This document shows positions 1 through 64,000 of a DNA stretch of 64,000 nt, one piece after another (the stretch's first letter is position 1; each line of letters opens with the position of its first letter). The stretch is taken from NCBI GenBank assembly GCA_001657385.1, contig LYSZ01000001.1, positions 124,001-188,000 on the forward strand, written 5' to 3'. The notes beneath the pieces were generated by a model. It did not search any database. It saw only the letters and a program-made list of their open reading frames with translations, and was not told where the DNA came from. Origin of the DNA: Parvularcula sp. BBD 1991-13. GTDB lineage: Bacteria; Pseudomonadota; Alphaproteobacteria; Caulobacterales; Parvularculaceae. A program made the translations under genes and the position numbers.

Positions 1-882
1 CTTGACGTTGCGCGCCAGCGCTTTGGGGTCGACCACCGGCCTGCCGGCGGCGTCGAGCCGGGCGGGCCAGCCGCCGCCGATGATGATCGATCCGGCGCGG
101 GTCTGTTTCAGCGTCAGTTTCTCCGCCGCCGCGTATACAAGGTGCGAGACCAGCGGCGCCGCGGGTGCGGTCACCGAGAGCTGGATCGGGAACGCCTCGA
201 TGTCCATGCGCATCCCCGCCATCTGCGCGATCCGGCCGGAGGCGGCGCCGGCGGCGTTGACGATCCGGCGCGCCTTCACCAGGCCCTGCGAGGTCGTCAG
301 TTCGAACCCCTCGCGGCCGCGCTCGATCGCCGCGACCTCGCAGCCGGACAGAAGCGAGGCGCCTAGCCGATTTGCTGCTTTTGCGAACGCGGGTGCGCAA
401 AGAAGGGGGTTCGCCTTTCCTTCCGTGGGGCAATAGGCGCCGCCCGTCAGCCGTCCGGAAAGGTAGGGCGCGCGGTCCTTCAACGCACTCGCCGAAAGGA
501 GCTCGACGGTCACGCCCGCCGCCCGCTCGATGGCGGCCTTGCGCTCGATCTGGCGCATTTCCGCCTCGCTCGCCGCCACCAGCAGCCCGCCGGTCATGGA
601 GACTTCCAGGTCGGTCCCGAGACGGGACTCGACCTCTCGCCAAAGGTCAATGGAATCAAGGAGTAAGGGGAGCGTCTGCGAGAACGCGGCGGCCCAGTCC
701 GGGCCCAGCCGGACAAACGGATCGTGCGGAATCTGAACATGCAAACTGCCCGCATTGGCCCCCGAGGCGGCGCTGTTGATCTCGTCGCGCTCCAGGAGAA
801 TCACCTTCGCCCCGTCTTCGGCCAGACGCCATGCGGTTGCGCAGCCGGTCAGGCCGCCGCCGATAATTGCTGTATCGTACAT
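1..882 (-). CDS. FAD-dependent amino-acid oxidoreductase (DAO/DadA family), C-terminus cut by window edge
   Basis: The minus-strand frame is open from the ATG at 882-880 to the left edge, giving 294 residues without a stop. The N-terminus is a Rossmann dinucleotide site, GGGLTG at residues 8-13 with the acidic Glu31 that holds the adenosine ribose. The later stretch (positions 61-110 of the window) carries the IIIGGGWP segment seen in DAO-fold enzymes. Such enzymes oxidise D-amino acids, N-methyl amino acids or D-hydroxyproline to imines with FAD. The gene is divergent from a DapA-family lyase, which would fit oxidation of an imino acid followed by deamination of the product, but the substrate cannot be read from the sequence. 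D-amino-acid dehydrogenase, sarcosine-type oxidase and D-hydroxyproline dehydrogenase all remain possible. Confidence 0.85.
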   Translation of the reverse strand, partial: MYDTAIIGGGLTGCATAWRLAEDGAKVILLERDEINSAASGANAGSLHVQIPHDPFVRLGPDWAAAFSQTLPLLLDSIDLWREVESRLGTDLEVSMTGGLLVAASEAEMRQIERKAAIERAAGVTVELLSASALKDRAPYLSGRLTGGAYCPTEGKANPLLCAPAFAKAANRLGASLLSGCEVAAIERGREGFELTTSQGLVKARRIVNAAGAASGRIAQMAGMRMDIEAFPIQLSVTAPAAPLVSHLVYAAAEKLTLKQTRAGSIIIGGGWPARLDAAGRPVVDPKALARNVK

Positions 883-951
883 AATTCGGGATATAATCGT
901 CTCCAAAGCCGCCGAAAGTTGTTTACACCGTTTTGTTCGCCATGGTAACAA

Positions 952-966
952 CTGTACGCAATACAG
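952..966. promoter_or_regulatory. Operator-like palindrome in the divergent promoter region
   Basis: CTGTA and TACAG form a perfect 5-bp inverted repeat around a 5-base spacer. It lies between the divergent FAD oxidoreductase (start 882) and the DapA-family gene (start 1078). The size and TGTA/TACA core resemble operators of GntR-family repressors (general knowledge). No regulator gene is visible nearby, so the binding protein is unknown. The 195-bp gap also holds a second loose repeat, GTTGT at about 918 and ACAAC at about 948. Confidence 0.35.
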
Positions 967-1077
967 AAGGGGCCCGCACCGGATTTTTCTCCGCACGGGC
1001 GGTTATCATTAACACGTCTGATCGCGGTTGATTCGTCCACTATTCAGCCGAGCGGCAGAGAAGCTGACAGAGGCGCA

Positions 1078-2022
1078 ATGTCTGAAAAAGCATTCCTTGG
1101 CAGTTATACAGTTACTGTTACGCCGTTTACGGAAAACGGGGAAGCCGTCGACTTTCCGGCCTTCAAGAAATTCCTCGACTGGCAGCTCGAGGCCGGGGTT
1201 CCGGGGGTCATCATTCTCGGCACGACCGGGGAGTTTCTCGCCATCGGCGAGGCGGAGCGCGAGGAGATCGTCGAAACCGCGGTCAAGCATATCGCCGGCA
1301 GGGCGCCGGTGCTGGTCGGCGCCACCGACGCGCATACGCCGACGGCGGTGCGCTACAGCCGCCAGGCGGCGGAACTGGGGGCGGACGGGCTGATGATCGC
1401 GCCGCCCTATTACTACACGCCGACCCATGACGAGATTTTCAGGCATTATCAGGCGATCGCCGAAGCGGTGTCGCTGCCGATCATGCTCTATAACAATCCG
1501 TTCACCACCAATGTCGACATGCCCGCCTCCCTGGTCGGCAGGCTCACCCGCGCTTTCGAGACGGTCCGTTACATCAAGGAAGCCAGCATGGACGTCGCGC
1601 GCGTCTATGACATCGTGGAGGAAACCGAGGGCGTGATGAACGTCTTCGCCGGCGAGCGCATCGTCGAGAGCTATCTCCTGGGCGCGGTCGGTTATGTCAA
1701 TCCCTATGGAAACTATCTCCCTTATGCGACCTCGCGCATCTGGGATTTCCTGGTTCAGGGCCGCATCGACAGCGCCAAGGCGATCGAGCGTCTCGTCAAC
1801 AAGCTCGATCACATCATCGCCGAGGGCCATCCCACCTACGGCCATCAGTGCTATTCCAAGGCGCTGGCGGCGGCGGTCGGCATGCCGGTCGGCGACGTGC
1901 GCCCGCCGCTGACAACCTTCGCCGAACTGGGCGAGGAGGGCGAGCGCCGCCGCGAGAAGATCGTCAAGATCATCGCCGAAATCGACGCCCTGATGGAAAA
2001 ACTGGACTCCAAGGCGGCCTGA
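1078..2022 (+). CDS. Dihydrodipicolinate synthase/N-acetylneuraminate lyase family protein
   Basis: This 314-residue TIM barrel belongs to the class I aldolase DapA/NAL family. The substrate-carboxylate motif GTTGE is at residues 48-52, the catalytic tyrosine at Tyr138 (LYNNP) and the Schiff-base lysine at Lys167 (YIKEAS), so the catalytic set is intact. Length is slightly above canonical DapA (about 290). True DapA is unlikely given the context. Members beside FAD imino-acid oxidases often act as 1-pyrroline-4-hydroxy-2-carboxylate deaminases in hydroxyproline breakdown, or as sugar-acid dehydratases or aldolases. The start follows a purine-rich GACAGAGG stretch. It is probably the first gene of a rightward operon with the two genes downstream. 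Confidence 0.85.
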   Translation: MSEKAFLGSYTVTVTPFTENGEAVDFPAFKKFLDWQLEAGVPGVIILGTTGEFLAIGEAEREEIVETAVKHIAGRAPVLVGATDAHTPTAVRYSRQAAELGADGLMIAPPYYYTPTHDEIFRHYQAIAEAVSLPIMLYNNPFTTNVDMPASLVGRLTRAFETVRYIKEASMDVARVYDIVEETEGVMNVFAGERIVESYLLGAVGYVNPYGNYLPYATSRIWDFLVQGRIDSAKAIERLVNKLDHIIAEGHPTYGHQCYSKALAAAVGMPVGDVRPPLTTFAELGEEGERRREKIVKIIAEIDALMEKLDSKAA

Positions 2023-2071
2023 GCTCCGCCGGGACCTGTCCGAAGCTGTCCGAAAGCGTATCACGGAAGTT

Positions 2072-3214
2072 ATGACCGAAGCTGAAGCACGCGACCCGGC
2101 GCCGGCGCTATTCCGGCCTTTTTCCCTGCGCGACGTCACGTTCCGTAACAGGATCGTTCTCTCGCCCATGTGTCAGTACAGCGCCGAGGACGGATTCATC
2201 ACGCCCTGGCATCTCGATCACCATGCGCGGTTCGCCCTTGGCGGGCTCGGCGGCGCGATGGTGGAATCGACGGCGGTGGTGCGCGACGGCCGCATCACGC
2301 CGTCCTGCCTCGGCGCCTATCTGGACGATCATGTGGCGGGGCTGGCGCGCATTGTCGACGCCTATCACAGGGCCGGCGCGCCGGTCGGCATCCAGCTTTC
2401 CCACAGCGGACGCAAGGGCAGCGCCGCCGCGCCGCTCGACGGCGCCGCGCCGCTCGCCTCCTGCGCGCCGGAACGGGCGTGGGAGACCGTCGCCCCCAGC
2501 GCCGAGCCGCTGACGCCGGACTGGCCGACGCCGAGGGCCCTTGACCAAGGCGAGATCGAAGGCTTCGTCGAGGCTTTCGCGACCGCCGCCCGGCGCGCCG
2601 TCAAGGCGGGATTCGATTTCGTCGAGATTCACGGCGCCCACGGCTATCTCATCCACAGTTTCGTCTCGCCCCTGTCGAACCGGCGCAACGACGCTTTCGG
2701 CGGCGACATCGAGGGGCGCGCGCGCTTCCCGGTCGCGATCGCCGAAGCCGTTCGCGGCGCGATCCCGGAGACGATGCCGCTTCTCTATCGCGCGTCGGCG
2801 GTCGACGGCGTCGAGGGCGGGCTGGAGCTTGAAGACACGATCGTCCTTGCGCAAAAGCTCAAGGCCGCGGGGGTCGACCTGATCGACTGCTCTTCCGGCG
2901 GGATCACGGGCGCCTCCGGGCGCGCCCACGCCAGGCCGTCTCCCGGCTATCTTGTTCCTTACGCAGAGGAAATTCGCCGCAAGGCGGAGATCCCGACCAT
3001 GGCCGTGGGTCTGATCACGAGCGCACGCCAGGCCGAGGCGATCATCGCGGAGGGGCGGGCCGATCTCGTCGCGCTGGGCCGGCAATTGCTCGCCGATCCC
3101 GCCTTCGCCTATCACGCGGCCCTTGAACTGGGGCGTCCCGACCCGGCCGGCGTGCTTCCCGAGGCGTACGCATTTTTCCTGCGGCGCCGGTCGGACAGCG
3201 CCAGGAAAGCGTAG
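2072..3214 (+). CDS. NADH:flavin oxidoreductase, Old Yellow Enzyme (YqjM/NamA-like)
   Basis: A 380-residue FMN-binding TIM barrel. It has the thermophilic-like OYE signature SPMCQYSAEDG with the redox-tuning Cys34, the QLSHSGRKGS segment (about residues 108-117) and the substrate-binding His187 and His190 in the motif HGAHGYLIH. These enzymes reduce activated C=C bonds of enones, nitro compounds or dienoyl substrates with NAD(P)H. It lies 49 bases after the DapA-like gene on the same strand, so co-transcription is likely. Its role in the cluster is not evident; it may reduce an unsaturated intermediate. Confidence 0.9.
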   Translation: MTEAEARDPAPALFRPFSLRDVTFRNRIVLSPMCQYSAEDGFITPWHLDHHARFALGGLGGAMVESTAVVRDGRITPSCLGAYLDDHVAGLARIVDAYHRAGAPVGIQLSHSGRKGSAAAPLDGAAPLASCAPERAWETVAPSAEPLTPDWPTPRALDQGEIEGFVEAFATAARRAVKAGFDFVEIHGAHGYLIHSFVSPLSNRRNDAFGGDIEGRARFPVAIAEAVRGAIPETMPLLYRASAVDGVEGGLELEDTIVLAQKLKAAGVDLIDCSSGGITGASGRAHARPSPGYLVPYAEEIRRKAEIPTMAVGLITSARQAEAIIAEGRADLVALGRQLLADPAFAYHAALELGRPDPAGVLPEAYAFFLRRRSDSARKA

Positions 3215-3257
3215 GAGCGCAAGGCGCGCCACGAAAGACAGGCGAAAGGAACAGCTC

Positions 3258-4082
3258 ATGACGCAACCCTGCATCATCAGCGTGGCGATCACCGGATCGG
3301 TGCCGCGCAAGGAAAACAATCCCGCCGTTCCGATCACCGTCGTCGAGCAGATCGAATCGACTCACGAAGCCTATGAAGCGGGCGCCACGCTGGTCCATAT
3401 CCACACCCGCCGCGACGACCAGACGCCGGTGATCGACGCCGACCGCTTCGCCGCCGTGCAGGAGGGCGTGCGCAAGCACTGTCCCGGCATGATCACGCAG
3501 TTCTCCACCGGCGGGCGCTCGGGCAAGGGCGCCGAGCGCGGCTCCATGCTGCGCCACCGTCCGGACATGGCGTCGCTGGCGACCGGCTCGTGCAACTTTC
3601 CCACCATCATCTACGAAAACGCGCCGTCGCTGATCGAGGAATTGGCCGGCGCGATGCGCGAACACGACATCAAGCCGGAGATCGAGGTGTTCGACCTGGC
3701 GATGCTTTACAACGCCGCGACGCTGGTCGAGCGCGGCCTGCTCGATCCGCCCCTGCATGTGCAGTTCGTTCTCGGGGTGAAAAACGCTCTTCCGGCGCGG
3801 CGCGACATTCTCGAATTCGAAGTGGCGAAGCTGAAAGAACTCATGCCGGACGCGACCTGGGTCGCCGCCGGGATCGGGCGCTGGCAGGCGCCGGTCAATC
3901 GCTGGTGCCTTGAGATGGGCGGGCACATGCGCACGGGCCTTGAAGACAATATCCGTCTTGATGCGGATCGCCTCGCGCCGTCGAACGCGGCGCTGGTCTC
4001 GCTGTGCCGCGAGATGTGCGACGAAGCCGGCCGCCCGGTCGCCACGCCGCAACAGGCGAGGGACATTCTGTCCCTGAACTGA
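3258..4082 (+). CDS. BKACE family 3-keto-5-aminohexanoate cleavage protein (DUF849)
   Basis: 274 residues from the ATG at 3258, preceded by AAAGGA eight bases upstream; the frame is open further upstream but without family similarity. The zinc-binding pair His47 and His49 (LVHIHTRRDD) and the N-terminal ITGSVPRKEN segment are typical of beta-keto acid cleavage enzymes. These condense a beta-keto acid with acetyl-CoA to give acetoacetate and a new acyl-CoA, as in lysine, carnitine or other catabolism. It closes the catabolic operon and is followed by a probable terminator. The true substrate is unknown. Confidence 0.9.
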   Translation: MTQPCIISVAITGSVPRKENNPAVPITVVEQIESTHEAYEAGATLVHIHTRRDDQTPVIDADRFAAVQEGVRKHCPGMITQFSTGGRSGKGAERGSMLRHRPDMASLATGSCNFPTIIYENAPSLIEELAGAMREHDIKPEIEVFDLAMLYNAATLVERGLLDPPLHVQFVLGVKNALPARRDILEFEVAKLKELMPDATWVAAGIGRWQAPVNRWCLEMGGHMRTGLEDNIRLDADRLAPSNAALVSLCREMCDEAGRPVATPQQARDILSLN

Positions 4083-4089
4083 TCTTTTT

Positions 4090-4133
4090 GCCCCGGCGGG
4101 CGCGGAGAGCCGGTCGGGGCGCGTTTTCTTTTT
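4090..4133 (+). terminator. Probable intrinsic terminator after the BKACE gene
   Basis: GCCCCG at 4090-4095 can pair with CGGGGC at 4115-4120, extended by a bulged GC/GCCGG segment. It is followed by GCG and two T tracts (4124-4127 and 4129-4133). It sits right after the stop codon at 4082. The rest of the gap to 4526 shows no gene I can support. Confidence 0.55.
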
Positions 4134-4525
4134 CACCGGCTTTCGCGTCGCCGCCGCCCCTTGAACGGGCCGCGCGACCCGGCGGGTTGTCGCCGCTCGC
4201 CCGGCCGCGGCGCTATTTTCCCTTCGCTAATTTTCCCTGGTGCTATTCTTTCGGCGCTGTCCCTTCACCGCGTTGCGGCGAAGCCGGGAAGGCCGCGCAG
4301 CGGCGCTGCGGGCGGACAAACGGAAGGGTGGCGGGGCGGGCATGACGGCGTCGGCGAGTAGCTGTATCACGACGCATCCGCAACGCGCCTGCGCGAGGCG
4401 GAGCGCCCCCGCGACCCGGTTCGCGGCAATGCGCCGCATATGCGCATGCGGCGCCGGTCTTGTTGAACGGCCGCTCGACCCCGAAAGCGGCGCGGCGACA
4501 GGTGGAAAAGGAGGCTGCGGCCCGC

Positions 4526-5497
4526 ATGAGCGAGATGACCAATTCGATCGGCGCCCTTTACGCCTATGACGTGGACGGGCGCGGACGCGGGTGGCGGCTC
4601 GATCCGGAACACATTCCCGCCCCTAAGGACGGCGACGGCTACCGCTGGGTGCATCTCGACATGGATCATCCGGGCGCAGAGGCGTGGATCGCGGCGCAGG
4701 CGGACCCGCTGGTCGCGGAAGCGTTGACCATCGAAGACACCCGGCCGCGCTATTTCCGTTTCGGGGAAGGCTTTTTGCTGAACCTGCGCGGCGTCAATCT
4801 CAACCCGGCGTCCGACCCGGAAGACATGGTCTCGATCCGCCTTTGGGCCTGCGGGCGTCTGATCGTTTCGGCGCGGCGGCGGCTCATGGCCGTGGTCGCC
4901 CTGCGCGAGGCGCTGGAGGCGGGCGCCGGGCCGCAGACGCCGGGGCGGTTCATCGCCGCCCTGTCGGAAGGCCTGACCGAACGCATGGCGCCGGTCGTCG
5001 ACGGCGTCGCCGACGAGGTCGACGCGCTGGAGGAGACCAGCCTCGACAGCGCCGCGGGCCTGCGCGCGTCGCTTGTCGACATCCGCCGCACCACGATCGT
5101 CCTGCGGCGCTACATAGGGCCGCAGCGCGACGCCCTCGGCCGCCTCGCCGGGGAAAGCGGGGATTTTTTCGACGCGGCCGATCAGACCCGCCTGCGCGAG
5201 ACTATTGATCGCATCACCCGCCTGGTGGAGGAGATGGACGCCGTGCGGGAACGGTGCGCGGTCTTGAACGATCAGTTGGCGGACGCCCGCGCCGAGGAAA
5301 TGAACCGCAACATGATGGTCCTGTCGGTCGTGGCGGCGATCTTCCTGCCGCTCGGGTTTCTCACCGGCCTTCTTGGCGTGAATGTCGGCGGCGTGCCCGG
5401 CGCCGACAATCCTTATGCGTTCGCGCTCCTGTGTTTGCTGATGACGCTGGTCGGCCTGGGCATCACGCTGTTTTTCAGAAAGCTGAAATGGATATGA
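4526..5497 (+). CDS. CorA/ZntB-like divalent cation transporter
   Basis: 323 residues from the ATG at 4526, with AAGGAGG at 4508-4514. The protein has the CorA layout: a large cytoplasmic N-terminal domain, a long helix, and two C-terminal membrane segments (about 265-283 and 297-316) joined by a periplasmic loop. The loop begins with GVN at residues 284-286 followed by VGGVPG. CorA proper has GMN; GVN/GIN with GGxPG is usual in the ZntB subgroup, so zinc (proton-coupled uptake) is more likely than magnesium. The stop codon overlaps the start of the MscS-like gene. Confidence 0.85.
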   Translation: MSEMTNSIGALYAYDVDGRGRGWRLDPEHIPAPKDGDGYRWVHLDMDHPGAEAWIAAQADPLVAEALTIEDTRPRYFRFGEGFLLNLRGVNLNPASDPEDMVSIRLWACGRLIVSARRRLMAVVALREALEAGAGPQTPGRFIAALSEGLTERMAPVVDGVADEVDALEETSLDSAAGLRASLVDIRRTTIVLRRYIGPQRDALGRLAGESGDFFDAADQTRLRETIDRITRLVEEMDAVRERCAVLNDQLADARAEEMNRNMMVLSVVAAIFLPLGFLTGLLGVNVGGVPGADNPYAFALLCLLMTLVGLGITLFFRKLKWI

Positions 5498-8484
5498 TCC
5501 GCCTCCCCCTGACTGCCGTCCAGGTCGCCGCGCTGTCGGCCGCGCTGGTCATTGCGCTGGTCGTCATGGGGACCGCCGCGCCGCCGGCGCAGGCCCAAAC
5601 GCAGACCGAGACCCAGGCAGAGACCGCCGCGCCGGCCGCTGCGCCTACCGCTGCGCCCGTCGATCTCGACCGGCAGGCCGCGTTCATCGCCGATGAAGAA
5701 AGCGCGGCGGCTGATCTTCGCGGCGCGTTCGAACAGGCGGCGGCGGCGGATCTCGAAACGCTGCAGCGGTCGCTCGGCGAACGGCGCGAAAAGGTCGACG
5801 CGGCGTTAGCACGCCTGCGGGAGGAACAGGCGGCGCTGCAGTCGCGTCTTCCGGCGTCGCCTTCCGCCGGGCCCACCGCCGGCGCCGACAATGCGGACAT
5901 GGACAGCGCCGGCGACGGCCCTGCGGGCGGCGCGGCCGGCGATGACGGCGGGGGCGCCGGCGCTTCGCAGATGTCCGACGCCGAAGCCGCGGCGCGCCTC
6001 AAGGATGAGCAACGTCTCGCCGCCCTGAACGATGCGATCGACCGCGCCGAGCTTGTCCGCCGCGACTATGACGGGCTGATGGCGCATGTCGCCGAGGCCG
6101 CCATGCGGGCGTCCCTGCAACAGGCGGTGGATGAGCGGCGCGCGGACATCGAAGCGGCGGGCCGCCGGCTGGAGGAAGCCGCGGACGAGGCCGCGCTCAT
6201 CGCCCTGCGCGAGGAGTTGCGCGCGCTTCGCGACGCGGGCGCGGAAGCCATCGCGCCTTTGAAGACCTCGCGCGAGCGCCTCCAGGCCGATCTTGAGCGG
6301 CTGGGGCCGCCCCCCGCCGAAGGCGAGGCGGAGGAATCCCGGGAAATCGCCGAGGAACGCGACAAGCTGCGCGGCGCGCTCGCCATCGAGGACGGAATCA
6401 TCCGCCAGGCCGATCTCAACGCAGCCGACGTCAACCGGTTGCTCGCCGATATCTCCCGGCGCCGCCGCGACCAGTTTTACAGCCAGATCCTGACCCGCGG
6501 GCCGACCCCGTTGAACGGATCGCTGATCGGTCCCGCCGCGCGCAGCGCTTCCGACGCGTTCGCGGCGATCGCCGACAGCGCTCGCGACTGGCGCGCGACG
6601 AAAACCGCCAGCGGCGCGCTCGCCCGGGCCTACGCCCATATCGGCGTCAGCCTGTTCGTGGGGTTTTTACTGTTCGTCCCCGCACGGCGCTGGGCCAATC
6701 GCCGCATTCTTGACCGGCTTCAGCGCCTCGAACCGACGCCGGGGCGCCGGGCCTGGGCGGCGCTGTTGCGGATCTTCGCCCGGGCCGCGCCGGGGGTCGC
6801 CGCGGGCCTGATCGTGATGGCGGCGCTCGGCGCGCAGAGCGTCGTCGATGAGCGGACAAGCGCCCTGGCGCGCGCGGTCTGGTTCGGTCTCGTCGGGCTC
6901 CTCACGGCGGAAGCGGCGGCGACCGCGATCCTGTCGCCGAGCGTTTCCGGCTGGCGCCTCATGCCGCTCGACAAACGCTGCGGTCAGGCCGTCAAGGCGA
7001 TCTTTCTGGCCTTTGTTTTCCTGTTTTTCACCGACCGCGTCGCCAGCGCCGGCACGGCGGTTTTCGGCGGCGGCCAGGAATTGCCGCGCCTGCAAAGCGC
7101 GCTCATCGCGGTTTCGATGGGCGTCCTGATCGTTCTGCTGTCGCGCCGGCAGCTCTGGTCGCTGGACGATCATCGCAAGGACGCCTTCAGCGACGACGCC
7201 AAGACCTTCGCCCGGATGATCCGGAAAGGGGCTCTTGTCGTCGGCGTTCTGATCATCGCGGCGACGCTCTACGGATATGTCGCCCTCGGCTATTTCGCCG
7301 CCACCCGCGCGTTCATGCTCGGGGGGCTGTTGCTGCTGGGCCTGTTCGTCCGGCTGATCGTGCAGGAGGCGCTGCGCACGCTTGACCAGACCCTGAGCGG
7401 CAGGAAGTCGAGACCCGAGGACGAGACCGACAACGAGCGGCTGATCTTTTTCTGGATCGGCGCGTTCGTCGACCTGCTGATCGTCCTCGCCCTGCTGCCG
7501 CCCGCGGCCATGGCGCTCGGCGCCGAATGGGTCGATGTGCGCGACATGGCGACCAACGCGTTTTTCGGCTTCAAGGTCGGGAATTTCACCATCTCCCTGG
7601 CGCAGGTGTTGGGGGCGATCTCCCTCTTCGCGGCCATTCTCGCGGTGACGCGATTTATCCAGCGCACCGGCGAGAAACGCTTTTTCCCCCGCACCCGCCT
7701 CGATGTGGGCGTGCAGAATTCCCTGAAGACGCTGATCGGCTATGTCGGCCTGGTGATCGCCATCATGGCGTCGGTCAGCGTGCTCGGATTCAACCTCTCC
7801 AACCTTGCGATCATCGCCGGCGCCTTGTCGGTGGGCATCGGCTTCGGGCTTCAGAGCATCGTCAACAACTTCGTGTCCGGGCTCATTCTCCTGTTCGAGC
7901 GTCCGATCAAGGTGGGCGACTGGATCGTCGTCAGTTCCGGGGAGGGCACGGTCAAGCGCATCAGCGTCCGATCGACGGAAATCGAGACCTGGGACCGCTC
8001 CTCCATCATCGTGCCGAACTCGGAGCTGATCTCCTCTTCGGTCACCAACTGGACCCACAAGGACCGGTGGACGCGGCTGATCATCCCCGTGGGCGTATCT
8101 TATGACAGCGATCCGCGCGAGGTCGTGAAAATCCTCGAAGGCGTCATCAACGCCAACAGCAAGGTGATGCGCTTCCCAGAGCCATACGTATTCTTCAGCG
8201 GTTTCGGCGACAGCTCGCTCGATTTCGAACTGCGCGTGTTCCTGCGCGAGACGTCGGACCGCATTCCGATGCTGACCGAGCTTCGCATCGCGACCTTTGA
8301 AGCGCTGAAGGCCGCCGGCGTCGAAATCCCGTTCCCGCAGCGTGACCTGCATGTGCGCTCCGCGCCGGGCCTTTCCGGTATTTCGTCCGCACCCGGCGCC
8401 GCGCCGGCGCATGAGGCGCATGAGGCGCAGGACGAGCCGGCGGCGGACGGCGATGCGGGCAATCCGGCGAAGGCCGCCGAGTAA
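5494..8484 (+). CDS. DUF3772 domain-containing mechanosensitive channel of the MscS family
   Basis: 996 residues from the ATG at 5494, which overlaps the transporter stop as ATGA; an alternative ATG lies at 5488. An N-terminal signal peptide ends near APPAQA. A periplasmic, Ala/Glu-rich coiled-coil region with the DUF3772 module spans about 30-370. A set of membrane helices follows, then the MscS core: the pore helix at about 770-800 (GALSVGIGFGLQS) and the beta domain with LLFERPIKVGDW and VPNSELISS. The extended multi-helix form resembles MscK/YbiO-type channels, which release solutes under hypo-osmotic shock. The Ala/Gly/Glu-rich tail after about residue 960 looks disordered. Confidence 0.9.
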   Translation: MIRLPLTAVQVAALSAALVIALVVMGTAAPPAQAQTQTETQAETAAPAAAPTAAPVDLDRQAAFIADEESAAADLRGAFEQAAAADLETLQRSLGERREKVDAALARLREEQAALQSRLPASPSAGPTAGADNADMDSAGDGPAGGAAGDDGGGAGASQMSDAEAAARLKDEQRLAALNDAIDRAELVRRDYDGLMAHVAEAAMRASLQQAVDERRADIEAAGRRLEEAADEAALIALREELRALRDAGAEAIAPLKTSRERLQADLERLGPPPAEGEAEESREIAEERDKLRGALAIEDGIIRQADLNAADVNRLLADISRRRRDQFYSQILTRGPTPLNGSLIGPAARSASDAFAAIADSARDWRATKTASGALARAYAHIGVSLFVGFLLFVPARRWANRRILDRLQRLEPTPGRRAWAALLRIFARAAPGVAAGLIVMAALGAQSVVDERTSALARAVWFGLVGLLTAEAAATAILSPSVSGWRLMPLDKRCGQAVKAIFLAFVFLFFTDRVASAGTAVFGGGQELPRLQSALIAVSMGVLIVLLSRRQLWSLDDHRKDAFSDDAKTFARMIRKGALVVGVLIIAATLYGYVALGYFAATRAFMLGGLLLLGLFVRLIVQEALRTLDQTLSGRKSRPEDETDNERLIFFWIGAFVDLLIVLALLPPAAMALGAEWVDVRDMATNAFFGFKVGNFTISLAQVLGAISLFAAILAVTRFIQRTGEKRFFPRTRLDVGVQNSLKTLIGYVGLVIAIMASVSVLGFNLSNLAIIAGALSVGIGFGLQSIVNNFVSGLILLFERPIKVGDWIVVSSGEGTVKRISVRSTEIETWDRSSIIVPNSELISSSVTNWTHKDRWTRLIIPVGVSYDSDPREVVKILEGVINANSKVMRFPEPYVFFSGFGDSSLDFELRVFLRETSDRIPMLTELRIATFEALKAAGVEIPFPQRDLHVRSAPGLSGISSAPGAAPAHEAHEAQDEPAADGDAGNPAKAAE

Positions 8485-9088
8485 CGCCCATCCGCGCCGC
8501 ACTGCCCTTCATCTTGCCGGCATCATCTTTGTGCTGATTGAAAGGCGGGCCGCCGCGAGCGCCGGCCTTCTCCGGCCATGGGCGCTTTGCCGCCATTGGC
8601 GCGGCGCGCCGACGCAAGTCCGCAGTTGCCGGGGAGGGGTTTTGTCGCGCCGTTGCGGTTTCGTCGGGTCTCCGCAAGCCGGCGCGGCCGCGATTACATT
8701 TTTGTTTGTATTTTTCTTTAAAGGCAATATAGTGAAATAGTGAGGAGCGATATTTAAAATCAAAGCTGCAAGCTCCGACATGTTAAGTCTGTAATACGTT
8801 AAGCCTGTTTTTTCCTTGGTTTTTTCGCGTCGCCATCGGGTCCCTGCGTCGGTTCGCTGCGTTGGGTTCCTGGCGGCAGTCTGCCGCGTGGGCGTCGTTC
8901 GCGGACGTTACTGATAGCCGTTCCCAGGTTTGTTCATGGGCCGCATGCCGTCTTTCCGGCAAGGGTGCAGTTTTGTCGCCTTACGTCGGCGTTTCCAGTC
9001 GCCGTTCATGCGCCGGCTTTTTTTGTCTTCCGCCTTGCTTTGGTCTTCAGCATTACGCCTGCGCGACCGCAACCGTTAGAGGGATTCC
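8485..9088. other. 604-bp intergenic region, AT-rich in the middle, with tandem GTTAAG repeats
   Basis: No coding region is supported. From about 8695 to 8820 the sequence is clearly AT-rich compared with its surroundings, as in a promoter or a foreign segment. Two direct repeats, GTTAAGTCTG (8782-8791) and GTTAAGCCTG (8798-8807), lie 16 bases apart and could be an activator or repressor site for the operon starting at 9089. From 8820 to 9080 the plus strand is poor in A and rich in T and G, which may be a long 5' leader; a T7 run lies at 9018-9024. Confidence 0.4.
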
Positions 9089-10897
9089 ATGTCTGATTTC
9101 GTTACGGCCTCGCTTCGCCTCTGGGCTCTCATATTCACCCTGGCTTGGGCGGCGGCGTGCGCTCCCGAGGCCGCGCCGGGGGATGCGTCCGGGAATGCTT
9201 CTGACAGCGGGCCCAGCGCGGCCGCGGCGGAAGATCCGTGGCCTGAACGCAAGGAAGACGTCGCGCATATTCTCGCCAGGGGCGAACCGCTGGAGCCGAC
9301 GCCCCTCGACCTCAGCGACGAGCGCGAATACCGCTACCTGATCAACCAGCTTCGCATGGCGGGCGTTACGCCTGATTTCGCGCCGCAGTTTTTCAGGATG
9401 ATCGAGGCGGAGCGCGAGCGCCATCAGGACCCTGACTACGTCGCCGCCGCCCATGCCCGCTCCATCGACATGATGACCGCGGATGTGGAGAACGAGGATT
9501 ATCTCGTTCCCGCCGTCAATCTCATGACAAGCGTCGGGAACACCGCTCCGACCTCCAGCGAGGTTGTCACCAGCGGCCTGTCCTCCGTGCGCGGCGGAAC
9601 CCTTGGGACGCACATCACCCTTTCCTTGTACGACGCGAATAACAACCTGATCGCTCAAGGGTCGAAAAGCTCGCCCTCGGGGCAGGGACAATACACCTAC
9701 GCAACGACGTCCGGTTCATCGGACAGCGCCGCGGTGAAATCCTCCATGCTTTATTCCTATGTCGCCAATGACGGCACGTTTCACGCCGGCACGAAACGCG
9801 CGGCGACGGACGACATTTCCGTCACGATCGTCAACACCGCGCCGACCTATACGCGGGCGGGCGTGACCACGGGGAACATCGTGGCGTGCATGAACAGGAA
9901 CAGCGGCCAGAAGTCCGACTGCGATTACTGGCAGCCGCAGCCCCATCAGATCATCCTGCCGGTGCAGGGCTCGATGGATTTCAACAACGCCATCATCAAG
10001 TCCGGCGGCGTCCCGCAAAACGGCAATGTCTATTTCATGCTTGTGCATCCCACCCCGGCCACGGGCGGCGGCTGCGTTTTTCCGGGGCTGACTACGGACC
10101 AGTTTTTTCAGAACGCGACCTATCCGGATGCGAATACCGTTGCCTGGAATTTCAACCCGCAGGATTTCGGCCAGGCGCAGCAATGCATGCCGAGCGGGTC
10201 CAACGCGCTCTTCACCCTGTCCATCGAAGTCACCGTGGACCTGAACGGCGCGCCGACCCCGGTGGTCGGCGCCATCGCGAGTTCCGGCGCGGCGGCGGTC
10301 AACGACAATGTCATGCAGATCCCTGAAATCCAGATTCTCTGGGGCTGCCTGGTCGAAGGCACGATGGTCGAGATGGCGGACGGCGGCTTCAAGCCGGTCG
10401 AGGAAATCGTCGCCCAGCAGGACAGGGTCGTCGCCGACGCCGACGGCGCGACAAGGCTCGTCACCGGAACCGTTCATGGTACGGAGGATTATGTCATCAG
10501 GCTGACGACCAGCGGCGGCAAGACCGTCTCGGTAACGAAGAATCACCCGATGGTCATGGCCGGGTTCCGCATCAAGCTGGCGCGCGAAATCGGCGTCGGC
10601 GACGAGATCCTCACCCGGGACGGGCTGGATACGGTGACGGCGGCGGAACGGCGGGACTATGGCGGCAAGGTCTACAACCTCGTGCTGGAGCAGACGACGG
10701 AGGTTGAGCGCCAGCGGGGCGTTACCCTGTTCGCAGACGGCGTCATGGTCGGCGACAACCATATGCAATCCGTGTTCGAGAAAGAATATCTCAAACGCGC
10801 CGAGACCATTCACGCCAACGCCCCGATCGAATGGCGCGTCGATAACGAAAACATCCTGAACCGTCATGCGGAGCGCGGCGAGTCCAGCGTTTACTGA
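9089..10897 (+). CDS. Putative lipoprotein with C-terminal Hint (intein-like autoprocessing) domain
   Basis: 602 residues. A hydrophobic signal ends in AAAC with Cys24 as the likely lipidated residue, followed by an Ala/Ser-rich linker. Residues about 165-415 are Thr/Ser/Asn-rich and beta-like, with no family I recognise. Residues 420-557 fit a Hint domain: Cys420 starts block A (CLVEGTMVEMADG, then KPVEEI), block B has Thr483 and His486 (SVTKNHP), and block F/G ends in LFADGVMVGDN with Asn557. There is no room for a homing endonuclease. The residue after Asn557 is His, not Cys/Ser/Thr, so cleavage or acyl transfer is more plausible than splicing. A 45-residue tail follows. It is the first gene of a three-gene operon. 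Confidence 0.75.
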   Translation: MSDFVTASLRLWALIFTLAWAAACAPEAAPGDASGNASDSGPSAAAAEDPWPERKEDVAHILARGEPLEPTPLDLSDEREYRYLINQLRMAGVTPDFAPQFFRMIEAERERHQDPDYVAAAHARSIDMMTADVENEDYLVPAVNLMTSVGNTAPTSSEVVTSGLSSVRGGTLGTHITLSLYDANNNLIAQGSKSSPSGQGQYTYATTSGSSDSAAVKSSMLYSYVANDGTFHAGTKRAATDDISVTIVNTAPTYTRAGVTTGNIVACMNRNSGQKSDCDYWQPQPHQIILPVQGSMDFNNAIIKSGGVPQNGNVYFMLVHPTPATGGGCVFPGLTTDQFFQNATYPDANTVAWNFNPQDFGQAQQCMPSGSNALFTLSIEVTVDLNGAPTPVVGAIASSGAAAVNDNVMQIPEIQILWGCLVEGTMVEMADGGFKPVEEIVAQQDRVVADADGATRLVTGTVHGTEDYVIRLTTSGGKTVSVTKNHPMVMAGFRIKLAREIGVGDEILTRDGLDTVTAAERRDYGGKVYNLVLEQTTEVERQRGVTLFADGVMVGDNHMQSVFEKEYLKRAETIHANAPIEWRVDNENILNRHAERGESSVY

Positions 10898-10920
10898 ACG
10901 TCATTCAAGGAAGAGAACTC

Positions 10921-11733
10921 ATGATCAAGCTTAAGACGTTTCCGACCGCGAGGCTGGCTTCCCTGGCCGGCTGCGCCGCGCTCATTCTCGCCGTCAGTCC
11001 CTCATCGGCCCAGAACGGAACCGGTCCCCAGGGGGCGGACGCGACGGACATCAACGGCATCTACGTCTCCACCAACGGCGATGTCGGCGTCGGCACCAAC
11101 GCGCCGACGGCCGATCTGCATGTGCGCGGCGACATGCACACGGAAGGACGTCTGAGCGGGAACGGCTATCAGGGCCGCTATAACGGCGCGCCGCTGTTCA
11201 ACGCCGCCAACACCCTCGGCAATCCGGCGGGGTTCGTGTTCGTGTTCGACGAATTGAATTTCGGCAAGACGCCGCAGGCGATCCAGATCATGAATCCCGA
11301 TGCGAATGTCTACAAGACCTTCGTCATCGGCCACCCGGTCGACGAGGCGCGGTATCTCGTTCATGCGACGCTGGAGGGGCCGGAAGGCGCCGTCTTTTAT
11401 CGCGGCAGCGCGCAACTTGAAAACGGCGAGGCGACGGTCCGTCTGCCGGACTATTTCGAAGCGCTGACCAAGGAGGAGGGGCGCACCATCCAGCTCACCA
11501 ATGTCGGCGGTTTCGATCCGCTGGCGATCAGGCTGACGGATGGGAAACGCATCCGGGACGGCGCGTTCTCCGTCATTTCGCAGAACGTCGCCTCCGCGCA
11601 GCGCTTTGACTGGGAAGTAAAAGCAACGCGTAAGGACAAGCCCGACCTGGAGGTCGAACCGCTGCGAAGCGACATGATCGTGTCCGGGCTCGGGCCGTAC
11701 AAGATCGGCATGAAACGCATGGCCCGCAACTAG
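10921..11733 (+). CDS. Secreted protein with phage tail-fibre-like N-terminal repeat
   Basis: 270 residues. A signal peptide ends at about SSAQ (residues 28-31). The mature N-terminus contains the motif DVGVGTNAPTADLHVRGD, typical of the head region of tail fibres and of proteins with S74 intramolecular chaperones, but no S74 peptidase domain is present. The C-terminal two thirds is a predicted beta-rich domain without a recognised family. It starts 23 bases after the Hint lipoprotein, with a GGAAG Shine-Dalgarno, so the two are very likely co-transcribed. It may be a surface or structural protein, possibly a partner or cargo of the Hint lipoprotein. Confidence 0.6.
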   Translation: MIKLKTFPTARLASLAGCAALILAVSPSSAQNGTGPQGADATDINGIYVSTNGDVGVGTNAPTADLHVRGDMHTEGRLSGNGYQGRYNGAPLFNAANTLGNPAGFVFVFDELNFGKTPQAIQIMNPDANVYKTFVIGHPVDEARYLVHATLEGPEGAVFYRGSAQLENGEATVRLPDYFEALTKEEGRTIQLTNVGGFDPLAIRLTDGKRIRDGAFSVISQNVASAQRFDWEVKATRKDKPDLEVEPLRSDMIVSGLGPYKIGMKRMARN

Positions 11734-11743
11734 GGCGCGCGCG

Positions 11744-14530
11744 ATGACCCCTATGCCCCACAGGTCAGCCATTGTCAGGCCGGCGCTCGCAGCGCTTCTC
11801 CTTGGCTTCATTGCCGTTGCGGGGTGCGCCGTCAACAGGGAGGCCGGGTCCCAGCCCGGTTCTTCGTCCGGTCCCCTGGCCGGCGCAGACGACTTCCGGG
11901 CCGCGCCCGAGGCGCTGGCCGCCGTCGCGGCGGCCCCGCAAATCGGCGCCGCGGCGATGGCCGCGACGGCGGACGACCAGCCCTGGTCGATCACCGTCGC
12001 AAGCTGGAATCTCTTGAATTTCGGCGATCACAAGGCCGGCTTGCCGCCGCCGAGCCAGCGGCCCGCTCTGATGACGCGGATGGCGTCCATCATCAGCATG
12101 TACAACATTGTCGTGCTGCAGGAAGTGCTGAACGGCGGCGCCAGCGTGACCGCCGGTCTCGCGCCCTTCCTGCCGGCCTATACCTGCCTCAACATTTCCG
12201 CGCCCGCCGGCCGGGCGGGAAGGCCCGAGAATTACGCCGTCTGTTACAACAACGACGCCAATCTCGCCTATGGCGGCGCCTTCGACTATCTCGGCAATCC
12301 CTATACGGCGCTTAACGGCGGCGTCCAGACCGCGCAGAATATCTGGATGCGCCCGCCCGCTTATGTACGGTTTCGCTACAGGAAGCCCGACAACACCTAT
12401 TTCGAATTCGACGTCACGACCATTCACACCAAGCCGCAATACAGCGCCGGGGCGCGGCCCCCCGGCACGCCGGCCAACGCGCCGAAAAACGCCAGCGTGC
12501 GCAACGAGCTTCAATCCGCCCAGACCAATCTTCAGGCGACCTATCCCAAGCGCATCCTGATCGGCGATCTGAACGCCGACTGCGTCTATTACCAGCCGCG
12601 GTTTCGCGGTGCGGAATTCAACGCCTGGACCTGGGTGATCGGCGACGGCGTGAAGACCAACACGGCGCAGTCCTCAAGCTGCGCTTATGACCGCATCATC
12701 CTCAATCCCGCCATCATGGCGGACTATCAGGCCAGCGGCGTCTACCGGCTGGGCATCAATCTGAGACTTGACGGTCGCCGCGTGTCCGACCATTACCTCG
12801 TCTGGGCGCGGTTCGGCGGCGTCGTGAAGAAGAAGGCGCGGAAAATTCTGTCCGTGAGCGCCGCTTCGGGCGTGCGCAAGAAGCGCCGGCTCAAGCGAAA
12901 CTCAAGGGTCTATTTGAAAGGGCTGAACCTCGCGCAACCGCAGGCGGGCAAAAGACCCAAGCTTTACATCACGCGTTATGTGAAGACCCGGAATTTCGAC
13001 AGTTTCAACAGCTTTCCGCTGACGGACGTGCGCGGCGCGCCAACCGCTGTCGAGATCACGTCTTCCGGGGATTTCCAGACGCCGGTGGCGTGGACCGCTC
13101 AGGCGGCGGGGCTCTATAACACCGTTCTGGACATGAACGGCGACGGCGTCTTCCGGGCTGCCGACGGCGACGTGGCGAATAGCAATAACGAGGCCGACCT
13201 GATCGTCGTTCCGTCGGGCGAGACCCACAGCCTGCTCGCTTCCCTCGACGACAACGGCAACACGCGCGAGCTTTTCGACGCGGACAGGGCCGAGAACGTC
13301 TACGCCATCGCCCGCGACCTGCCGGCGTCGGCCGATGTCGATCTCTATGTCGTCGCCAGCAAGCTGCTCCCCGCATCCTTCACCAGTTGGGGCGCGATGA
13401 AGGCGGCGGGCACGCTGAACCTGGCTGCCGTCGCCGTGCCCGTTCTGTTTCGCGGCGGCAACCTGATCAGATCCGGCGGCGGCTGGACCGCCCCGGACGC
13501 GCGCGCGGCCGCCGCGCTGGGCGAGGTGGCGCTGTTTCAGACCATTACGTCCGACGACGACGGCGGCCTCTTCGCAAGCGCCTGGTCGACGCCCGGTCTT
13601 CTGTTCAATGGCGGCGTTTACACCGCGCCCCCGCGATCATACGACGTGCCGGACGGCGTGACGCTTCCCGACGTGCCGCCGAACGCCGAGTGGGACATGT
13701 GCGACGACGACGTCGTCAATCAGTATCCGGCGATTGCGCAGGCCTGCCGGGCGCCGTCGCCCGCAGCCGGCGGGCAGACCGCCGACAACGGATCGACCTT
13801 TCCGCATTATTTCGGGGTCAAGTTCAACCTGGTGCTGGACGTTAACCGGAACGGCGTGTTTGACGGGCCGGATCTCGTTGACATTTACGACATCGGCGAC
13901 ATGACGACGTTTTTCGCCGCCGGGAACCGGACGCTCAGCCCCGACGACAACGGGTCTCCCGCCATCGGCGAATACAAGGAATTTCTGGACGCGCACATGA
14001 ATCTGAACGACGAACTGGATTCGAGCAATATCTATACGGATGAAACGCTGTCGGCGTCGTACCGGTATAATTGCTCGACGGTGCTGTCCCGGGATTTCTT
14101 CGACGACCACCTCACGCCGAGCGCCCAGACCGGTTTTCGGGTCCAGAACAACGAGGTCTATGTGGACCAGGTGAACCAGGACAGCGCTTACGCCTATTCG
14201 ACAAACGTCTTTTACAGCAATGTGGACGTCAATCTGGGCGAGGCATGCTGGTCCGCCAGCAACACCGCCTATTATGACGGTTTCCACGCAACGTCGAACA
14301 CGTCGGTGACCGTTATCGCCGAGACGCATCAGGTCAACAACAGCGTCATCGCCGATGCGGGAAGCGACGTCTGCCTGACCGCCGCGGACGGTCTCGTCTT
14401 GAGCGCCACGGCGGCGGGCGCGGCGGGGGGCGCGCTTTTCGGCGGCCCTATCGGCGCGGCTTTCGGCGGCGCCGTCGGCTTTATCGTCGGCGAGGTCGAA
14501 TCACAGTTTGTGAAACCTTCATGCCGCTGA
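11744..14530 (+). CDS. Putative lipoprotein endonuclease/exonuclease/phosphatase (DNase I-fold) with dockerin-like loops and glycine-zipper tail
   Basis: 928 residues. The lipobox VAGC gives Cys28. Residues about 80-355 are a DNase I-like EEP domain with its catalytic set: SWNLLNF, Glu127 (VVLQEV), His228 (TTIHTK), Asp275 and Asn277 (IGDLNAD), CAYDRI, and Asp349-His350 (VSDHYLVW). A basic patch follows (about 360-390). Two EF-hand or dockerin-like loops, DMNGDGVFRAADGD and DVNRNGVFDGPD, suggest calcium binding. The last 45 residues contain a glycine-zipper stretch (AAGAAGGALFGGPIGAAFGG) that could enter a membrane. It starts 10 bases after the previous gene. An extracellular nuclease is the best guess; a phosphodiesterase or lipid phosphatase is possible. 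Confidence 0.75.
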   Translation: MTPMPHRSAIVRPALAALLLGFIAVAGCAVNREAGSQPGSSSGPLAGADDFRAAPEALAAVAAAPQIGAAAMAATADDQPWSITVASWNLLNFGDHKAGLPPPSQRPALMTRMASIISMYNIVVLQEVLNGGASVTAGLAPFLPAYTCLNISAPAGRAGRPENYAVCYNNDANLAYGGAFDYLGNPYTALNGGVQTAQNIWMRPPAYVRFRYRKPDNTYFEFDVTTIHTKPQYSAGARPPGTPANAPKNASVRNELQSAQTNLQATYPKRILIGDLNADCVYYQPRFRGAEFNAWTWVIGDGVKTNTAQSSSCAYDRIILNPAIMADYQASGVYRLGINLRLDGRRVSDHYLVWARFGGVVKKKARKILSVSAASGVRKKRRLKRNSRVYLKGLNLAQPQAGKRPKLYITRYVKTRNFDSFNSFPLTDVRGAPTAVEITSSGDFQTPVAWTAQAAGLYNTVLDMNGDGVFRAADGDVANSNNEADLIVVPSGETHSLLASLDDNGNTRELFDADRAENVYAIARDLPASADVDLYVVASKLLPASFTSWGAMKAAGTLNLAAVAVPVLFRGGNLIRSGGGWTAPDARAAAALGEVALFQTITSDDDGGLFASAWSTPGLLFNGGVYTAPPRSYDVPDGVTLPDVPPNAEWDMCDDDVVNQYPAIAQACRAPSPAAGGQTADNGSTFPHYFGVKFNLVLDVNRNGVFDGPDLVDIYDIGDMTTFFAAGNRTLSPDDNGSPAIGEYKEFLDAHMNLNDELDSSNIYTDETLSASYRYNCSTVLSRDFFDDHLTPSAQTGFRVQNNEVYVDQVNQDSAYAYSTNVFYSNVDVNLGEACWSASNTAYYDGFHATSNTSVTVIAETHQVNNSVIADAGSDVCLTAADGLVLSATAAGAAGGALFGGPIGAAFGGAVGFIVGEVESQFVKPSCR

Positions 14531-14634
14531 GGGGCTTGAGCGGGCGATGCGGCGCGGGCAGGCGTCCATAACGGCGCCGGCGGGCCGACCGGGCGATCCG
14601 GAAGGGGCCCGCAAGCGATTTCGGGGCCGGGGCG

Positions 14635-15954
14635 TTAAAGGGAAACGCCGAACAGCCCCGCGTTTTTCGGAGAAACAATGCCGTCGACCGAGACGCCGTC
14701 CTCGCTCATGGTCTGTTTCTCGATGATTTTCCACGCGGTGCCGTAGCCCAGATCGCCGTCAACGCCCACGCCAAGGGCGCGCTGGAGGCTTTCGACGCTA
14801 TCGCCATAAGATCCGTATCTCAATGTTTTCGGCAGGCTCTGCGGCTGCGCGGCGGCGAGCCTCGCTTCGCGGCCCGTCAGCAGCATATAGAAAAAGGACT
14901 TGCCGTCGTCGGCGGTGGCGGCTTCGAAGCTGTCATTGTCGATCGCGGCGAGGCCGGCGGCGAGGCGAAATGCGTCCCACGCGCCGACGGACCGGCGCGC
15001 CGCCGGGTAATACGCGCCGTCCACGACCTGACATCCGGCGGAGGAGTAGTAAACCGGGGAAGTGCGCTCGTTCAGCACCGCCGCGTGGATGTTGTCCGCC
15101 ACCGGCATCGGGTTGCCGTTGAAATCGAGCGGCGCGGCGAACCAGTGCGTGTGCACGCTGATCCTGAATTCCGCCGTGCCGTCGTCTAGGGTCGTGAACG
15201 CTTTTTCGCGCCGGACCGGCGCGGCCTTCTGCTGTATGAAGGCGCCGGGTTGTTTCGCGCTGACGCTGGAGAAACTCCGGCCGTGCAGACCAACCTTGTA
15301 CTGATGAACGCCCGTCGGCAACAGATTGGCGCCTTCCTCGTTACGGGCCTGTGCGAAAAGATAAATCGCATTCGGCACCGTCGATCCCTCAAATGCGGCG
15401 ACCTTGCCCGCCGCGCGGTCCCAAACACCCAGGACGCAGGAGCGATCGAGGAAATTCGGAACGGTTTCCACCAGCGTCACGCGGTCGCAAAGCGAGCTGG
15501 CGTCGCCGGTGGTCCGGCATCCGCGCAGACCGAACAGGATCCTCGACGAGAAGCCTTCGTGTTTTGGCGCAGCGAAGCGCGCGTCGAACCCGTTTTTTTC
15601 CGCGAGCCGTTCAAGGTGATCCGCGCTCAGATCGAACGGCGTGTCGGAAAAGGGTTCGTCAAGAAACTGGGTGTCCGGATTATCGTCCCGGTCTGCGGCG
15701 TCGAACCATGACCTGATGCGGAACTGTCCGTTTTTCAAGTCGTTCAGGTAAGCCCGGAACTCGGTCCGCGTCAGGTCGAAAGTGGAGCGCTGAAAGGTCG
15801 GCTCCGCGTCGGAAAGAAACAGGGCTTCAAGAAAGTCGTCGCTCAAGGCCCAGTCGTCTTCCGGCGCCGCAAGCGCGGTTTTTGACAGAAATGTGTAAGA
15901 CAGGGCTGCGTGCGCGCATGCGTTCAGGAACCTGCGGCGATTGATCTCGACCAT
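14635..15954 (-). CDS. Tat-exported peptidoglycan-binding protein with YkuD-like His/Cys motif (paralogue of the 18269 gene)
   Basis: 439 residues. The N-terminus has a twin-arginine signal (RRRFLNA at residues 6-12) with cleavage near ALAAP. The C-terminus (about 365-400) is a PG_binding_1-like repeat, LRYGSYGDSVESLQRALGV. The central region shares blocks with the protein at 18269-19624: FGLRGC, a PTGVHQYKVG/PTGLHLYRVG block and FFYMLLTGREARLA. His290 (NIHAA) and Cys308 (SSAGCQVV) are 18 residues apart, like the H...SxGC pair of YkuD L,D-transpeptidases, although the following Arg is missing. I infer a cell-wall enzyme; the fold assignment is uncertain. It converges on the nuclease gene and is divergent from the metallopeptidase. 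Confidence 0.65.
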   Translation of the reverse strand: MVEINRRRFLNACAHAALSYTFLSKTALAAPEDDWALSDDFLEALFLSDAEPTFQRSTFDLTRTEFRAYLNDLKNGQFRIRSWFDAADRDDNPDTQFLDEPFSDTPFDLSADHLERLAEKNGFDARFAAPKHEGFSSRILFGLRGCRTTGDASSLCDRVTLVETVPNFLDRSCVLGVWDRAAGKVAAFEGSTVPNAIYLFAQARNEEGANLLPTGVHQYKVGLHGRSFSSVSAKQPGAFIQQKAAPVRREKAFTTLDDGTAEFRISVHTHWFAAPLDFNGNPMPVADNIHAAVLNERTSPVYYSSAGCQVVDGAYYPAARRSVGAWDAFRLAAGLAAIDNDSFEAATADDGKSFFYMLLTGREARLAAAQPQSLPKTLRYGSYGDSVESLQRALGVGVDGDLGYGTAWKIIEKQTMSEDGVSVDGIVSPKNAGLFGVSL

Positions 15955-16123
15955 GCTCTATCCCCCCCGAGAAATAACGCGCGAGCAATAGCTTGCCGTC
16001 AATAACGCGCCGCCCGAACGGATACGGACGCCGCGCGTCTTTAAGCGTAAACAAAATCCCCGGGCCTTGCCAGCGAAACATGATGGCCATACTATTTTCG
16101 CGCGTCGGGACGGGGGATCATTG

Positions 16124-17041
16124 ATGCGGGGGCTTTCCAGGAGAACGCTGGTCACTTCATGCGCATGCGCTGCGGCGTCATGCGTCGCCGGCCCGTTTTT
16201 CCCGGCGGGGGGCGCGCGGGCGCAATCGATTCAGTTCGAGGACGGATGTCGCGAATTCGACCTGGCCTCGATGAACGCCGCCACCGTGAGCATGGAGCTT
16301 GACGAGGAAGCCAGCGCGGCGTTCGGCATCGGGCCGCAGCCGGCGCGGGTCGTGTCCATGGTCGAATATCTGAATGCGATGCGGAACCGGCCCGGCAACT
16401 GGGACAAGGTCGCCGAACAGATCGCCGGAGACATCAGAAGCGTTCTCGACTTTTACGGTTTCGGCCTGTCGGACATCGCTTTCGGCGTCCTGACCGGCGG
16501 CGCCACGCTGCAAACGCGCATGTACGTCACCAATAATCAGGGCGTGCTGGGAGAGTTGAAAGCAGCCTCTCCCATCTGGACGGAGGCGAAATACGCGGTT
16601 GTCATCGCTGAACGGCTGTTGCCGCAGGACGTCAGGTCGCCCGATGCGAATGTCGACCAGTTTTCCGCTTACGTGGCCCACGAGATCGGGCACGCCTATA
16701 TCGAAGAGAAGCAACTCGGCGTTTATTTCACGCAGGACGCGTCAGGACTGGGCCGGGTGCTGAACGCGCTCGGACATGAGCTGCATGCGGATTATCTGGC
16801 CGCATCGTTTCTTTATCGGCTTGATTCCGATTGCGTCAAGCTCCGCGACCTCGCCGACAACTTTTTCCGTCTCGGCGAGGTGCAGATTTCCAGCGCGACG
16901 CATCCTCTTCAGGCGGAACGGTTTACGATCGTGATGGACGCGATCTCCAACGCGGAAGTCACCGCGCTGGCCAATAAAGTGGTTTCACGAGGGCGCAACG
17001 CCGCCATCAACATGCTGGAGGCGCGGATTCCGCCGGCCTAG
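16124..17041 (+). CDS. Tat-exported putative zinc metallopeptidase
   Basis: 305 residues from the ATG at 16124. The signal SRRTLVTS at about residues 5-12, followed by a hydrophobic, Cys-containing segment and AGGARAQ, looks like a Tat peptide. The zincin motif HEIGH is at residues 186-190, with a downstream HELHAD (218-223) that may give the third ligand. The rest matches no family that I recognise; the arrangement recalls M48-like or small gluzincin peptidases. It is divergent from the YkuD-like protein (170 bp between starts) and lies 120 bases before the collagen-like gene. Likely periplasmic or extracellular. Confidence 0.65.
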   Translation: MRGLSRRTLVTSCACAAASCVAGPFFPAGGARAQSIQFEDGCREFDLASMNAATVSMELDEEASAAFGIGPQPARVVSMVEYLNAMRNRPGNWDKVAEQIAGDIRSVLDFYGFGLSDIAFGVLTGGATLQTRMYVTNNQGVLGELKAASPIWTEAKYAVVIAERLLPQDVRSPDANVDQFSAYVAHEIGHAYIEEKQLGVYFTQDASGLGRVLNALGHELHADYLAASFLYRLDSDCVKLRDLADNFFRLGEVQISSATHPLQAERFTIVMDAISNAEVTALANKVVSRGRNAAINMLEARIPPA

Positions 17042-17161
17042 GGCGTTGAGTTGGCGGCGCGGCGCGCAACCATGCGGGAACGCGCCGCTGTAACGGGCCG
17101 CTATCGGTGGGGCGACGATAGGGGCTGCCGGCAACCGGCCCGCCATGACGAGGGGAGTGCG

Positions 17162-18187
17162 ATGAGACCGGCGAGGATGAAACTGGCGATGACAGGCAGA
17201 ACGGCGCTGCGCGTCGCGGGTCTGGTCTTTGCGCTTGCGGGCGCGCCCCTGCATGCGCAACAGGCGCCGGCGAACACGCTCGAAGGAACGATCGTCATCG
17301 AGGGGCCGACGCAAGACCGGGTCAAGGGCGATTTGCGCGTGGCGGACGACGCTGTGATCGTCACCAACGGCAACGATTATTCGCTCGTGGTTTCCGGCGA
17401 CCTGATCATCGACGGACGCCTGCGTTTTCTGTCCTTCGCGTCGCCCGGCGAGGCGCACGCCGTTCCGCCGGCGCGGCGCGGCGCGCGCGGGCGGGACGGG
17501 CGCGGTTACGATCCGGGTCCGTACAGCGAGGGCTTGTGCGCCGCCTGCCGCGGCCGTCACGGGGAAGACGGCGAACGCGGCGCCGCCGGCGCCGCTGGCG
17601 CTCCGGGGCGCGCGGCGGGGCAGATCGAGATCGTGGTTTTCGGCGACGCGGTCGGAAAAATCAGTTTCCGGAACTTCGGCGAAGACGGTCAGAGCGGCGG
17701 ACGCGGCGGGGACGGCGGCGATGGCGGCGACGGCGAGCAGGGCGGGCGCGGCTACGCCATGATGAGCTACCTTGAAACCTCGTCGCGCGCGCGGACGACC
17801 GTCGACGATTGTATCGAGTATCCAGGCGACGGCGGCAATGCGGGACGCGGCGGCGCGGGCGGCGTTGGCGGCGCCGGCGGCGTCGGGGGAGACGGCGGCG
17901 ACGTCTTCGTGACCATCGACGGCGACCGGTCGCGGTTCGACGTCGTCGAGCTTGAACTGGACGGCGGCGCGGGCGGCGTTGGCGGTCGGTCCGGCGCGCG
18001 CGGGCGCGACGGCCTGCCGGGTTTCGGCGGGCGCGGTCTTGGCGGTTGTCCGCACCGCATCACGCAGGCGGCGGGCCTTCCCGCGCCGGCGCGCGCGCGC
18101 GAGGAAACGGCGGCGGCCGGCGCTGTGGGGGAAGATGGCGCCGCGGGCCGGTTCGTTGACGGGGCCGAACTGGCGCTGACGCGTTAA
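17162..18187 (+). CDS. Secreted glycine-rich, collagen-like protein
   Basis: 341 residues from the ATG at 17162, behind a GAGGGGAG Shine-Dalgarno. The signal peptide ends near PLHAQ. A short N-terminal domain (about 35-95) contains TIVIEGPTQDRV and DLIIDGRLRF segments like those of beta-helix surface proteins. Three glycine-rich blocks follow, with Gly-X-Y-like runs such as GEDGERGAAGAAGAPG and GGRGGDGGDGGDGEQGG, interrupted by non-repetitive stretches. Five cysteines (CAAC, DDC, GGC) could form disulphides. Probably a surface-exposed structural protein; no enzyme motif seen. Strong GC bias in the repeats means the reading frame rests mainly on the signal peptide and the Shine-Dalgarno. Confidence 0.65.
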   Translation: MRPARMKLAMTGRTALRVAGLVFALAGAPLHAQQAPANTLEGTIVIEGPTQDRVKGDLRVADDAVIVTNGNDYSLVVSGDLIIDGRLRFLSFASPGEAHAVPPARRGARGRDGRGYDPGPYSEGLCAACRGRHGEDGERGAAGAAGAPGRAAGQIEIVVFGDAVGKISFRNFGEDGQSGGRGGDGGDGGDGEQGGRGYAMMSYLETSSRARTTVDDCIEYPGDGGNAGRGGAGGVGGAGGVGGDGGDVFVTIDGDRSRFDVVELELDGGAGGVGGRSGARGRDGLPGFGGRGLGGCPHRITQAAGLPAPARAREETAAAGAVGEDGAAGRFVDGAELALTR

Positions 18188-18268
18188 GGGGGCCTTGCCG
18201 CGGCGCGCGCCGCCGGGTGCGATCGAACAAGCCGGCAAACGAGTTGGCGAACAGGCTGGGAGCTTGCA

Positions 18269-19624
18269 ATGGCGACACAAATTTTCATGGAACCGGCGCC
18301 GCGGGTGCGCTCCGCGGCCAAGGTGACCACGGACCGGTTGTTTTACATCAACCTTTTCCGCGACGGATTTTTCGAGGCGATCTGGGAAACCGGTCCGAAT
18401 TCCATGGATTACGCGCATCTGGACGAGCCGATCAGCCGCAACCGGTTTATCTTGACCGGCGAAGTGCTGCAGGCGCTGGCCGATCAGAATGCGTTCAGGT
18501 TTTTCCGCGACGGCGGCGCCGGCGTCGACGAGGACGACCTTGTCGTTTTCGGATTGCGCGGATGCGTGTGCGACGCGCCGCCCCTCGGCTTTTCGGGCGC
18601 CGTTGAAGTGCGCGAGGAGGCGTGCGACCACGCCGGGTACAAATGCCTGATCGGCGCATGGCGGCGCTCGACTGGCGAGATCGCGGTGTTTCCCGCCACG
18701 ACCATTCCGTCTGCGCCCTATCTCCTGATGAACGCCCTTGGCGTGACGCGCGCGAACATGATGCCCACCGGGCTGCACCTTTACCGGGTCGGCGCGCACT
18801 CTCCCTTCTCTCCGACATTCACCGCACCCGGATCGTTGCGCCAGCAATTGCCGTGCCCGGTCCTGAGAACCGAGGTGACGCGGCTGAACCCCGACGCCGC
18901 CTTGCCGACGGTCGGCTACACGATTTACTCGCCCTGGGACTTCATGGCGCAGGGCGTCGCCAAAAGTTCGAGCCGCACCCTGACGCGCGAGGAACTGATT
19001 ATCCTTGCCGCCGCGAATCCGGCGAAGTTCGATGCGGAGTTAAAAATCGCGAATGCGACGCAGGCGCCGCGTCAGCCGTTGACGCTGGCCGGACTGGAGG
19101 CGTCGGAAACAATCAGCGAGTATGACAAGTTCGCGCTGGCCGGCGACAACATCACCGTCGCCTATGCGGACGCCATCCGGAAGACCGCCGCCCCCCTTGA
19201 GCATTTTTCCGCCGGCTTGCAGCAGATTCCCGGCTCAAAATCCGGCGCCGCGATGGGCGACGCCTATGGCGGGGATTTCGGGCGCTTCCGCAAGGCGCTC
19301 GGCCTTGCGCCGCTTGGCGCGTTCGGCGACGCGATTGCGTCCCCCGACGACGGCCGGCAATTCTGGTACATGCTCTTGACGGGGCGCGATGCGCGGCTCG
19401 CGGCGCGCCGCCGACGCTCAGGCGGACGGCGGCTGCGCTATGGCTCATCGGGGCGTGCGGTCGAACGCCTGCAACGCGCCCTGGGCCTGGAAGGCGGTTA
19501 CGGCGTCGTCGGCGCCCGGACCATGAGGGAGATCATCCGCTGGCAAAGCCGGGTTCACACTCCGGGGTGGGGCGACGGGATCGTTACCGAGGCGCAGGCG
19601 GACAAACTCGGCGCGTCGCTTTAG
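18269..19624 (+). CDS. Peptidoglycan-binding-domain protein, catalytically degenerate paralogue of the 14635-15954 protein
   Basis: 451 residues, with no signal peptide visible. It shares with the Tat-exported paralogue the FGLRGC block, the IGAW..STGEIAVF and MPTGLHLYRVG blocks, FWYMLLTGRDARLA, and a C-terminal PG_binding_1-like repeat (LRYGSSGRAVERLQRALGL, about residues 391-409), ending in a DGIVTEAQADKLG-like tail. At the position of the paralogue's His290 it has Thr296 (NITVA), and at Cys308 it has Leu317 (SAGLQQI). If those residues are catalytic, this copy is a pseudoenzyme. It may be cytoplasmic or use another export route. It lies 81 bases after the collagen-like gene. Confidence 0.7.
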   Translation: MATQIFMEPAPRVRSAAKVTTDRLFYINLFRDGFFEAIWETGPNSMDYAHLDEPISRNRFILTGEVLQALADQNAFRFFRDGGAGVDEDDLVVFGLRGCVCDAPPLGFSGAVEVREEACDHAGYKCLIGAWRRSTGEIAVFPATTIPSAPYLLMNALGVTRANMMPTGLHLYRVGAHSPFSPTFTAPGSLRQQLPCPVLRTEVTRLNPDAALPTVGYTIYSPWDFMAQGVAKSSSRTLTREELIILAAANPAKFDAELKIANATQAPRQPLTLAGLEASETISEYDKFALAGDNITVAYADAIRKTAAPLEHFSAGLQQIPGSKSGAAMGDAYGGDFGRFRKALGLAPLGAFGDAIASPDDGRQFWYMLLTGRDARLAARRRRSGGRRLRYGSSGRAVERLQRALGLEGGYGVVGARTMREIIRWQSRVHTPGWGDGIVTEAQADKLGASL

Positions 19625-19680
19625 CGCAGTGGACGACCGCCCGGAACGGCGCTGCGCCGGGACGGCCGTCCGCTCGCGGC

Positions 19681-21237
19681 TCATATCATCGCTTCGATCA
19701 GAAACGGTCCGGGCCGTTCCATCGCCGCGGCCAGGAGATCGTCGAAGCCTTCCGCCGTTTCGGCTCTCGCCGCATCGACGCCGAAGGAGCGGGCGAGGCC
19801 GCAAAAGTCGATCGCCGGGTTTGCGAGATCCAGCGTGCTCATCGCCTTGTCGCCGATGGCGTTCGCGCCGGTCCGCAGCATCTCCATCTGAAGGATCGCG
19901 TAGGAACGGTTGTTATAGATGACGGTCGTCACGTTGAGGTTCTCCCGCGCCTGCGTCCATAGCGCCTGGATCGTGTAAAGCGCCGAACCGTCGCCCTCCA
20001 GCGTCAGCACCTTGCGGTCCGGGGCGGCGATGGCCGCGCCGACCGCGAGCGGCAGGCCCTGCCCGATGGCGCCGCCGGTCAGGTCAAGCCATTCATGCGC
20101 CGCCGCATGCTCCGTATGCGCTGGAAGGGAAAGCCCGGATGTAATCGATTCGTCGACGACCACCGCGCCCGGAGGCAGGCGGCGGGCGACGGACAACCCG
20201 ATCGTATCGGGGGTCAGGGCGCCGGAAGTCCGGCCGGGATGTTCGCCCGCGCCCCCGGCGTCGCCCCGCGCGGCGTCGCCCCCGGGAAAGCGTTCGGCGA
20301 GTTCCTGAAGCGCGGCGAGCGGATCGACCCCCGTCGGGGCCGGCGCGATGACGGCCCGCGAATCGTCGAAATAGCGGCTGGACTTGTCCGGATAGGCGAA
20401 AAAGGCGACCGGCTCGTCCGCGCCAAGCAGGATCAGCGTCGACACGCCGGCGAAAAACTGTTCGGCGAATTCCGAGAGATAGGGCGTCCTGTCGATCGCC
20501 GGCCGGCCGCGCCCGCGCGGCGTGCGCCCGTTGAAGGTCGGCCGCGCGAGACGGCATCCGGTGGCGCGGCGAATGCGGTCGGCCGCCGCAAGCCCGTCTT
20601 CGCACAGCGCGCGTCCGCCGAGGAACAGCATCACGCTCTCTGCGCCGGCGCGCAGCGCGTCCGCCGCGGCCGCAAGGCGCGAGGGCTCCGGCGCGTCCGG
20701 ATCGCCGGGCGCTGCGGCGGTTTCAATCGCGCACGCCGCCGGCGACCAGGCGAGATCCGCCGGAACGATCAGAGTACTGATCGCACCGCCGCCGGATTTC
20801 GCCCGGGCGCAGGCGTCCGCCGTCGCGCGCGAGATCGCGTCGGCGTTCTCAAGCGTATCGACGGTATGGGACATCGGCGCGGCGAGGCCCGCAATATCGG
20901 ACGTCAACGGCGCGTCGAGCGCAAGATGACGGGTCGCGTGGTCGCCGACAATATTGACGACGCCGGACCCGGCGCGCCTGGCGTTATGAAGATTAGCGAG
21001 GCCGTTGGCGAGACCCGGTCCCAGATGGAGAAGCGTCGCCGCCGGCCTTCGCGCCATGCGCCAGTAGCCGTCCGCGGCGCCGGTGCACACCCCTTCGAAC
21101 AACCCGAGCACGGGGCGCACGCCGTCGACCGCGTCGAGCGCCGCGACAAGCTGCATTTCAGACGTGCCCGGATTGGTGAAAACCGCATCGACGCCATTGG
21201 CTTTGAGCGTTCTCAGAATGCATTCGGCGCCGTTCAT
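19681..21237 (-). CDS. Thiamine-diphosphate-dependent enzyme, acetolactate synthase large subunit-like
   Basis: 518 residues from the ATG at 21237; the frame is open further upstream but the family N-terminus (MNGAECILRTL) starts here. The ThDP-activating Glu48 lies in GLFEGVCTGAADGY, and the cofactor motif runs from GDGS (415-418) to YNN (441-443). Family members are annotated as acetolactate synthase large subunit, but stand-alone copies without a small subunit often decarboxylate 2-keto acids (benzoylformate or oxalyl-CoA decarboxylase-like). The linker at about 316-342 is low in complexity. It lies 49 bases downstream of the LysR gene on the same strand. Confidence 0.85.
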   Translation of the reverse strand: MNGAECILRTLKANGVDAVFTNPGTSEMQLVAALDAVDGVRPVLGLFEGVCTGAADGYWRMARRPAATLLHLGPGLANGLANLHNARRAGSGVVNIVGDHATRHLALDAPLTSDIAGLAAPMSHTVDTLENADAISRATADACARAKSGGGAISTLIVPADLAWSPAACAIETAAAPGDPDAPEPSRLAAAADALRAGAESVMLFLGGRALCEDGLAAADRIRRATGCRLARPTFNGRTPRGRGRPAIDRTPYLSEFAEQFFAGVSTLILLGADEPVAFFAYPDKSSRYFDDSRAVIAPAPTGVDPLAALQELAERFPGGDAARGDAGGAGEHPGRTSGALTPDTIGLSVARRLPPGAVVVDESITSGLSLPAHTEHAAAHEWLDLTGGAIGQGLPLAVGAAIAAPDRKVLTLEGDGSALYTIQALWTQARENLNVTTVIYNNRSYAILQMEMLRTGANAIGDKAMSTLDLANPAIDFCGLARSFGVDAARAETAEGFDDLLAAAMERPGPFLIEAMI

Positions 21238-21286
21238 GGCGTTTCCCCTTGTCGTTTGCGTTCGCGCCGCGGCCGGCGCCGGCGTC

Positions 21287-22198
21287 TCAGCCCACGAGAT
21301 CCCAGTACGGACGGTCGCCGAAGCGTTCATAGAAGTACTCCACGAACAGCCTGATCCTGGCGGAAAGGTGGCGGTTCGGCGAATAGAGGAGGCAGATCTG
21401 CAGGCTCGACGCCTGGCAGTCCGGCAGCACGGAATTCAATCGCCCGGATTGGAGGTCCGCACCGACAATGAATGTCGGCAGCATGGCGAGACCGAGGCCC
21501 TTCACCGCGGCGCAGCGCAGCGCTTCGCCGTTGTTCGAACACATGACGCTGTTGATCTTCATGTCCCTGACGCCGTCAGGGCCGTCGAGCTTCCAGTATT
21601 CGGCGACCCCCGCCTCGCCATAGTGCAGACAGGGCAGGGCGCGCAGGTCTTCGGGACTTTCCGGCTGTCCATGCGCCTTCAGGAAATCCGGTGAAGCGCA
21701 GATCACCCGCTTCGCCTCGACGACGCGGTGGTCGATCAGCGCCAGCGTGTCGAGGGGTTCTCCGATCCGAACGGTGATGTCGAACCCTTCCGAGACCGGA
21801 TCGACCTTGCGGTCGTTCAGAACCATTTCGACACGGATTTTCGGATGCAGCGTCATGAAATCCGCAACGGCGTCCGCAAGGTGCATCGTGCCGAAGCTCA
21901 TCGGCGCGTTGATGCGGAAATCCCCCTGCGCCTCGTCCTGCTCGTCGTGAAAGGCGGCTTCGGCCTCGGCGAGATCGTCGAGAATGGCGCGGGCGCGTTC
22001 GTAAAGCGCCCGCCCGCCCGGGGTCGGCGCGATTTTCCGCGTGGTTCTGTTGAGCAACTGCGCGCCGAGATGTTCTTCCAGCGCGATGACGAGCTTGTTG
22101 ACCTGCGAGCGCGACATGCCGAGCGCCCTTGCCGCAGGGGCGAAGCCGTTTTCTTCGACGACGGCTGCAAAGGCGCGCAGGCTGGCGAACTTGTCCAT
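21287..22198 (-). CDS. LysR-family transcriptional regulator
   Basis: 303 residues from the ATG at 22198. The N-terminal winged helix-turn-helix (residues 1-60) has the family pattern FAPAARALGMSRSQVNKLV and GAQLLNRTTRKI. The rest is the two-lobed effector domain. It is divergent from the pirin gene (208 bp between starts), so it probably controls pirin and the two following hydrolase genes. The ThDP enzyme may be in the same unit as the regulator. The effector is unknown. Confidence 0.93.
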   Translation of the reverse strand: MDKFASLRAFAAVVEENGFAPAARALGMSRSQVNKLVIALEEHLGAQLLNRTTRKIAPTPGGRALYERARAILDDLAEAEAAFHDEQDEAQGDFRINAPMSFGTMHLADAVADFMTLHPKIRVEMVLNDRKVDPVSEGFDITVRIGEPLDTLALIDHRVVEAKRVICASPDFLKAHGQPESPEDLRALPCLHYGEAGVAEYWKLDGPDGVRDMKINSVMCSNNGEALRCAAVKGLGLAMLPTFIVGADLQSGRLNSVLPDCQASSLQICLLYSPNRHLSARIRLFVEYFYERFGDRPYWDLVG

Positions 22199-22406
22199 GT
22201 TGTCATCATGTCGTGCTTTATCCGCAAGCGCCATACCCGAAACGCAGTGCGGTCGCATCCCTTGCGCAGCGCCCGCCCGGCGGGAACCTGCCTCCGCGCA
22301 TTGTCGCCGGAATGGAAACGCAGTGTCCCGCGCGCGCTGTCTGGCGTCAGGCGCGGCGCTCGCTATCTTTCCATCGAACTCGACAACATACAACCAGGAG
22401 GTCGAC

Positions 22407-23132
22407 ATGATCGCTCTGCGCTATTCCGAGGATCGCGGCGTCGCCAACCACGGCTGGCTGAATTCCAGGCACACATTTTCTTTTGGCCATTACTACGACC
22501 CCAAGTTCATGGGCGTCGGCTCCCTGCGCGTGATCAACGAAGATCGCGTCAAGCCCGCCGCCGGTTTTCCCACCCACGGCCATCAGGACATGGAGATCAT
22601 TTCCTATGTTCTCGACGGCGCGCTGGAGCACAAGGACTCCATCGGCACGGGCTCGGTCATCCGGCCGGGCGAGGTGCAGCGCATGACCGCCGGGACCGGC
22701 ATTCGCCATTCCGAGTACAACCATTCGCCTACGGACCCGGTGCATTTCCTGCAAATCTGGATTCTGCCGGAAAAAGACGGGCTTGAGCCGAGTTATGAAC
22801 AGAAGGCTTTCCCGTCGGCGGAAAAGCGCGGCGCGCTGCGTCTCGTCGGATCGCGCGACGGCCGCGACGGTTCGGTCACCGTTCATCAGGACGTCAATTT
22901 TTACGCCGGCCTTTTCGACGGCGATGAAAAGGCGTCGTTGCCTATCGGGGCGGGGCGCGTTGTCTGGGTCCAGGTGGCGCGCGGATCGCTCGACGTCGCC
23001 GGCGAGCCGATGACGGCGGGTGACGGCGCGGCGCTCAGGGACCTTGCCGAGATCGCGTTCGAAAATGGCCGCGACGCGGAAGTTCTCGTCTTCGATATGG
23101 CCCTTCTCGGGGCCCCTGATGGCGCCGCCTGA
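22407..23132 (+). CDS. Pirin family protein (YhhW-like)
   Basis: 241 residues from the ATG at 22407 with AGGAGGT directly upstream. The bicupin N-terminal domain carries the metal site THGHQDMEII (about residues 57-66) plus His-containing HSEYNHS (about 101-107). Pirins bind iron; some, such as YhhW, have quercetin 2,3-dioxygenase activity. The LysR-pirin-isochorismatase-like order is common in proteobacteria and suggests a response to electrophiles or aromatic compounds. A hairpin with a T tract follows at 23149. Confidence 0.92.
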   Translation: MIALRYSEDRGVANHGWLNSRHTFSFGHYYDPKFMGVGSLRVINEDRVKPAAGFPTHGHQDMEIISYVLDGALEHKDSIGTGSVIRPGEVQRMTAGTGIRHSEYNHSPTDPVHFLQIWILPEKDGLEPSYEQKAFPSAEKRGALRLVGSRDGRDGSVTVHQDVNFYAGLFDGDEKASLPIGAGRVVWVQVARGSLDVAGEPMTAGDGAALRDLAEIAFENGRDAEVLVFDMALLGAPDGAA

Positions 23133-23148
23133 CGCGGCCGCTATCAAG

Positions 23149-23175
23149 GGCCGCCCCCGCGAAGGGCGGCCTTTT
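23149..23175 (+). terminator. Intrinsic terminator between pirin and isochorismatase-like gene
   Basis: GGCCGCCC (23149-23156) pairs perfectly with GGGCGGCC (23164-23171) around a 7-base loop, followed by TTTT. It would end the pirin transcript, or reduce read-through into the next gene, which starts 41 bases later. Confidence 0.7.
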
Positions 23176-23215
23176 GTTCGACCATGCACCAAGCAGACAA
23201 GGGAGCCCTTCTGTC

Positions 23216-23899
23216 ATGTCCAATCCGAAACTCGAACAACTGACGCCGGAGAACAGCCAGCTGATTTTCATCGACCATCAGCCGCAAATGGCCTTCGGGG
23301 TTGCGTCGATCGACCGCCAGATCCTGAAAAACAATGTTGTCGCTCTCGCGAAATCGGCGAAAACCTTCAATGTTCCGACGATCATCACGACGGTCGAGAC
23401 CGAGGCGTTCTCCGGTCATACCTACCCGGAGCTTCTGGCGGTGTTTCCAGAGGCCCCGCTGCTGGAGCGCACTTCCATGAACGCCTGGGACGACCGGAAG
23501 GTGCGCGACGCCCTGGCGCGGAACGCCCGCAAGAAAGTGATCGTCTCCGGGCTTTGGACCGAGGTCTGCAACAATGCCTTCGCTTTCGGCGCGATGCTGG
23601 AAGGCGGGTACGAAATCTACATGGTCGCCGACGCGTCCGGCGGCGTCTCCAGGGAGGCCCACGACTACGCCATGCAGCGCATGATTCAGGCCGGCGTCGT
23701 CCCGGTCACCTGGCAGCAGGTGCTGCTTGAATGGCAACGCGACTGGGCGCGCCGCGACACCTATGACGCGGTGATGGACATCGTCCGGGAACATTCCGGC
23801 GCCTATGGGATGGGCGTCGATTACGCCTACACCATGGTTCACAAGGCCGATGAGCGCGTCAGCCACGGGCCGCGTCTCGACCCGGCCGCGGCCGGGTAG
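23216..23899 (+). CDS. Isochorismatase-family cysteine hydrolase (YcaC-like)
   Basis: 227 residues from the ATG at 23216. The catalytic Asp20 lies in FIDHQPQMAF and the nucleophile Cys118 in GLWTEVC, matching the YcaC branch of the fold. Family members hydrolyse amides or related substrates, and many have no known substrate. An intrinsic terminator separates it from pirin, so expression may depend on read-through or a local promoter. The amidohydrolase gene follows 156 bases later on the same strand. Confidence 0.9.
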   Translation: MSNPKLEQLTPENSQLIFIDHQPQMAFGVASIDRQILKNNVVALAKSAKTFNVPTIITTVETEAFSGHTYPELLAVFPEAPLLERTSMNAWDDRKVRDALARNARKKVIVSGLWTEVCNNAFAFGAMLEGGYEIYMVADASGGVSREAHDYAMQRMIQAGVVPVTWQQVLLEWQRDWARRDTYDAVMDIVREHSGAYGMGVDYAYTMVHKADERVSHGPRLDPAAAG

Positions 23900-24055
23900 C
23901 ACGATCCGGGTTCGTTTCCCGTCCGGCGCGTCTCTGAAAGAGCGCCCTGTTCACCCCCTGCGCCGCAATTCTTTGTCCACAAGGCGGGGGCGGACGATCC
24001 CGTCGGTCTTGCGGGATGCGCCGTCGCTTTCAGCTTTTGACCATGGAGCTTTTCG

Positions 24056-25909
24056 ATGACCGATCATCATGTCCTGTCCCCGTCCTTCACGCGCCGCCGG
24101 ATGCTCGCTCTGTCCGGGGCCGCGGGCGCGGGTCTCGCCCTTGGCGCCGGGCGCGGCGCGGCGGAGGACTTTTTCGCCGGCGCGCCGGATATGATCCTGA
24201 CGGACGGCGACATCATTACGCAGAACCCGGCGCAACCCCGCGCGCAGGCGCTGGCGGTCAAGAACGGCCTGATCCGTGCGGTCGGCTCCAACGCCGAGGC
24301 GTTGGCGCTTGAAGGTCCGGATACGATGGTGTTGTCGGCACGCGGGCGCACGGTTATCCCCGGTCTCAACGACAGCCATCAGCACCCCACGCGGGCGGGG
24401 CGGTTCTATGCGACCGAGTTGCGCTGGGACGGTCTCGGCTCCCTCGAACGCGGGCTTGCGATGATCCGCGAGGCAGCCGCGCAAACGCCCGAGGGCCAGT
24501 GGGTGCGCGTGATCGGCGGCTGGTCTCCTTATCAGTTCACGGAACGGCGCATGCCGACGCCGGCGGAACTGACCGCGGCCGCGCCCGATACGCCCGTATA
24601 CGTTCTGTTTCTCTACAGCCGGGGATTTCTGAACCGCAAGGCGGTGGAGGCGCGGGGCCTGACGCCCCGGACGGCGACGCCTGACGGCACGCGATACGAG
24701 TTCACCGAAGACGGCGGCTGCATCCTGCACGCCGTTCCGAACCCGGATCTTCTTTACGGCGCCATCGGCGCCCTGCCGGCCTTGTCCGCGGAAGACCAGG
24801 CGCTCTCGACCCGCCATTACTATCGCGAGTTGAACCGCTTCGGACTGACCTCGGTCATCGACGCCGGCGGAGGCGGACACCATTTCCCCGAGGATTACGC
24901 CGGTTCGGAAGCGCTCGCCGCCTCCGGCGGCCTCACCGTCCGATTGTCGAAATACCTTTTCCCGCAGCGCAAGGGCGGCGAACTGGAAGAGTTCCAGGCC
25001 TGGACGACGAACTGGCGGGCGGGGGTCAACCGCGCGCGGGACCTACTGCACGGCTACGAGGTCGAAGGCGGCGGAGAGTTTCTCGCCTGGGCCGCCGGCG
25101 ATTACGAAAACTTTCTCGCCGGGCGCCCGGACTTCAGTACCCGGAAAAACTGGGACGCGCAGCTTCTGGCGGTGACGCGGCATCTGCTCAGGAACCGCTG
25201 GCCCCTGCGCATCCACGCCACCTATGACGAATCCGTCAACAATATCCTTAACGTCTTCGAACAGGCGCACGCCCTGGAGGCGGCGGAGGGCCGCGACGGG
25301 TTCGGCGGCGTGCGTTGGGCGTTCGACCACGGCGAAACCCTGAAGCGGCCGACCCTGAAACGCATCAAGGCCCTCGGCGGCGGGGTCGCCATGCAGGCGC
25401 GCATGGCCTATGCGGGCGAGTATTTTCTCGAACGCTACGGCAAGGAAGCAACGCGCAACGCGCCGCCGCTCCGCGACGTCATCGAGGCGGGTATTCCGCT
25501 TGGTCTCGGGACGGACGGCACGCGCGTCGCCAGCTACAATCCGTGGCCCGCGCTTTACTGGGCGACGACGGGTCGCTCGGTTGGCGGTACGAAACTGCAC
25601 GCCGGGCGCCACCGGCTGTCGCGGCGGGAAGCGCTTTTTCATTATACGGTCGGTTCGGCCTGGTTCAGCCAGGAGGAACGGCTGAAAGGCCGTCTTATGC
25701 CCGGTCAGTACGCCGATTTCGCCGTGCTGAACGCGCCCTATCTGGACGTCGCCGACGACGACCTGAAGGCGATCGAGGCGGACCTGACGGTGATGAACGG
25801 CAGGCCCGTTCACGGCGCCGGCGCGTTCGCCGGACTGGTCGATCCTCTGCCGGACATCATGCCAGAATGGAGCCCGGTGCGCGCATATGGCGGCTATCAG
25901 CAAGGGTAG
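24056..25909 (+). CDS. Tat-exported amidohydrolase (YtcJ-like, amidohydrolase 3 family)
   Basis: 617 residues. A Tat signal (TRRRMLALSG, about residues 12-21) is followed by GRGAAEDF. The metal-dependent hydrolase barrel has the HxH motif in NDSHQHP (about 104-110), further histidines in RIHATYDES and FDHGET, and the late aspartate in GTDGTRV. It ends with the small beta domain (LMPGQYADFAVL). Relatives hydrolyse amide or ester bonds of unknown substrates, and many bacterial members are periplasmic. It belongs to the LysR-pirin-hydrolase locus by position and strand. Confidence 0.9.
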   Translation: MTDHHVLSPSFTRRRMLALSGAAGAGLALGAGRGAAEDFFAGAPDMILTDGDIITQNPAQPRAQALAVKNGLIRAVGSNAEALALEGPDTMVLSARGRTVIPGLNDSHQHPTRAGRFYATELRWDGLGSLERGLAMIREAAAQTPEGQWVRVIGGWSPYQFTERRMPTPAELTAAAPDTPVYVLFLYSRGFLNRKAVEARGLTPRTATPDGTRYEFTEDGGCILHAVPNPDLLYGAIGALPALSAEDQALSTRHYYRELNRFGLTSVIDAGGGGHHFPEDYAGSEALAASGGLTVRLSKYLFPQRKGGELEEFQAWTTNWRAGVNRARDLLHGYEVEGGGEFLAWAAGDYENFLAGRPDFSTRKNWDAQLLAVTRHLLRNRWPLRIHATYDESVNNILNVFEQAHALEAAEGRDGFGGVRWAFDHGETLKRPTLKRIKALGGGVAMQARMAYAGEYFLERYGKEATRNAPPLRDVIEAGIPLGLGTDGTRVASYNPWPALYWATTGRSVGGTKLHAGRHRLSRREALFHYTVGSAWFSQEERLKGRLMPGQYADFAVLNAPYLDVADDDLKAIEADLTVMNGRPVHGAGAFAGLVDPLPDIMPEWSPVRAYGGYQQG

Positions 25910-25968
25910 GGCGCGGCGGCGCCGGCCCTTTCCGGTCTGCACGGGACTGGGGTATATGGGACCGGCTT

Positions 25969-26286
25969 ATGCAGGAAAGGAACGATGCCTTGAGCGATAT
26001 CCGGATTACCCGTGAAGACAGCGACACGAAGGGCCGGTTCGTCGGCGTCATCGACGGCGTGGTTGGCGAGGCGGAACTGACCTTTTCCAAGGTCAGCCCG
26101 ACGCTGATCATCGCCGATCACACCGCCGCGCCGGATTCCATGCGCGGCATGGGCGCGGCCAGGGCGCTGGTCGATCACCTGATCGAAACCGCGCGCCGGG
26201 AAGGTTTTCGCATTGTTCCGTTATGCCCCTATGTACGCGCTCAATATGCGAAACACCCGGAATGGTCCGACGTCATGCAGTCATAA
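25969..26286 (+). CDS. Small GNAT acetyltransferase, YjdJ-like
   Basis: 105 residues. The compact single-domain GNAT of the YjdJ/COG2388 type has the acetyl-CoA loop region MRGMGAARALVDH and the terminal CPYVRAQYAKHPEW motif. The start at ATG 25969 has GGGA seven bases upstream. A TTG at 25990 with AGGAAAGGA in front is a good alternative and would give a protein beginning with SDIRIT after the initiator. The substrate is unknown. Confidence 0.85.
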   Translation: MQERNDALSDIRITREDSDTKGRFVGVIDGVVGEAELTFSKVSPTLIIADHTAAPDSMRGMGAARALVDHLIETARREGFRIVPLCPYVRAQYAKHPEWSDVMQS

Positions 26287-26508
26287 TCCGCTGGCGTTGC
26301 GCGAACGCCGCCTGAACCGGACCGCGCGGGTCCGTTCCTTCCCGGCCCGAACGCGCGCCAGGGCGTTCGCCGCCTTCTGTTTCGTCCCGCTGTTTCATTC
26401 CGGGACAGGCGGCTTCATGGCGAACGCAGGACCCTGACGACCGGCGCGGCGAGCCGGACGGCGGGCGCGCTTGATCTTGACAAAGCGTTAACGTGGCATG
26501 GCTCGTGC

Positions 26509-26524
26509 TTAACAAACCGTAAAC
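26509..26524. promoter_or_regulatory. CtrA-box-like site upstream of the OmpA-like gene
   Basis: TTAA, seven bases, then TAAAC, against the alphaproteobacterial CtrA consensus TTAA-N7-TTAAC (one mismatch). It lies 43 bases before the start at 26567, in an otherwise unremarkable 280-bp gap. A second TTAAC lies at 26489. Short AT motifs occur by chance, so this is only a candidate. Confidence 0.3.
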
Positions 26525-26566
26525 GTTCGCCGCATGGGAGCGGACACGGGGAATGGTTTGGTAGTC

Positions 26567-28066
26567 ATGAGCAAACGTCTATTCATCGCAGGCATCAGCG
26601 CCCTGACGCTCGCCGGCGTCACGGCCGAGGCGCAGGCGGGCGGCTGGCCGTTGCGCGATCCCGACATCAACACGGTGGTCGGGGTCGAAAACCGCAACGC
26701 CAATCAGAACGCCAATCAGAATGTCAACCACAATGCGGCCTCAAGCCGCGCGGGCGCCAACGCCGGCGCGGCGGCGTCGAACCGGAACGCCAATATCGCC
26801 GCCAACCACAGCGCCAATCACAACGCCAACGTCAATCACGGCAATGGCGGGCGGGCGAGCGCGTCGAACCGGAACGCCAATGTCGCCGCCGGCGGCCATG
26901 CGAACGCGATTGGCAAGGGCGGCGACGCCAGCGTCAACAATAACAATCATGTGCAGGGCTCCCGCGCCAGGGCGACGAGCGGCGACGTATCCTCCGTCAA
27001 CACCGTATCCAACGGCAGCGCCAGCCGGTCCGCCGTCGCCAACCGGAACGATATCAGCGTGTCGCCGACGACGACGGTCGACGCCGGTTCCAGCAACACG
27101 ATCGATACGGGTTCGAACAATACGATCGACACCGGATCCAACAACACGATCGACGCCGCGTCGAACAACGCCAACGCCCTCGACGCCTCGACGACGAACG
27201 ACGTGTCGAGCAACGCCGCCAACGACGCCTCCAACAACAACAGCACGACGGTCAACCAGGGCGATACGAGCTTCAACCAGGGGGACACCAATATCGAGGC
27301 GATCGCGCTCGACTACGACGCCATCGACCTCGCCAACCTGCCGGTCGCCGTGTGCCAGGGCTCTAGCGTGACCGCCAGCGGTTCGGGCAATGACGGTCTT
27401 TTCGGCATCGGGCTCGGCTTCGGCAAATCCAATATCGACGATCAGTGCACCCTGCGCGAAAACATTCGCGCCGTCGCCACCCTCGCCGAGCACGTCCCGC
27501 AACTGCGCCACGACGTGATGCGCGCGGTCGCGCATCTTGACGGTTTCGAGCATCTCTGGCCGCAGGACCAGCATCCGAAATGTCCGAAATGGATCAAGAA
27601 GGGCTCCAAGAAAGCGCTGAAGCACAATTGCCGCTTTCCGGAAATGAAACCCCACGCCCTCGGCGCGACGGCCGGACGCGGCAAGGCGGCCGCGCCGCTT
27701 GCCCCCGCGGCCCGCGATTACATCGTCTATTTCGACTTCGACCAGGCGAAACTGAGCGATGCGGCGGAGGACGTGATCGAGGACGCCGCCGAAGCCATCC
27801 GCCGCGCCGACGCGCAGGTGGTCGTCGTCTCCGGGCACGCGGACCGCGCCGGAAACGAGGCGTATAATGAACGTTTGTCGGAACGCCGGGCCAAGACCGT
27901 TCGCCAGGCGCTGATCGCCAAGGGCGTGCCGGGGGATATCATCCGCACCGGCGCATTCGGCGAGCGCCAGCCGGCCAGCGCAACGGCGGACGGCGTCGCC
28001 AACCCGCTGAACCGCCGCGCGGAAGTCGTCATCCGGTTTGTCGGCGACGTCGACCCGAGGAGCTAA
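26567..28066 (+). CDS. OmpA-domain envelope protein with Asn-rich low-complexity region
   Basis: 499 residues from the ATG at 26567. A signal peptide ends near AEAQAGG. Residues about 40-235 are rich in Asn, Ala, Ser and Thr, with NANQNANQNVNHN-type runs and three near-exact NTIDTGSN/NTIDAASN repeats (27098-27165). A middle region has four Cys and a Lys-rich segment. The C-terminal OmpA-like domain (about 384-490) has YFDFDQAKL and the peptidoglycan-binding pattern HADRAGNEAYNERLSERRA. It should be anchored to the cell wall with the Asn-rich part exposed in the periplasm or outside. A strong terminator follows at 28143. Confidence 0.85.
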   Translation: MSKRLFIAGISALTLAGVTAEAQAGGWPLRDPDINTVVGVENRNANQNANQNVNHNAASSRAGANAGAAASNRNANIAANHSANHNANVNHGNGGRASASNRNANVAAGGHANAIGKGGDASVNNNNHVQGSRARATSGDVSSVNTVSNGSASRSAVANRNDISVSPTTTVDAGSSNTIDTGSNNTIDTGSNNTIDAASNNANALDASTTNDVSSNAANDASNNNSTTVNQGDTSFNQGDTNIEAIALDYDAIDLANLPVAVCQGSSVTASGSGNDGLFGIGLGFGKSNIDDQCTLRENIRAVATLAEHVPQLRHDVMRAVAHLDGFEHLWPQDQHPKCPKWIKKGSKKALKHNCRFPEMKPHALGATAGRGKAAAPLAPAARDYIVYFDFDQAKLSDAAEDVIEDAAEAIRRADAQVVVVSGHADRAGNEAYNERLSERRAKTVRQALIAKGVPGDIIRTGAFGERQPASATADGVANPLNRRAEVVIRFVGDVDPRS

Positions 28067-28142
28067 AGCGAAAACCGACCGCCCCAGATGGAATAGCGCA
28101 ACCGGCTTTGATTTCCCGTCAATCCTGTTGCGATCGGCGAAA

Positions 28143-28173
28143 CGCCCCGGCGAACCGGCCGCCGGGGCGTTTT
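28143..28173 (+). terminator. Intrinsic terminator of the OmpA-like gene
   Basis: A perfect 10-bp stem, CGCCCCGGCG (28143-28152) with CGCCGGGGCG (28160-28169), a 7-base loop and TTTT. It lies 77 bases after the stop codon. Confidence 0.85.
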
Positions 28174-28242
28174 CGTTTGTGAACGGATTTCTTGCGCGCG
28201 ATTGCGGGCGGTCCTCGCCATGCGATCGGCGTATGAGCGCCT

Positions 28243-28950
28243 TTAAGCTTTGTCGTCCCGGTCGCCGCCGCCCATATTGGCGAACACCTTGTCGAGATCG
28301 ATATCGGCATCGTCGTCGTCGCGGTCGGCGCTATCGTCTGCGCCGCCTTGCCCGGCGTATCCGGGCGCGTCCTGCGTCGGCTGAAGGGCGGGGCCGTCCG
28401 CCGGTTCGGCCGGCTGCATCTTGGCGCGCTTGGCGGCGGCCTTGCGCACCACGGCGTCGAGATCGACCTGGGTGCACAGGCCGAGGCCCACCGGGTCCTG
28501 CGGCTGAAGGTTCGCCGAGTTCCAGTGCGTGCGGTCGCGGATCGACTGAATGGTCGTCTTGGTGGTGCCGAGCAGCTTGGCGATCTGCGAGTCCGGCACT
28601 TCCGGATGGTTGCGCACCATCCAGGCGATCGCGTCCGGGCGGTTCTGGCGCTTGGAAACCGGCGTGTAGCGCGGGCCCTTGCGCGGGCGTTCGGCGACGA
28701 CGGTTTTCGGCCGCGACAGCTTCAGGCGATAGTCCGGATCGTCCTGGCCCTTGTCGATTTCCTCGCGGGTCAGCTGGTGCGTGGTGATCGGGTCGATGCC
28801 GCGCACGCCGCCGCCCACATCGCCGTCGGCGATGCCCTTCACCTGCAGCGGGTGCAGACCGCAAAATTCTGCAATCTGATCGAACGTCAGGGCGGTGTTG
28901 TCGATGAGCCAGACAGCGGTGGCGATCGGCATAAGCGGGCGGTCGGCCAT
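28243..28950 (-). CDS. trcR: Cell-cycle transcriptional regulator TrcR (DUF1013)
   Basis: 235 residues from the ATG at 28950 with GGAGAGG just upstream. The N-terminal and central parts have the conserved alphaproteobacterial DUF1013 pattern: helix-turn-helix-like segments LTFDQIAEFCGLHPLQVKGI and VPDSQIAKLLGTTKTTI, plus PKGxRYTP-like PRKGPRYTPVS. The family is named TrcR after its role in cell-cycle transcription in Caulobacter/Sinorhizobium relatives. The acidic tail (about 200-235, rich in Asp) looks disordered. It converges on the OmpA-like gene. Confidence 0.9.
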   Translation of the reverse strand: MADRPLMPIATAVWLIDNTALTFDQIAEFCGLHPLQVKGIADGDVGGGVRGIDPITTHQLTREEIDKGQDDPDYRLKLSRPKTVVAERPRKGPRYTPVSKRQNRPDAIAWMVRNHPEVPDSQIAKLLGTTKTTIQSIRDRTHWNSANLQPQDPVGLGLCTQVDLDAVVRKAAAKRAKMQPAEPADGPALQPTQDAPGYAGQGGADDSADRDDDDADIDLDKVFANMGGGDRDDKA

Positions 28951-29092
28951 GGGGTCCTCTCCAAATAAGTGTCGATGACGGACCGCCGTTTCCGGTGATC
29001 CGCGCTAACCGCCGGATTTTTCGGGGAAAGCGACGCGACTTAAGCGCGTTTGAATCCCATATAGACCGTTCGCGCACCTGCGCCAAGGCGGC

Positions 29093-30136
29093 TTATCGAG
29101 TTTTCAGGAGGATTTTCCCCACATGCGCGCCATCCTCCATGTGGCGGTGGGCGGCGCCGGCCTCGGCGAGGGGGAAGGTGCGGTCGATCACGGGAACCAC
29201 CGCGCCGCTTTCTAGCAGCGGCCAGACATTTTCCTTAAGGCGTTGGGCAATCTCGGCTTTTTCCTTCAGAGTGCGAGCTTTCATGGTCGAGCCCGACAGT
29301 CGCAGCCGCTTGCGCATGACGGTGAAAATATTGACCGGCGCGTCGGCCCCGCGCAGGAAGGCGATCGACACATGCCGCCCATGGGGGTTCAGACAGGCGA
29401 GGTTGCGCGGCACGAAATCGCCTCCGGCCATGTCCAGCACCACGTCCGCTCCGCCGGCGGCGGCGATTTCCTCCTCCCAGGGGTCCTCGCGGTAACAATA
29501 GACGGCGTCGGCGCCGAGCGTTTTTGCGACGTCCCGCTTGGCCTCCGAGCCGGCGGTGGCGATCACCTTCGCGCCCATGGCCTTGGCCAGGGTGATCGCC
29601 GTCGCGCCGATGCCGCTGGTCGCGCCGTGCACAAGCAGCGTCTCGCCCGGCGACAGTCCGGCGTCGTCGAAGACATTCGCCCAGACCGTGAAAAAGGTCT
29701 CCGGCAGGCCCGCCGCGTGTTCGACGGGAATCCCCTCGGGAACCGGCAGGCAGGAGCCGGCGTCCGCGGCGGCGTATTCGGCGTAGCCTCCGCCCGGCAG
29801 CAGGGCGCAGACCACATCCCCGACCGTCCATTCCGTCACGTCCGCGCCGAGCGCGACAATCTCGCCCGCCACCTCAAGGCCGGGCAGGTCGCTCGCGCCC
29901 GGCGGCGGCGGATAAAGCCCCATCCGCTGCAATACGTCGGGCCGGTTGACGCCCGCCGCCGCGGTGCGGATGAGCACCTCGCGCGGGCCGGGCCGGGGCG
30001 TCTTGCGCTGCGTCAGGCGCAGCGCCTCCGGGCCGCCAGGTTCGGCGATTTCAACGGCCCGCATGGTCTCGGGCACGGCCCCGGAAGCAGGGGCGGAAGC
30101 TGGGTCGGAAGCGGCATCGGACGGGGAATTGGCCAT
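29093..30136 (-). CDS. NAD(P)H:quinone oxidoreductase, zinc-free MDR (PIG3-like)
   Basis: 347 residues. The medium-chain reductase fold has GVNRPDVLQRMGLYPPPPGASDLPGLEVAGEI-type sequence at the substrate site (about residues 62-92) and the nucleotide loop LLVHGATSGIGATA (about 165-178). No structural zinc cysteines are seen, as expected for quinone oxidoreductases of the PIG3/TED2 group. It uses NADPH to reduce quinones or enals. The first 20 residues are a Ser/Ala/Pro-rich extension, so translation might begin later, near MRAVEIAEPGG. It is divergent from the DUF1192 gene. Confidence 0.9.
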   Translation of the reverse strand: MANSPSDAASDPASAPASGAVPETMRAVEIAEPGGPEALRLTQRKTPRPGPREVLIRTAAAGVNRPDVLQRMGLYPPPPGASDLPGLEVAGEIVALGADVTEWTVGDVVCALLPGGGYAEYAAADAGSCLPVPEGIPVEHAAGLPETFFTVWANVFDDAGLSPGETLLVHGATSGIGATAITLAKAMGAKVIATAGSEAKRDVAKTLGADAVYCYREDPWEEEIAAAGGADVVLDMAGGDFVPRNLACLNPHGRHVSIAFLRGADAPVNIFTVMRKRLRLSGSTMKARTLKEKAEIAQRLKENVWPLLESGAVVPVIDRTFPLAEAGAAHRHMEDGAHVGKILLKTR

Positions 30137-30232
30137 GGGCGCGCGCCTTGATTGTGTTGCATGCCGATCTATTGTTGAACCGCGTCAGCCGATTGCGCAA
30201 ACTGACGGCGCAGTAAAGCATGGAGGCGGGCG

Positions 30233-30427
30233 ATGGACGACAACGCTCTGACCGAAAAGCCGGATCTCGCGCTTGGCTATCTCAAAAAGCAGGATCTCCA
30301 CGATCTCTCGGTCGACGACCTGAAGGAGCGTATCGCCGCCCTGAAAGCGGAAATCCTCCGTTGCGAAAACGCCATCGGCAATCGCGGCGGGGCCCGCGAG
30401 GAGGCGGAAAAACTCTTTAACCTGTGA
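30233..30427 (+). CDS. DUF1192 family small protein
   Basis: 64 residues, behind a GGAGG Shine-Dalgarno (30221-30225). The sequence LSVDDLKERIAALKAEILRCENAI is the conserved core of DUF1192, a short helical, probably coiled-coil protein of alphaproteobacteria of unknown function. It stands between the divergent quinone oxidoreductase and a convergent pirin gene (28 bases from end to end). Confidence 0.85.
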   Translation: MDDNALTEKPDLALGYLKKQDLHDLSVDDLKERIAALKAEILRCENAIGNRGGAREEAEKLFNL

Positions 30428-30455
30428 CCGCCTTCCGGGCCTTTTCCGCGCCGGA

Positions 30456-31346
30456 TCAGTCCTCGGGCAGGGGGATGAACTCGGTTTCGCCCGGCGGCAG
30501 GGCGAAGGCCGTGTCGCGGAACCCGGCCCGCGCCGAGGCGGCCCAGTCGCGCTTGGCGGTTTCCAGGCGCTCCTTGCTGGAGGCGACGAAGTTCCACCAG
30601 ATCAGCCGTTCGCCCAGGGGCGCGCCGCCGAGCAGCATCAGCCGCGACGGCGCCGTGACGTCGATGACCGGCGCTGCGTCTTCGCCGAACACCAGCATCC
30701 TGCCGCCTTCATGGGAGACGCCCTCGACCTCGACCGCGCCGTCGACGACATAGATCGCCCGTTCAGGATAGTCGTCCGGCAGCGCCAGGCGCGCGCCCGC
30801 ATCGGCTTGCGCCGCCAGGTAAAAGATCGGCGAAAAGGTTTCCACCGGCGAGGTCTCGCCGTAAGCGGCGCCGGCGATCAGCCGCAGGCGCGCGCCGTCC
30901 CTTTCGAGAAAGGGCAGGGTGTCTTTGGGGTGATGGTGAAACGCCGGCTCGGTTTCCGCCGCCGCTTCGGGCAGCGCGACCCATGTCTGGATGCCGTGCA
31001 TACGCTGGCCGTCGCGCCGCGGGGCGTCGTCGGTTCGCTCCGAATGCGCGATGCCCCGCCCGGCGGTCATCCAGTTGACGTCGCCGGGCCGGATCACCTG
31101 ATCGAAGCCGAGGCTGTCGCGGTGGCGCAACTCGCCTTCGAACATGTATGTCACCGTCGCCAGGCCGATATGCGGGTGCGGGCGCACGTCGACGCCGTCG
31201 CCCGGACCGAAGGTCGCCGGCCCCATCTCGTCGAAAAAGATGAAGGGGCCGACCATGCGGCGCCTGGCGTAGGGCAGCACCCGCCCGACGGCGAATCCGC
31301 CGAGATCCCGGCGGCGCGGTTGGATGATCATGTCCACAGGGCTCAT
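30456..31346 (-). CDS. Pirin family protein
   Basis: 296 residues from the ATG at 31346 with AAGGA nine bases upstream. The cupin metal site is in RPHPHIGLATVTYMFEG and the second histidine region in GIAHSERTDD. It is of the long pirin type (about 290 residues), different from the shorter YhhW-like pirin at 22407. Likely an iron-binding, quercetinase-like or regulatory protein. No operon partner is evident. Confidence 0.92.
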   Translation of the reverse strand: MSPVDMIIQPRRRDLGGFAVGRVLPYARRRMVGPFIFFDEMGPATFGPGDGVDVRPHPHIGLATVTYMFEGELRHRDSLGFDQVIRPGDVNWMTAGRGIAHSERTDDAPRRDGQRMHGIQTWVALPEAAAETEPAFHHHPKDTLPFLERDGARLRLIAGAAYGETSPVETFSPIFYLAAQADAGARLALPDDYPERAIYVVDGAVEVEGVSHEGGRMLVFGEDAAPVIDVTAPSRLMLLGGAPLGERLIWWNFVASSKERLETAKRDWAASARAGFRDTAFALPPGETEFIPLPED

Positions 31347-31516
31347 AACCGGATTTCCTTATACTGATCGGAAAAAATCTTATAATGTTTCGCGGCGGCG
31401 CGGATCCGCCTGGTTCGTCCGAACACGAACATGTGAACAAAGTCGCGGCAAGCCTTGCGCAAGGCGGTTGGTGTTAACCATAGGCTTTGTTTTTCATAAA
31501 TTTTTGGATTTGTATA

Positions 31517-31546
31517 TTGACGATCTCATCCTGTCTCTTTTAGAAA
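31517..31546 (+). promoter_or_regulatory. Candidate sigma-70-type promoter of the small-RNA locus
   Basis: TTGACG (31517-31522) and TAGAAA (31541-31546) are 18 bases apart, inside the AT-rich patch, with an A/T-rich upstream stretch. The -35 matches 5 of 6 positions and the -10 matches 4 of 6. Confidence 0.3.
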
Positions 31547-31552
31547 AATTCT

Positions 31553-31725
31553 TCGCTAAGGGCGACCAACACTACGCATTTCGGGCGTTTGACCGTTAAT
31601 CGCGACCTTGGCGCGTCGTGGTTCAAACAGTCGCGGTTCAAACATCGGTAATCGGCTGTGCGGCGATCTCCCCCTGCTGCACGTCGTAGGGCCGCAGCCT
31701 ACACGCAAGGCTGCGGCCCGCTTTT
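31553..31725 (+). ncRNA. Candidate intergenic small RNA ending at a strong terminator
   Basis: A plus-strand intrinsic terminator, GGGCCGCAGCCT (31689-31700) paired perfectly with AGGCTGCGGCCC (31708-31719) and followed by GCTTTT, lies more than 1.2 kb from any plus-strand gene that could need it. With the promoter candidate at 31517 it defines a transcript of about 173 nt. The body has a direct repeat, CGGTTCAAACA/TGGTTCAAACA (about 31619-31645). It does not match SRP RNA or tmRNA; 6S RNA is not excluded. The 5' end is a guess. Confidence 0.4.
31689..31725 (+). terminator. Orphan intrinsic terminator
   Basis: A perfect 12-bp stem with a 7-base loop and a TTTT tract at 31722-31725. The minus strand has no T tract at the other side, so the direction is plus. 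Confidence 0.85.
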
Positions 31726-31966
31726 GCGTCGGTCATCCTGAGGCTGATCTATGGGGGCGCAGCGCCGCTCGATTCCCTGCGGACGGGCTTTTTATTCTCT
31801 GGAAACGGCGAGTTTATCGCCTCATGATTGTATCGTAAACGGCTGTTCTCTCTCCTCCGCCGGGGCGCCGTTGAATTCGCAGTCAACCTGAATTTCCGTT
31901 CAACGATGTTTTCCGGCGTCCTCCCGGGGCTTTGGTGTTCGCGGTTTTGTCGTCCGGGCGTTGCAA

Positions 31967-33388
31967 TCAGCGGTTGACCCACTGATCAATATCGGCGAGC
32001 GCGCGCTGCGTCATGGCGCGTTTCCTGGCGATTCCCTTTTCCTTGCCCTTCAGGCGCCGGCCATTTCCGTCTTGCGACGGAACATGAACTTCCGGAAAAA
32101 GACCGAAATTCACATTCATCGGCTGAAACGCCTGCCTGGAGGGCGCCGGGGCGTCGCCCGACGCGCCGTTCGCACTGGCCGAGACGTGCCCGCCGGTGAT
32201 ATGGCCGAGCAGCGCGCCGAGGGCGGTCGTCGCCGGCGGCGGTCCGGAAAAGGCCGTTGCGCCGGCGTCCGCCGCGGCGAAAAGGCCGGCCAGGAGGCCG
32301 ATGGCGGCGCTTTCCAGATACCCTTCGACGCCGGTGATCTGTCCGGCGAAGCGCAAGGCCGGCCGCGCCTTCAGGCGCAGGGTTTCGTCCAGCAGCAGCG
32401 GGGCGTTGATGAAGGTGTTGCGGTGAATGCCGCCGAGCCGCGCGAATTCAGCCTTCTCCAGCCCGGGGATCATTCTGAAGACGGAGGATTGCGCGCCGTA
32501 TTTCAGCTTCGTCTGGAACCCGACCATATTGTAAAGCGTGCCGAGGGCGTTGTCCTGTCGAAGCTGCACGACGGCGTGCGGCCGCGCGCCGGTTCTCGGA
32601 TCGGTCAGGCCGACCGGCTTCATCGGTCCAAAGCGCAGGGTGTCGCGCCCGCGTTCCGCCATCACTTCGACCGGCAGGCACCCCTCGAAATAGGGCGTCG
32701 ATTTTTCCCAGTCCTTGAACTCGGTTTTTTCCCCGGCGAGGAGCGCGTCGATAAAGGCGTTGTACTGATCTTTGTCGAGGGGGCAGTTGATGTAATCCGC
32801 CCCGTCGCCGCCCGGGCCTTTCTTGTCGTAGCGGGACTGGAACCAGGCGACGTCGAAATCGATCGAGGACTTGTAGACGATGGGCGCGATGGCGTCGAAA
32901 AAGGCGAGCGCATCCTTGCCGGTCAGGACGTGAATGGCCTCGGCCAGGGGCGCGGCCGTGAGCGGGCCGGTGGCGATAATGACATTGGCCCAATCATCCG
33001 GGGGCAGAGCGTCAACCGCCTCGCGCCGCAGCTCGATATTGGCGTGGCCGAGCACGGCTTCGGTGACGGCCGCCGAAAAGCCGTCGCGGTCGACGGCGAG
33101 GGCGCCGCCCGCCGGCACCTGATGGGCGTCCGCGGCGCGCATGATGATCGAGCCCGACCGGCGCATTTCCTCGTGCAGGAGGCCGACGGCGTTGGTCTGC
33201 GCGTCGTCGGAGCGGAACGAGTTGGAACACACAAGCTCGGCGAGGGCGTCGGTCTGGTGCGCCTCGGTTTTGCGCATGGGGCGCATTTCGTGAAGGACGA
33301 CGCGCGCGCCGGCTTCCGCCGCCTGCCAGGCGGCTTCCGAGCCGGCGAGGCCGGCGCCGATGATGTGGATGTCTTTGGCGTTGGTCAT
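31967..33388 (-). CDS. trmFO: Methylenetetrahydrofolate-tRNA-(uracil-54-C5)-methyltransferase
   Basis: 473 residues from the ATG at 33388. The FAD motif [10 protein letters not shown] (residues 11-20) and the TrmFO signature around Cys54 ([12 protein letters not shown]) are present, with [10 protein letters not shown] and [11 protein letters not shown] later. The enzyme makes ribothymidine at position 54 of tRNAs using methylenetetrahydrofolate and FADH2, as in Gram-positives and alphaproteobacteria, instead of SAM-dependent TrmA. Length is typical (about 440-475). Confidence 0.95.
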
Positions 33389-33543
33389 GGCGCATATGTA
33401 GCGCCCCGGACGGCGCGCGCAATGCGCGGGCCCGGCTTTGCCGACAGGCGCGCCGAGACTGGCGGTTTGGCGATCCGCGATTTTGCGGCTAGCCTCATGC
33501 GCCGCGAGGGATGGTCCGGCGTAGGGAAGGGGCGCGCAGATCC

Positions 33544-34866
33544 ATGGCGTTAGGGGTGTTTTCCGTAACCGGCGACGCATTGAACTTCGGCGGCCGCCGC
33601 ATGGAGACGATCATGCGCGTCGCCTGGCTGCCGGTGGCGCTGTTGCTGATCGTCAACATGGCGACCGTGTTCGCCTATCTCTCGGCCATCGCGGGCCGGC
33701 TGATCACCTTCGCGGACATCGCCACCTTTCAGCGCGCGCAGCAGTTGCTCATCGCGCATTCGGACCGGGGCTGGACCCAGGCGCCGCAGGCGATGACGCT
33801 GATTTCCGTCGCCAACCTTTCGGCGCAGGCGATCCTGATCGCCGCGTTCATGGCCCCGCTTATCCGATACGCCGGGCTTGGCGAGACGCCGCGGCGGGGG
33901 GTCGTGCGGCTCGCCTTCGGGCCGGACCAGATGCGGTTCATTATTTCCGGCGCGTTCAGCTTCATGTTCCTGGCGTTTCTGATCCTCGCGCCGATCCTGC
34001 TGACGAGTTTTTTCGTCATGCAATATGTCGTCGACGCGCTGTCGCAGACGCTCGCCCATTTCCCGGACCCGGACAGCCTGCACACGGTCGAGCTGACCAC
34101 CTCGGGCGAGAGCCTGGCGGCGCGGGGCGAGGCGTGGATCTACACCCTCGCCCTGCCGGCGACGGCGTCCGCGCCGTTCCTCCTGGCGCTGTGGGCGCTC
34201 GCCTTTCTGCATTTCCACCCGCGCAACCGGCCGTCCGCGGCGGGCCGGGCGAACCCGGCGCTGCGCGCCGCCGCGACGCTGGCTGTGCTGGCCGCCATCG
34301 TCGGCGCGGCCTACTGGCTGTTCGGCGACGCCGGGGGACAGCCGGGAACGGCGACCGGGACCGGCGCATCCGCCGCGCAGCAGAAGACGGGAGACGCCAA
34401 CGGCGTCTCGCCCATGGCCGCCGCGGCGCTTCTCGGCGTCGCCGCGCTTCTCCTGACGGGGTATTTCAGCCTTCGGCTCTACGCCTATCCGGGGGTCGCG
34501 GTATGCCGCAAATCCCTCGCCCTCGGCGGCGTCCTGCGGGTCACGCGGGGCTGGAACATTTTCCGCCTGTTCATGATCCTCGTCCTGATCGCCGGGTTCC
34601 TGCTGATCGTTCAATTCCTGATCAACAATTACGCCCTCACATGGATACGCCAGACGCTCTATGCGCTTTACGCCGCGGCGGACGCATCGAGCCGGCTCGT
34701 CAACAGCGGCGATCAGGGCGCGTGGGTGCAGCCGGTTTTCGTCTGGATCTGGAATGGGGTGAAGATCGCCGTCAACGTGTTCTGGACATTTTTTTCCTAC
34801 GGCGTGGCGGCGGGCCTTTACGGCCGGCTTTACCGGGAGAGCCAAGGAGCGTTAGAAAGCGCCTGA
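33544..34866 (+). CDS. Multi-pass membrane protein of unknown function
   Basis: 440 residues from the ATG at 33544 (GGAAGGGG upstream). Hydrophobic segments lie at about 22-42, 90-108, 130-160, 205-225, 240-265, 295-320, 345-375 and 415-430, with a Gly/Ala/Thr-rich loop around 270-290. No catalytic motif is seen. Its N-terminal pattern, G-D-ALN...R..T.MR..WLP.ALL, resembles that of the next gene (G-E-VLN...R..T.VR..WLP.AL), which suggests an ancient duplication. It starts 155 bases upstream of, and divergent from, trmFO. Confidence 0.75.
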
Positions 34867-34920
34867 GCCGCCGCCCGAATTCGTCCGGCGCGGGCTTTCC
34901 CGTGACCAAGGAGCGTCGCC

Positions 34921-35907
34921 TTGTCTCAAGCTTTTCCCGGCGGACAGCCGCCCGGCGCCTCGCCCCCCGGCGCGTTGCCCGCCGGCGAGGTGCTGAACGA
35001 AGCCTTCCAGTTCACCCTGCGCCGCTGGTGGACGGTGGTCCGCTTCGGCTGGTTGCCGGCCGCGCTGGGCGCGCTGGCGTTCCTTGGCTACGGCGCCCTG
35101 GCGTTCGAGCCTCCGGGCCAGACCGTTGACGGCGCTGCGTCCGGTCTCGCGCTGCGCATGCCGGCGTTTGCTGTGTTTATGCTCGGCGTGGCGGTCGTCG
35201 CCGTGGTGCTTTATCTCTACGCCGGTTTCATGACCTCGATTTACCGCCTGGTGGCGACCGGGGAGGAACGCGGCGGCGTCTTCCAAATTCGCACCGACCC
35301 GCCGGTCGCGCGCGTGTTCTGGGCGGTGCTCATCGTCAACGGCCTGACGCTCGCGCTGTTCGGGCTCGGCCTCGTCCTGGCGACGATCGTCGCCGGGCGC
35401 GCGCCGGGAGAGCTTTTCAGCGCCGTCGCCGAGTTCGCGTCGCTGGCCGCGGCCGCGAACGCCGCCGGCGCGCCAATCCCGCAGCAGGAAGCCGAACGCC
35501 TGGCCGAGCCGCTCGGCGTTCTCTTTCTGGGCGCCGTCGGGGCCATGGCGCCGATCACATACGTCAACATTCGCCTGACGCCGTTCGTCGCGGGATCGGC
35601 GGTCGAGAACCGGCTGTTGCTGTTCGGCGCCTTTCACCTCACGCGCGGCCGGTTCTGGTCGATCTTTCTGATCTTTTTCCTGCTGATCGTCAGCATTCTG
35701 GCGCTCTCGATCATCATCGAACTCGCCGCGGAGATCTTCAACCAACTCGGCGAAGCGCTCACGGCGCTGGGCGGCGGCGCCGGGCTCGCGGGCGGCGTTC
35801 TTCTGTTCATCGGGTTCCTGATCGGCGTCGGCTTCCAGCTTTTTTCGGCCGCGCTTCAGCTTTCCGCGCAGGGGATCGTCTACCGCCGCCTGAAGACCGG
35901 GGCGTAG
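34921..35907 (+). CDS. Multi-pass membrane protein related to its upstream neighbour
   Basis: 328 residues with a TTG start at 34921, chosen because AAGGAG sits nine bases upstream. The N-terminus is Pro/Gly-rich and cytoplasmic, and then six or so membrane segments follow (about 40-60, 80-100, 135-155, 200-215, 240-265 and 285-305). The layout resembles small integral proteins with glycerophosphodiester phosphodiesterase-type membrane domains, but I see no clear signature. It follows the previous gene by 54 bases and is likely co-expressed. Confidence 0.75.
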   Translation: MSQAFPGGQPPGASPPGALPAGEVLNEAFQFTLRRWWTVVRFGWLPAALGALAFLGYGALAFEPPGQTVDGAASGLALRMPAFAVFMLGVAVVAVVLYLYAGFMTSIYRLVATGEERGGVFQIRTDPPVARVFWAVLIVNGLTLALFGLGLVLATIVAGRAPGELFSAVAEFASLAAAANAAGAPIPQQEAERLAEPLGVLFLGAVGAMAPITYVNIRLTPFVAGSAVENRLLLFGAFHLTRGRFWSIFLIFFLLIVSILALSIIIELAAEIFNQLGEALTALGGGAGLAGGVLLFIGFLIGVGFQLFSAALQLSAQGIVYRRLKTGA

Positions 35908-35946
35908 AGCAGCCATTGCCCGGTGCGATAAAGCGCCGGGAGGGGG

Positions 35947-36702
35947 TCAGCCCCAGATTTCCATCACGAGCCCGCGCGCGTCCCGCGCCCCGTCGCCGAG
36001 ACGCACCGCGTCGCCTTCAAGGCGCGCCCGCGCGGTCAGGGCGAGAGCGCAGGCGTCGTAGAGATCGTCGAGGCCGACGCCGCCTTTCGCCGCCGCCTTG
36101 ACGGCGGGGAAGAGCGGGTCCGGGTCGAGGCCATTCGCGGCCAGGAGGGCGCGCCGCTCCGCCTGTCCCTCGGGCTTGCGTTTCGGGTGCGCGCAGGGCG
36201 CCGCGCCGTTAAGCCGCCAGAACGCGACCTCCGGGTGCCCCTCGCCGAGACGGGCCTGCCGGGCGGGGGTCATGCAGGCGTCGACTTCGCGGATCTTCGG
36301 CGCGATCATCCACGCCTGCTTGGACAGACCGCCGCCGGCCTCCTTGCCGGTGAGGCGCCTTGCCTGCGCCTTGCCCCAGGCGTTCGCTTCCGCATAGGTC
36401 TCGAAATCAAGCATCCCCCGGCGGGGGGGAGAAAACACGCTTGAGTGGCGCAAGGGGCGCAGCCGCGCCCGCGCGGCCGCCTCGCAGGCGCGCGGTCCGG
36501 CCTCGGCGAGGCCGATCGGCATGTCCGCGACGGTCATTTCCGCATCGTCCGCCATGCGGACGATGTCCCTGAATTGGATAGCGAATTTTGCTTGCAATCT
36601 GTTGTCGGCAAGGCGAATCTCCGCCGCGAGCCACCCGGCGCGGCAGCCGTCTACTCCCAGGACATGCGCGGGGCTGGCGTTTCCCTTTTGGGTTGCTGGC
36701 AT
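35947..36702 (-). CDS. DUF429 domain-containing protein
   Basis: 251 residues. The N-terminus LGVDGCRAGW and the later ADMPIGLAE and HPEVAFWRLNG motifs are the hallmark of DUF429, a predicted RNase H-fold nuclease-like family of unknown role. The GVDG aspartate and the DMPIGL aspartate are the presumed metal ligands. It converges on the membrane-protein operon and is divergent from rcdA (114 bp). Confidence 0.88.
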   Translation of the reverse strand: MPATQKGNASPAHVLGVDGCRAGWLAAEIRLADNRLQAKFAIQFRDIVRMADDAEMTVADMPIGLAEAGPRACEAAARARLRPLRHSSVFSPPRRGMLDFETYAEANAWGKAQARRLTGKEAGGGLSKQAWMIAPKIREVDACMTPARQARLGEGHPEVAFWRLNGAAPCAHPKRKPEGQAERRALLAANGLDPDPLFPAVKAAAKGGVGLDDLYDACALALTARARLEGDAVRLGDGARDARGLVMEIWG

Positions 36703-36816
36703 GAGCGTTGCTGATCCGTCGTTGAAAAATAAAGACGAATAATGGAATCAGCGCTGCTTGTCAGCGCGGCGCCGGGGCGGCATCTTCGCGTTGGCGAAAG
36801 GGTAGTAAGGGCGATC

Positions 36817-37323
36817 ATGTTAAGCACCGCTGACAACACCATGACGGACGGGCCGGCGGCCTTTGTGCAATCGGCGCTGTTCGCCCGCACCTTCAGCGAG
36901 GGCATGGCGCTGGTCGAGGAAACCGCGGGCTATCTCGACGGGGAGGGGCGCGACGCCGCCAAGGGGCTCGGGCGCGAAGAAGCGCTCGCCTACGCCAGCG
37001 CGTCCATGCGCCTGACGACCCAGCTGATGCAGATCGCCTCCTGGCTCCTGGTCATCCGCGCCGTGCGCGAGGGAGAAATGTCGCTCGGCGAAGCGGCGGA
37101 GAAGAAATACCGCGTCGAGGGGTCGGCTGAGATGTCGATGCGGGAAAACGCGGAGATCCTGCCGGAGCGTCTCGCCGGACTGATCGAGGCGTCGCGCCGC
37201 CTCTACGCGCAGATCGTTCGTCTCGACAAGGATCTTTTCGCCGCCGGCGAAAAGGAGCTTTCCCAGACCGACGCGGCGGGCCAGCAGCGCGCGCTCCTGC
37301 GCGCCTTTTCTCATACCGGGTGA
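36817..37323 (+). CDS. rcdA: DUF1465 family protein, RcdA-like protease adaptor
   Basis: 168 residues from the ATG at 36817; a second ATG at 36841 and an upstream one at 36742 are alternatives. The helical protein carries the DUF1465 core: FARTFSEGMALVEETAGYL, YASASMRLTTQLMQIASWLL, and LIEASRRLYAQIVRLD. In Caulobacter the member RcdA helps deliver CtrA and other substrates to ClpXP at the cell pole. The cell-cycle role here is by family only. Confidence 0.85.
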   Translation: MLSTADNTMTDGPAAFVQSALFARTFSEGMALVEETAGYLDGEGRDAAKGLGREEALAYASASMRLTTQLMQIASWLLVIRAVREGEMSLGEAAEKKYRVEGSAEMSMRENAEILPERLAGLIEASRRLYAQIVRLDKDLFAAGEKELSQTDAAGQQRALLRAFSHTG

Positions 37324-37398
37324 GACCGAAGGCCCAACGGAGCTTAAAGCGCGCCGAGCGGTTCGTCGACAGCGAAAGAACGAGGCGCGACAAGAGGC

Positions 37399-37426
37399 GA
37401 TGCGCTTGCCGTGATGCGCTTGCCGT
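37399..37426. repeat. 14-bp perfect tandem duplication
   Basis: GATGCGCTTGCCGT occurs twice, back to back, in the 115-bp convergent gap between rcdA and rpmE. Likely a recent slippage event; no function seen. Confidence 0.8.
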
Positions 37427-37438
37427 GCGGGCGCCGGG

Positions 37439-37666
37439 CTATTGCTTCTTGAGACCGAAGCTGCCGAATTTCTGATTGAACTTGGAGACGCGGCCGCGGT
37501 CGCCGATCTTTTGCGGCCCGCCGGTCCAGGCCGGGTGGCTTGTGGGATCGATGTCGAGGTTCAGGGTCGCGCCCGGCTGACCGTAGGTCGAGCGGGTTTC
37601 AAAAGTCGTTCCGTCCGTCATCACGACCTTGATCGTGTGGTATTCCGGATGAATGTCTTTTTTCAT
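37439..37666 (-). CDS. rpmE: 50S ribosomal protein L31
   Basis: 75 residues, [20 protein letters not shown] at the start and [21 protein letters not shown] near the end, typical of alphaproteobacterial L31. The zinc CxxC motif is absent, so this is a C-minus form that does not need zinc. The AAAGGG Shine-Dalgarno lies in the 10 bases before the start. Confidence 0.95.
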
Positions 37667-37921
37667 GGCGGCGGCCCTTTAGCCTGACTGTTCGTGTCGC
37701 GGAAAGCGGGCGTATACGCAAAAGCCGCGTCCCGCGCAAGCCCCTCGCGGCGGAATTCCCCGAGGCCGCGGCGCGCGCGTCTCGCCATCCCCGTAATGTG
37801 AAAGCCTGCGGCGGATCGGCGTCTGGCCCGGCGCCGGTGTCGATGTTAACTTCTTCTCAGCGTCGGCTGCCCGTCCGGCGCTTGTTGTGTCGCCGAAGCC
37901 TTGAGGACATCCCGGAGCCCG

Positions 37922-39025
37922 ATGCGCATCGCCCTCATCCTGGTTGCAGTTGCAGCGCTGGCGGCAGGCTTCGGCTGGAACGCGCTCAATTCCTTTAACC
38001 ACTTCGCTACGGTAGAGCGCCGGTTCGACGGACGCTGCGCCCCGGTCACCGGCATTGTCGGGCCGGAGGACATCAAGATCGACGCGCGCGCCCGGCGCGC
38101 TTTCATTTCGTCGACCGACCGGCGCGATCCTTCGGCGCGCGGCGCGATCTACGTCTTCGATCTCGCCAACCCGCTGGCGCAGAGCGCCTGGCGCGACCGC
38201 ACCATGGGCGCGCCGGCCGAATTTCGCCCGCTCGGCGTCGATTACTACGAGGCGGAGGGCGTGCGGCGGCTTTTCGTGGTCAACGAGGCGAACGCCTCGG
38301 TCGAGCTGTTCGATGTCGGCGCGGACGGCGATCTCACCCATCTGGAAACCTTTTCCGAGCGCCGCCTGACCAGCCCGAACAACGTCGCCGCGGTCGGCCC
38401 GCGTTCTTTTTACGTGACCAACGATACGACGCCCCATCGCGACACGGTTCTCGCCAGGGCGCATTTTCTCGCCCGCACCGGGGCCGGCCACATCCTCTAT
38501 CAGGACGGCGTCGCCTGGCGCATGGCGGCGGGGGGGCTGCGCTTCGCCAACGGCGTCGATGTCAGCCCCGACGGCGAGCGGCTCTACGCGGCGGAGACCA
38601 GCGGCATGGCGGTGCGCGTTTACGACCGCGATATCGACACCGGCGCCCTGGCGCTGATGCGCGAGATCCCGCTCGCCGCGGCGCCGGACAATCTGAACGC
38701 GGATGAGACGGGCGACGTCTGGGTCGGCGCGTTGCCAAGGCCGCTCGACCTGCCGAGGATCGGCGCCGACCGGGAAGCGCGCACGGCCTCGGAGGTCATC
38801 CGCCTGCGCGCCAGCGGTTTCATCGAAAGCGTCTATCGCGATCCCGGCGAGGAGCTGTCCGCATCCACCGTCGGCGCGCGTCTCGGCGACATGCTGCTGA
38901 TCGGCGCGCTTTACGACAGGAAGTTCCTGATCTGCGACCTGCCAGAGCCGCAATTGCCAGAATCGGCGCCAACAGAATCGGGACCGCCAGAATCGGGACG
39001 ACCGGAACCGCGAGGCCGCGGCTAG
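37922..39025 (+). CDS. SMP-30/arylesterase-like six-bladed beta-propeller protein
   Basis: 367 residues from the ATG at 37922. An N-terminal hydrophobic anchor (about residues 3-18) precedes the propeller, with GPEDIKIDARARRAFISS, LTSPNNVAAVGPRSFYVTND and FANGVDVSPDGERLYAAET. The Asn/Asp residues in these blades match the calcium site of paraoxonase/SMP-30 lactonases. The likely role is a periplasmic lactonase or esterase. The last 25 residues are built from a short repeat (AGAATCGG three times, 38959-39000), giving a Pro/Glu/Ser-rich tail. Confidence 0.85.
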   Translation: MRIALILVAVAALAAGFGWNALNSFNHFATVERRFDGRCAPVTGIVGPEDIKIDARARRAFISSTDRRDPSARGAIYVFDLANPLAQSAWRDRTMGAPAEFRPLGVDYYEAEGVRRLFVVNEANASVELFDVGADGDLTHLETFSERRLTSPNNVAAVGPRSFYVTNDTTPHRDTVLARAHFLARTGAGHILYQDGVAWRMAAGGLRFANGVDVSPDGERLYAAETSGMAVRVYDRDIDTGALALMREIPLAAAPDNLNADETGDVWVGALPRPLDLPRIGADREARTASEVIRLRASGFIESVYRDPGEELSASTVGARLGDMLLIGALYDRKFLICDLPEPQLPESAPTESGPPESGRPEPRGRG

Positions 39026-39096
39026 TCGCATCCGGACAGGCAATAAATCCGGAACCGGTATCCACATCCGCGGAAAATGCTCTAGAACCCGGCGCT

Positions 39097-40521
39097 ATGA
39101 CATCGTCCATGCACTATATCTCGACGCGGGGAGACGCCCCCGCCGCCGCCTTCGAAGACGTCCTTCTGGCCGGGCTCGCGCCCGACGGGGGGCTTTACGT
39201 GCCGCGCGCCTGGCCGAGCCTGCCGGCGGAGGCCGTGGCCGGTTTCGAGGACAGGACCTACGCCGAGGTCGCCGCCGCCGTGCTGGCGCCGTTTGCGGGC
39301 GGGGCCTTCGACGAGCCCACGCTCCTCGCCATGGCGCGCGACGTCTACGGACGGTTCGACCATCCCGACGTTGCGCCGCTGACGCAGGTGGGCGAGGAGG
39401 ATTACATCCTCGAACTCTTTCATGGGCGCACGCTCGCCTTCAAGGACTTCGCGATGCAGATTCTCGGCGCCATGTTCGACGCCGTGCTCGCGCGTCGCGA
39501 CCGGCGCCTGACGATCATCGCGGCGACCTCCGGCGACACCGGCGCGGCCGCGATCGAGGCGTTGCGCCCCTGCGAGCGCGTCGACGTCGTCGTCCTGCAT
39601 CCGGAAGGCCGGGTGACGGAGGTGCAGCGGCGCATCATGACCACGGTGGACGCGCCGAACGTCCACAACATCGCGGTCGAGGGCTCGTTCGACGACTGCC
39701 AGGCGATCGTCAAGCGTCTGTTCGCGGACGATGCGTTCGTCGCCGCGGTCTCGCTCGGCGGGGTCAATTCCATCAACTGGGCGCGGCTGGCGGCGCAGAC
39801 GGTGTACTACTTCACCGCTCATGCGGCGCTCGCCGCGCCGGGCGAACGCGTCAGCTTCGTCGTGCCGACGGGCAATTTCGGCGACGTGTTCGCCGGCTAC
39901 GTCGCCAAGCGCATGGGGCTCGGCGTCGGGCGGCTGGCCGTCGCGACCAACGCCAACGACATCCTGCACCGGGCGATGACGACGGGCCATTACGCCCCGG
40001 CCGCGGTCACGCCGACCGCCTCGCCGTCCATGGACATCCAGGTGGCCAGCAATTTCGAACGGCTTCTTTATGACGTCACGGGCCGCGACGGCGCCGCCAT
40101 GAAGGCGCGCATGGCGGACTTCGCCGCAACCCGCGCCATGCGGCTCTCCGAAGCGGAGCGCGGCGCGATCGCGGAGGATTTCGTTTCCTGTGCGACGGGC
40201 GAGGAAGAGACCCTTGCGGAGATCCGCACTCATTACGATGAGACGCAGACGCTGATCGATCCGCATACGGCGGTGGGCCGGCGCGCCGCGAAAGCCCTGC
40301 GCCGGCAAGGCGCGCTTGACGGCAAGATCGTCACGCTGGCGACGGCGCATCCCGCGAAATTCCCGGCCTCGGTGGAAAAGGCGACCGGGATTCGCCCGGA
40401 TCTGCCGCCGGCCTATGCCGACCTTTACGACCGCCCGGAAAAGATGGTCCGTACGCCCAATGATATCGAGGCGGTGCGCGGCGTCATCCTGGAGCGCGTG
40501 CGCGGGGCGGGCGGCGCATGA
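39097..40521 (+). CDS. thrC: Threonine synthase
   Basis: 474 residues; translation may start at 39109, where the usual MxYISTRG begins. The PLP lysine is Lys116 in GRTLAFKDF, with AATSGDTGAAAIEAL and VPTGNFGDVFAGY as phosphate and ring-binding loops. It converts O-phosphohomoserine to threonine; thrB lies 6.5 kb downstream on the other strand. The stop overlaps the start of the M16 peptidase gene by four bases, an order common in alphaproteobacteria. Confidence 0.95.
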   Translation: MTSSMHYISTRGDAPAAAFEDVLLAGLAPDGGLYVPRAWPSLPAEAVAGFEDRTYAEVAAAVLAPFAGGAFDEPTLLAMARDVYGRFDHPDVAPLTQVGEEDYILELFHGRTLAFKDFAMQILGAMFDAVLARRDRRLTIIAATSGDTGAAAIEALRPCERVDVVVLHPEGRVTEVQRRIMTTVDAPNVHNIAVEGSFDDCQAIVKRLFADDAFVAAVSLGGVNSINWARLAAQTVYYFTAHAALAAPGERVSFVVPTGNFGDVFAGYVAKRMGLGVGRLAVATNANDILHRAMTTGHYAPAAVTPTASPSMDIQVASNFERLLYDVTGRDGAAMKARMADFAATRAMRLSEAERGAIAEDFVSCATGEEETLAEIRTHYDETQTLIDPHTAVGRRAAKALRRQGALDGKIVTLATAHPAKFPASVEKATGIRPDLPPAYADLYDRPEKMVRTPNDIEAVRGVILERVRGAGGA

Positions 40522-41780
40522 GCGCATCGCTTCACACACTCTCGAACGGGGTCCGCGTTGTGGTCGACCCGATGCCGAGCCTTGAGACGGCGGCGCTCGG
40601 CGTGTGGGCGCATGCGGGCAGCGTCGACGAGCGCGAGGACGAGCACGGGATCGCGCACCTTTTGGAGCACATGGCCTTCAAGGGCACGGCGACGCGCACA
40701 GCCCGCGCCATCGCGGAGGAGATAGAAGCGGTGGGCGGACACCTCAACGCCGCCACAAGCCATCAGCGTACGGGCTATTATGCGCGAATCCTGAAAGACG
40801 ACGTGGCGCTCGCCCTCGACATTATCGCGGATATCCTGTTCGCGCCACGGTTCGACGCGGGCGAACTCGCCAAGGAGCAGGAGGTCGTGGTGCAGGAAAT
40901 CGGTGAGGCCGCCGATACGCCCGACGACGTGGTCTTCGACATGCTGATGGCGCGCGCCTGGGGCGATCATCCGCTGGCGCGGCCGATCCTCGGCACGCCG
41001 CGGAGCGTGCGCGCGCAAGACCCGCAATCCCTGCGCGGCTTCATGGAGCGGTGCTACCGCCCGGCGGACCTCGTGGTGGCGGTCGCCGGAAACGCCGACG
41101 CCGAGGCGTTCCTGCCGCTCGCCGAGCGCTATTTCGGGGCGCTCGAGCCGGCGCCGGCGCGGGCGCGGCCGGCGGCGCCGGTCTTTCACAGCGGTCTTTC
41201 CCACGATCCGCGGCCGATCGAGCAGACCCATCTCGCCTTCGCCTTTCCCGGCTACGCGGCGACGCACGAGCTTGCCTTCGCCGCCCGGCTCTACGCCGAC
41301 GCGCTCGGCGGCGGCATGTCCTCGCGCCTGTTCCAGTCGATCCGCGAGGAGCGCGGGCTCGCTTATTCCGTGTACGCCTTTGCAGACGCTTACGAGCGCT
41401 GCGGGCTTGTCGGCGCCTATGCCGGCGCCGCGTCGGACCAGATCGGCGAGATCGCCCGGCTGTTGCGCCGGGACATGGAGGCGGCGGCGGACGGCATGAC
41501 GCGAGCGGAAATCGACCGCGCGCGCGCGCTTTTGCGCGCGTCGCTGATGATGGGACTGGAAAACCCGGCCAGCCGCATCGACAGCGCGGCGGGACAGCTT
41601 TTCATCTGGGGGCGGCTCCTCGCGCCGGAGGAGATCATCGCGCGGCTCGACGCCGTCAGCCCCGACGACGTCCGCCGCTGCGCCGAGCATGCGTTGAGCG
41701 GGCCGTGCGCGGTCGCTATGGTCGGCCCAGGCGACGCGGCGTCTCTCAGCGCGGTGTTTGCGCAGGCGGCGCGGGGCTGA
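40518..41780 (+). CDS. M16 family zinc peptidase (mitochondrial processing peptidase-like)
   Basis: 420 residues. The inverse zinc motif HLLEH is at residues 47-51, with the downstream Glu in EQEVVVQEIGEAAD. The C-terminal half has the ERGLAYSVYAF block of M16B enzymes. These are soluble or periplasmic peptidases that degrade short peptides. Translation is coupled to thrC through the ATGA overlap. Confidence 0.93.
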   Translation: MSASLHTLSNGVRVVVDPMPSLETAALGVWAHAGSVDEREDEHGIAHLLEHMAFKGTATRTARAIAEEIEAVGGHLNAATSHQRTGYYARILKDDVALALDIIADILFAPRFDAGELAKEQEVVVQEIGEAADTPDDVVFDMLMARAWGDHPLARPILGTPRSVRAQDPQSLRGFMERCYRPADLVVAVAGNADAEAFLPLAERYFGALEPAPARARPAAPVFHSGLSHDPRPIEQTHLAFAFPGYAATHELAFAARLYADALGGGMSSRLFQSIREERGLAYSVYAFADAYERCGLVGAYAGAASDQIGEIARLLRRDMEAAADGMTRAEIDRARALLRASLMMGLENPASRIDSAAGQLFIWGRLLAPEEIIARLDAVSPDDVRRCAEHALSGPCAVAMVGPGDAASLSAVFAQAARG

Positions 41781-41864
41781 AGGCGGGCCGGAGCAAGCAT
41801 CGCGCGGAAAACCCCGCGAGGAAAGAGGGCGGGGCTAAGGGGGTCCAGACGTGAGCAGGCGCGC

Positions 41865-42461
41865 ATGTTCCTGATCAAATCGCCGCAACGCGCGGCGTTC
41901 GACCCGATCCTGGTGCGCGATCCCGTCGTCCTGCGCGCCGCGAGGCTTTCCGATTACGCGCAATGGGCGTCGCTGCGCGCGCTGAGCCGGACCCATCTGA
42001 CGCGGTGGGAGGAAGACTGGTCGCCGCAGGAACTGACGCCGACGGTCTTCAAACGGCGGGTGAGGACCTTTCACCGCGCCATGCGGCGGGGCTCGTCGCT
42101 GCCGCTTCTGGCGTTTCGCGACGGCGACGACGTTCTTCTCGGCGGAGCGACCCTGTCGGGCATCCGCTACGGCGCCGCCCGGTCGGCGCAGCTCGGCTAC
42201 TGGATCGGCGCGCCCTACACGCGTTGCGGTTACGGCGCCGCGGCGGTTCGCGCCATCGTCGATCACGGCTTTCGCGCGCTGGAGCTGAACCGGGTTCAGG
42301 CCGCCTGCCAGCCGTCAAACGAGGCGTCGAAAAACCTCCTGCGCAAGCTGGGTTTTCAGGAAGAGGGTCTCGCCCGCGGCTACCTGCGCATCAACGGCGC
42401 CTGGCGCGATCACCTGATTTTCGCGATCACCGCCGAAGATCATCGCCTGTGGGACGAATGA
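41865..42461 (+). CDS. GNAT family N-acetyltransferase (RimJ/RimL-like)
   Basis: 198 residues. The RimJ-type pattern includes LGYWIGAPYTRCGYGAAAVRAIVDHGF and LNRVQAACQPSNEASKNLLRKLGFQEEG, with the acetyl-CoA loop RCGYGA. RimJ and RimL acetylate N-termini of ribosomal proteins S5 and L7/L12; the true target here is unknown. It follows the M16 peptidase by 84 bases in the conserved thrC-M16-GNAT order. Confidence 0.92.
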   Translation: MFLIKSPQRAAFDPILVRDPVVLRAARLSDYAQWASLRALSRTHLTRWEEDWSPQELTPTVFKRRVRTFHRAMRRGSSLPLLAFRDGDDVLLGGATLSGIRYGAARSAQLGYWIGAPYTRCGYGAAAVRAIVDHGFRALELNRVQAACQPSNEASKNLLRKLGFQEEGLARGYLRINGAWRDHLIFAITAEDHRLWDE

Positions 42462-42568
42462 GGGCGGCGCAGCCGGGCGAAGGCGTCGGCGCCGAAACGC
42501 CGCCGGCGTCTCGAAGCGGGAAATTTACGCTGTAAATGGCGGACGGGCCTCTTGCGGTCATGTCATAC

Positions 42569-42589
42569 TGACGTGATGATATCGCGTCA
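42569..42589. promoter_or_regulatory. Operator-like palindrome upstream of the EAL gene
   Basis: TGACGTGAT (42569-42577) and ATCGCGTCA (42581-42589) form a 9-bp inverted repeat with one mismatch around a 3-base centre. It lies 118 bases before the EAL gene start and inside a 245-bp gap. The symmetry suggests a dimeric regulator such as a TetR-, FadR- or CRP-type protein; none is identified. Confidence 0.4.
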
Positions 42590-42706
42590 TTGCTTGGAAT
42601 CGCCGACACGGTTTTACGGCTGCGGCGCGGCCTGTGTTGGCCCGGTTCTTGGGTGGGGAAGCGCCAAGGCGACAGGACGCGGCGAAGGGGCGAGTGGGAT
42701 TTTGCT

Positions 42707-45148
42707 ATGATTGCAGCAACCGGTTTTGCAGCGGCGGTGCGTTCGGCGAACGCGATCATCGAGGCGGCGAGTGCGGCGGCGCTTTCGTCGTTATCGAATC
42801 TCGGCGCATCGGGGGAGGCGCTGTTCGCGGCCGCCGGCGCCTCTGGCGCTTTTGTCCTCGCCGACGCCGATCTCGCCCGCGGCGCGATCGCCGGCGCGTT
42901 CATCGTCGCGGCGGCCTTCCTGGCCGGTTACGCCGCCATCCGCCGGAGCGGACTTGCGGTTTGCGCCTTGCTCGTGGTGCTCGGCGCTGGCGCCTTGCAA
43001 TTCTCCTGGCTCGGTTTTCTGCCCGCCGCCTCGCCGCAGGTGCTGGTGCTGATCCAGGCGCTGTTCGCGGCGGCGGCGATCGTGTTTCTCTCCGGCGCCA
43101 TCGGCGCGGCGCGTTACAACCACGCCCTCGGCGGGCTGATGTTCGTCGCCGCCCTCGTCATTGCCGGCATGGGGCTGATCAATTTCGTCGACCGGATCGA
43201 GCTGGCGGGCCTGATGCGCTGGTCGCTGATCGCGGTGGCGGCGTTCGCCGGGGTTCTCACCATCGTCCAGTCCGTGCACGGCGACATAGGCGCGCGGCTG
43301 ATCCTGCCTGGGGTCGCCATGGCCGCCCTCGCGCCGCTGGCTGGCCCGTTCGGCCTGGGCGAGGCGGGCGAGATAAACATCGCCTCCCACGGTCTCTTCG
43401 CGCTCGGCGTGCTGACCGCGAGCATCGTCGCCCTGACCGAAAGCGGCGCGCCGCTGATCCAGGCGGCGGGCGGCGCGGCGGCGGACAACATAGCCGAGCG
43501 CGCGTTCCACGCCCAGGGGCAGGCGTTCCAGGCGGGCGACGCCGCGCGCCATGCGCCCCAGGCCCGTTTCGACGAGCGTCGCCGCGAACGCGACGAAATC
43601 GTTCTCGACAGCCAGCTCGCCCGCGTGCTCGATTACGCCGGCGTCGCGATCTGGGACTGGAGCCCGGCGCATGCGGACCAGACCGCAGCCCTGCCGGGGC
43701 TGTTGGGCGCCGACTCATCGGCGCCGTTCACGCCCGACGCCCTGCGCGCGTTTATCCACGAAGACGATGCGGCGCGCTTTGAAGCCGATGTCGCCGCCGC
43801 CGTGGACGGGCCGTTCGACGTGACGCTGAAGCTTTTCGACGGCCGCCGGGTGCGCATGCGCGGCGCGCGGGCCGCCGACGAGGAAAGCGGATCGCTCGAA
43901 CGCATGGTCGCGTTCATCGAGGCGGCGCCGGATGCGCAAAGTTCCGGGGCCGGTCTTGCCGGCAACGGCGTCGACGGCGACGCCGTGCGGCGCGCGACGG
44001 AAGCGGCGATCGTGCCGGCGGCGGCCGACCCGATGGCGGCGAAACTCTCCGCGGCGCTTGAAAAAGGCGATATCGTCGCCGCGTTCCAGCCCATCGTCGC
44101 TCTGGCGGACAGGCGCGTCGCCGGATACGAGGCGCTGGCGCGTTGGCGCGACCAGGAAGACGGCGCCGATGAGGGGCCGGAAACCTTCGTTCGCGCCGCT
44201 GAAAAGGCCGGCAAGGGCGACGCGCTCGCCCGCGCCATGCTGGATCAGGCGGGCGCGTTCCTGGCGGATAAAATCAAGGGCGTCCGGGCCGGCGATCTCT
44301 TCGTGGCGGTCAATCTCTCCTGGGGCCAGATGCGCAGCGCCGATTTCGCCGGCGCCCTGCGCGAGACCATCGCCAGATACGGGCTGCCGAAAAACGCGCT
44401 GGTGCTGGAGCTGACAGAGGCGGATGAAGTCTCGGAAACCGATGACGCCGCTTCGGTGTTCAAGGCCCTGAAAGACGCCGGCGCCGCGCTCGCCTTCGAT
44501 GATTTCGGCGCCGGGTTCAGCTCGCTGTCGAACCTGCGCAAATACGATTTCGACTACCTCAAGATCGACAAGTCCTTCGCGGCCGACCTCGCGGACGGCG
44601 GCGACGGGGCGAAAATCGTCGGCGCGCTCGCCCAGCTCGGCGGCAAGCTGGGTCTGAATGTGATCGTCGAAGGGGTGGAAAGCGACATTGCGGCAAAGGC
44701 CGCCCTCAAGGTCGGGTGCGCCTATGGCCAGGGTTACGCCCTCGGCGAACCGGCTCAGCTTGCCGCCGGGCCGGGCGCTGGCGCCGGCGGTAAAAAGCGC
44801 GGCCAGCCCGAAAAGCATGCGAAACCGCGCGGCAAGGCGCCGACCGGTGCGGACGCCGGCGCTGCACGGGACGCGGACCCTGCGCCGGACGCGGGCGATG
44901 CCGGGGGTAATGGCGACGCCGCCGCGGCGTCTCGCGCAACGCTGACCGCGGTTCCTGCATCGCGCGTCGGCGGGGCGGGCGCTTCCAGAACCGGCAGGGA
45001 TGACGCCGGGCCGAGCCTGCGTTCGGAGAAGCCGCGTTCGCAGGGGGCCGGGCCGGCGGCGAAGGCGGTTGCTGATCCAGCCGAACAAAAATCCGGCGAC
45101 AAAAAAGCCAGCCGCTGGCGCCGTCTCGGCGCGGGCGGCATGCGCTGA
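42707..45148 (+). CDS. Membrane-anchored EAL domain c-di-GMP phosphodiesterase
   Basis: 813 residues from the ATG at 42707. The first about 270 residues contain several hydrophobic segments. A PAS-like stretch (about 300-420) follows, then the EAL domain (about 450-690) with EAL at 475-477, the DDFGAG loop at 598-603 and EGVE later; the key acidic residues are present, so hydrolysis of c-di-GMP is plausible. No GGDEF domain is seen. The last about 120 residues are Ala/Gly/Lys/Asp-rich and disordered. Confidence 0.9.
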   Translation: MIAATGFAAAVRSANAIIEAASAAALSSLSNLGASGEALFAAAGASGAFVLADADLARGAIAGAFIVAAAFLAGYAAIRRSGLAVCALLVVLGAGALQFSWLGFLPAASPQVLVLIQALFAAAAIVFLSGAIGAARYNHALGGLMFVAALVIAGMGLINFVDRIELAGLMRWSLIAVAAFAGVLTIVQSVHGDIGARLILPGVAMAALAPLAGPFGLGEAGEINIASHGLFALGVLTASIVALTESGAPLIQAAGGAAADNIAERAFHAQGQAFQAGDAARHAPQARFDERRRERDEIVLDSQLARVLDYAGVAIWDWSPAHADQTAALPGLLGADSSAPFTPDALRAFIHEDDAARFEADVAAAVDGPFDVTLKLFDGRRVRMRGARAADEESGSLERMVAFIEAAPDAQSSGAGLAGNGVDGDAVRRATEAAIVPAAADPMAAKLSAALEKGDIVAAFQPIVALADRRVAGYEALARWRDQEDGADEGPETFVRAAEKAGKGDALARAMLDQAGAFLADKIKGVRAGDLFVAVNLSWGQMRSADFAGALRETIARYGLPKNALVLELTEADEVSETDDAASVFKALKDAGAALAFDDFGAGFSSLSNLRKYDFDYLKIDKSFAADLADGGDGAKIVGALAQLGGKLGLNVIVEGVESDIAAKAALKVGCAYGQGYALGEPAQLAAGPGAGAGGKKRGQPEKHAKPRGKAPTGADAGAARDADPAPDAGDAGGNGDAAAASRATLTAVPASRVGGAGASRTGRDDAGPSLRSEKPRSQGAGPAAKAVADPAEQKSGDKKASRWRRLGAGGMR

Positions 45149-45179
45149 CGGGCCCCCGCCGACTTCGCGCGGCGTCCGT

Positions 45180-45806
45180 TCAGTTGAGCGGCTGGTCCTC
45201 GTCCCGGGCGGACGCCCATTCCGGAGAGAGCATGGCGCCGGTGACCCCGAGGCTGGACAGGGCGCGTTTCCATGTCGCTTCCGCCGCGCCGTCGAAGATG
45301 ATCGCCTCGTCGGCGTCGCAATGGGCCCAGGCGTTCATGGCGATTTCCTGCTCCAGCTGTCCCGCGCCCCAGCCGGCGTGGCCGATCGCCAGCAGGTAAC
45401 GGCGCGGCGGCGGATTGGCCGGCGCCCGCCCGCCGATGTCGATCAGCACTTCCTTGCTCGCCGTCATGCCGAGATCGCTGCTGAGCCGGACCGTCGTCTC
45501 CAGGGCGTAATCGAGCGTGTGCAGCACAACGCCGCGCTCGGTCTGCACCGGCCCGCCGAAAAAGACCGGCGCGTCGGCCGCCGTCTCGCCGGCTTCGATG
45601 TCGAGCTGTTCGAGGAGATCGGCGAATCCGATATCCGCCAGCGGCTTGTTGACGATGATGCCCATGGCGTGTTCGTCGTCATGGGAGCACATGAAGATCA
45701 GCGACTGTTCGAACCGCGGATCGCCCATATTCGGCATGGCGATCAGCATTTGCCCGGTCAGAAAGTCGCGCGGGCGCTCGGGCGCGCTGTTTGACGTTTC
45801 AGCCAT
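45180..45806 (-). CDS. YqgE/AlgH family protein
   Basis: 208 residues from the ATG at 45806. The YqgE signature is clear: LTGQMLIAMPNMGDPRFEQS, GIIVNKPL and FFGGPVQTERGVVLHT. It is a conserved UPF0301 protein with no known biochemical function; AlgH affects alginate expression in Pseudomonas. It converges on the EAL gene and is divergent from the peroxiredoxin gene. Confidence 0.93.
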   Translation of the reverse strand: MAETSNSAPERPRDFLTGQMLIAMPNMGDPRFEQSLIFMCSHDDEHAMGIIVNKPLADIGFADLLEQLDIEAGETAADAPVFFGGPVQTERGVVLHTLDYALETTVRLSSDLGMTASKEVLIDIGGRAPANPPPRRYLLAIGHAGWGAGQLEQEIAMNAWAHCDADEAIIFDGAAEATWKRALSSLGVTGAMLSPEWASARDEDQPLN

Positions 45807-46007
45807 AAGTGCGAAATTAACGGCGCCGCGCCCGCGAGACAAGTTCGCCCCTCGCGGCCGTCTCGTCGCAGCCGCCTCGGCGCGGCTGTCACGGCGCAGC
45901 CGTTTCTCGTCCATTTCCGCGCCGCAGCGGATGGACGGCGCGGCGCGCGAAGGATAAAAGCCCCTCGTAGACCAATGTCAGAACGGATTAGAAAAGGAGG
46001 CGCCGCC

Positions 46008-46490
46008 ATGGCGATTTCAGTTGGCGATCAGATCCCGAACGTAAAAGTGATGCTGGCCGGCGAAAAAGGTCCGCAGGAAGCGCAAACCGGCGACCTTCTG
46101 GGCGGCGGCAAGGTCGCCCTGTTCTCCGTACCCGGCGCATACACCCCGACATGCTCCGCCAAGCACCTGCCCGGTTTCGTTGAGCAGGCCGACGCGCTGC
46201 GCGCCAAGGGCGTCGACAAGATCGTGTGCATGTCCGTCAACGATGCGTTCGTGATGGACTCATGGGGCCGGGACCAGGGCGCGGCCGGCAAGGTCGAGAT
46301 GCTCGCCGACGGCAATGGCGAATTCGCCCGCGCGCTCGGCCTCACGATGGACGCCACCGGCTTCGGCATGGGCGAGCGCGCCCAGCGGTTCTCCGCCGTC
46401 ATCGAAAACGGCGTCGTCAGGGAGCTGAACGTCGAAGCCCCCGGCGCCTTCGAGGTGTCGAGCGCGGAATACATGATCAACCAGCTTTAG
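46008..46490 (+). CDS. Peroxiredoxin, Prx5-like
   Basis: 160 residues from the ATG at 46008 with AAAAGGAGG upstream. The peroxidatic Cys49 sits in GAYTPTCSAKHLPGF; another Cys is at about 74 (VCMSVND). The enzyme reduces peroxides, probably with glutathione or glutaredoxin as donor in this subgroup. A strong terminator follows. Confidence 0.95.
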   Translation: MAISVGDQIPNVKVMLAGEKGPQEAQTGDLLGGGKVALFSVPGAYTPTCSAKHLPGFVEQADALRAKGVDKIVCMSVNDAFVMDSWGRDQGAAGKVEMLADGNGEFARALGLTMDATGFGMGERAQRFSAVIENGVVRELNVEAPGAFEVSSAEYMINQL

Positions 46491-46500
46491 AGCGCCGGGA

Positions 46501-46529
46501 CGCGGCGTCCGGACGGACGCCGCGTTTTT
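46501..46529 (+). terminator. Intrinsic terminator of the peroxiredoxin gene
   Basis: CGCGGCGTCC (46501-46510) pairs perfectly with GGACGCCGCG (46515-46524) around a GGAC loop and is followed by TTTTT. It starts 11 bases after the stop codon. Confidence 0.88.
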
Positions 46530-46560
46530 CGCCCGTCTTTCCCGTTCGGCGACGCGCGGT

Positions 46561-46989
46561 TCAACCGCCCGCGCCGCTCACCGCGCCCATGCGGGCGAGT
46601 TCGTCCGCGCGCTCGTTGCCGGGATCGCCCGCATGGCCTTTCACCCAGCGCCAGTCGATCCGGCGCCCGTCGATGGCGGCGTCGAGCGCCCGCCAAAGAT
46701 CCTGGTTCTTGACCGGCTTTCTCGCCGAGGTTTTCCAGCCGTTGCGTTTCCAGGTCCTGATCCAGTCATTGATGCCGTTCTTGACGTACTGACTGTCCGT
46801 ATGGAGCCGGACCGCGCCGGCGGTCTCCTCCAGCGCGCGAATCGCCGCCGTCAGCTCCATGCGGTTGTTGGTCGTCTCCGCCTCGCCGCCATAAAGCTCG
46901 CGCCGCGCCTGGCCGTCGATGATGAGAACGCCCCATCCGCCTGGGCCGGGATTGCCCGAGCAGGCGCCGTCCGTGTAGATATCAATCAT
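46561..46989 (-). CDS. rnhA: Ribonuclease HI
   Basis: 142 residues with catalytic Asp7 ([17 protein letters not shown]), Glu in NNRMEL, and Asp in [12 protein letters not shown]; the C-terminal [15 protein letters not shown] is also typical. It removes RNA from RNA-DNA hybrids. The start overlaps the thrB stop by eight bases, so the two are translationally coupled. Confidence 0.96.
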
Positions 46990-47974
46990 TCGTCAATCCA
47001 TAATCGCTTGGGTCGTACCGCTCCCGGTGAAACAGGATAATGTCGCGCAACTCAAGCGGATTTTTTACCGTGACAAGGGCGTTGGGGTCCTGATGGAGCC
47101 AGTCGTAAAGCCGGGTCATGAGGAATCGCAGGGCCGAGCCGCGCAGCATGATGGGGAAAAATTCCCGCTCCGCCGGCGACAGCGGCCGCTTTTGCCGATA
47201 GGCGCGCACCAGGCTGGAGGCGTTGTCCCGTAAAAAGCCGTCCGACGGCTGGAAACACCAGGCGTTCACCGCGATGGCGAGGTCGTAGGCGAAGAAATCC
47301 GTACAGGAAAAATAAAAATCGATGAACCCGCTGACCGCGCCGCCGGCGAAAAACACGTTGTCGGGAAAGAGATCGGCGTGAACGACGCCGCGCGGCAAGT
47401 CCGCCGCCGCGCCCTTTGACGGGGACCGCGGCCAGGCGCCGGCGAGAAAAGCCAGTTCCGCGTCGACAAGGGCGGCGAGCCCCGGCGCGCATTCGTCCGC
47501 GCGCGCCCGGCAGGCGTCGGCGAGGGCGCGCCAGCCGTCGAGGGACAAGGGATTCTCGCGCGCCTCGTCGAAATCGAGAACGCCGGCGTGGAGATCCGCG
47601 AGCGCCGCGCCGAAAGCGGCGCACGCCTCCGGCCCCGGCGTCATGACCGGGCGGCCGTCGAGAAAGGTGATGACCGCCGCGGGCCGGCCGCACAGCGTGG
47701 AGACGACGGCGCCGTCACGGCGCTTCACCGGCGCCGGCGCCGACACGCCCTTCGCCGCGAGGTGCCGCGTCAGCTCCATGAAAAAGGGAAGGTCCTCGGC
47801 CCGCGTGCGTTTCTCGAACAGGGTGAGAATGAATACGCCCCGGTCCGTATCGACGCGGTAATTGGTGTTTTCCACGCCCTCCGCAATCGGGGTTTTGCCG
47901 GTCAGCGTCCCGATATCGTAAAGAGACAGAAAACGCGCCAGATCCTGATCGCTAACTTCGGTGTAAACCGCCAC
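46982..47974 (-). CDS. thrB: Homoserine kinase, APH-fold type
   Basis: 330 residues with a GTG start at 47974; an ATG 17 bases upstream is out of frame. The aminoglycoside-phosphotransferase fold has [12 protein letters not shown] at the nucleotide loop, the catalytic aspartate in [13 protein letters not shown] and the metal ligand in GFIDFYFS. It belongs to the alpha/gammaproteobacterial ThrB-II group and makes O-phosphohomoserine for thrC. It follows ispH by 24 bases in an ispH-thrB-rnhA unit. Confidence 0.95.
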
Positions 47975-47998
47975 GCCGTTTCGCCCGCCATCCCAAGG

Positions 47999-48973
47999 TT
48001 ATCCCGCCATCATGAGGGGGACTTTGAATACGACGTTTTCGCGCGCGGTCTCAACAGTGTCGATGACGAGGCGGCGTTCGCGGGCGAGGGCGGCGAGGAA
48101 ATCCTCGACCAGGCTTTCCGGCGCCGAGGCGCCGGCGCTCAGCCCGAGGGTCGAGACGCCCTTGAGCCTTTCCCGGTCGAAGGCGCCGGCGTCCTCGATC
48201 AGGATCGCTTCGCGCGCGCCGGCGCTGAGGGCCGTCTCCACGAGACGCATCGAGTTCGAGGAGGTCTGCGAGCCGATGACGACGAACAGATCGGCGCCCC
48301 TGGCCGCGGCCTTCACCGCCTCCTGGCGGTTGGAGGTGGCGTAGCAGATATCCTCGCGCGCGGGGGCTGCGATGTCGGGGAAGCGCTGGCGCAGGGCGGC
48401 GATGATTTCGGCGGTGTCGTCGACGGAGAGCGTGGTCTGGGTTGCGTAAGCCGTCTCCCCGTCGCGGTCCGGCAGCGCCGCCGCCTCCGCGACTGACTGC
48501 ACCAGCGTCACCGCCCCCCGCGGCGCCTGGCCCAGCGCGCCGACGACTTCCGGGTGTCCGTCGTGACCGATGAGAAAGACGTGGCGGCCCGCCGCCGCGT
48601 GGCGGCGGATCTGGCCGTGCACTTTCAACACCAGCGGGCAGGTGGCGTCGATGGCGTGGAGATCGCGCCGCCGCGCCTCGCGGTGCACCGACTGGGCGAC
48701 GCCGTGGGCGGAGAAGATCACCGGCCGGTCCGCCGCCGCCGCGTCAAGCTCGTCGACGAAAACCGCGCCCATCGCCGACAGCCGGTTCACCACATGGGTA
48801 TTGTGCACGATCTCGTGGCGCACATAGACCGGCGCGCCGTGCAGGGCCAGGGTCTCCTCCACCGTGCGGATCGCCCGTTCGACCCCGGCGCAGAACCCGC
48901 GCGGAGACGACAGGCGCACCGTGAGATCGGACAGCGGCGCCGACAACGGGGACGATGATTCCGGGGATGGCAT
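47999..48973 (-). CDS. ispH: 4-hydroxy-3-methylbut-2-enyl diphosphate reductase
   Basis: 324 residues with the three iron-sulphur ligands Cys28 (PRGFCAGV), Cys112 (DATCPLV) and Cys210 (DICYATSNRQ). It catalyses the last step of the MEP isoprenoid pathway, giving IPP and DMAPP. The N-terminal 17 residues are a Ser/Pro-rich extension. It is the first gene of the ispH-thrB-rnhA operon. Confidence 0.96.
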   Translation of the reverse strand: MPSPESSSPLSAPLSDLTVRLSSPRGFCAGVERAIRTVEETLALHGAPVYVRHEIVHNTHVVNRLSAMGAVFVDELDAAAADRPVIFSAHGVAQSVHREARRRDLHAIDATCPLVLKVHGQIRRHAAAGRHVFLIGHDGHPEVVGALGQAPRGAVTLVQSVAEAAALPDRDGETAYATQTTLSVDDTAEIIAALRQRFPDIAAPAREDICYATSNRQEAVKAAARGADLFVVIGSQTSSNSMRLVETALSAGAREAILIEDAGAFDRERLKGVSTLGLSAGASAPESLVEDFLAALARERRLVIDTVETARENVVFKVPLMMAG

Positions 48974-49143
48974 AGCGACCCTTTAATCCTCCCGCCCCGG
49001 TCATGGCGGGGCGTTGCGCGCGGCCTTGCGAACCGCTAACGAGGTGTCATCCTGAACTGCGGCGGGATGAGGGCCTTCGCCGGGCGCCGCCGCGACAATG
49101 TCGCGTCCGGATGACGGACCACGAATATATGGGCCTGATATTG

Positions 49144-49704
49144 ATGAAAAAACACTTAGCCGCCGCGCTAATCGCCGCATCCGTTCTCGGCGCCGCCGGT
49201 TGCTCGGGCATCAGCCGCGAGGCGCAGCAGGCGAACCCGGCGCCCTGTCCGAACATCATCGTCCTCCAGGACGCCGCCCGGCTGATCGAGTTCGAGGGCG
49301 AGGAAACCATCGACAATGTCGCCTATACCGGGGAAATCCTCGACGCCATCACCGTCTGCCGCTATTTCGGCGACGAGCCGATCGAAGCGGAAGTGGAAAT
49401 CGACCTCGCCTTTGGGAAAGGCCCCCAGGCGGATGAAAACAAAAAGATTTTCAATTATTTCGTCGCCGTCACCCGAACCGACCTCGAAGTCATCGCAAAG
49501 CAGGATTTCGCCGTGCCGGTGGATTTCGGCGGCCGCAGCGAGGTGGTGCTGAAGCGCGAGGAAATCGACCGGATCGTCATTCCGCGCGCCGGTGAAAACA
49601 CCTCCGGCACCAATTTCGAGATTATTGTCGGCTTCAGCTTGACGCCGCAGCAGGCGATTTTTAACAGGTCCGGAAAAAGCCTGAAATTTCCTGAGCTTCA
49701 ATGA
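49144..49704 (+). CDS. Conserved lipoprotein of unknown function upstream of argS
   Basis: 186 residues from the ATG at 49144. The lipobox LGAAGC places the lipidated Cys at residue 20. The mature part has conserved-looking stretches (CPNIIVLQDAARLIEF, VTVCRYFGD-like AITVCRYFGD, NYFVAVTRTDLEVIAKQDF), resembling a small hypothetical lipoprotein found in related alphaproteobacteria. The stop overlaps the argS start by four bases, so it is coupled to argS. Confidence 0.8.
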   Translation: MKKHLAAALIAASVLGAAGCSGISREAQQANPAPCPNIIVLQDAARLIEFEGEETIDNVAYTGEILDAITVCRYFGDEPIEAEVEIDLAFGKGPQADENKKIFNYFVAVTRTDLEVIAKQDFAVPVDFGGRSEVVLKREEIDRIVIPRAGENTSGTNFEIIVGFSLTPQQAIFNRSGKSLKFPELQ

Positions 49705-51464
49705 CAATTCTTGCAGAGTTAAGCGACGTTCTCGGCGCGCGTTTCGCCGCCGCCGGCCTTGAGCCGGCGCTGGGCGCGGCGCGGTGGGCGGACCGTCCGG
49801 ACCTGGCGCAGTTCCAGTGTAACGGCGCGCTGGCCGCGGCCAAGGCCGCCGGCGAGAACCCGCGCGCCCTGGCGGAACGGATCGCCGCCGCCCTGCGGGA
49901 CAATCCGATCTTCGCCGATGTTTCTATCGCCGGGCCCGGCTTCATCAATCTCACCCTGAGCGACGAGGCGCTGTCGGCGCGGGTCCAGCGCATCGCCGAC
50001 GATCCGCGCTGCGGCGGCTGGGCGAGCGCGGACCCGGAAAAGATCGTCATGGACTATGGCGGGCCGAACATCGCCAAGCCCCTGCATGTGGGGCATCTGC
50101 GCTCGGCGATTATCGGGGAGAGTTTGAAGCGGATCCTGCGCTTCGCCGGCGACACGGTGATCGGCGACGCGCATCTCGGCGACTGGGGCCTGCCCATGGG
50201 CCAGTTGATCACCGAGTTGAAGCGCGAGCAGCCCTCGCTGGTCTATTTCGACCCGTCGCATGAGGGGCCGTTCCCGGCGGAGGCCCCGATCGACTTCGCC
50301 GATCTTGAGCGGCTTTATCCCCTGGCGTCCGCCGCCTGCAAGGCGGACCCGGAGCGGGCGGCCGAAGCGCGCGCGGCGACCGCGGAACTGCAACGGGGAC
50401 GGGCGGGCTATCGCGCCCTGTGGCGACATTTCATCGCCCTGTCGCGCGCCGCGGTGGAGCGCGACTACGCCGATCTCGGCGTTGCGTTCGACCTGTGGAA
50501 AGGCGAATCCGACGCCGATCCGCTGATCCCCGCCATGGCCGAGGCGCTGCGCGCCAAGGGGCTTGTCGAGGAGAGCGACGGCGCGCAGATCGTTCGCGTC
50601 GCCCGCGAGGGCGACGCCAAGGAGATTCCGCCGCTGATCCTGTTCAAATCGGACGGCAGCGTGCTGTACGGCACCACCGATCTCGCCACCATTGTCGACC
50701 GGGTGAACACGGACAATCCCGACCGCATGATCTATGTGGTCGATCAGCGCCAGTCGCTGCATTTCGAACAGGTGTTCCGCGCCAGCGATCTCGCCGGCAT
50801 CTTCCCGGCCGACCGGCTGGAGCATATCCGTTTCGGCACCATGAACGGCAAGGACGGCAAGCCCTTCAAGACGCGCGAGGGCGGGGTGCTGAAACTGCGC
50901 GACCTGATCGACATGGTGACCGAGCGCGCGCAGGCCCGGCTCGCCGAAAGCGGCCTCGCGCAGGATTACGGCGAGGCGGAGACGCAGGCGGTCGCGCGCA
51001 AGGTCGGCGTCGCGGCGCTGAAGTTCGCCGATCTGTCGAACCAGCGCACCACCGACTATGTCTTCGACCTCGACCGCTTCATGGCGTTCGAAGGCAAGAC
51101 CGGTCCGTACCTTCTCTACGCCAGCGTGCGGGTGCGCTCGGTGCTCGCCAGGGCCGAAGCGATGTCCGGCGCGCCTGCGGGGCCGGTGGCGATCGCCGAG
51201 CGCGAAGAGCGCGACCTCGGCCTTGCGCTGACGGCGTTCGGCGACGTGGCGCGCGAGGCGTATGACAAGCGCATGCCGCATCTATTATGCGATCACGCTT
51301 TCCAGCTAGCGCAGACCTTTTCAAAATTCTACGCCGCGCGCCGCATCGCCGACGAGCCCGACGCCGCCGCGCGGGCCTCGCGCCTGTCGCTGGCCAGGGC
51401 GACCGGCGCGCAGCTCGATCTGATTCTCTCTCTTCTGGGAATCGACGCGCCCGCGCGGATGTAA
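49701..51464 (+). CDS. argS: Arginyl-tRNA synthetase
   Basis: 587 residues. The class I HIGH motif occurs as HVGH in KPLHVGHLRSAIIGE, following the DYGGPNIAK segment. The KMSKS region is replaced by MNGKDGKPFKTREG, as is usual in ArgRS. The C-terminal DALR anticodon-binding domain has GPYLLYASVRVRSVL and ends at MAHS-free LGIDAPARM. It is translationally coupled to the lipoprotein by an ATGA overlap. Confidence 0.96.
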   Translation: MTILAELSDVLGARFAAAGLEPALGAARWADRPDLAQFQCNGALAAAKAAGENPRALAERIAAALRDNPIFADVSIAGPGFINLTLSDEALSARVQRIADDPRCGGWASADPEKIVMDYGGPNIAKPLHVGHLRSAIIGESLKRILRFAGDTVIGDAHLGDWGLPMGQLITELKREQPSLVYFDPSHEGPFPAEAPIDFADLERLYPLASAACKADPERAAEARAATAELQRGRAGYRALWRHFIALSRAAVERDYADLGVAFDLWKGESDADPLIPAMAEALRAKGLVEESDGAQIVRVAREGDAKEIPPLILFKSDGSVLYGTTDLATIVDRVNTDNPDRMIYVVDQRQSLHFEQVFRASDLAGIFPADRLEHIRFGTMNGKDGKPFKTREGGVLKLRDLIDMVTERAQARLAESGLAQDYGEAETQAVARKVGVAALKFADLSNQRTTDYVFDLDRFMAFEGKTGPYLLYASVRVRSVLARAEAMSGAPAGPVAIAEREERDLGLALTAFGDVAREAYDKRMPHLLCDHAFQLAQTFSKFYAARRIADEPDAAARASRLSLARATGAQLDLILSLLGIDAPARM

Positions 51465-51829
51465 CGGCGCGGTCCGCGCTTGCGCCCTTGGGCCCATCTC
51501 TCGCTTCTCCCTTACACGGATCGTTTCGCGCGGGCCCGGGTGTTGCATGCAATCAACAGTTCCATTCGAAGACGCATCCATTGAATGACAGATTCGTTTC
51601 AAAATTTTTTCACCTCCATGTCATCCGATTACTAACTATTCGTATTAGTTATATTTTTTCGTTTTCGCGCCGATTTAACCCGGCGGGCGAAAGCGATCGC
51701 GTCCGCCATGGCGAAAACGCCGGGAAAGAATGTCATGGCAATGTCATTTTAGCCCCATAATGCGTGCTGCGTTCGGCGCCGCACCCTGGCGGTCTTGAAC
51801 TCTTTCGCACAATACTTGGGGAATACACA
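51465..51829. promoter_or_regulatory. 365-bp regulatory region of the TonB-dependent receptor
   Basis: AT-rich from about 51590 to 51665 and without a gene. It holds an inverted repeat, TAACTA (51633-51638) with TAGTTA (51646-51651), and a direct repeat, AATGTCAT at 51729-51736 and 51740-51747. Such sites could bind a repressor (for example a substrate-responsive regulator of the receptor). No clear Fur box was found. Confidence 0.4.
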
Positions 51830-54800
51830 ATGACACTCATGAGAACGCTTACCGCGGGCGCGGCGGCGATCGCACTGACGTCCGCCTTTGCGACCGTGGC
51901 CACGCCGGTTCTGGCGCAACAAACCGACGCCGGCATTCGCGGCACGATCATTGACGGTAACGGCAATCCGGTCGCCGGCGCCAACGTCACCATCCTGCAT
52001 ACGCCGACGGGCACGGGCGACTCCGCGACGTCCACGTCGAACGGCACGTTCTTCGAAGGCGGCCTGCGCGTTGGCGGTCCCTACACGCTGACCATCGCCG
52101 CGCCGGGCTATGAAGCCGAGGTGATCGAAGGGCTGTACCTCGAACCCGGCAGCGCCGAGCGCATCATCATCAATCTGAGCGAACTGGTCGCCGCGGACGA
52201 AATCCTCGTCATCGGCCGCAACGTCCAGCAGATCGACCTGAACAACGGCGCCGGTTCGGCCTTCGACCGCGAAACCATCAGCAACCAGCCGTCCGTCAGC
52301 CGCGACGTCATCGACACGCTGCTTCGCGATCCCCTGGTGAACGCCTCCGGCGGCACCGGCGAGATCTCCATCGGCGGCGTCAATCCGCGCCTCAACGCGC
52401 TGGCGCTTGACGGCGTTCTGCAGGGTGACGATTTCGGTCTCAGCCAGTCGATCTACCCGACGCAGCGCGCGCCGATCTCGCTTGAGGCGATCGAAAGCGC
52501 TTCCGTCGTCGCCTCGGATTATTCGGTTGAATCCTCCGGCTTCGTCGGCGGTCTCGTCAACATCGTCACCAAGTCCGGCACCAACGAGTTTTCCGGTTCC
52601 GGTTACTGGTTCCGTTCCGGCCAGAATTTCCTCGGCGAGATTTCCGACGGCACGCTGGTGCCGGCGCCGGAGTTCAAGGAGCGTGAGTGGGGCGCGAGCA
52701 TCAGCGGCCCGATCGTCAAGGACCGCGTGTTCTTCTTCCTCAACTACGAAGATTTCAGCGCCGCGTCTCCGGTCAATTTCGGCGGCAACGACGCTTCTAT
52801 CGGCATTCTTGATCCGGACGCTTTCTATTCGCTTCTGAACCAGCGCATCCTCGACGCCACGGGCTTTGACGGCGGCGGCCGCCCGCCGGCGGTCTCGCCG
52901 GCGGCCGAAACCCGCCGCTGGCTGGGCAAGATCGACGTCAACATCACTGACGATCACCGCCTTGAAGCGAGCTACCAGCGCACGCGCGAGAGCAACACGT
53001 CGGTTTCCTCGACCAGCTTTTCCTCCGCGTTCTACGAAACGCCGCAGGATCTCGACTCCTATTCCGGCGCCCTGTTCTCGGACTGGACCGACAGCCTGTC
53101 GACCACGCTTCGCGTCGGCTACAAGGACAATACGCGCGGCCAGAACTGCCGTGCGGGCAGCAGCACCAGCGAACTTGAACTGTTCGAACTGAACCCGGGC
53201 GATCTGGACTCCGCGTTCGATGGTCTCATCGACGACGCGCTGTTCACCGACGTCTCGATCATCTCCGGCTGCGACCGCTTCCGTCACGCGAACACTTTCA
53301 GCGACGACCGTTTGCAGATCTTCGCCAGCGCTGATTACCAGCTCAACGAGCACCTCATCACCTTCGGCGCCGAGTTCGAGGACTACAACGCGGAAAACCT
53401 GTTCGTTGAACGCGCCAGCGGCCGCTTCCGCTATGACAACCTCGCTGAACTCGCCTCCGGCGACGGCGTGGAAGTCAGCTTCCGCCGCCCGCTCGACGGC
53501 GACGTTCAGAACGCGATCACCGAGTTCGGCTTCAGCAAGTTCTCGGCCTTCCTGCAAGATGAATGGCAGGTTCTGCCGACGCTGTCCTTCAACCTCGGTC
53601 TTCGCTATGAGCGTTTCTTCCAGGACGATCCGGCCCCGCGCGCCGACTTCGAAGCCCTGTACGGCCGTTCGAGCGCGAACAGCCTCGACGGCATCGACAT
53701 CTTCCTGCCGCGCTTCGGCTTCCAGTACGAGCCGTTCGAGCGGACCACGGTCAGCGGCGGTTTCGGCCTGTTCGCCGGCGGTTCGCCGCAGGTCTGGGTT
53801 TCGAACGCGTTCAACCCGTTCATCCTCGAGGTTACGCAAACCCTCGACGACACCGCTTTCGGAACCGTCCCGACTTCGGTTCAGACCGCATTCGACACGT
53901 TCGATCCGAGCACCCCGAACTCGATCGACCTGATCGACCCGGACTTCAAGATCCCGTCCCAGTGGAAAGGCTCGCTGCGCGTTTCGCAGGGCTTCGACAT
54001 GAACCTCGCCGATATGTTCGGTCTGCCGTCGTTCTTCAACTTCGGCGAAGATTACCGCTTCACGGCGCAATATCTCTACACCAACGTTCGGAACGACTTC
54101 ATCTGGGAAAACGTCGCCCAGACCGAACTCGGCTTGCCGATCGGCGTCGCGCCGGACGGCCGTCCGATCTACTCCAACCTCGAAGTTCTCGGCGTCAACA
54201 ACGCGGTCCAGCTGACCAACACGTCGGAAGGCCGCAGCCACGTCATCACCGCGGCGCTCGCCAAGAAGTATGAGATGGGCTTCGACTTCGACGTTTCCTA
54301 CGCTTACCAGGACGTCGACACGGCGAGCTCGGTTATCGGTTCGTCGCGGGGCATCTCGCTCTACCGGTCGCTGTTCACCTCGGATCGCAACAATCCGGAA
54401 GCGATCACGGCGCCGTTCGAAACGCAGCATGCGTTTAACCTGAACTTCGGTTACGAGAACGAGCTTTTCCGCAACCTGCGCACGCGTTTCGACCTGTTCG
54501 CGACCATCACGTCGGGCAGCGTGACGCCGGTGACCTTCAACACCAGCTCGTCGAACCCGCTGTTCGGCAGCCCGGGCAACGGCGAATCGCCGTTCGACAA
54601 CGACCTCCTGTATGTGCCGACGTTCTCCGGCAGCGGCTCCACCGACGCCGCCGTGGTCTTCGGTTCCGGGTTCGATCTGGAAGCCTTCGCGGCTTTCGTC
54701 GAAGATCAGGGGCTCACCCAGGGCGAGATCGTCGAGGGCGGCGAGGTTCGCACGCGCTGGAACCAGCTCTGGAACTTCCGCTTCCAGCAAGAGCTTCCGT

Positions 54801-55141
54801 TCACGGACTTCGGCGTTTCCTATCTTGAAGGCAACCGCCTGAACCTTGTTGTCGACATCTTCAACGTCGCCAACCTGATCAACGACCGCTGGGGCGTTCG
54901 CAACGACGGTCCGCGCTTCACCGCGCTCAACGTCGTTTCGGCCGACCTTGTCAGCGCCGCGGACGTGGAAGCCAACGGCGTCGACGGCGCGACGTCGCTC
55001 GGCAGCGATCCGGCGGGCGCCTGCGCCAGCGCGGGCGACTGCATCTATCGCTACAACACCTTCACGGAGCGGGGAACGACGTTCCCGGATCTCGACGACT
55101 CCGTCTATCAGATCCGCGTCGGCATCCGCTACGACTTCTAA
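51830..55141 (+). CDS. Oar-like TonB-dependent receptor with carboxypeptidase regulatory-like domain
   Basis: 1103 residues from the ATG at 51830. The signal peptide ends at about TPVLAQQ. An N-terminal carboxypeptidase-regulatory-like domain (about 30-110, TIIDGNGNPVAGANVTILHT) is followed by the plug (about 130-240, with GGVNPRLNALALDGV and VNIVTKSGTNEFSG), and a long outer-membrane barrel ending in Tyr-Asp-Phe. This is the Oar/large SusC-like organisation used for peptides, glycans or other large substrates. Codon use is unusually biased to C-ending codons, suggesting high expression. No partner substrate-binding lipoprotein is next to it. Two hairpins follow the stop. Confidence 0.93.
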   Translation: MTLMRTLTAGAAAIALTSAFATVATPVLAQQTDAGIRGTIIDGNGNPVAGANVTILHTPTGTGDSATSTSNGTFFEGGLRVGGPYTLTIAAPGYEAEVIEGLYLEPGSAERIIINLSELVAADEILVIGRNVQQIDLNNGAGSAFDRETISNQPSVSRDVIDTLLRDPLVNASGGTGEISIGGVNPRLNALALDGVLQGDDFGLSQSIYPTQRAPISLEAIESASVVASDYSVESSGFVGGLVNIVTKSGTNEFSGSGYWFRSGQNFLGEISDGTLVPAPEFKEREWGASISGPIVKDRVFFFLNYEDFSAASPVNFGGNDASIGILDPDAFYSLLNQRILDATGFDGGGRPPAVSPAAETRRWLGKIDVNITDDHRLEASYQRTRESNTSVSSTSFSSAFYETPQDLDSYSGALFSDWTDSLSTTLRVGYKDNTRGQNCRAGSSTSELELFELNPGDLDSAFDGLIDDALFTDVSIISGCDRFRHANTFSDDRLQIFASADYQLNEHLITFGAEFEDYNAENLFVERASGRFRYDNLAELASGDGVEVSFRRPLDGDVQNAITEFGFSKFSAFLQDEWQVLPTLSFNLGLRYERFFQDDPAPRADFEALYGRSSANSLDGIDIFLPRFGFQYEPFERTTVSGGFGLFAGGSPQVWVSNAFNPFILEVTQTLDDTAFGTVPTSVQTAFDTFDPSTPNSIDLIDPDFKIPSQWKGSLRVSQGFDMNLADMFGLPSFFNFGEDYRFTAQYLYTNVRNDFIWENVAQTELGLPIGVAPDGRPIYSNLEVLGVNNAVQLTNTSEGRSHVITAALAKKYEMGFDFDVSYAYQDVDTASSVIGSSRGISLYRSLFTSDRNNPEAITAPFETQHAFNLNFGYENELFRNLRTRFDLFATITSGSVTPVTFNTSSSNPLFGSPGNGESPFDNDLLYVPTFSGSGSTDAAVVFGSGFDLEAFAAFVEDQGLTQGEIVEGGEVRTRWNQLWNFRFQQELPFTDFGVSYLEGNRLNLVVDIFNVANLINDRWGVRNDGPRFTALNVVSADLVSAADVEANGVDGATSLGSDPAGACASAGDCIYRYNTFTERGTTFPDLDDSVYQIRVGIRYDF

Positions 55142-55148
55142 TCCTCCC

Positions 55149-55176
55149 TCCGCGAGGGGCTCTGGCCCCTCGCGGA
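55149..55176. other. Perfect hairpin after the TonB receptor gene, without T tract
   Basis: TCCGCGAGGGGC (55149-55160) pairs with GCCCCTCGCGGA (55165-55176) around TCTG. It may protect the mRNA 3' end or act as a first pause; the terminator follows 22 bases later. Confidence 0.7.
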
Positions 55177-55198
55177 GAAAGATCGCGATACGAAACAA

Positions 55199-55224
55199 GG
55201 GCGGCTCCGCGGAGCCGCCCTTTT
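55199..55224 (+). terminator. Intrinsic terminator of the TonB receptor gene
   Basis: GGGCGGCTC (55199-55207) pairs with GAGCCGCCC (55212-55220) around CGCG and is followed by TTTT. It may also work weakly for folE on the minus strand, where CTTGTTTCG follows the hairpin. Confidence 0.85.
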
Positions 55225-55253
55225 CCTGTTTCCACGAAAGCGGAGCGCCCTGA

Positions 55254-55853
55254 TTACTTGCCGATCAGGCGGAAGAAACGCGCTTCCATCTGCGCGTCGC
55301 CGTTAAAGGCGCCGCGCAGGGACTGGGTGACGCAGGCGACGCCGGTCTTGTGCACGCCGCGGGTCGAGATGCACTGGTGCTCGGCCTCCAGCAGCACGGC
55401 CACGCCGCGGGGCGCCAGCGCGGTTTCGATGGCGTCGGCGATCTGGTTGGTCATGATTTCCTGGCTTTGCAGGCGCTTGGCGAAAGCGTCGACAACGCGG
55501 GCCAGCTTGGAAATTCCGACGACCTTGTCCGAGGGCAGGTAGGCCACATGCGCGACGCCGATGATCGGCTGGATGTGATGCTCGCAATGACTTTCGAAGC
55601 GGATGTCGCGCATCAGCACGATGTCATCATACCCCTCGACCTCCTCGAAGGTGCGCGAGAGCATGGCGGCGGGGTCCTCGGCGTAACCGGAGAGAAACTC
55701 CTCATACGCATCGACAAAGCGGCGCGGCGTGTCGACAAGCCCCTCGCGGTCGGGGTTTTCGCCGAAATAGGACAACAGCGTGCGCACGGCCTGTTCCGCC
55801 TCCTGGCGGCTGGCGCGGGCGGGGGACTGCAAGGGAATGGTTTCTGCGCTCAT
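55254..55853 (-). CDS. folE: GTP cyclohydrolase I
   Basis: 199 residues from the ATG at 55853, one base after the ribH stop. The zinc and active-site motifs ESHCEHHIQP and HQCISTRGVHKTG are intact. It makes 7,8-dihydroneopterin triphosphate for folate and pterins, not a riboflavin precursor. Its place at the end of a riboswitch-controlled riboflavin operon is unusual, since GTP cyclohydrolase II would be expected there. Confidence 0.95.
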   Translation of the reverse strand: MSAETIPLQSPARASRQEAEQAVRTLLSYFGENPDREGLVDTPRRFVDAYEEFLSGYAEDPAAMLSRTFEEVEGYDDIVLMRDIRFESHCEHHIQPIIGVAHVAYLPSDKVVGISKLARVVDAFAKRLQSQEIMTNQIADAIETALAPRGVAVLLEAEHQCISTRGVHKTGVACVTQSLRGAFNGDAQMEARFFRLIGK

Positions 55854-55854
55854 G

Positions 55855-56328
55855 TTACGCCTCTTCAATTGCTCGCGTGAGGTTGATCATTTCAAGGGCC
55901 GCAAGGGCCGCTTCCGCGCCCTTGTTGCCGGCTTTCGTCCCGGCGCGTTCGATCGCCTGTTCGATCGTATCGACCGTCAGCACGCCGAAGGCCATCGGCA
56001 CGCCCGTCTCGCGCGCAGCGGCGGCGAGCCCGTTCGCGGCTTCCCCGGCGACATAATCGAAATGCGGCGTCGCGCCGCGAATGACGCAGCCAAGGGCGAC
56101 GACGCCATTATAGCGGCCGGTCTGCGCCAGTTTCTTGGCGACGAAGGGAACCTCGTAAGCGCCGGGCGCCATGGCGAGATCGATTGCGTCATCGCCGACG
56201 CCGGCGCGCAGGAGCGCGTCCTTCGCGCCGGCGGTGAGCCGCTCGACGACAAACTCGTTCCAGCGGGTCGCGATGATCGCAACTTTCAGACCCGCGCCGG
56301 ACAGGACGCCTTCGTAAATCTTTCCCAT
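55855..56328 (-). CDS. ribH: 6,7-dimethyl-8-ribityllumazine synthase
   Basis: 157 residues behind GGGGGAG. It has [40 protein letters not shown] and the active-site [13 protein letters not shown]. It condenses DHBP with 5-amino-6-ribitylaminouracil. It lies 11 bases after ribB. Confidence 0.96.
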
Positions 56329-56339
56329 GACGTCTCCCC

Positions 56340-56987
56340 CTAACCGGTCGCGCGAAGGCCGGCGTCCGCGCCGGCGCTGGCGCGCCTGTAATCCTGCAAC
56401 GCCTTGACGGAAATGATCCTGAACCCGTGCCGGGCGGCGAAAACCTCAAGATCCGGCAGGCGCGCCATGGCGCCGTCGTCGTTCATCACCTCACAGATCA
56501 TCGCCGCGGGGGTGAGCCCCGCCAGACTGGCGAGGTCGACGCTCGCCTCGGTCTGGCCGCCGCGCTCCAGCACCCCGTTTTCGCAGGCGCGCAGGGGAAA
56601 GGTGTGCCCCGGCATGACGATATCGTCCGGCCCCGACGCCGGGTCGATCATGGTGCGGATGGTATGGGCGCGGTCATGTGCGGAGATGCCGGTGGTCACC
56701 CCCCGCGCCGCTTCGACCGAGACCGTGAACGCGGTGCCGAAACCGGAGCCGTTTTCGGCGCGCGGCACCATCAGGGGCAGGGCGAGCCTGTCGATCAGCG
56801 CCGGCGCCATGGAGCAGCAGATGAGGCCGCGGCCTTCCCGGGCGAAAAAATTCACCGCTTCCGGCGTGACGAAATCGGCCGCGATGGCGAGGTCCCCCTC
56901 GTTCTCGCGGTCCTCGTCATCGACGATGATCACGGTCTCGCCGGTCTTGAACGCCGCAATGGCTTCGGGGACGGATGCAATGGGCAT
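56340..56987 (-). CDS. ribB: 3,4-dihydroxy-2-butanone 4-phosphate synthase (monofunctional)
   Basis: 215 residues, the length of stand-alone RibB. The acidic loop [10 protein letters not shown] and [17 protein letters not shown] and [12 protein letters not shown] are typical. The C-terminal RibA domain common in alphaproteobacterial RibBA fusions is missing. The ATG overlaps the ribE stop (TGATG). Confidence 0.96.
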
Positions 56988-57634
56988 CAGCGCGCTCCTT
57001 CTTCTGGTAATGCGTTTTGGGGTGAGGGTGGGCGCGCGGCCTGCGCGCCGGATTGGGTCAGGCGCTCGATGTATTTCGCGAGGATGTCGACTTCGAGATT
57101 GACCCTGTCTCCCGGTTTTTTCAGGGGCAGGATGATTTTCGCCTGCGTGTAGTCGATCAGGGTGACGTTGAACCAGTCGGGCCCCGTATCGACCACGGTG
57201 AGGGAGGTTCCGTCGATGGCGACATAGCCCTTGGCGACGACGTAGCGCATCAGCGCCGGGTCGGTTTCGACCGTCAGCCAGAGGGCGTCGCGGTCGGGAC
57301 GGAAAGACTTGACGACGCCGGTTGCGTCCACATGGCCTTGGACGAAATGGCCGCCGAGGCGCGTCGTCGGCAGGACCGAGCGCTCCAGGTTGACGGGCGC
57401 GCCGGCGGCGAGGTCGCCGAGATTGGTCCGCTTCAGCGTCTCCGGCGCGAGGCCGACGGTGAACCGCGCATCGTCGAACGCCGTCACTGTCAGGCAGACG
57501 CCGTTCACCGCGATGGAATCGCCGAGTCTGACATCCTCCAGCACGGTCGACGCCGAGATCACAAGCTCGAAGCTGTCCGCGCCCGCCCTGACGTCGGCGA
57601 CGGCGCCCATTTCCTCGATCAGCCCGGTGAACAT
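56987..57634 (-). CDS. ribE: Riboflavin synthase alpha chain
   Basis: 215 residues from the ATG at 57634, which overlaps the ribD stop (TGATG). It has the two lumazine-binding repeats: [10 protein letters not shown] with NGVCLTV, and [13 protein letters not shown] with DGTSLTVVD. It dismutates two lumazines to riboflavin. Confidence 0.96.
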
Positions 57635-58776
57635 CAGCACGCCTCCCTTGTCGTTGGCCGGGCGATCCGCCCGCGCATCAGCATGTCCGGGCCGAGCTGT
57701 TCGATCTCGACCGCGTCGAGGCGGAAGGCTTCGTCAAGACGGGCCGCGCCGACGCCGCCCACCGGCGTTTTGCCGGCGCCGCCGATCACGACCGGGGCGA
57801 TGAAGGCCCAGACTTCGTCGATCAGGCCGGCGTCGAAAAACGCGCCCAGAACCGCGCCCCCGCCTTCGATCATGACGGCGTTGAGGCCGCGCGCGCCCAG
57901 CGCCTGGAGAAGCGCTTCGGCGTCGGGCCGCCCGTGCGCGTCCTTCGGCAGGGTGAGAATGTCGACGCCGAGGCCGCGAAAGCCGTCGAGCCTTGCGCGC
58001 GGGGTGGCGTCCGTGACGGCGAGAAGGGCGCCGGCGCCCGCCCGGTCATAGACCTGCGCGCCGGGGGGCGTGCGCGCCGCGCTGTCGAGGACGATGCGCA
58101 GCGGCCGGCGCGTCTCGCGCCCGGACGGCCTTGCGGTCAGCGCCGGATCGTCCGCGATCACCGTGTTGGCGCCGACGATCACGCCGTCCACGCCCGCGCG
58201 CAGGTCGTGGCCGCGCGCGCGGGCGGCGGGGCCGGTAATCCACTGGCTGTGCCCGGCATGGGTGGCGATCTTGCCGTCGAGGCTGGCCGCGAATTTGGCG
58301 AATACATAGGGCCGTCCGGCGCGTAGCCGGTGCAGCCAGCCCCGGTTGAGCGCCGCCGCTTCCGGCTCGCAAAGCCCGCCGCGCGCGGCGACGCCCGCTG
58401 CGCGCAGCGTCGCCGCCCCGCCGGCGGCTTCGGCGTTGGGGTCGGCCATGGCGTAAATCACCTCGGCGACGCCCGCCTCGATCAGCGCTTCGGCGCAGGG
58501 GCCGGTGCGGCCCCAGTGGTTGCAGGGCTCCAGGGTGACGTAAGCGGTCGCCCCGCGCGCGCCGTCGCCCGCATCGCGCAGGGCCTCGGCTTCCGCATGG
58601 GGCGTTCCCGCGCCTTTGTGCCAGCCTTCCGCGACGATCTCGCCGTCGCGCGCGAGGACGCAGCCGACCATGGGGTTCGGCGCGGTCAGCCCTTCGCCCC
58701 GGGCGGCGAGCGCAAGGGCGCGGCGCATGAAGCGCTCGTCTGCGTCTGTCAGGTTTTGGCTCGAGCGATCGCCCAT
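57634..58776 (-). CDS. ribD: Bifunctional pyrimidine deaminase/reductase
   Basis: 380 residues from the ATG at 58776, immediately after the riboswitch terminator. The zinc deaminase domain has PHAEAEAL and [14 protein letters not shown]; the reductase domain has [11 protein letters not shown] and SQWITG. It carries out two steps of riboflavin synthesis. It heads the ribD-ribE-ribB-ribH-folE operon. Confidence 0.96.
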
Positions 58777-58816
58777 AAAAAAGCCCCTTGGCCGGATCGA
58801 ACCGACCTCAAGGGGC
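58777..58816 (-). terminator. Riboswitch-linked terminator that also covers the ribD Shine-Dalgarno
   Basis: On the minus strand GCCCCTT pairs with AAGGGGC (7 bp), with a two-base bulge and a 6-bp inner stem (GGTCGG with CCGGCC, one G-U pair) around a TTCGAT loop. TTTTTT follows and runs directly into the ribD ATG. The AAGGGG in the 3' arm lies seven bases before the ATG and is a good Shine-Dalgarno, so the closed hairpin would block both elongation and initiation. Confidence 0.85.
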
Positions 58817-58930
58817 GCATCGAGAAGAACGCCGAGCAACGCCGGAGACGGGACGCCGCGTGCAAGGATACGGCGAGCCCATTGACGACTTTGCGCGCCC
58901 GACGCGGCCGGAGGGCGCATGTCGGGCGTT

Positions 58931-59161
58931 GGCGTGTCTCGAACCTTCTACCATCCGGACTGTGACCGTCGGCTCTGGACTCTCACCAGGATCCTGCATC
59001 GGCGCCGCCTCGCCGCTATGGCTTTAGCCATATGCCGTGACGGGCGCTTCCGCTCGCGGGCTCGTCGGCGTTTGTCGTCGGGGAAGCGCTTCCCGTAAGA
59101 AAGGTTCCGTGACGACCGGCGCCGCATTACCGCCGGTGGGGACTTTCACCCCGCCCCGAAG
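58931..59161 (-). promoter_or_regulatory. FMN riboswitch (RFN element)
   Basis: Reading the minus strand, the element opens with GGGGCGGGGTGAAAGTCCCC and CACCGGCGGTAA, contains GGTGAGAGTCC and GAGCCGACGGT, and closes with CAGTCCGGATGGTAGAAGG and CGAGACACGCC. These are the conserved cores of the RFN element. A variable hairpin lies between (about 59020-59115). FMN binding should favour the downstream terminator and switch off the rib operon. The 114-nt linker to the terminator should hold the antiterminator. Confidence 0.93.
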
Positions 59162-59264
59162 ATTCATATCGCGCGGATTTCTCCGCAGCGCTTATATAGC
59201 GACAGGGGCGGGGCGCTGCAACATGCGGGCGCAGCCTCCCGCGCCGGTCGAAAAGGCGCGCGCC

Positions 59265-59807
59265 ATGGTTAACGCTCACGACTACGCGATGAGGCCGGCG
59301 ACGGCGGACGATCTGCCGCTGCTCGCCCGGTGGCTCCGCGCCCCGGCGGTGCGGCGCTGGTGGGGCGATCCCGAACGGGAATTGCGGTTGCTGGAGGAAG
59401 ACCTCAACGACCCGGCCATGACCATGCTGATCGCGTCCTGCGACGGGCGGGCGATCGGCTACCTTCAGGAATACGACGTTCACGCCTGGCCGCAGGCGTG
59501 CTTCGCGCACCTGCCGCCCGGAACGCGCGCCATTGACATGTTTATCGGCGAGGCGGACATGCTGGGCGCCGGCCACGGCTCCGCGCTCCTGCGCCGGCTC
59601 GCCCTGCGCCTGAAGACCGCCGGCGCGCCGGCGGTCGCGATCGATCCCGACCCGCAGAACGCCCGCGCCATCCGCGCCTATGAAAAGGCCGGATTTGTGA
59701 TAGACCGGCCGGTTGAAACGGATGAAGGAGCGGCGCTGCTGATGCTGTTCCGGGATACGCTCGCCGACAGCTTTCCCGGCGGGCCCCCTGGCGACGCAAC
59801 GCCCTGA
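59265..59807 (+). CDS. GNAT acetyltransferase, aminoglycoside 6'-acetyltransferase-like
   Basis: 180 residues from the ATG at 59265, with AAAAGG eight bases upstream. The AAC(6')/IucB-type pattern includes LARWLRAPAVRRWWGDP, the IGYLQEYDVHAW strand and the acetyl-CoA loop GAGHGSALLRRL, then DPDPQNARAIRAYEKAGF. It resembles AAC(6')-Ib relatives, but resistance cannot be assumed; many chromosomal members act on other amines. It precedes aguA by 17 bases. Confidence 0.85.
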   Translation: MVNAHDYAMRPATADDLPLLARWLRAPAVRRWWGDPERELRLLEEDLNDPAMTMLIASCDGRAIGYLQEYDVHAWPQACFAHLPPGTRAIDMFIGEADMLGAGHGSALLRRLALRLKTAGAPAVAIDPDPQNARAIRAYEKAGFVIDRPVETDEGAALLMLFRDTLADSFPGGPPGDATP

Positions 59808-59824
59808 CGGAAAGGAACGCGCCC

Positions 59825-60874
<1,050 letters not shown>

Positions 60875-61226
60875 TCCGCGCCGGCGTTTCGATCGGCCCC
60901 CGCGTCCGGCCAGCCGAGCTTTTCCTGCGGCGAAGCGATTGAAAATCCGCGTCCCGATCTTGAATGCGCGCGGCAAGCATGATCACCATAATGCGCAGAA
61001 AACCGCGCCGCGAACCGGCCAGATTTCGTGCGCCCGGATTTCGTGTCAACCGAGATCGCGCGAAAGCCAATGACTAGAAAAAAGCGACCGTGAAAACCGG
61101 GGGCTATGACAACCGGGGATTACGAAAACCGGGGACTATGAAAAAACGAATGCAAAAAATCGACCGCGGCGTTATGCGATTGCTGCGGTGAAAACAACGA
61201 TGATACAATAAAAAGGAGCCGTCTCC
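60875..61226. other. 352-bp intergenic region with a short tandem repeat
   Basis: No gene is supported. Three imperfect copies of a 16-base unit, AAAACCGGGGACTATG-like, lie at 61092-61140. A/T-rich sequence with AACAACGATGATACAATAAA precedes the Shine-Dalgarno of the M3 peptidase and may hold its promoter. Confidence 0.55.
61092..61140. repeat. Three-copy imperfect 16-bp tandem repeat
   Basis: Copies at 61092-61108 and 61125-61140 are nearly identical; the middle one (61109-61124) differs at four or five positions. Without unique spacers this is not a CRISPR array. Confidence 0.65.
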
Positions 61227-63485
61227 ATGCGGAAATCAACTCTTGTTTCTTCTCTCGCCCTTTTGACCGCGCTGACCGCCTGCGGCCGCGACGGGGACGC
61301 AACGCAAGCGGCCGCGCCGGCCGCACAGGAAGGAGGCCGGCCGATGGCGGCTGCGGACATCTTCGTCGGGCTGGAGCCCGCCGCGGCGGACAACGACGCG
61401 GGAAACATTCTGCTCTCGGACTATGACGGGCCTTACGGGGGCGCGCCGCATTTCGACGAGATGGATCTCGCCGGCCTCAAGCCGGCGCTTGAAGCGGCCA
61501 TGGCCCGCAATCTCGCCGAGATCGAGGCGATCGCCGGCAATGCGGCCGCGCCGACCTTCGACAACACCATCGTCGCCCTTGAGCGGTCGGGCCGCGATCT
61601 CGACCGCGTCTTCACCTATTGGGGGATCTGGTCGGCGAATATGTCGAGCCCGGAATTTCGCGCCATCCAGGGCGAGATGGCGCCGAGGATTTCCGAGCAC
61701 GTCTCCGCGATCACCCAGAACGAGGCGCTGTTTGCGCGCGTCAAGGCGGTCTACGAAGGCGAGGCGTTCAAGACCCTCTCGCCGGACCGGCAGCGCCTTG
61801 TCTGGCTGATCTATGACGAGTTCGCCTCCAACGGCGCGACGCTCGAAGGCGAGGCGAAGGCGCGCTACGCGGAGATCAACCGGCGGCTCGCTGCGCTGCA
61901 TACGACGTTCGCGAACAATGTTCTCGCCGACGAGGAAGGCTACGTCACCTATCTCGGCGAGGACCAGCTGAGCGGCCTGCCGGCTTCGTTCGTGCGCGCC
62001 GCCGCGGCCGCCGCCGCCGAGCGCGGGCGGGAGGGCGAATACGCCGTCACCAACACCCGCTCGTCGATGGACCCGTTCCTGAAGTACTCGGACGAACGCG
62101 ACCTGCGCGAGACGGTGTGGCGGACCTATTACAATCGCGGCGACAATGGCGACGAGCACGACAACAACGCCGTCATCGCGGAGATCCTGCAATTACGGCA
62201 TGAGCGGGTCGGCCTGCTCGGATACGACAACTACGCCGCCTGGCGTTTGCAGAACCGCATGGCCAAGACGCCGGAACGCGCCCTGGACCTGATGCAGGCG
62301 GTCTGGCCCGCCGCGATCGCCCGCGTGGAGGAGGAAGTCGCCGAGATGCAGGCGATGGTCGACGCCGAGGGGGGCGGTTTCGCGATCGCGCCGTGGGACT
62401 ACCGCTATTACATGGAGAAGGTGCGGCAGGCGAAATATGATCTGAATTCGGATGAAGTGAAGCAGTATCTCCAGCTCGACAAGCTGCGCGAGGCGATGTT
62501 TTTCGTCGCCGGCGAGCTGTTCGGCTTCGCGTTCGCCCCCGTGCCCGAAGGGGCCGTCCCCGTTTTCCACGAAGACGTGAAGGTGTGGGACGTGACGGAC
62601 AGGACCACCGGAGAGCATGTCGGCCTGTGGTATCTCGACCCGTTCGCCCGCGCGGGCAAGCGCTCCGGCGCCTGGGCGACCAGCTACCGCTCCCATGACA
62701 CGCTGAACGGCGTGAAGAAATCGGTTCTTTCCGCCAACAATTCGAATTTCATCGAGGGCGCGCCGGGCGAGCCGGTCCTGATCTCCTGGGACGATGCGGA
62801 GACTTATTTCCACGAGTTCGGTCACGCGCTGCATTACCTGTCGTCGAATGTCGACTATCCGACCCTCAACAGCGGCGTTCGCGACTATACGGAGTTTCAG
62901 TCGCAATTGCTGGAGCGCTGGCTGGCGACGGACGCGGTGATCGACAGGTATCTCGTCCATGTCGAGACCGGCGAGCCGATGCCCGCCGACATGGTGGAGA
63001 AAATCAAGGCCGCCGCGACCTTCAACCAGGGGTTCGCGACGACGGAATATCTCGCCTCGGCGCTGGTCGACATGAAGTTCCATATGACCGACCCGGCCGG
63101 CATCGATCCCGACGCGTTCGAGCGCGAAACCCTTGCGGCGCTCGGCATGCCGGAGGAACTGGTCATGCGTCACCGCAGCCCGCATTTCGGCCATATCTTC
63201 TCCGGAGAGGGATACTCGGCCGGATATTATGGTTATCTGTGGGCGGATGTTCTAACCTCGGACGCGGCCGAGGCGTTCGCCGACGCGCCCGGCGGCTTTT
63301 ACGACGAGGAACTGGCGGGCAAGCTCGTGCGCTATCTGTTCGCGCCGCGCAACGCCATCGACCCGGCGGAGGCTTATCGCCTGTTCAGGGGGCGCGATGC
63401 GGGGATCGAGCCTTTAATGCGCGATCGCGGCTTTCCAGTTCCCAGCGGCGATGGCGGCGGCAATGGGAGCGCAGGCTCGCAGTAG
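61227..63485 (+). CDS. M3 family zinc metallopeptidase lipoprotein (Dcp-like)
   Basis: 752 residues from the ATG at 61227, behind AAAAGGAG. The lipobox LTAC gives Cys19. The thimet/Dcp zinc motif HEFGH is at residues 529-533, followed by the usual Glu downstream; the N-terminal half is helical. In Gram-negatives Dcp removes C-terminal dipeptides in the periplasm. Its size and the SWDDAETYFHEFGHALHYL context fit peptidyl-dipeptidase Dcp. It converges with msrA, six bases apart. Confidence 0.93.
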   Translation: MRKSTLVSSLALLTALTACGRDGDATQAAAPAAQEGGRPMAAADIFVGLEPAAADNDAGNILLSDYDGPYGGAPHFDEMDLAGLKPALEAAMARNLAEIEAIAGNAAAPTFDNTIVALERSGRDLDRVFTYWGIWSANMSSPEFRAIQGEMAPRISEHVSAITQNEALFARVKAVYEGEAFKTLSPDRQRLVWLIYDEFASNGATLEGEAKARYAEINRRLAALHTTFANNVLADEEGYVTYLGEDQLSGLPASFVRAAAAAAAERGREGEYAVTNTRSSMDPFLKYSDERDLRETVWRTYYNRGDNGDEHDNNAVIAEILQLRHERVGLLGYDNYAAWRLQNRMAKTPERALDLMQAVWPAAIARVEEEVAEMQAMVDAEGGGFAIAPWDYRYYMEKVRQAKYDLNSDEVKQYLQLDKLREAMFFVAGELFGFAFAPVPEGAVPVFHEDVKVWDVTDRTTGEHVGLWYLDPFARAGKRSGAWATSYRSHDTLNGVKKSVLSANNSNFIEGAPGEPVLISWDDAETYFHEFGHALHYLSSNVDYPTLNSGVRDYTEFQSQLLERWLATDAVIDRYLVHVETGEPMPADMVEKIKAAATFNQGFATTEYLASALVDMKFHMTDPAGIDPDAFERETLAALGMPEELVMRHRSPHFGHIFSGEGYSAGYYGYLWADVLTSDAAEAFADAPGGFYDEELAGKLVRYLFAPRNAIDPAEAYRLFRGRDAGIEPLMRDRGFPVPSGDGGGNGSAGSQ

Positions 63486-63491
63486 GCGCGC

Positions 63492-64000
63492 TTACTCCCC
63501 CCACACCTGCGCCACGCGGCGGTCCCGTCCGCAGGCGGTGCGATACAGCTTATAGCGCAGGGGGTTTTTCTTGTAGTAATCCTGGTGGTAGTCCTCGGCG
63601 ATCCAGAACCGGTCCAGTTCCCGAATGGGGGTGACGACAGGTTGGCCGAGGGCTTCCTCGGCGGCGGCCTTCGCCGCCTGGGCCGCTTCGTATTCGTTCG
63701 CATTCTGATAGAAAATCGCGGTCGTGTAGGAATGCCCCCGGTCGCAGAACTGTCCGCCGTCGTCAAGCGGGTCCACATGGCGCAGGAAATAGTCGACAAG
63801 TTCGCGATACGTGACGACATCCGGATCGTAGGGCGCGCGCACCACCTCAAGATGCCCCTCGTGATTGCGGTAAGTGGGGTTTTGCAGGGTTCCCCCGGCA
63901 TAGCCGGAGACGACGTCGCCGACGCCGTCAAGTTTTTCAAGGTCCGCTTCCACGCACCAGAAACACCCGCCGGCCAGCACCAGCGTTGCGGAATAGGCGC
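63492..64000 (-). CDS. msrA: Peptide-methionine (S)-S-oxide reductase MsrA, N-terminus cut by window edge
   Basis: 169 codons are visible, the frame remaining open to the right edge with the sequence [15 protein letters not shown]. The active site [16 protein letters not shown], followed by [15 protein letters not shown] and EDYHQDYY, is typical of MsrA. It reduces methionine S-sulfoxide. A GTG at 63980 is in frame but too close to the active site, so the true start is beyond the window. Confidence 0.95.

What the first reader, a model, noticed from the sequence alone, without database searches (positions are those of the whole stretch)
14635..19624. Paralogous cell-wall-binding pair, one with an apparent His/Cys catalytic dyad and one that has lost both
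Seen: the proteins at 14635-15954 and 18269-19624 share at least four blocks and a C-terminal PG_binding_1-like repeat. The first has a Tat signal, His290 and Cys308 (NIHAA and SAGCQVV). In the second, the aligned positions are Thr296 and Leu317 (NITVA and SAGLQQI), and there is no signal. Known: YkuD L,D-transpeptidases use an H...SxGC pair with similar spacing. Inference: a new, divergent L,D-transpeptidase-like family with an enzyme/pseudoenzyme pair, the second perhaps a regulator or competitor for the wall.
Basis: partly seen in the sequence, partly recalled or inferred. Interest (0 to 1): 0.75.

Follow-up and report, generated by a model that had tools for sequence, protein, structure and literature searches.

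The report
Unnamed cell-wall enzyme and inactive copy
Two related bacterial genes belong to an uncatalogued family of probable cell-wall enzymes that looks like a distant relative of the L,D-transpeptidases; one copy keeps the histidine and cysteine that the other aligned relatives keep, and the second copy has lost both.

Summary
P1 and P2 (18269-19624, plus strand) are homologous (31% identity, E 8e-36). In 45 aligned members from at least six bacterial phyla and two phage contigs, His290 and Cys308 are each present in 44; P2 is the only exception and lacks both. A profile search that did not select for the motif agrees: 19 of 19 loci outside the window's genome keep both. The commonest His-to-Cys spacing, 16 (16 of 45), equals that of the published YkuD motif. 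AlphaFold models of P1 and P2 both re-align best to solved L,D-transpeptidases, at modest Z. Sequence-level membership fails: no Pfam YkuD match in any of 45 members; hhalign probability under 1%. Best reading: a divergent LDT-fold cysteine enzyme family that cuts or remodels peptidoglycan, found also in phage contigs and in a muramidase-fused protein; P2 is a catalytically dead relative. Regulation by P2 is untested. Unexpected: exported members often sit beside caspases.

The parts
14635..15954 (-). P1: probable exported LDT-like cysteine enzyme, 439 aa
   Evidence: homologues; model m59498409d63b
15862..15954 (-). P1 twin-arginine type signal (residues 1-31, NRRRFL)
   Evidence: sequence read by eye; 13 of 41 contig loci also have RRx[FLVIM] in the first 110 residues, several of these not evident signals
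14869..15567 (-). P1 catalytic domain (about residues 130-362), region matched by phrog_3000
15085..15087 (-). His290 codon
   Evidence: 44 of 45 H
15031..15033 (-). Cys308 codon (SAGC)
   Evidence: 44 of 45 C
15436..15438 (-). Cys173 codon, second invariant cysteine, also kept in P2
   Evidence: 45 of 45
15283..15285 (-). His224 codon, second invariant histidine, also kept in P2
   Evidence: 45 of 45
14638..14835 (-). P1 C-terminal wall-binding unit (residues 374-439)
   Evidence: VIA rows 3bkh, 9h68, 7rum, 1lbu; family profile
18269..19624 (+). P2: signal-less relative lacking His and Cys, 451 aa
   Evidence: model mf29f1afafd9a
18884..19138 (+). P2 residues about 206-290, just before the lost His: 58 residues lie opposite gaps in P1, best match to relatives E 8, low model confidence
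19154..19156 (+). Thr296 codon at the His position
19217..19219 (+). Leu317 codon at the Cys position
19421..19612 (+). P2 C-terminal wall-binding unit; residues 360-451 are 50% identical to P1 over 92 columns
16067..17041 (+). between the pair: putative Tat-exported M48-like metallopeptidase (HEIGH)
   Evidence: Pfam PF01435 E 0.00097, 19.4 bits against cut-off 20.3; signal by eye
17051..18187 (+). between the pair: glycine-rich protein of unknown function, upstream of P2 on the same strand
   Evidence: no Pfam match

Best explanation
P1 belongs to an unnamed family of cysteine enzymes with an L,D-transpeptidase (YkuD-like) fold that act on peptidoglycan stem peptides. Proposed mechanism: P1 is exported folded through Tat (signal seen, export inferred), its C-terminal unit binds peptidoglycan (from homology), and Cys308, activated by His290, attacks a stem-peptide carbonyl to form an acyl-enzyme that is resolved mostly by water, i.e. 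it acts as a carboxypeptidase or endopeptidase, rather than by an amine as in cross-linking (inferred from phage and muramidase-fused relatives). P2 is a family member that keeps the predicted fold, the wall-binding unit and the other family-wide invariant residues but cannot do this chemistry, since both catalytic residues are gone; its frame is intact. Its role is open; a non-catalytic partner or substrate binder is the likeliest use.
For: Conservation: H290 and C308 44 of 45 each; C173, T192, G215, G222, H224, S305, G307, G313, F329 45 of 45; unselected profile set 19 of 19 non-window loci. Spacing 16 is the commonest (16 of 45), as in the published motif HG(S/T)-X10-(S/T)xGC (PMC12729407, section 4 part 1 read). 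Fold: of P1's 23 rows, the top 18 (Z 4.2-5.9) cover the catalytic domain; 17 are named L,D-transpeptidases and one, 4xxt, is another fused cell-wall protein; the last five align mainly at the binding unit. For P2 the top 9 of 12 rows are L,D-transpeptidases or Pgp2, Z 4.8-6.6. The best hhalign register puts IH290..SAGC308 on IHG..SHGC. Wall: PG_binding_1 in 35 of 45; a fusion to Glyco_hydro_108, E 7.5e-24; a phage copy between a tail-fibre-like and a head-tail adaptor gene; a viral model match named 'Lysin', E 1.4e-5. P2: intact, GC3 0.808, within the 0.742-0.819 of five other genes nearby.
Against: VIA Z values are under 8, which the tool says may mean only a common arrangement, and Foldseek's own 50 listed rows hold no L,D-transpeptidase. 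Sequence profiles do not connect the family to YkuD: 0 of 45 Pfam matches; hhalign score 17.0, reached by one of 60 column-shuffled controls (17.1). YkuD's G two before His (0 of 45), G after His (1 of 45) and R after GC-hydrophobic (0 of 45) are missing. Hydrolysis rather than transpeptidation is inference only. P2's role has no direct evidence, and it has no visible export signal.
Confidence: 0.66

Rival explanations
1. P1 is a true cross-linking L,D-transpeptidase that stands in for the YkuD enzymes not found in this genome; P2 is a scaffold.
For: No YkuD Pfam match in the window's genome, although 58 of 60 genomes sampled across the phylum have one; the two without are the window's own and one other. 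In 60 relatives, own included, 34 have one. LDT-like fold.
Against: 23 of 28 same-genus genomes, own included and several incomplete, lack YkuD, and only 3 of those 28 carry this family, so it is not a general replacement; phage and muramidase-fused relatives point to cutting.
Confidence: 0.2
2. P2 is simply decaying: a relaxed copy on its way to becoming a pseudogene.
For: Long end branch (1.26 against a median of 0.37, though a few other rows are as long), an unmatched stretch, and no close relative of P2 in 62 family genomes searched with P2 itself: beyond P1 only the same three single-copy relatives were found.
Against: Uninterrupted 451-codon frame, GGGAG before the ATG, coding-like GC3, family-wide invariants other than the two catalytic residues kept, model as confident as that of P1. 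P2's reading frame does not depend on the lost residues, so intactness alone is weak.
Confidence: 0.25
3. The catalytic domain is a different Cys/His fold (for example VanW-like or papain-like) that resembles LDTs only in motif.
For: Failure of sequence profiles; middling Z. VanW enzymes have the same triad in an unrelated fold (PMC12729407, passage).
Against: In two separate models the catalytic-domain rows are L,D-transpeptidase-type chains bar one; no VanW or NlpC/P60 Pfam match in 45 members at E 1.
Confidence: 0.12
4. P1 and P2 are remnants of a prophage or tailocin lysis gene.
For: Two phage contigs carry the same domain plus a wall-binding unit.
Against: P1 has a Tat-type signal and falls on the other side of the tree from the two phage rows; the Pfam scan of seven window proteins from 9089 to 19624 showed no phage structural family.
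Confidence: 0.05

Closest known systems
YkuD / L,D-transpeptidases (PF03734), e.g. LdtMt2, LDTGo (8QZG)
   Same: Predicted fold, His then SxGC order, commonest spacing 16, wall-binding partner domains
   Different: No Pfam match in any of 45 members; no HG, no GCxR; extra invariant Cys173 and His224; wall cutting rather than cross-linking inferred
Pgp2 (Campylobacter jejuni, 6xj6/6xj7) and DpaA: LDT-fold proteins that hydrolyse
   Same: LDT fold used for hydrolysis (DpaA from the title of a reference seen; Pgp2 as a carboxypeptidase is recalled)
   Different: Pgp2 is only a fold match to P2; DpaA was not compared here
Tlde1a, type VI effector with an altered LD-transpeptidase fold (PMC9638812; title and start of abstract in a search listing)
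   Same: A divergent LDT-type fold used against peptidoglycan (activity recalled)
   Different: Not compared here; P1 has a Tat-type signal and a C-terminal wall-binding unit
PHROG phrog_3000 (phage family, unknown function)
   Same: Matches the catalytic domain in 29 of 45 members, best E 4.9e-16
   Different: No function assigned in that library

Membership tests
YkuD (PF03734) | Pfam YkuD profile match above cut-off | tested here: not met
   0 of 45 members at E 1; none in the window's genome
YkuD (PF03734) | YkuD beta-sandwich fold | tested here: inconclusive
   Two models re-align best to L,D-transpeptidases, Z 4.2-5.9 (P1) and 4.8-6.6 (P2), but Z under 8 and none in Foldseek's own 50 listed rows for P1
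YkuD (PF03734) | catalytic His followed by (S/T)xGC at about 16 residues | tested here: met
   H 44 of 45, S305 and G307 45 of 45, C 44 of 45; spacing 13-24, mode 16. P2 fails
YkuD (PF03734) | G two before and one after the His; R after GC-hydrophobic | tested here: not met
   G two before His 0 of 45; G after His 1 of 45; position after Cys Q 40, L 3, M 2; next position V 35, T 8, I 1, Q 1, no R
YkuD (PF03734) | profile-profile similarity to YkuD | tested here: not met
   hhalign probability 0.3-0.9%; register correct at His and Cys
YkuD (PF03734) | transpeptidase or carboxypeptidase activity through a Cys acyl-enzyme | not testable with these tools
   needs biochemistry
phrog_3000 | profile match over the catalytic domain | tested here: met
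   P1 E 9.5e-5, P2 none at E 1; 29 of 45 at E 0.01
pseudoenzyme (P2) | loss of catalytic residues with fold kept and gene intact | tested here: met
   T296 and L317; model; intact frame. A function as regulator was not tested
PG_binding_1 (PF01471) | profile match in the C-terminal unit of P1 and P2 | tested here: inconclusive
   no Pfam match for P1 or P2 alone; 35 of 45 aligned members match; fold rows at 24-31% identity

The most novel reading that the evidence does not exclude
An undescribed superfamily of LDT-fold wall-cutting cysteine enzymes serves as a shared lysis tool: in phage, in muramidase-fused lysins, and, in an exported bacterial branch, as the wall-cutting arm of protease-gated (caspase/trypsin) modules; in this genome it is split into an active enzyme and a pseudoenzyme that is co-exported with it or restrains it.
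Probability: 0.25. Interest if true: 0.85.

Novelty: new variant of a known kind. Interest (0 to 1): 0.62.

Why it matters
It would add a broad, so far unnamed branch to the L,D-transpeptidase-like enzymes, suggest a function for a phage family listed as unknown, and offer an LDT-type enzyme/pseudoenzyme pair (paper searches returned 0 papers; they cover only the held open-access library and those exact terms). The adjacency of exported members to caspases makes a link between bacterial protease modules and cell-wall cutting directly testable.

Tried and rejected
A single-protein scan of genome contigs found no relative; the A2 scan of viral contigs found none; tblastn of L002's protein in phages found none. 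tblastn of the Rhizobium domain in phages gave 85 records, 20 listed: 18 match only from query residue 235 on (the wall-binding part) and two start at 161 and 178. tblastn of P1 in plasmids gave two Rhizobium records. hhalign to a 7-sequence and a 37-sequence YkuD profile was not significant. The PDB sequence search with the family profile matched, in 23 of 24 sequences, only the wall-binding end (profile positions 267 on); the other, 4iw7 at E 1.6, is a chance-level hit. Foldseek against the PDB gave no match under E 0.001. YkuD_2 (PF13645) gave nothing in the window's genome, but its control rang nowhere, so this is uninformative. VanW and NlpC/P60 were considered; neither appears among the 12 families at E 1 in 45 members. 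Caspase partner in the window's genome: none. P1+P2 as one clade: neither supported nor rejected. P1 and P2 in one operon: rejected, opposite strands.
Full report
What is there. P1 (14635-15954, minus strand, 439 aa) and P2 (18269-19624, plus strand, 451 aa) are homologous: BLASTP 31% identity over 434 columns, E 8e-36. Between them on the plus strand lie an M48-like putative metallopeptidase (16067-17041; Pfam E 0.00097, just below cut-off) and a glycine-rich protein (17051-18187). P1 is therefore divergent from the other three genes. P1 starts with a twin-arginine type signal; P2 shows none (by eye). The window's genome (4.24 Mb, 36 contigs, 97.95% complete) holds two members; a third profile match covers only the wall-binding part.

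Relatives. Neither protein matches Pfam at E 0.1; NCBIfam gives only weak sub-threshold matches in the binding part of P1. With P1 as query, 4 of 62 family genomes have a match, the window's own included; P2 as query finds the same four. An order-level profile search found 20 of 299, own included; a phylum-level one 7 of 398, of which two (G000, G064) cover the catalytic part and five only the binding part. A pattern scan of named genome contigs gave 41 loci from Pseudomonadota, Bacteroidota, Fibrobacterota, Myxococcota, Thermodesulfobacteriota, Armatimonadota and a PVC bacterium (origins as printed), and viral contigs gave two. Two named loci, from Parvularcula mediterranea and a Marinicaulis MAG, have the contig lengths of G054 and G038; G038 is of the window's own genus.

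The dyad. In alignment A7 (P1, 41 contig loci, 2 phage loci, P2) His290 is H in 44 of 45 and Cys308 is C in 44 of 45; P2 alone differs, with Thr and Leu. Cys173, Thr192, Gly215, Gly222, His224, Ser305, Gly307, Gly313 and Phe329 are invariant in 45 of 45, P2 included. Because one of the two patterns contains SAGCQ, the unselected set counts more: all 19 non-window loci keep His and Cys (sequences printed; read by eye). His-to-Cys spacing runs from 13 to 24 with mode 16 in 16 of 45, the spacing implied by the published YkuD motif (PMC12729407, section 4 part 1 read). That motif's G two before His, G after His and R after GC-hydrophobic occur in 0, 1 and 0 of 45.

Fold. AlphaFold models of P1 and P2 each have pLDDT 79.9 and pTM 0.82. 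After re-aligning chains that Foldseek ranks highest (971 chains for P1, 998 for P2), P1's 23 rows are 17 L,D-transpeptidases and 4xxt (Z 4.2-5.9), then five rows that align mainly at the binding unit; P2's 12 rows are 9 L,D-transpeptidase-type chains (Z 4.8-6.6), then 3 at the binding unit. Z is below the tool's safety level of 8 and Foldseek's own 50 listed rows for P1 show no L,D-transpeptidase, so I call the fold likely, not proven. Profile-profile comparison with 7 and with 37 YkuD domains gives under 1% probability, but with the 37 the best local register is IH290..SAGC308 on IHG..SHGC; one of 60 column-shuffled controls scored as high (17.1 against 17.0).

What it acts on. PG_binding_1 matches 35 of 45 members at E 1 or better. 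Among ten multidomain relatives scanned, one carries Glyco_hydro_108 (E 7.5e-24), one Trypsin_2 plus a GDSL lipase, one a DNA/RNA non-specific endonuclease, and two have sub-threshold phage lysozyme or GH19 matches. In the phage contig L044 the gene lies after a tail-fibre-like gene and a small ORF without a match, and before a head-tail adaptor gene; phrog_3000, the catalytic-domain family, has no assigned function. These contexts favour wall cutting over wall cross-linking; this step is inference.

P2. On the catalytic domain P2 has a long end branch (1.26, median 0.37) and pairs weakly with L017 (95/69), while P1 groups with L059, L066 and L012-L014 (94/82); holding P1 and P2 together is not rejected (p-AU 0.386). 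Over residues 360-451 P2 is closest to P1 (50% over 92 columns). P2 carries a stretch (about 206-290) without a significant match just before the lost His, 58 residues of it opposite gaps in P1. Its frame is intact and coding-like (GC3 0.808; P1 0.766). A pseudoenzyme is the best description; its role is unknown. One untested idea is that it crosses the membrane with P1 through Tat.

Context. One cluster of nine caspase-like neighbour proteins spans 7 of the 41 contig loci (L046, L050, L051, L053, L059, L066, L077). Pfam confirmed Peptidase_C14 in the five of these nine that I scanned and in one further neighbour, L050:5509-7677; the rest were not scanned. I scanned 15 of the 20 genomes for caspases: 5 have one, and in 3 of those (G054, G078, G187) it lies within 1 kb of the member's match; in G273 and G279 it is far away or on another contig. 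L046's caspase is fused to a phage-type lysozyme (E 2.3e-49). Trypsins lie near the L048 and L053 members and one is fused in L063; L012-L014 look trypsin-fused by eye only. The window's own genome has no caspase match, so this context is not that of P1 and P2.

YkuD absence. The window's genome has no PF03734 match (control genomes rang in 6 of 14) although 34 of 60 relatives (own included) and 58 of 60 phylum genomes (own included) do. In one search, 23 of 28 same-genus genomes lack YkuD, so this is not specific to carriers of the new family.

Verdict. Observation confirmed; interpretation partly supported; new variant of a known kind. Literature: PMC12729407 (passages and section 4 part 1), PMC10864386 (passages), PMC12992299 (one reference-list passage), PMC9638812 (listing only). 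No title listed in searches names this family, and 88, 89, 91 and 92 returned no papers; the listed papers were not read for it, and only the held open-access library was covered.

Noticed in passing
L046, L050, L051, L053, L059, L066, L077; G054, G078, G187: Caspase-like proteins recur beside this family; in L046 the caspase is fused to a phage-type lysozyme, in L053 and L059 to an FGE-sulfatase domain, and L059 also has a TIR protein.
   Followed up: partly
L072 (by eye also L073, L074, L086): The LDT-like domain, a wall-binding unit and a GH108 muramidase in one protein, followed by hydrophobic C-terminal stretches; possibly a coupled wall-editing and cutting machine.
   Followed up: no
whole window genome: No Pfam YkuD L,D-transpeptidase detected, unusual against 58 of 60 phylum genomes; 23 of 28 same-genus genomes lack it too.
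   Followed up: partly
9089-10897: Protein with an apparent signal and an intein/Hint-like stretch near its C-terminus (NCBIfam intein_Nterm E 1e-4, 23.2 bits against cut-off 24.5).
   Followed up: no
11744-14530: Large protein with an endonuclease/exonuclease/phosphatase domain (Pfam E 7.7e-9) and a weak glycine-zipper match at its end.
   Followed up: no
L058: Locus titled Mycobacterium sp. KBS0706 is nearly identical here to Inquilinus limosus loci (end branch 0.048): probably a mislabelled or contaminated assembly.
   Followed up: no
L053:6831-7580 and window 16067-17041: Both a Hyphomonas locus and the window have a putative Tat-exported M48-like peptidase near the family member (sub-threshold Pfam matches), though the two peptidases did not match each other at E 0.01.
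   Followed up: partly
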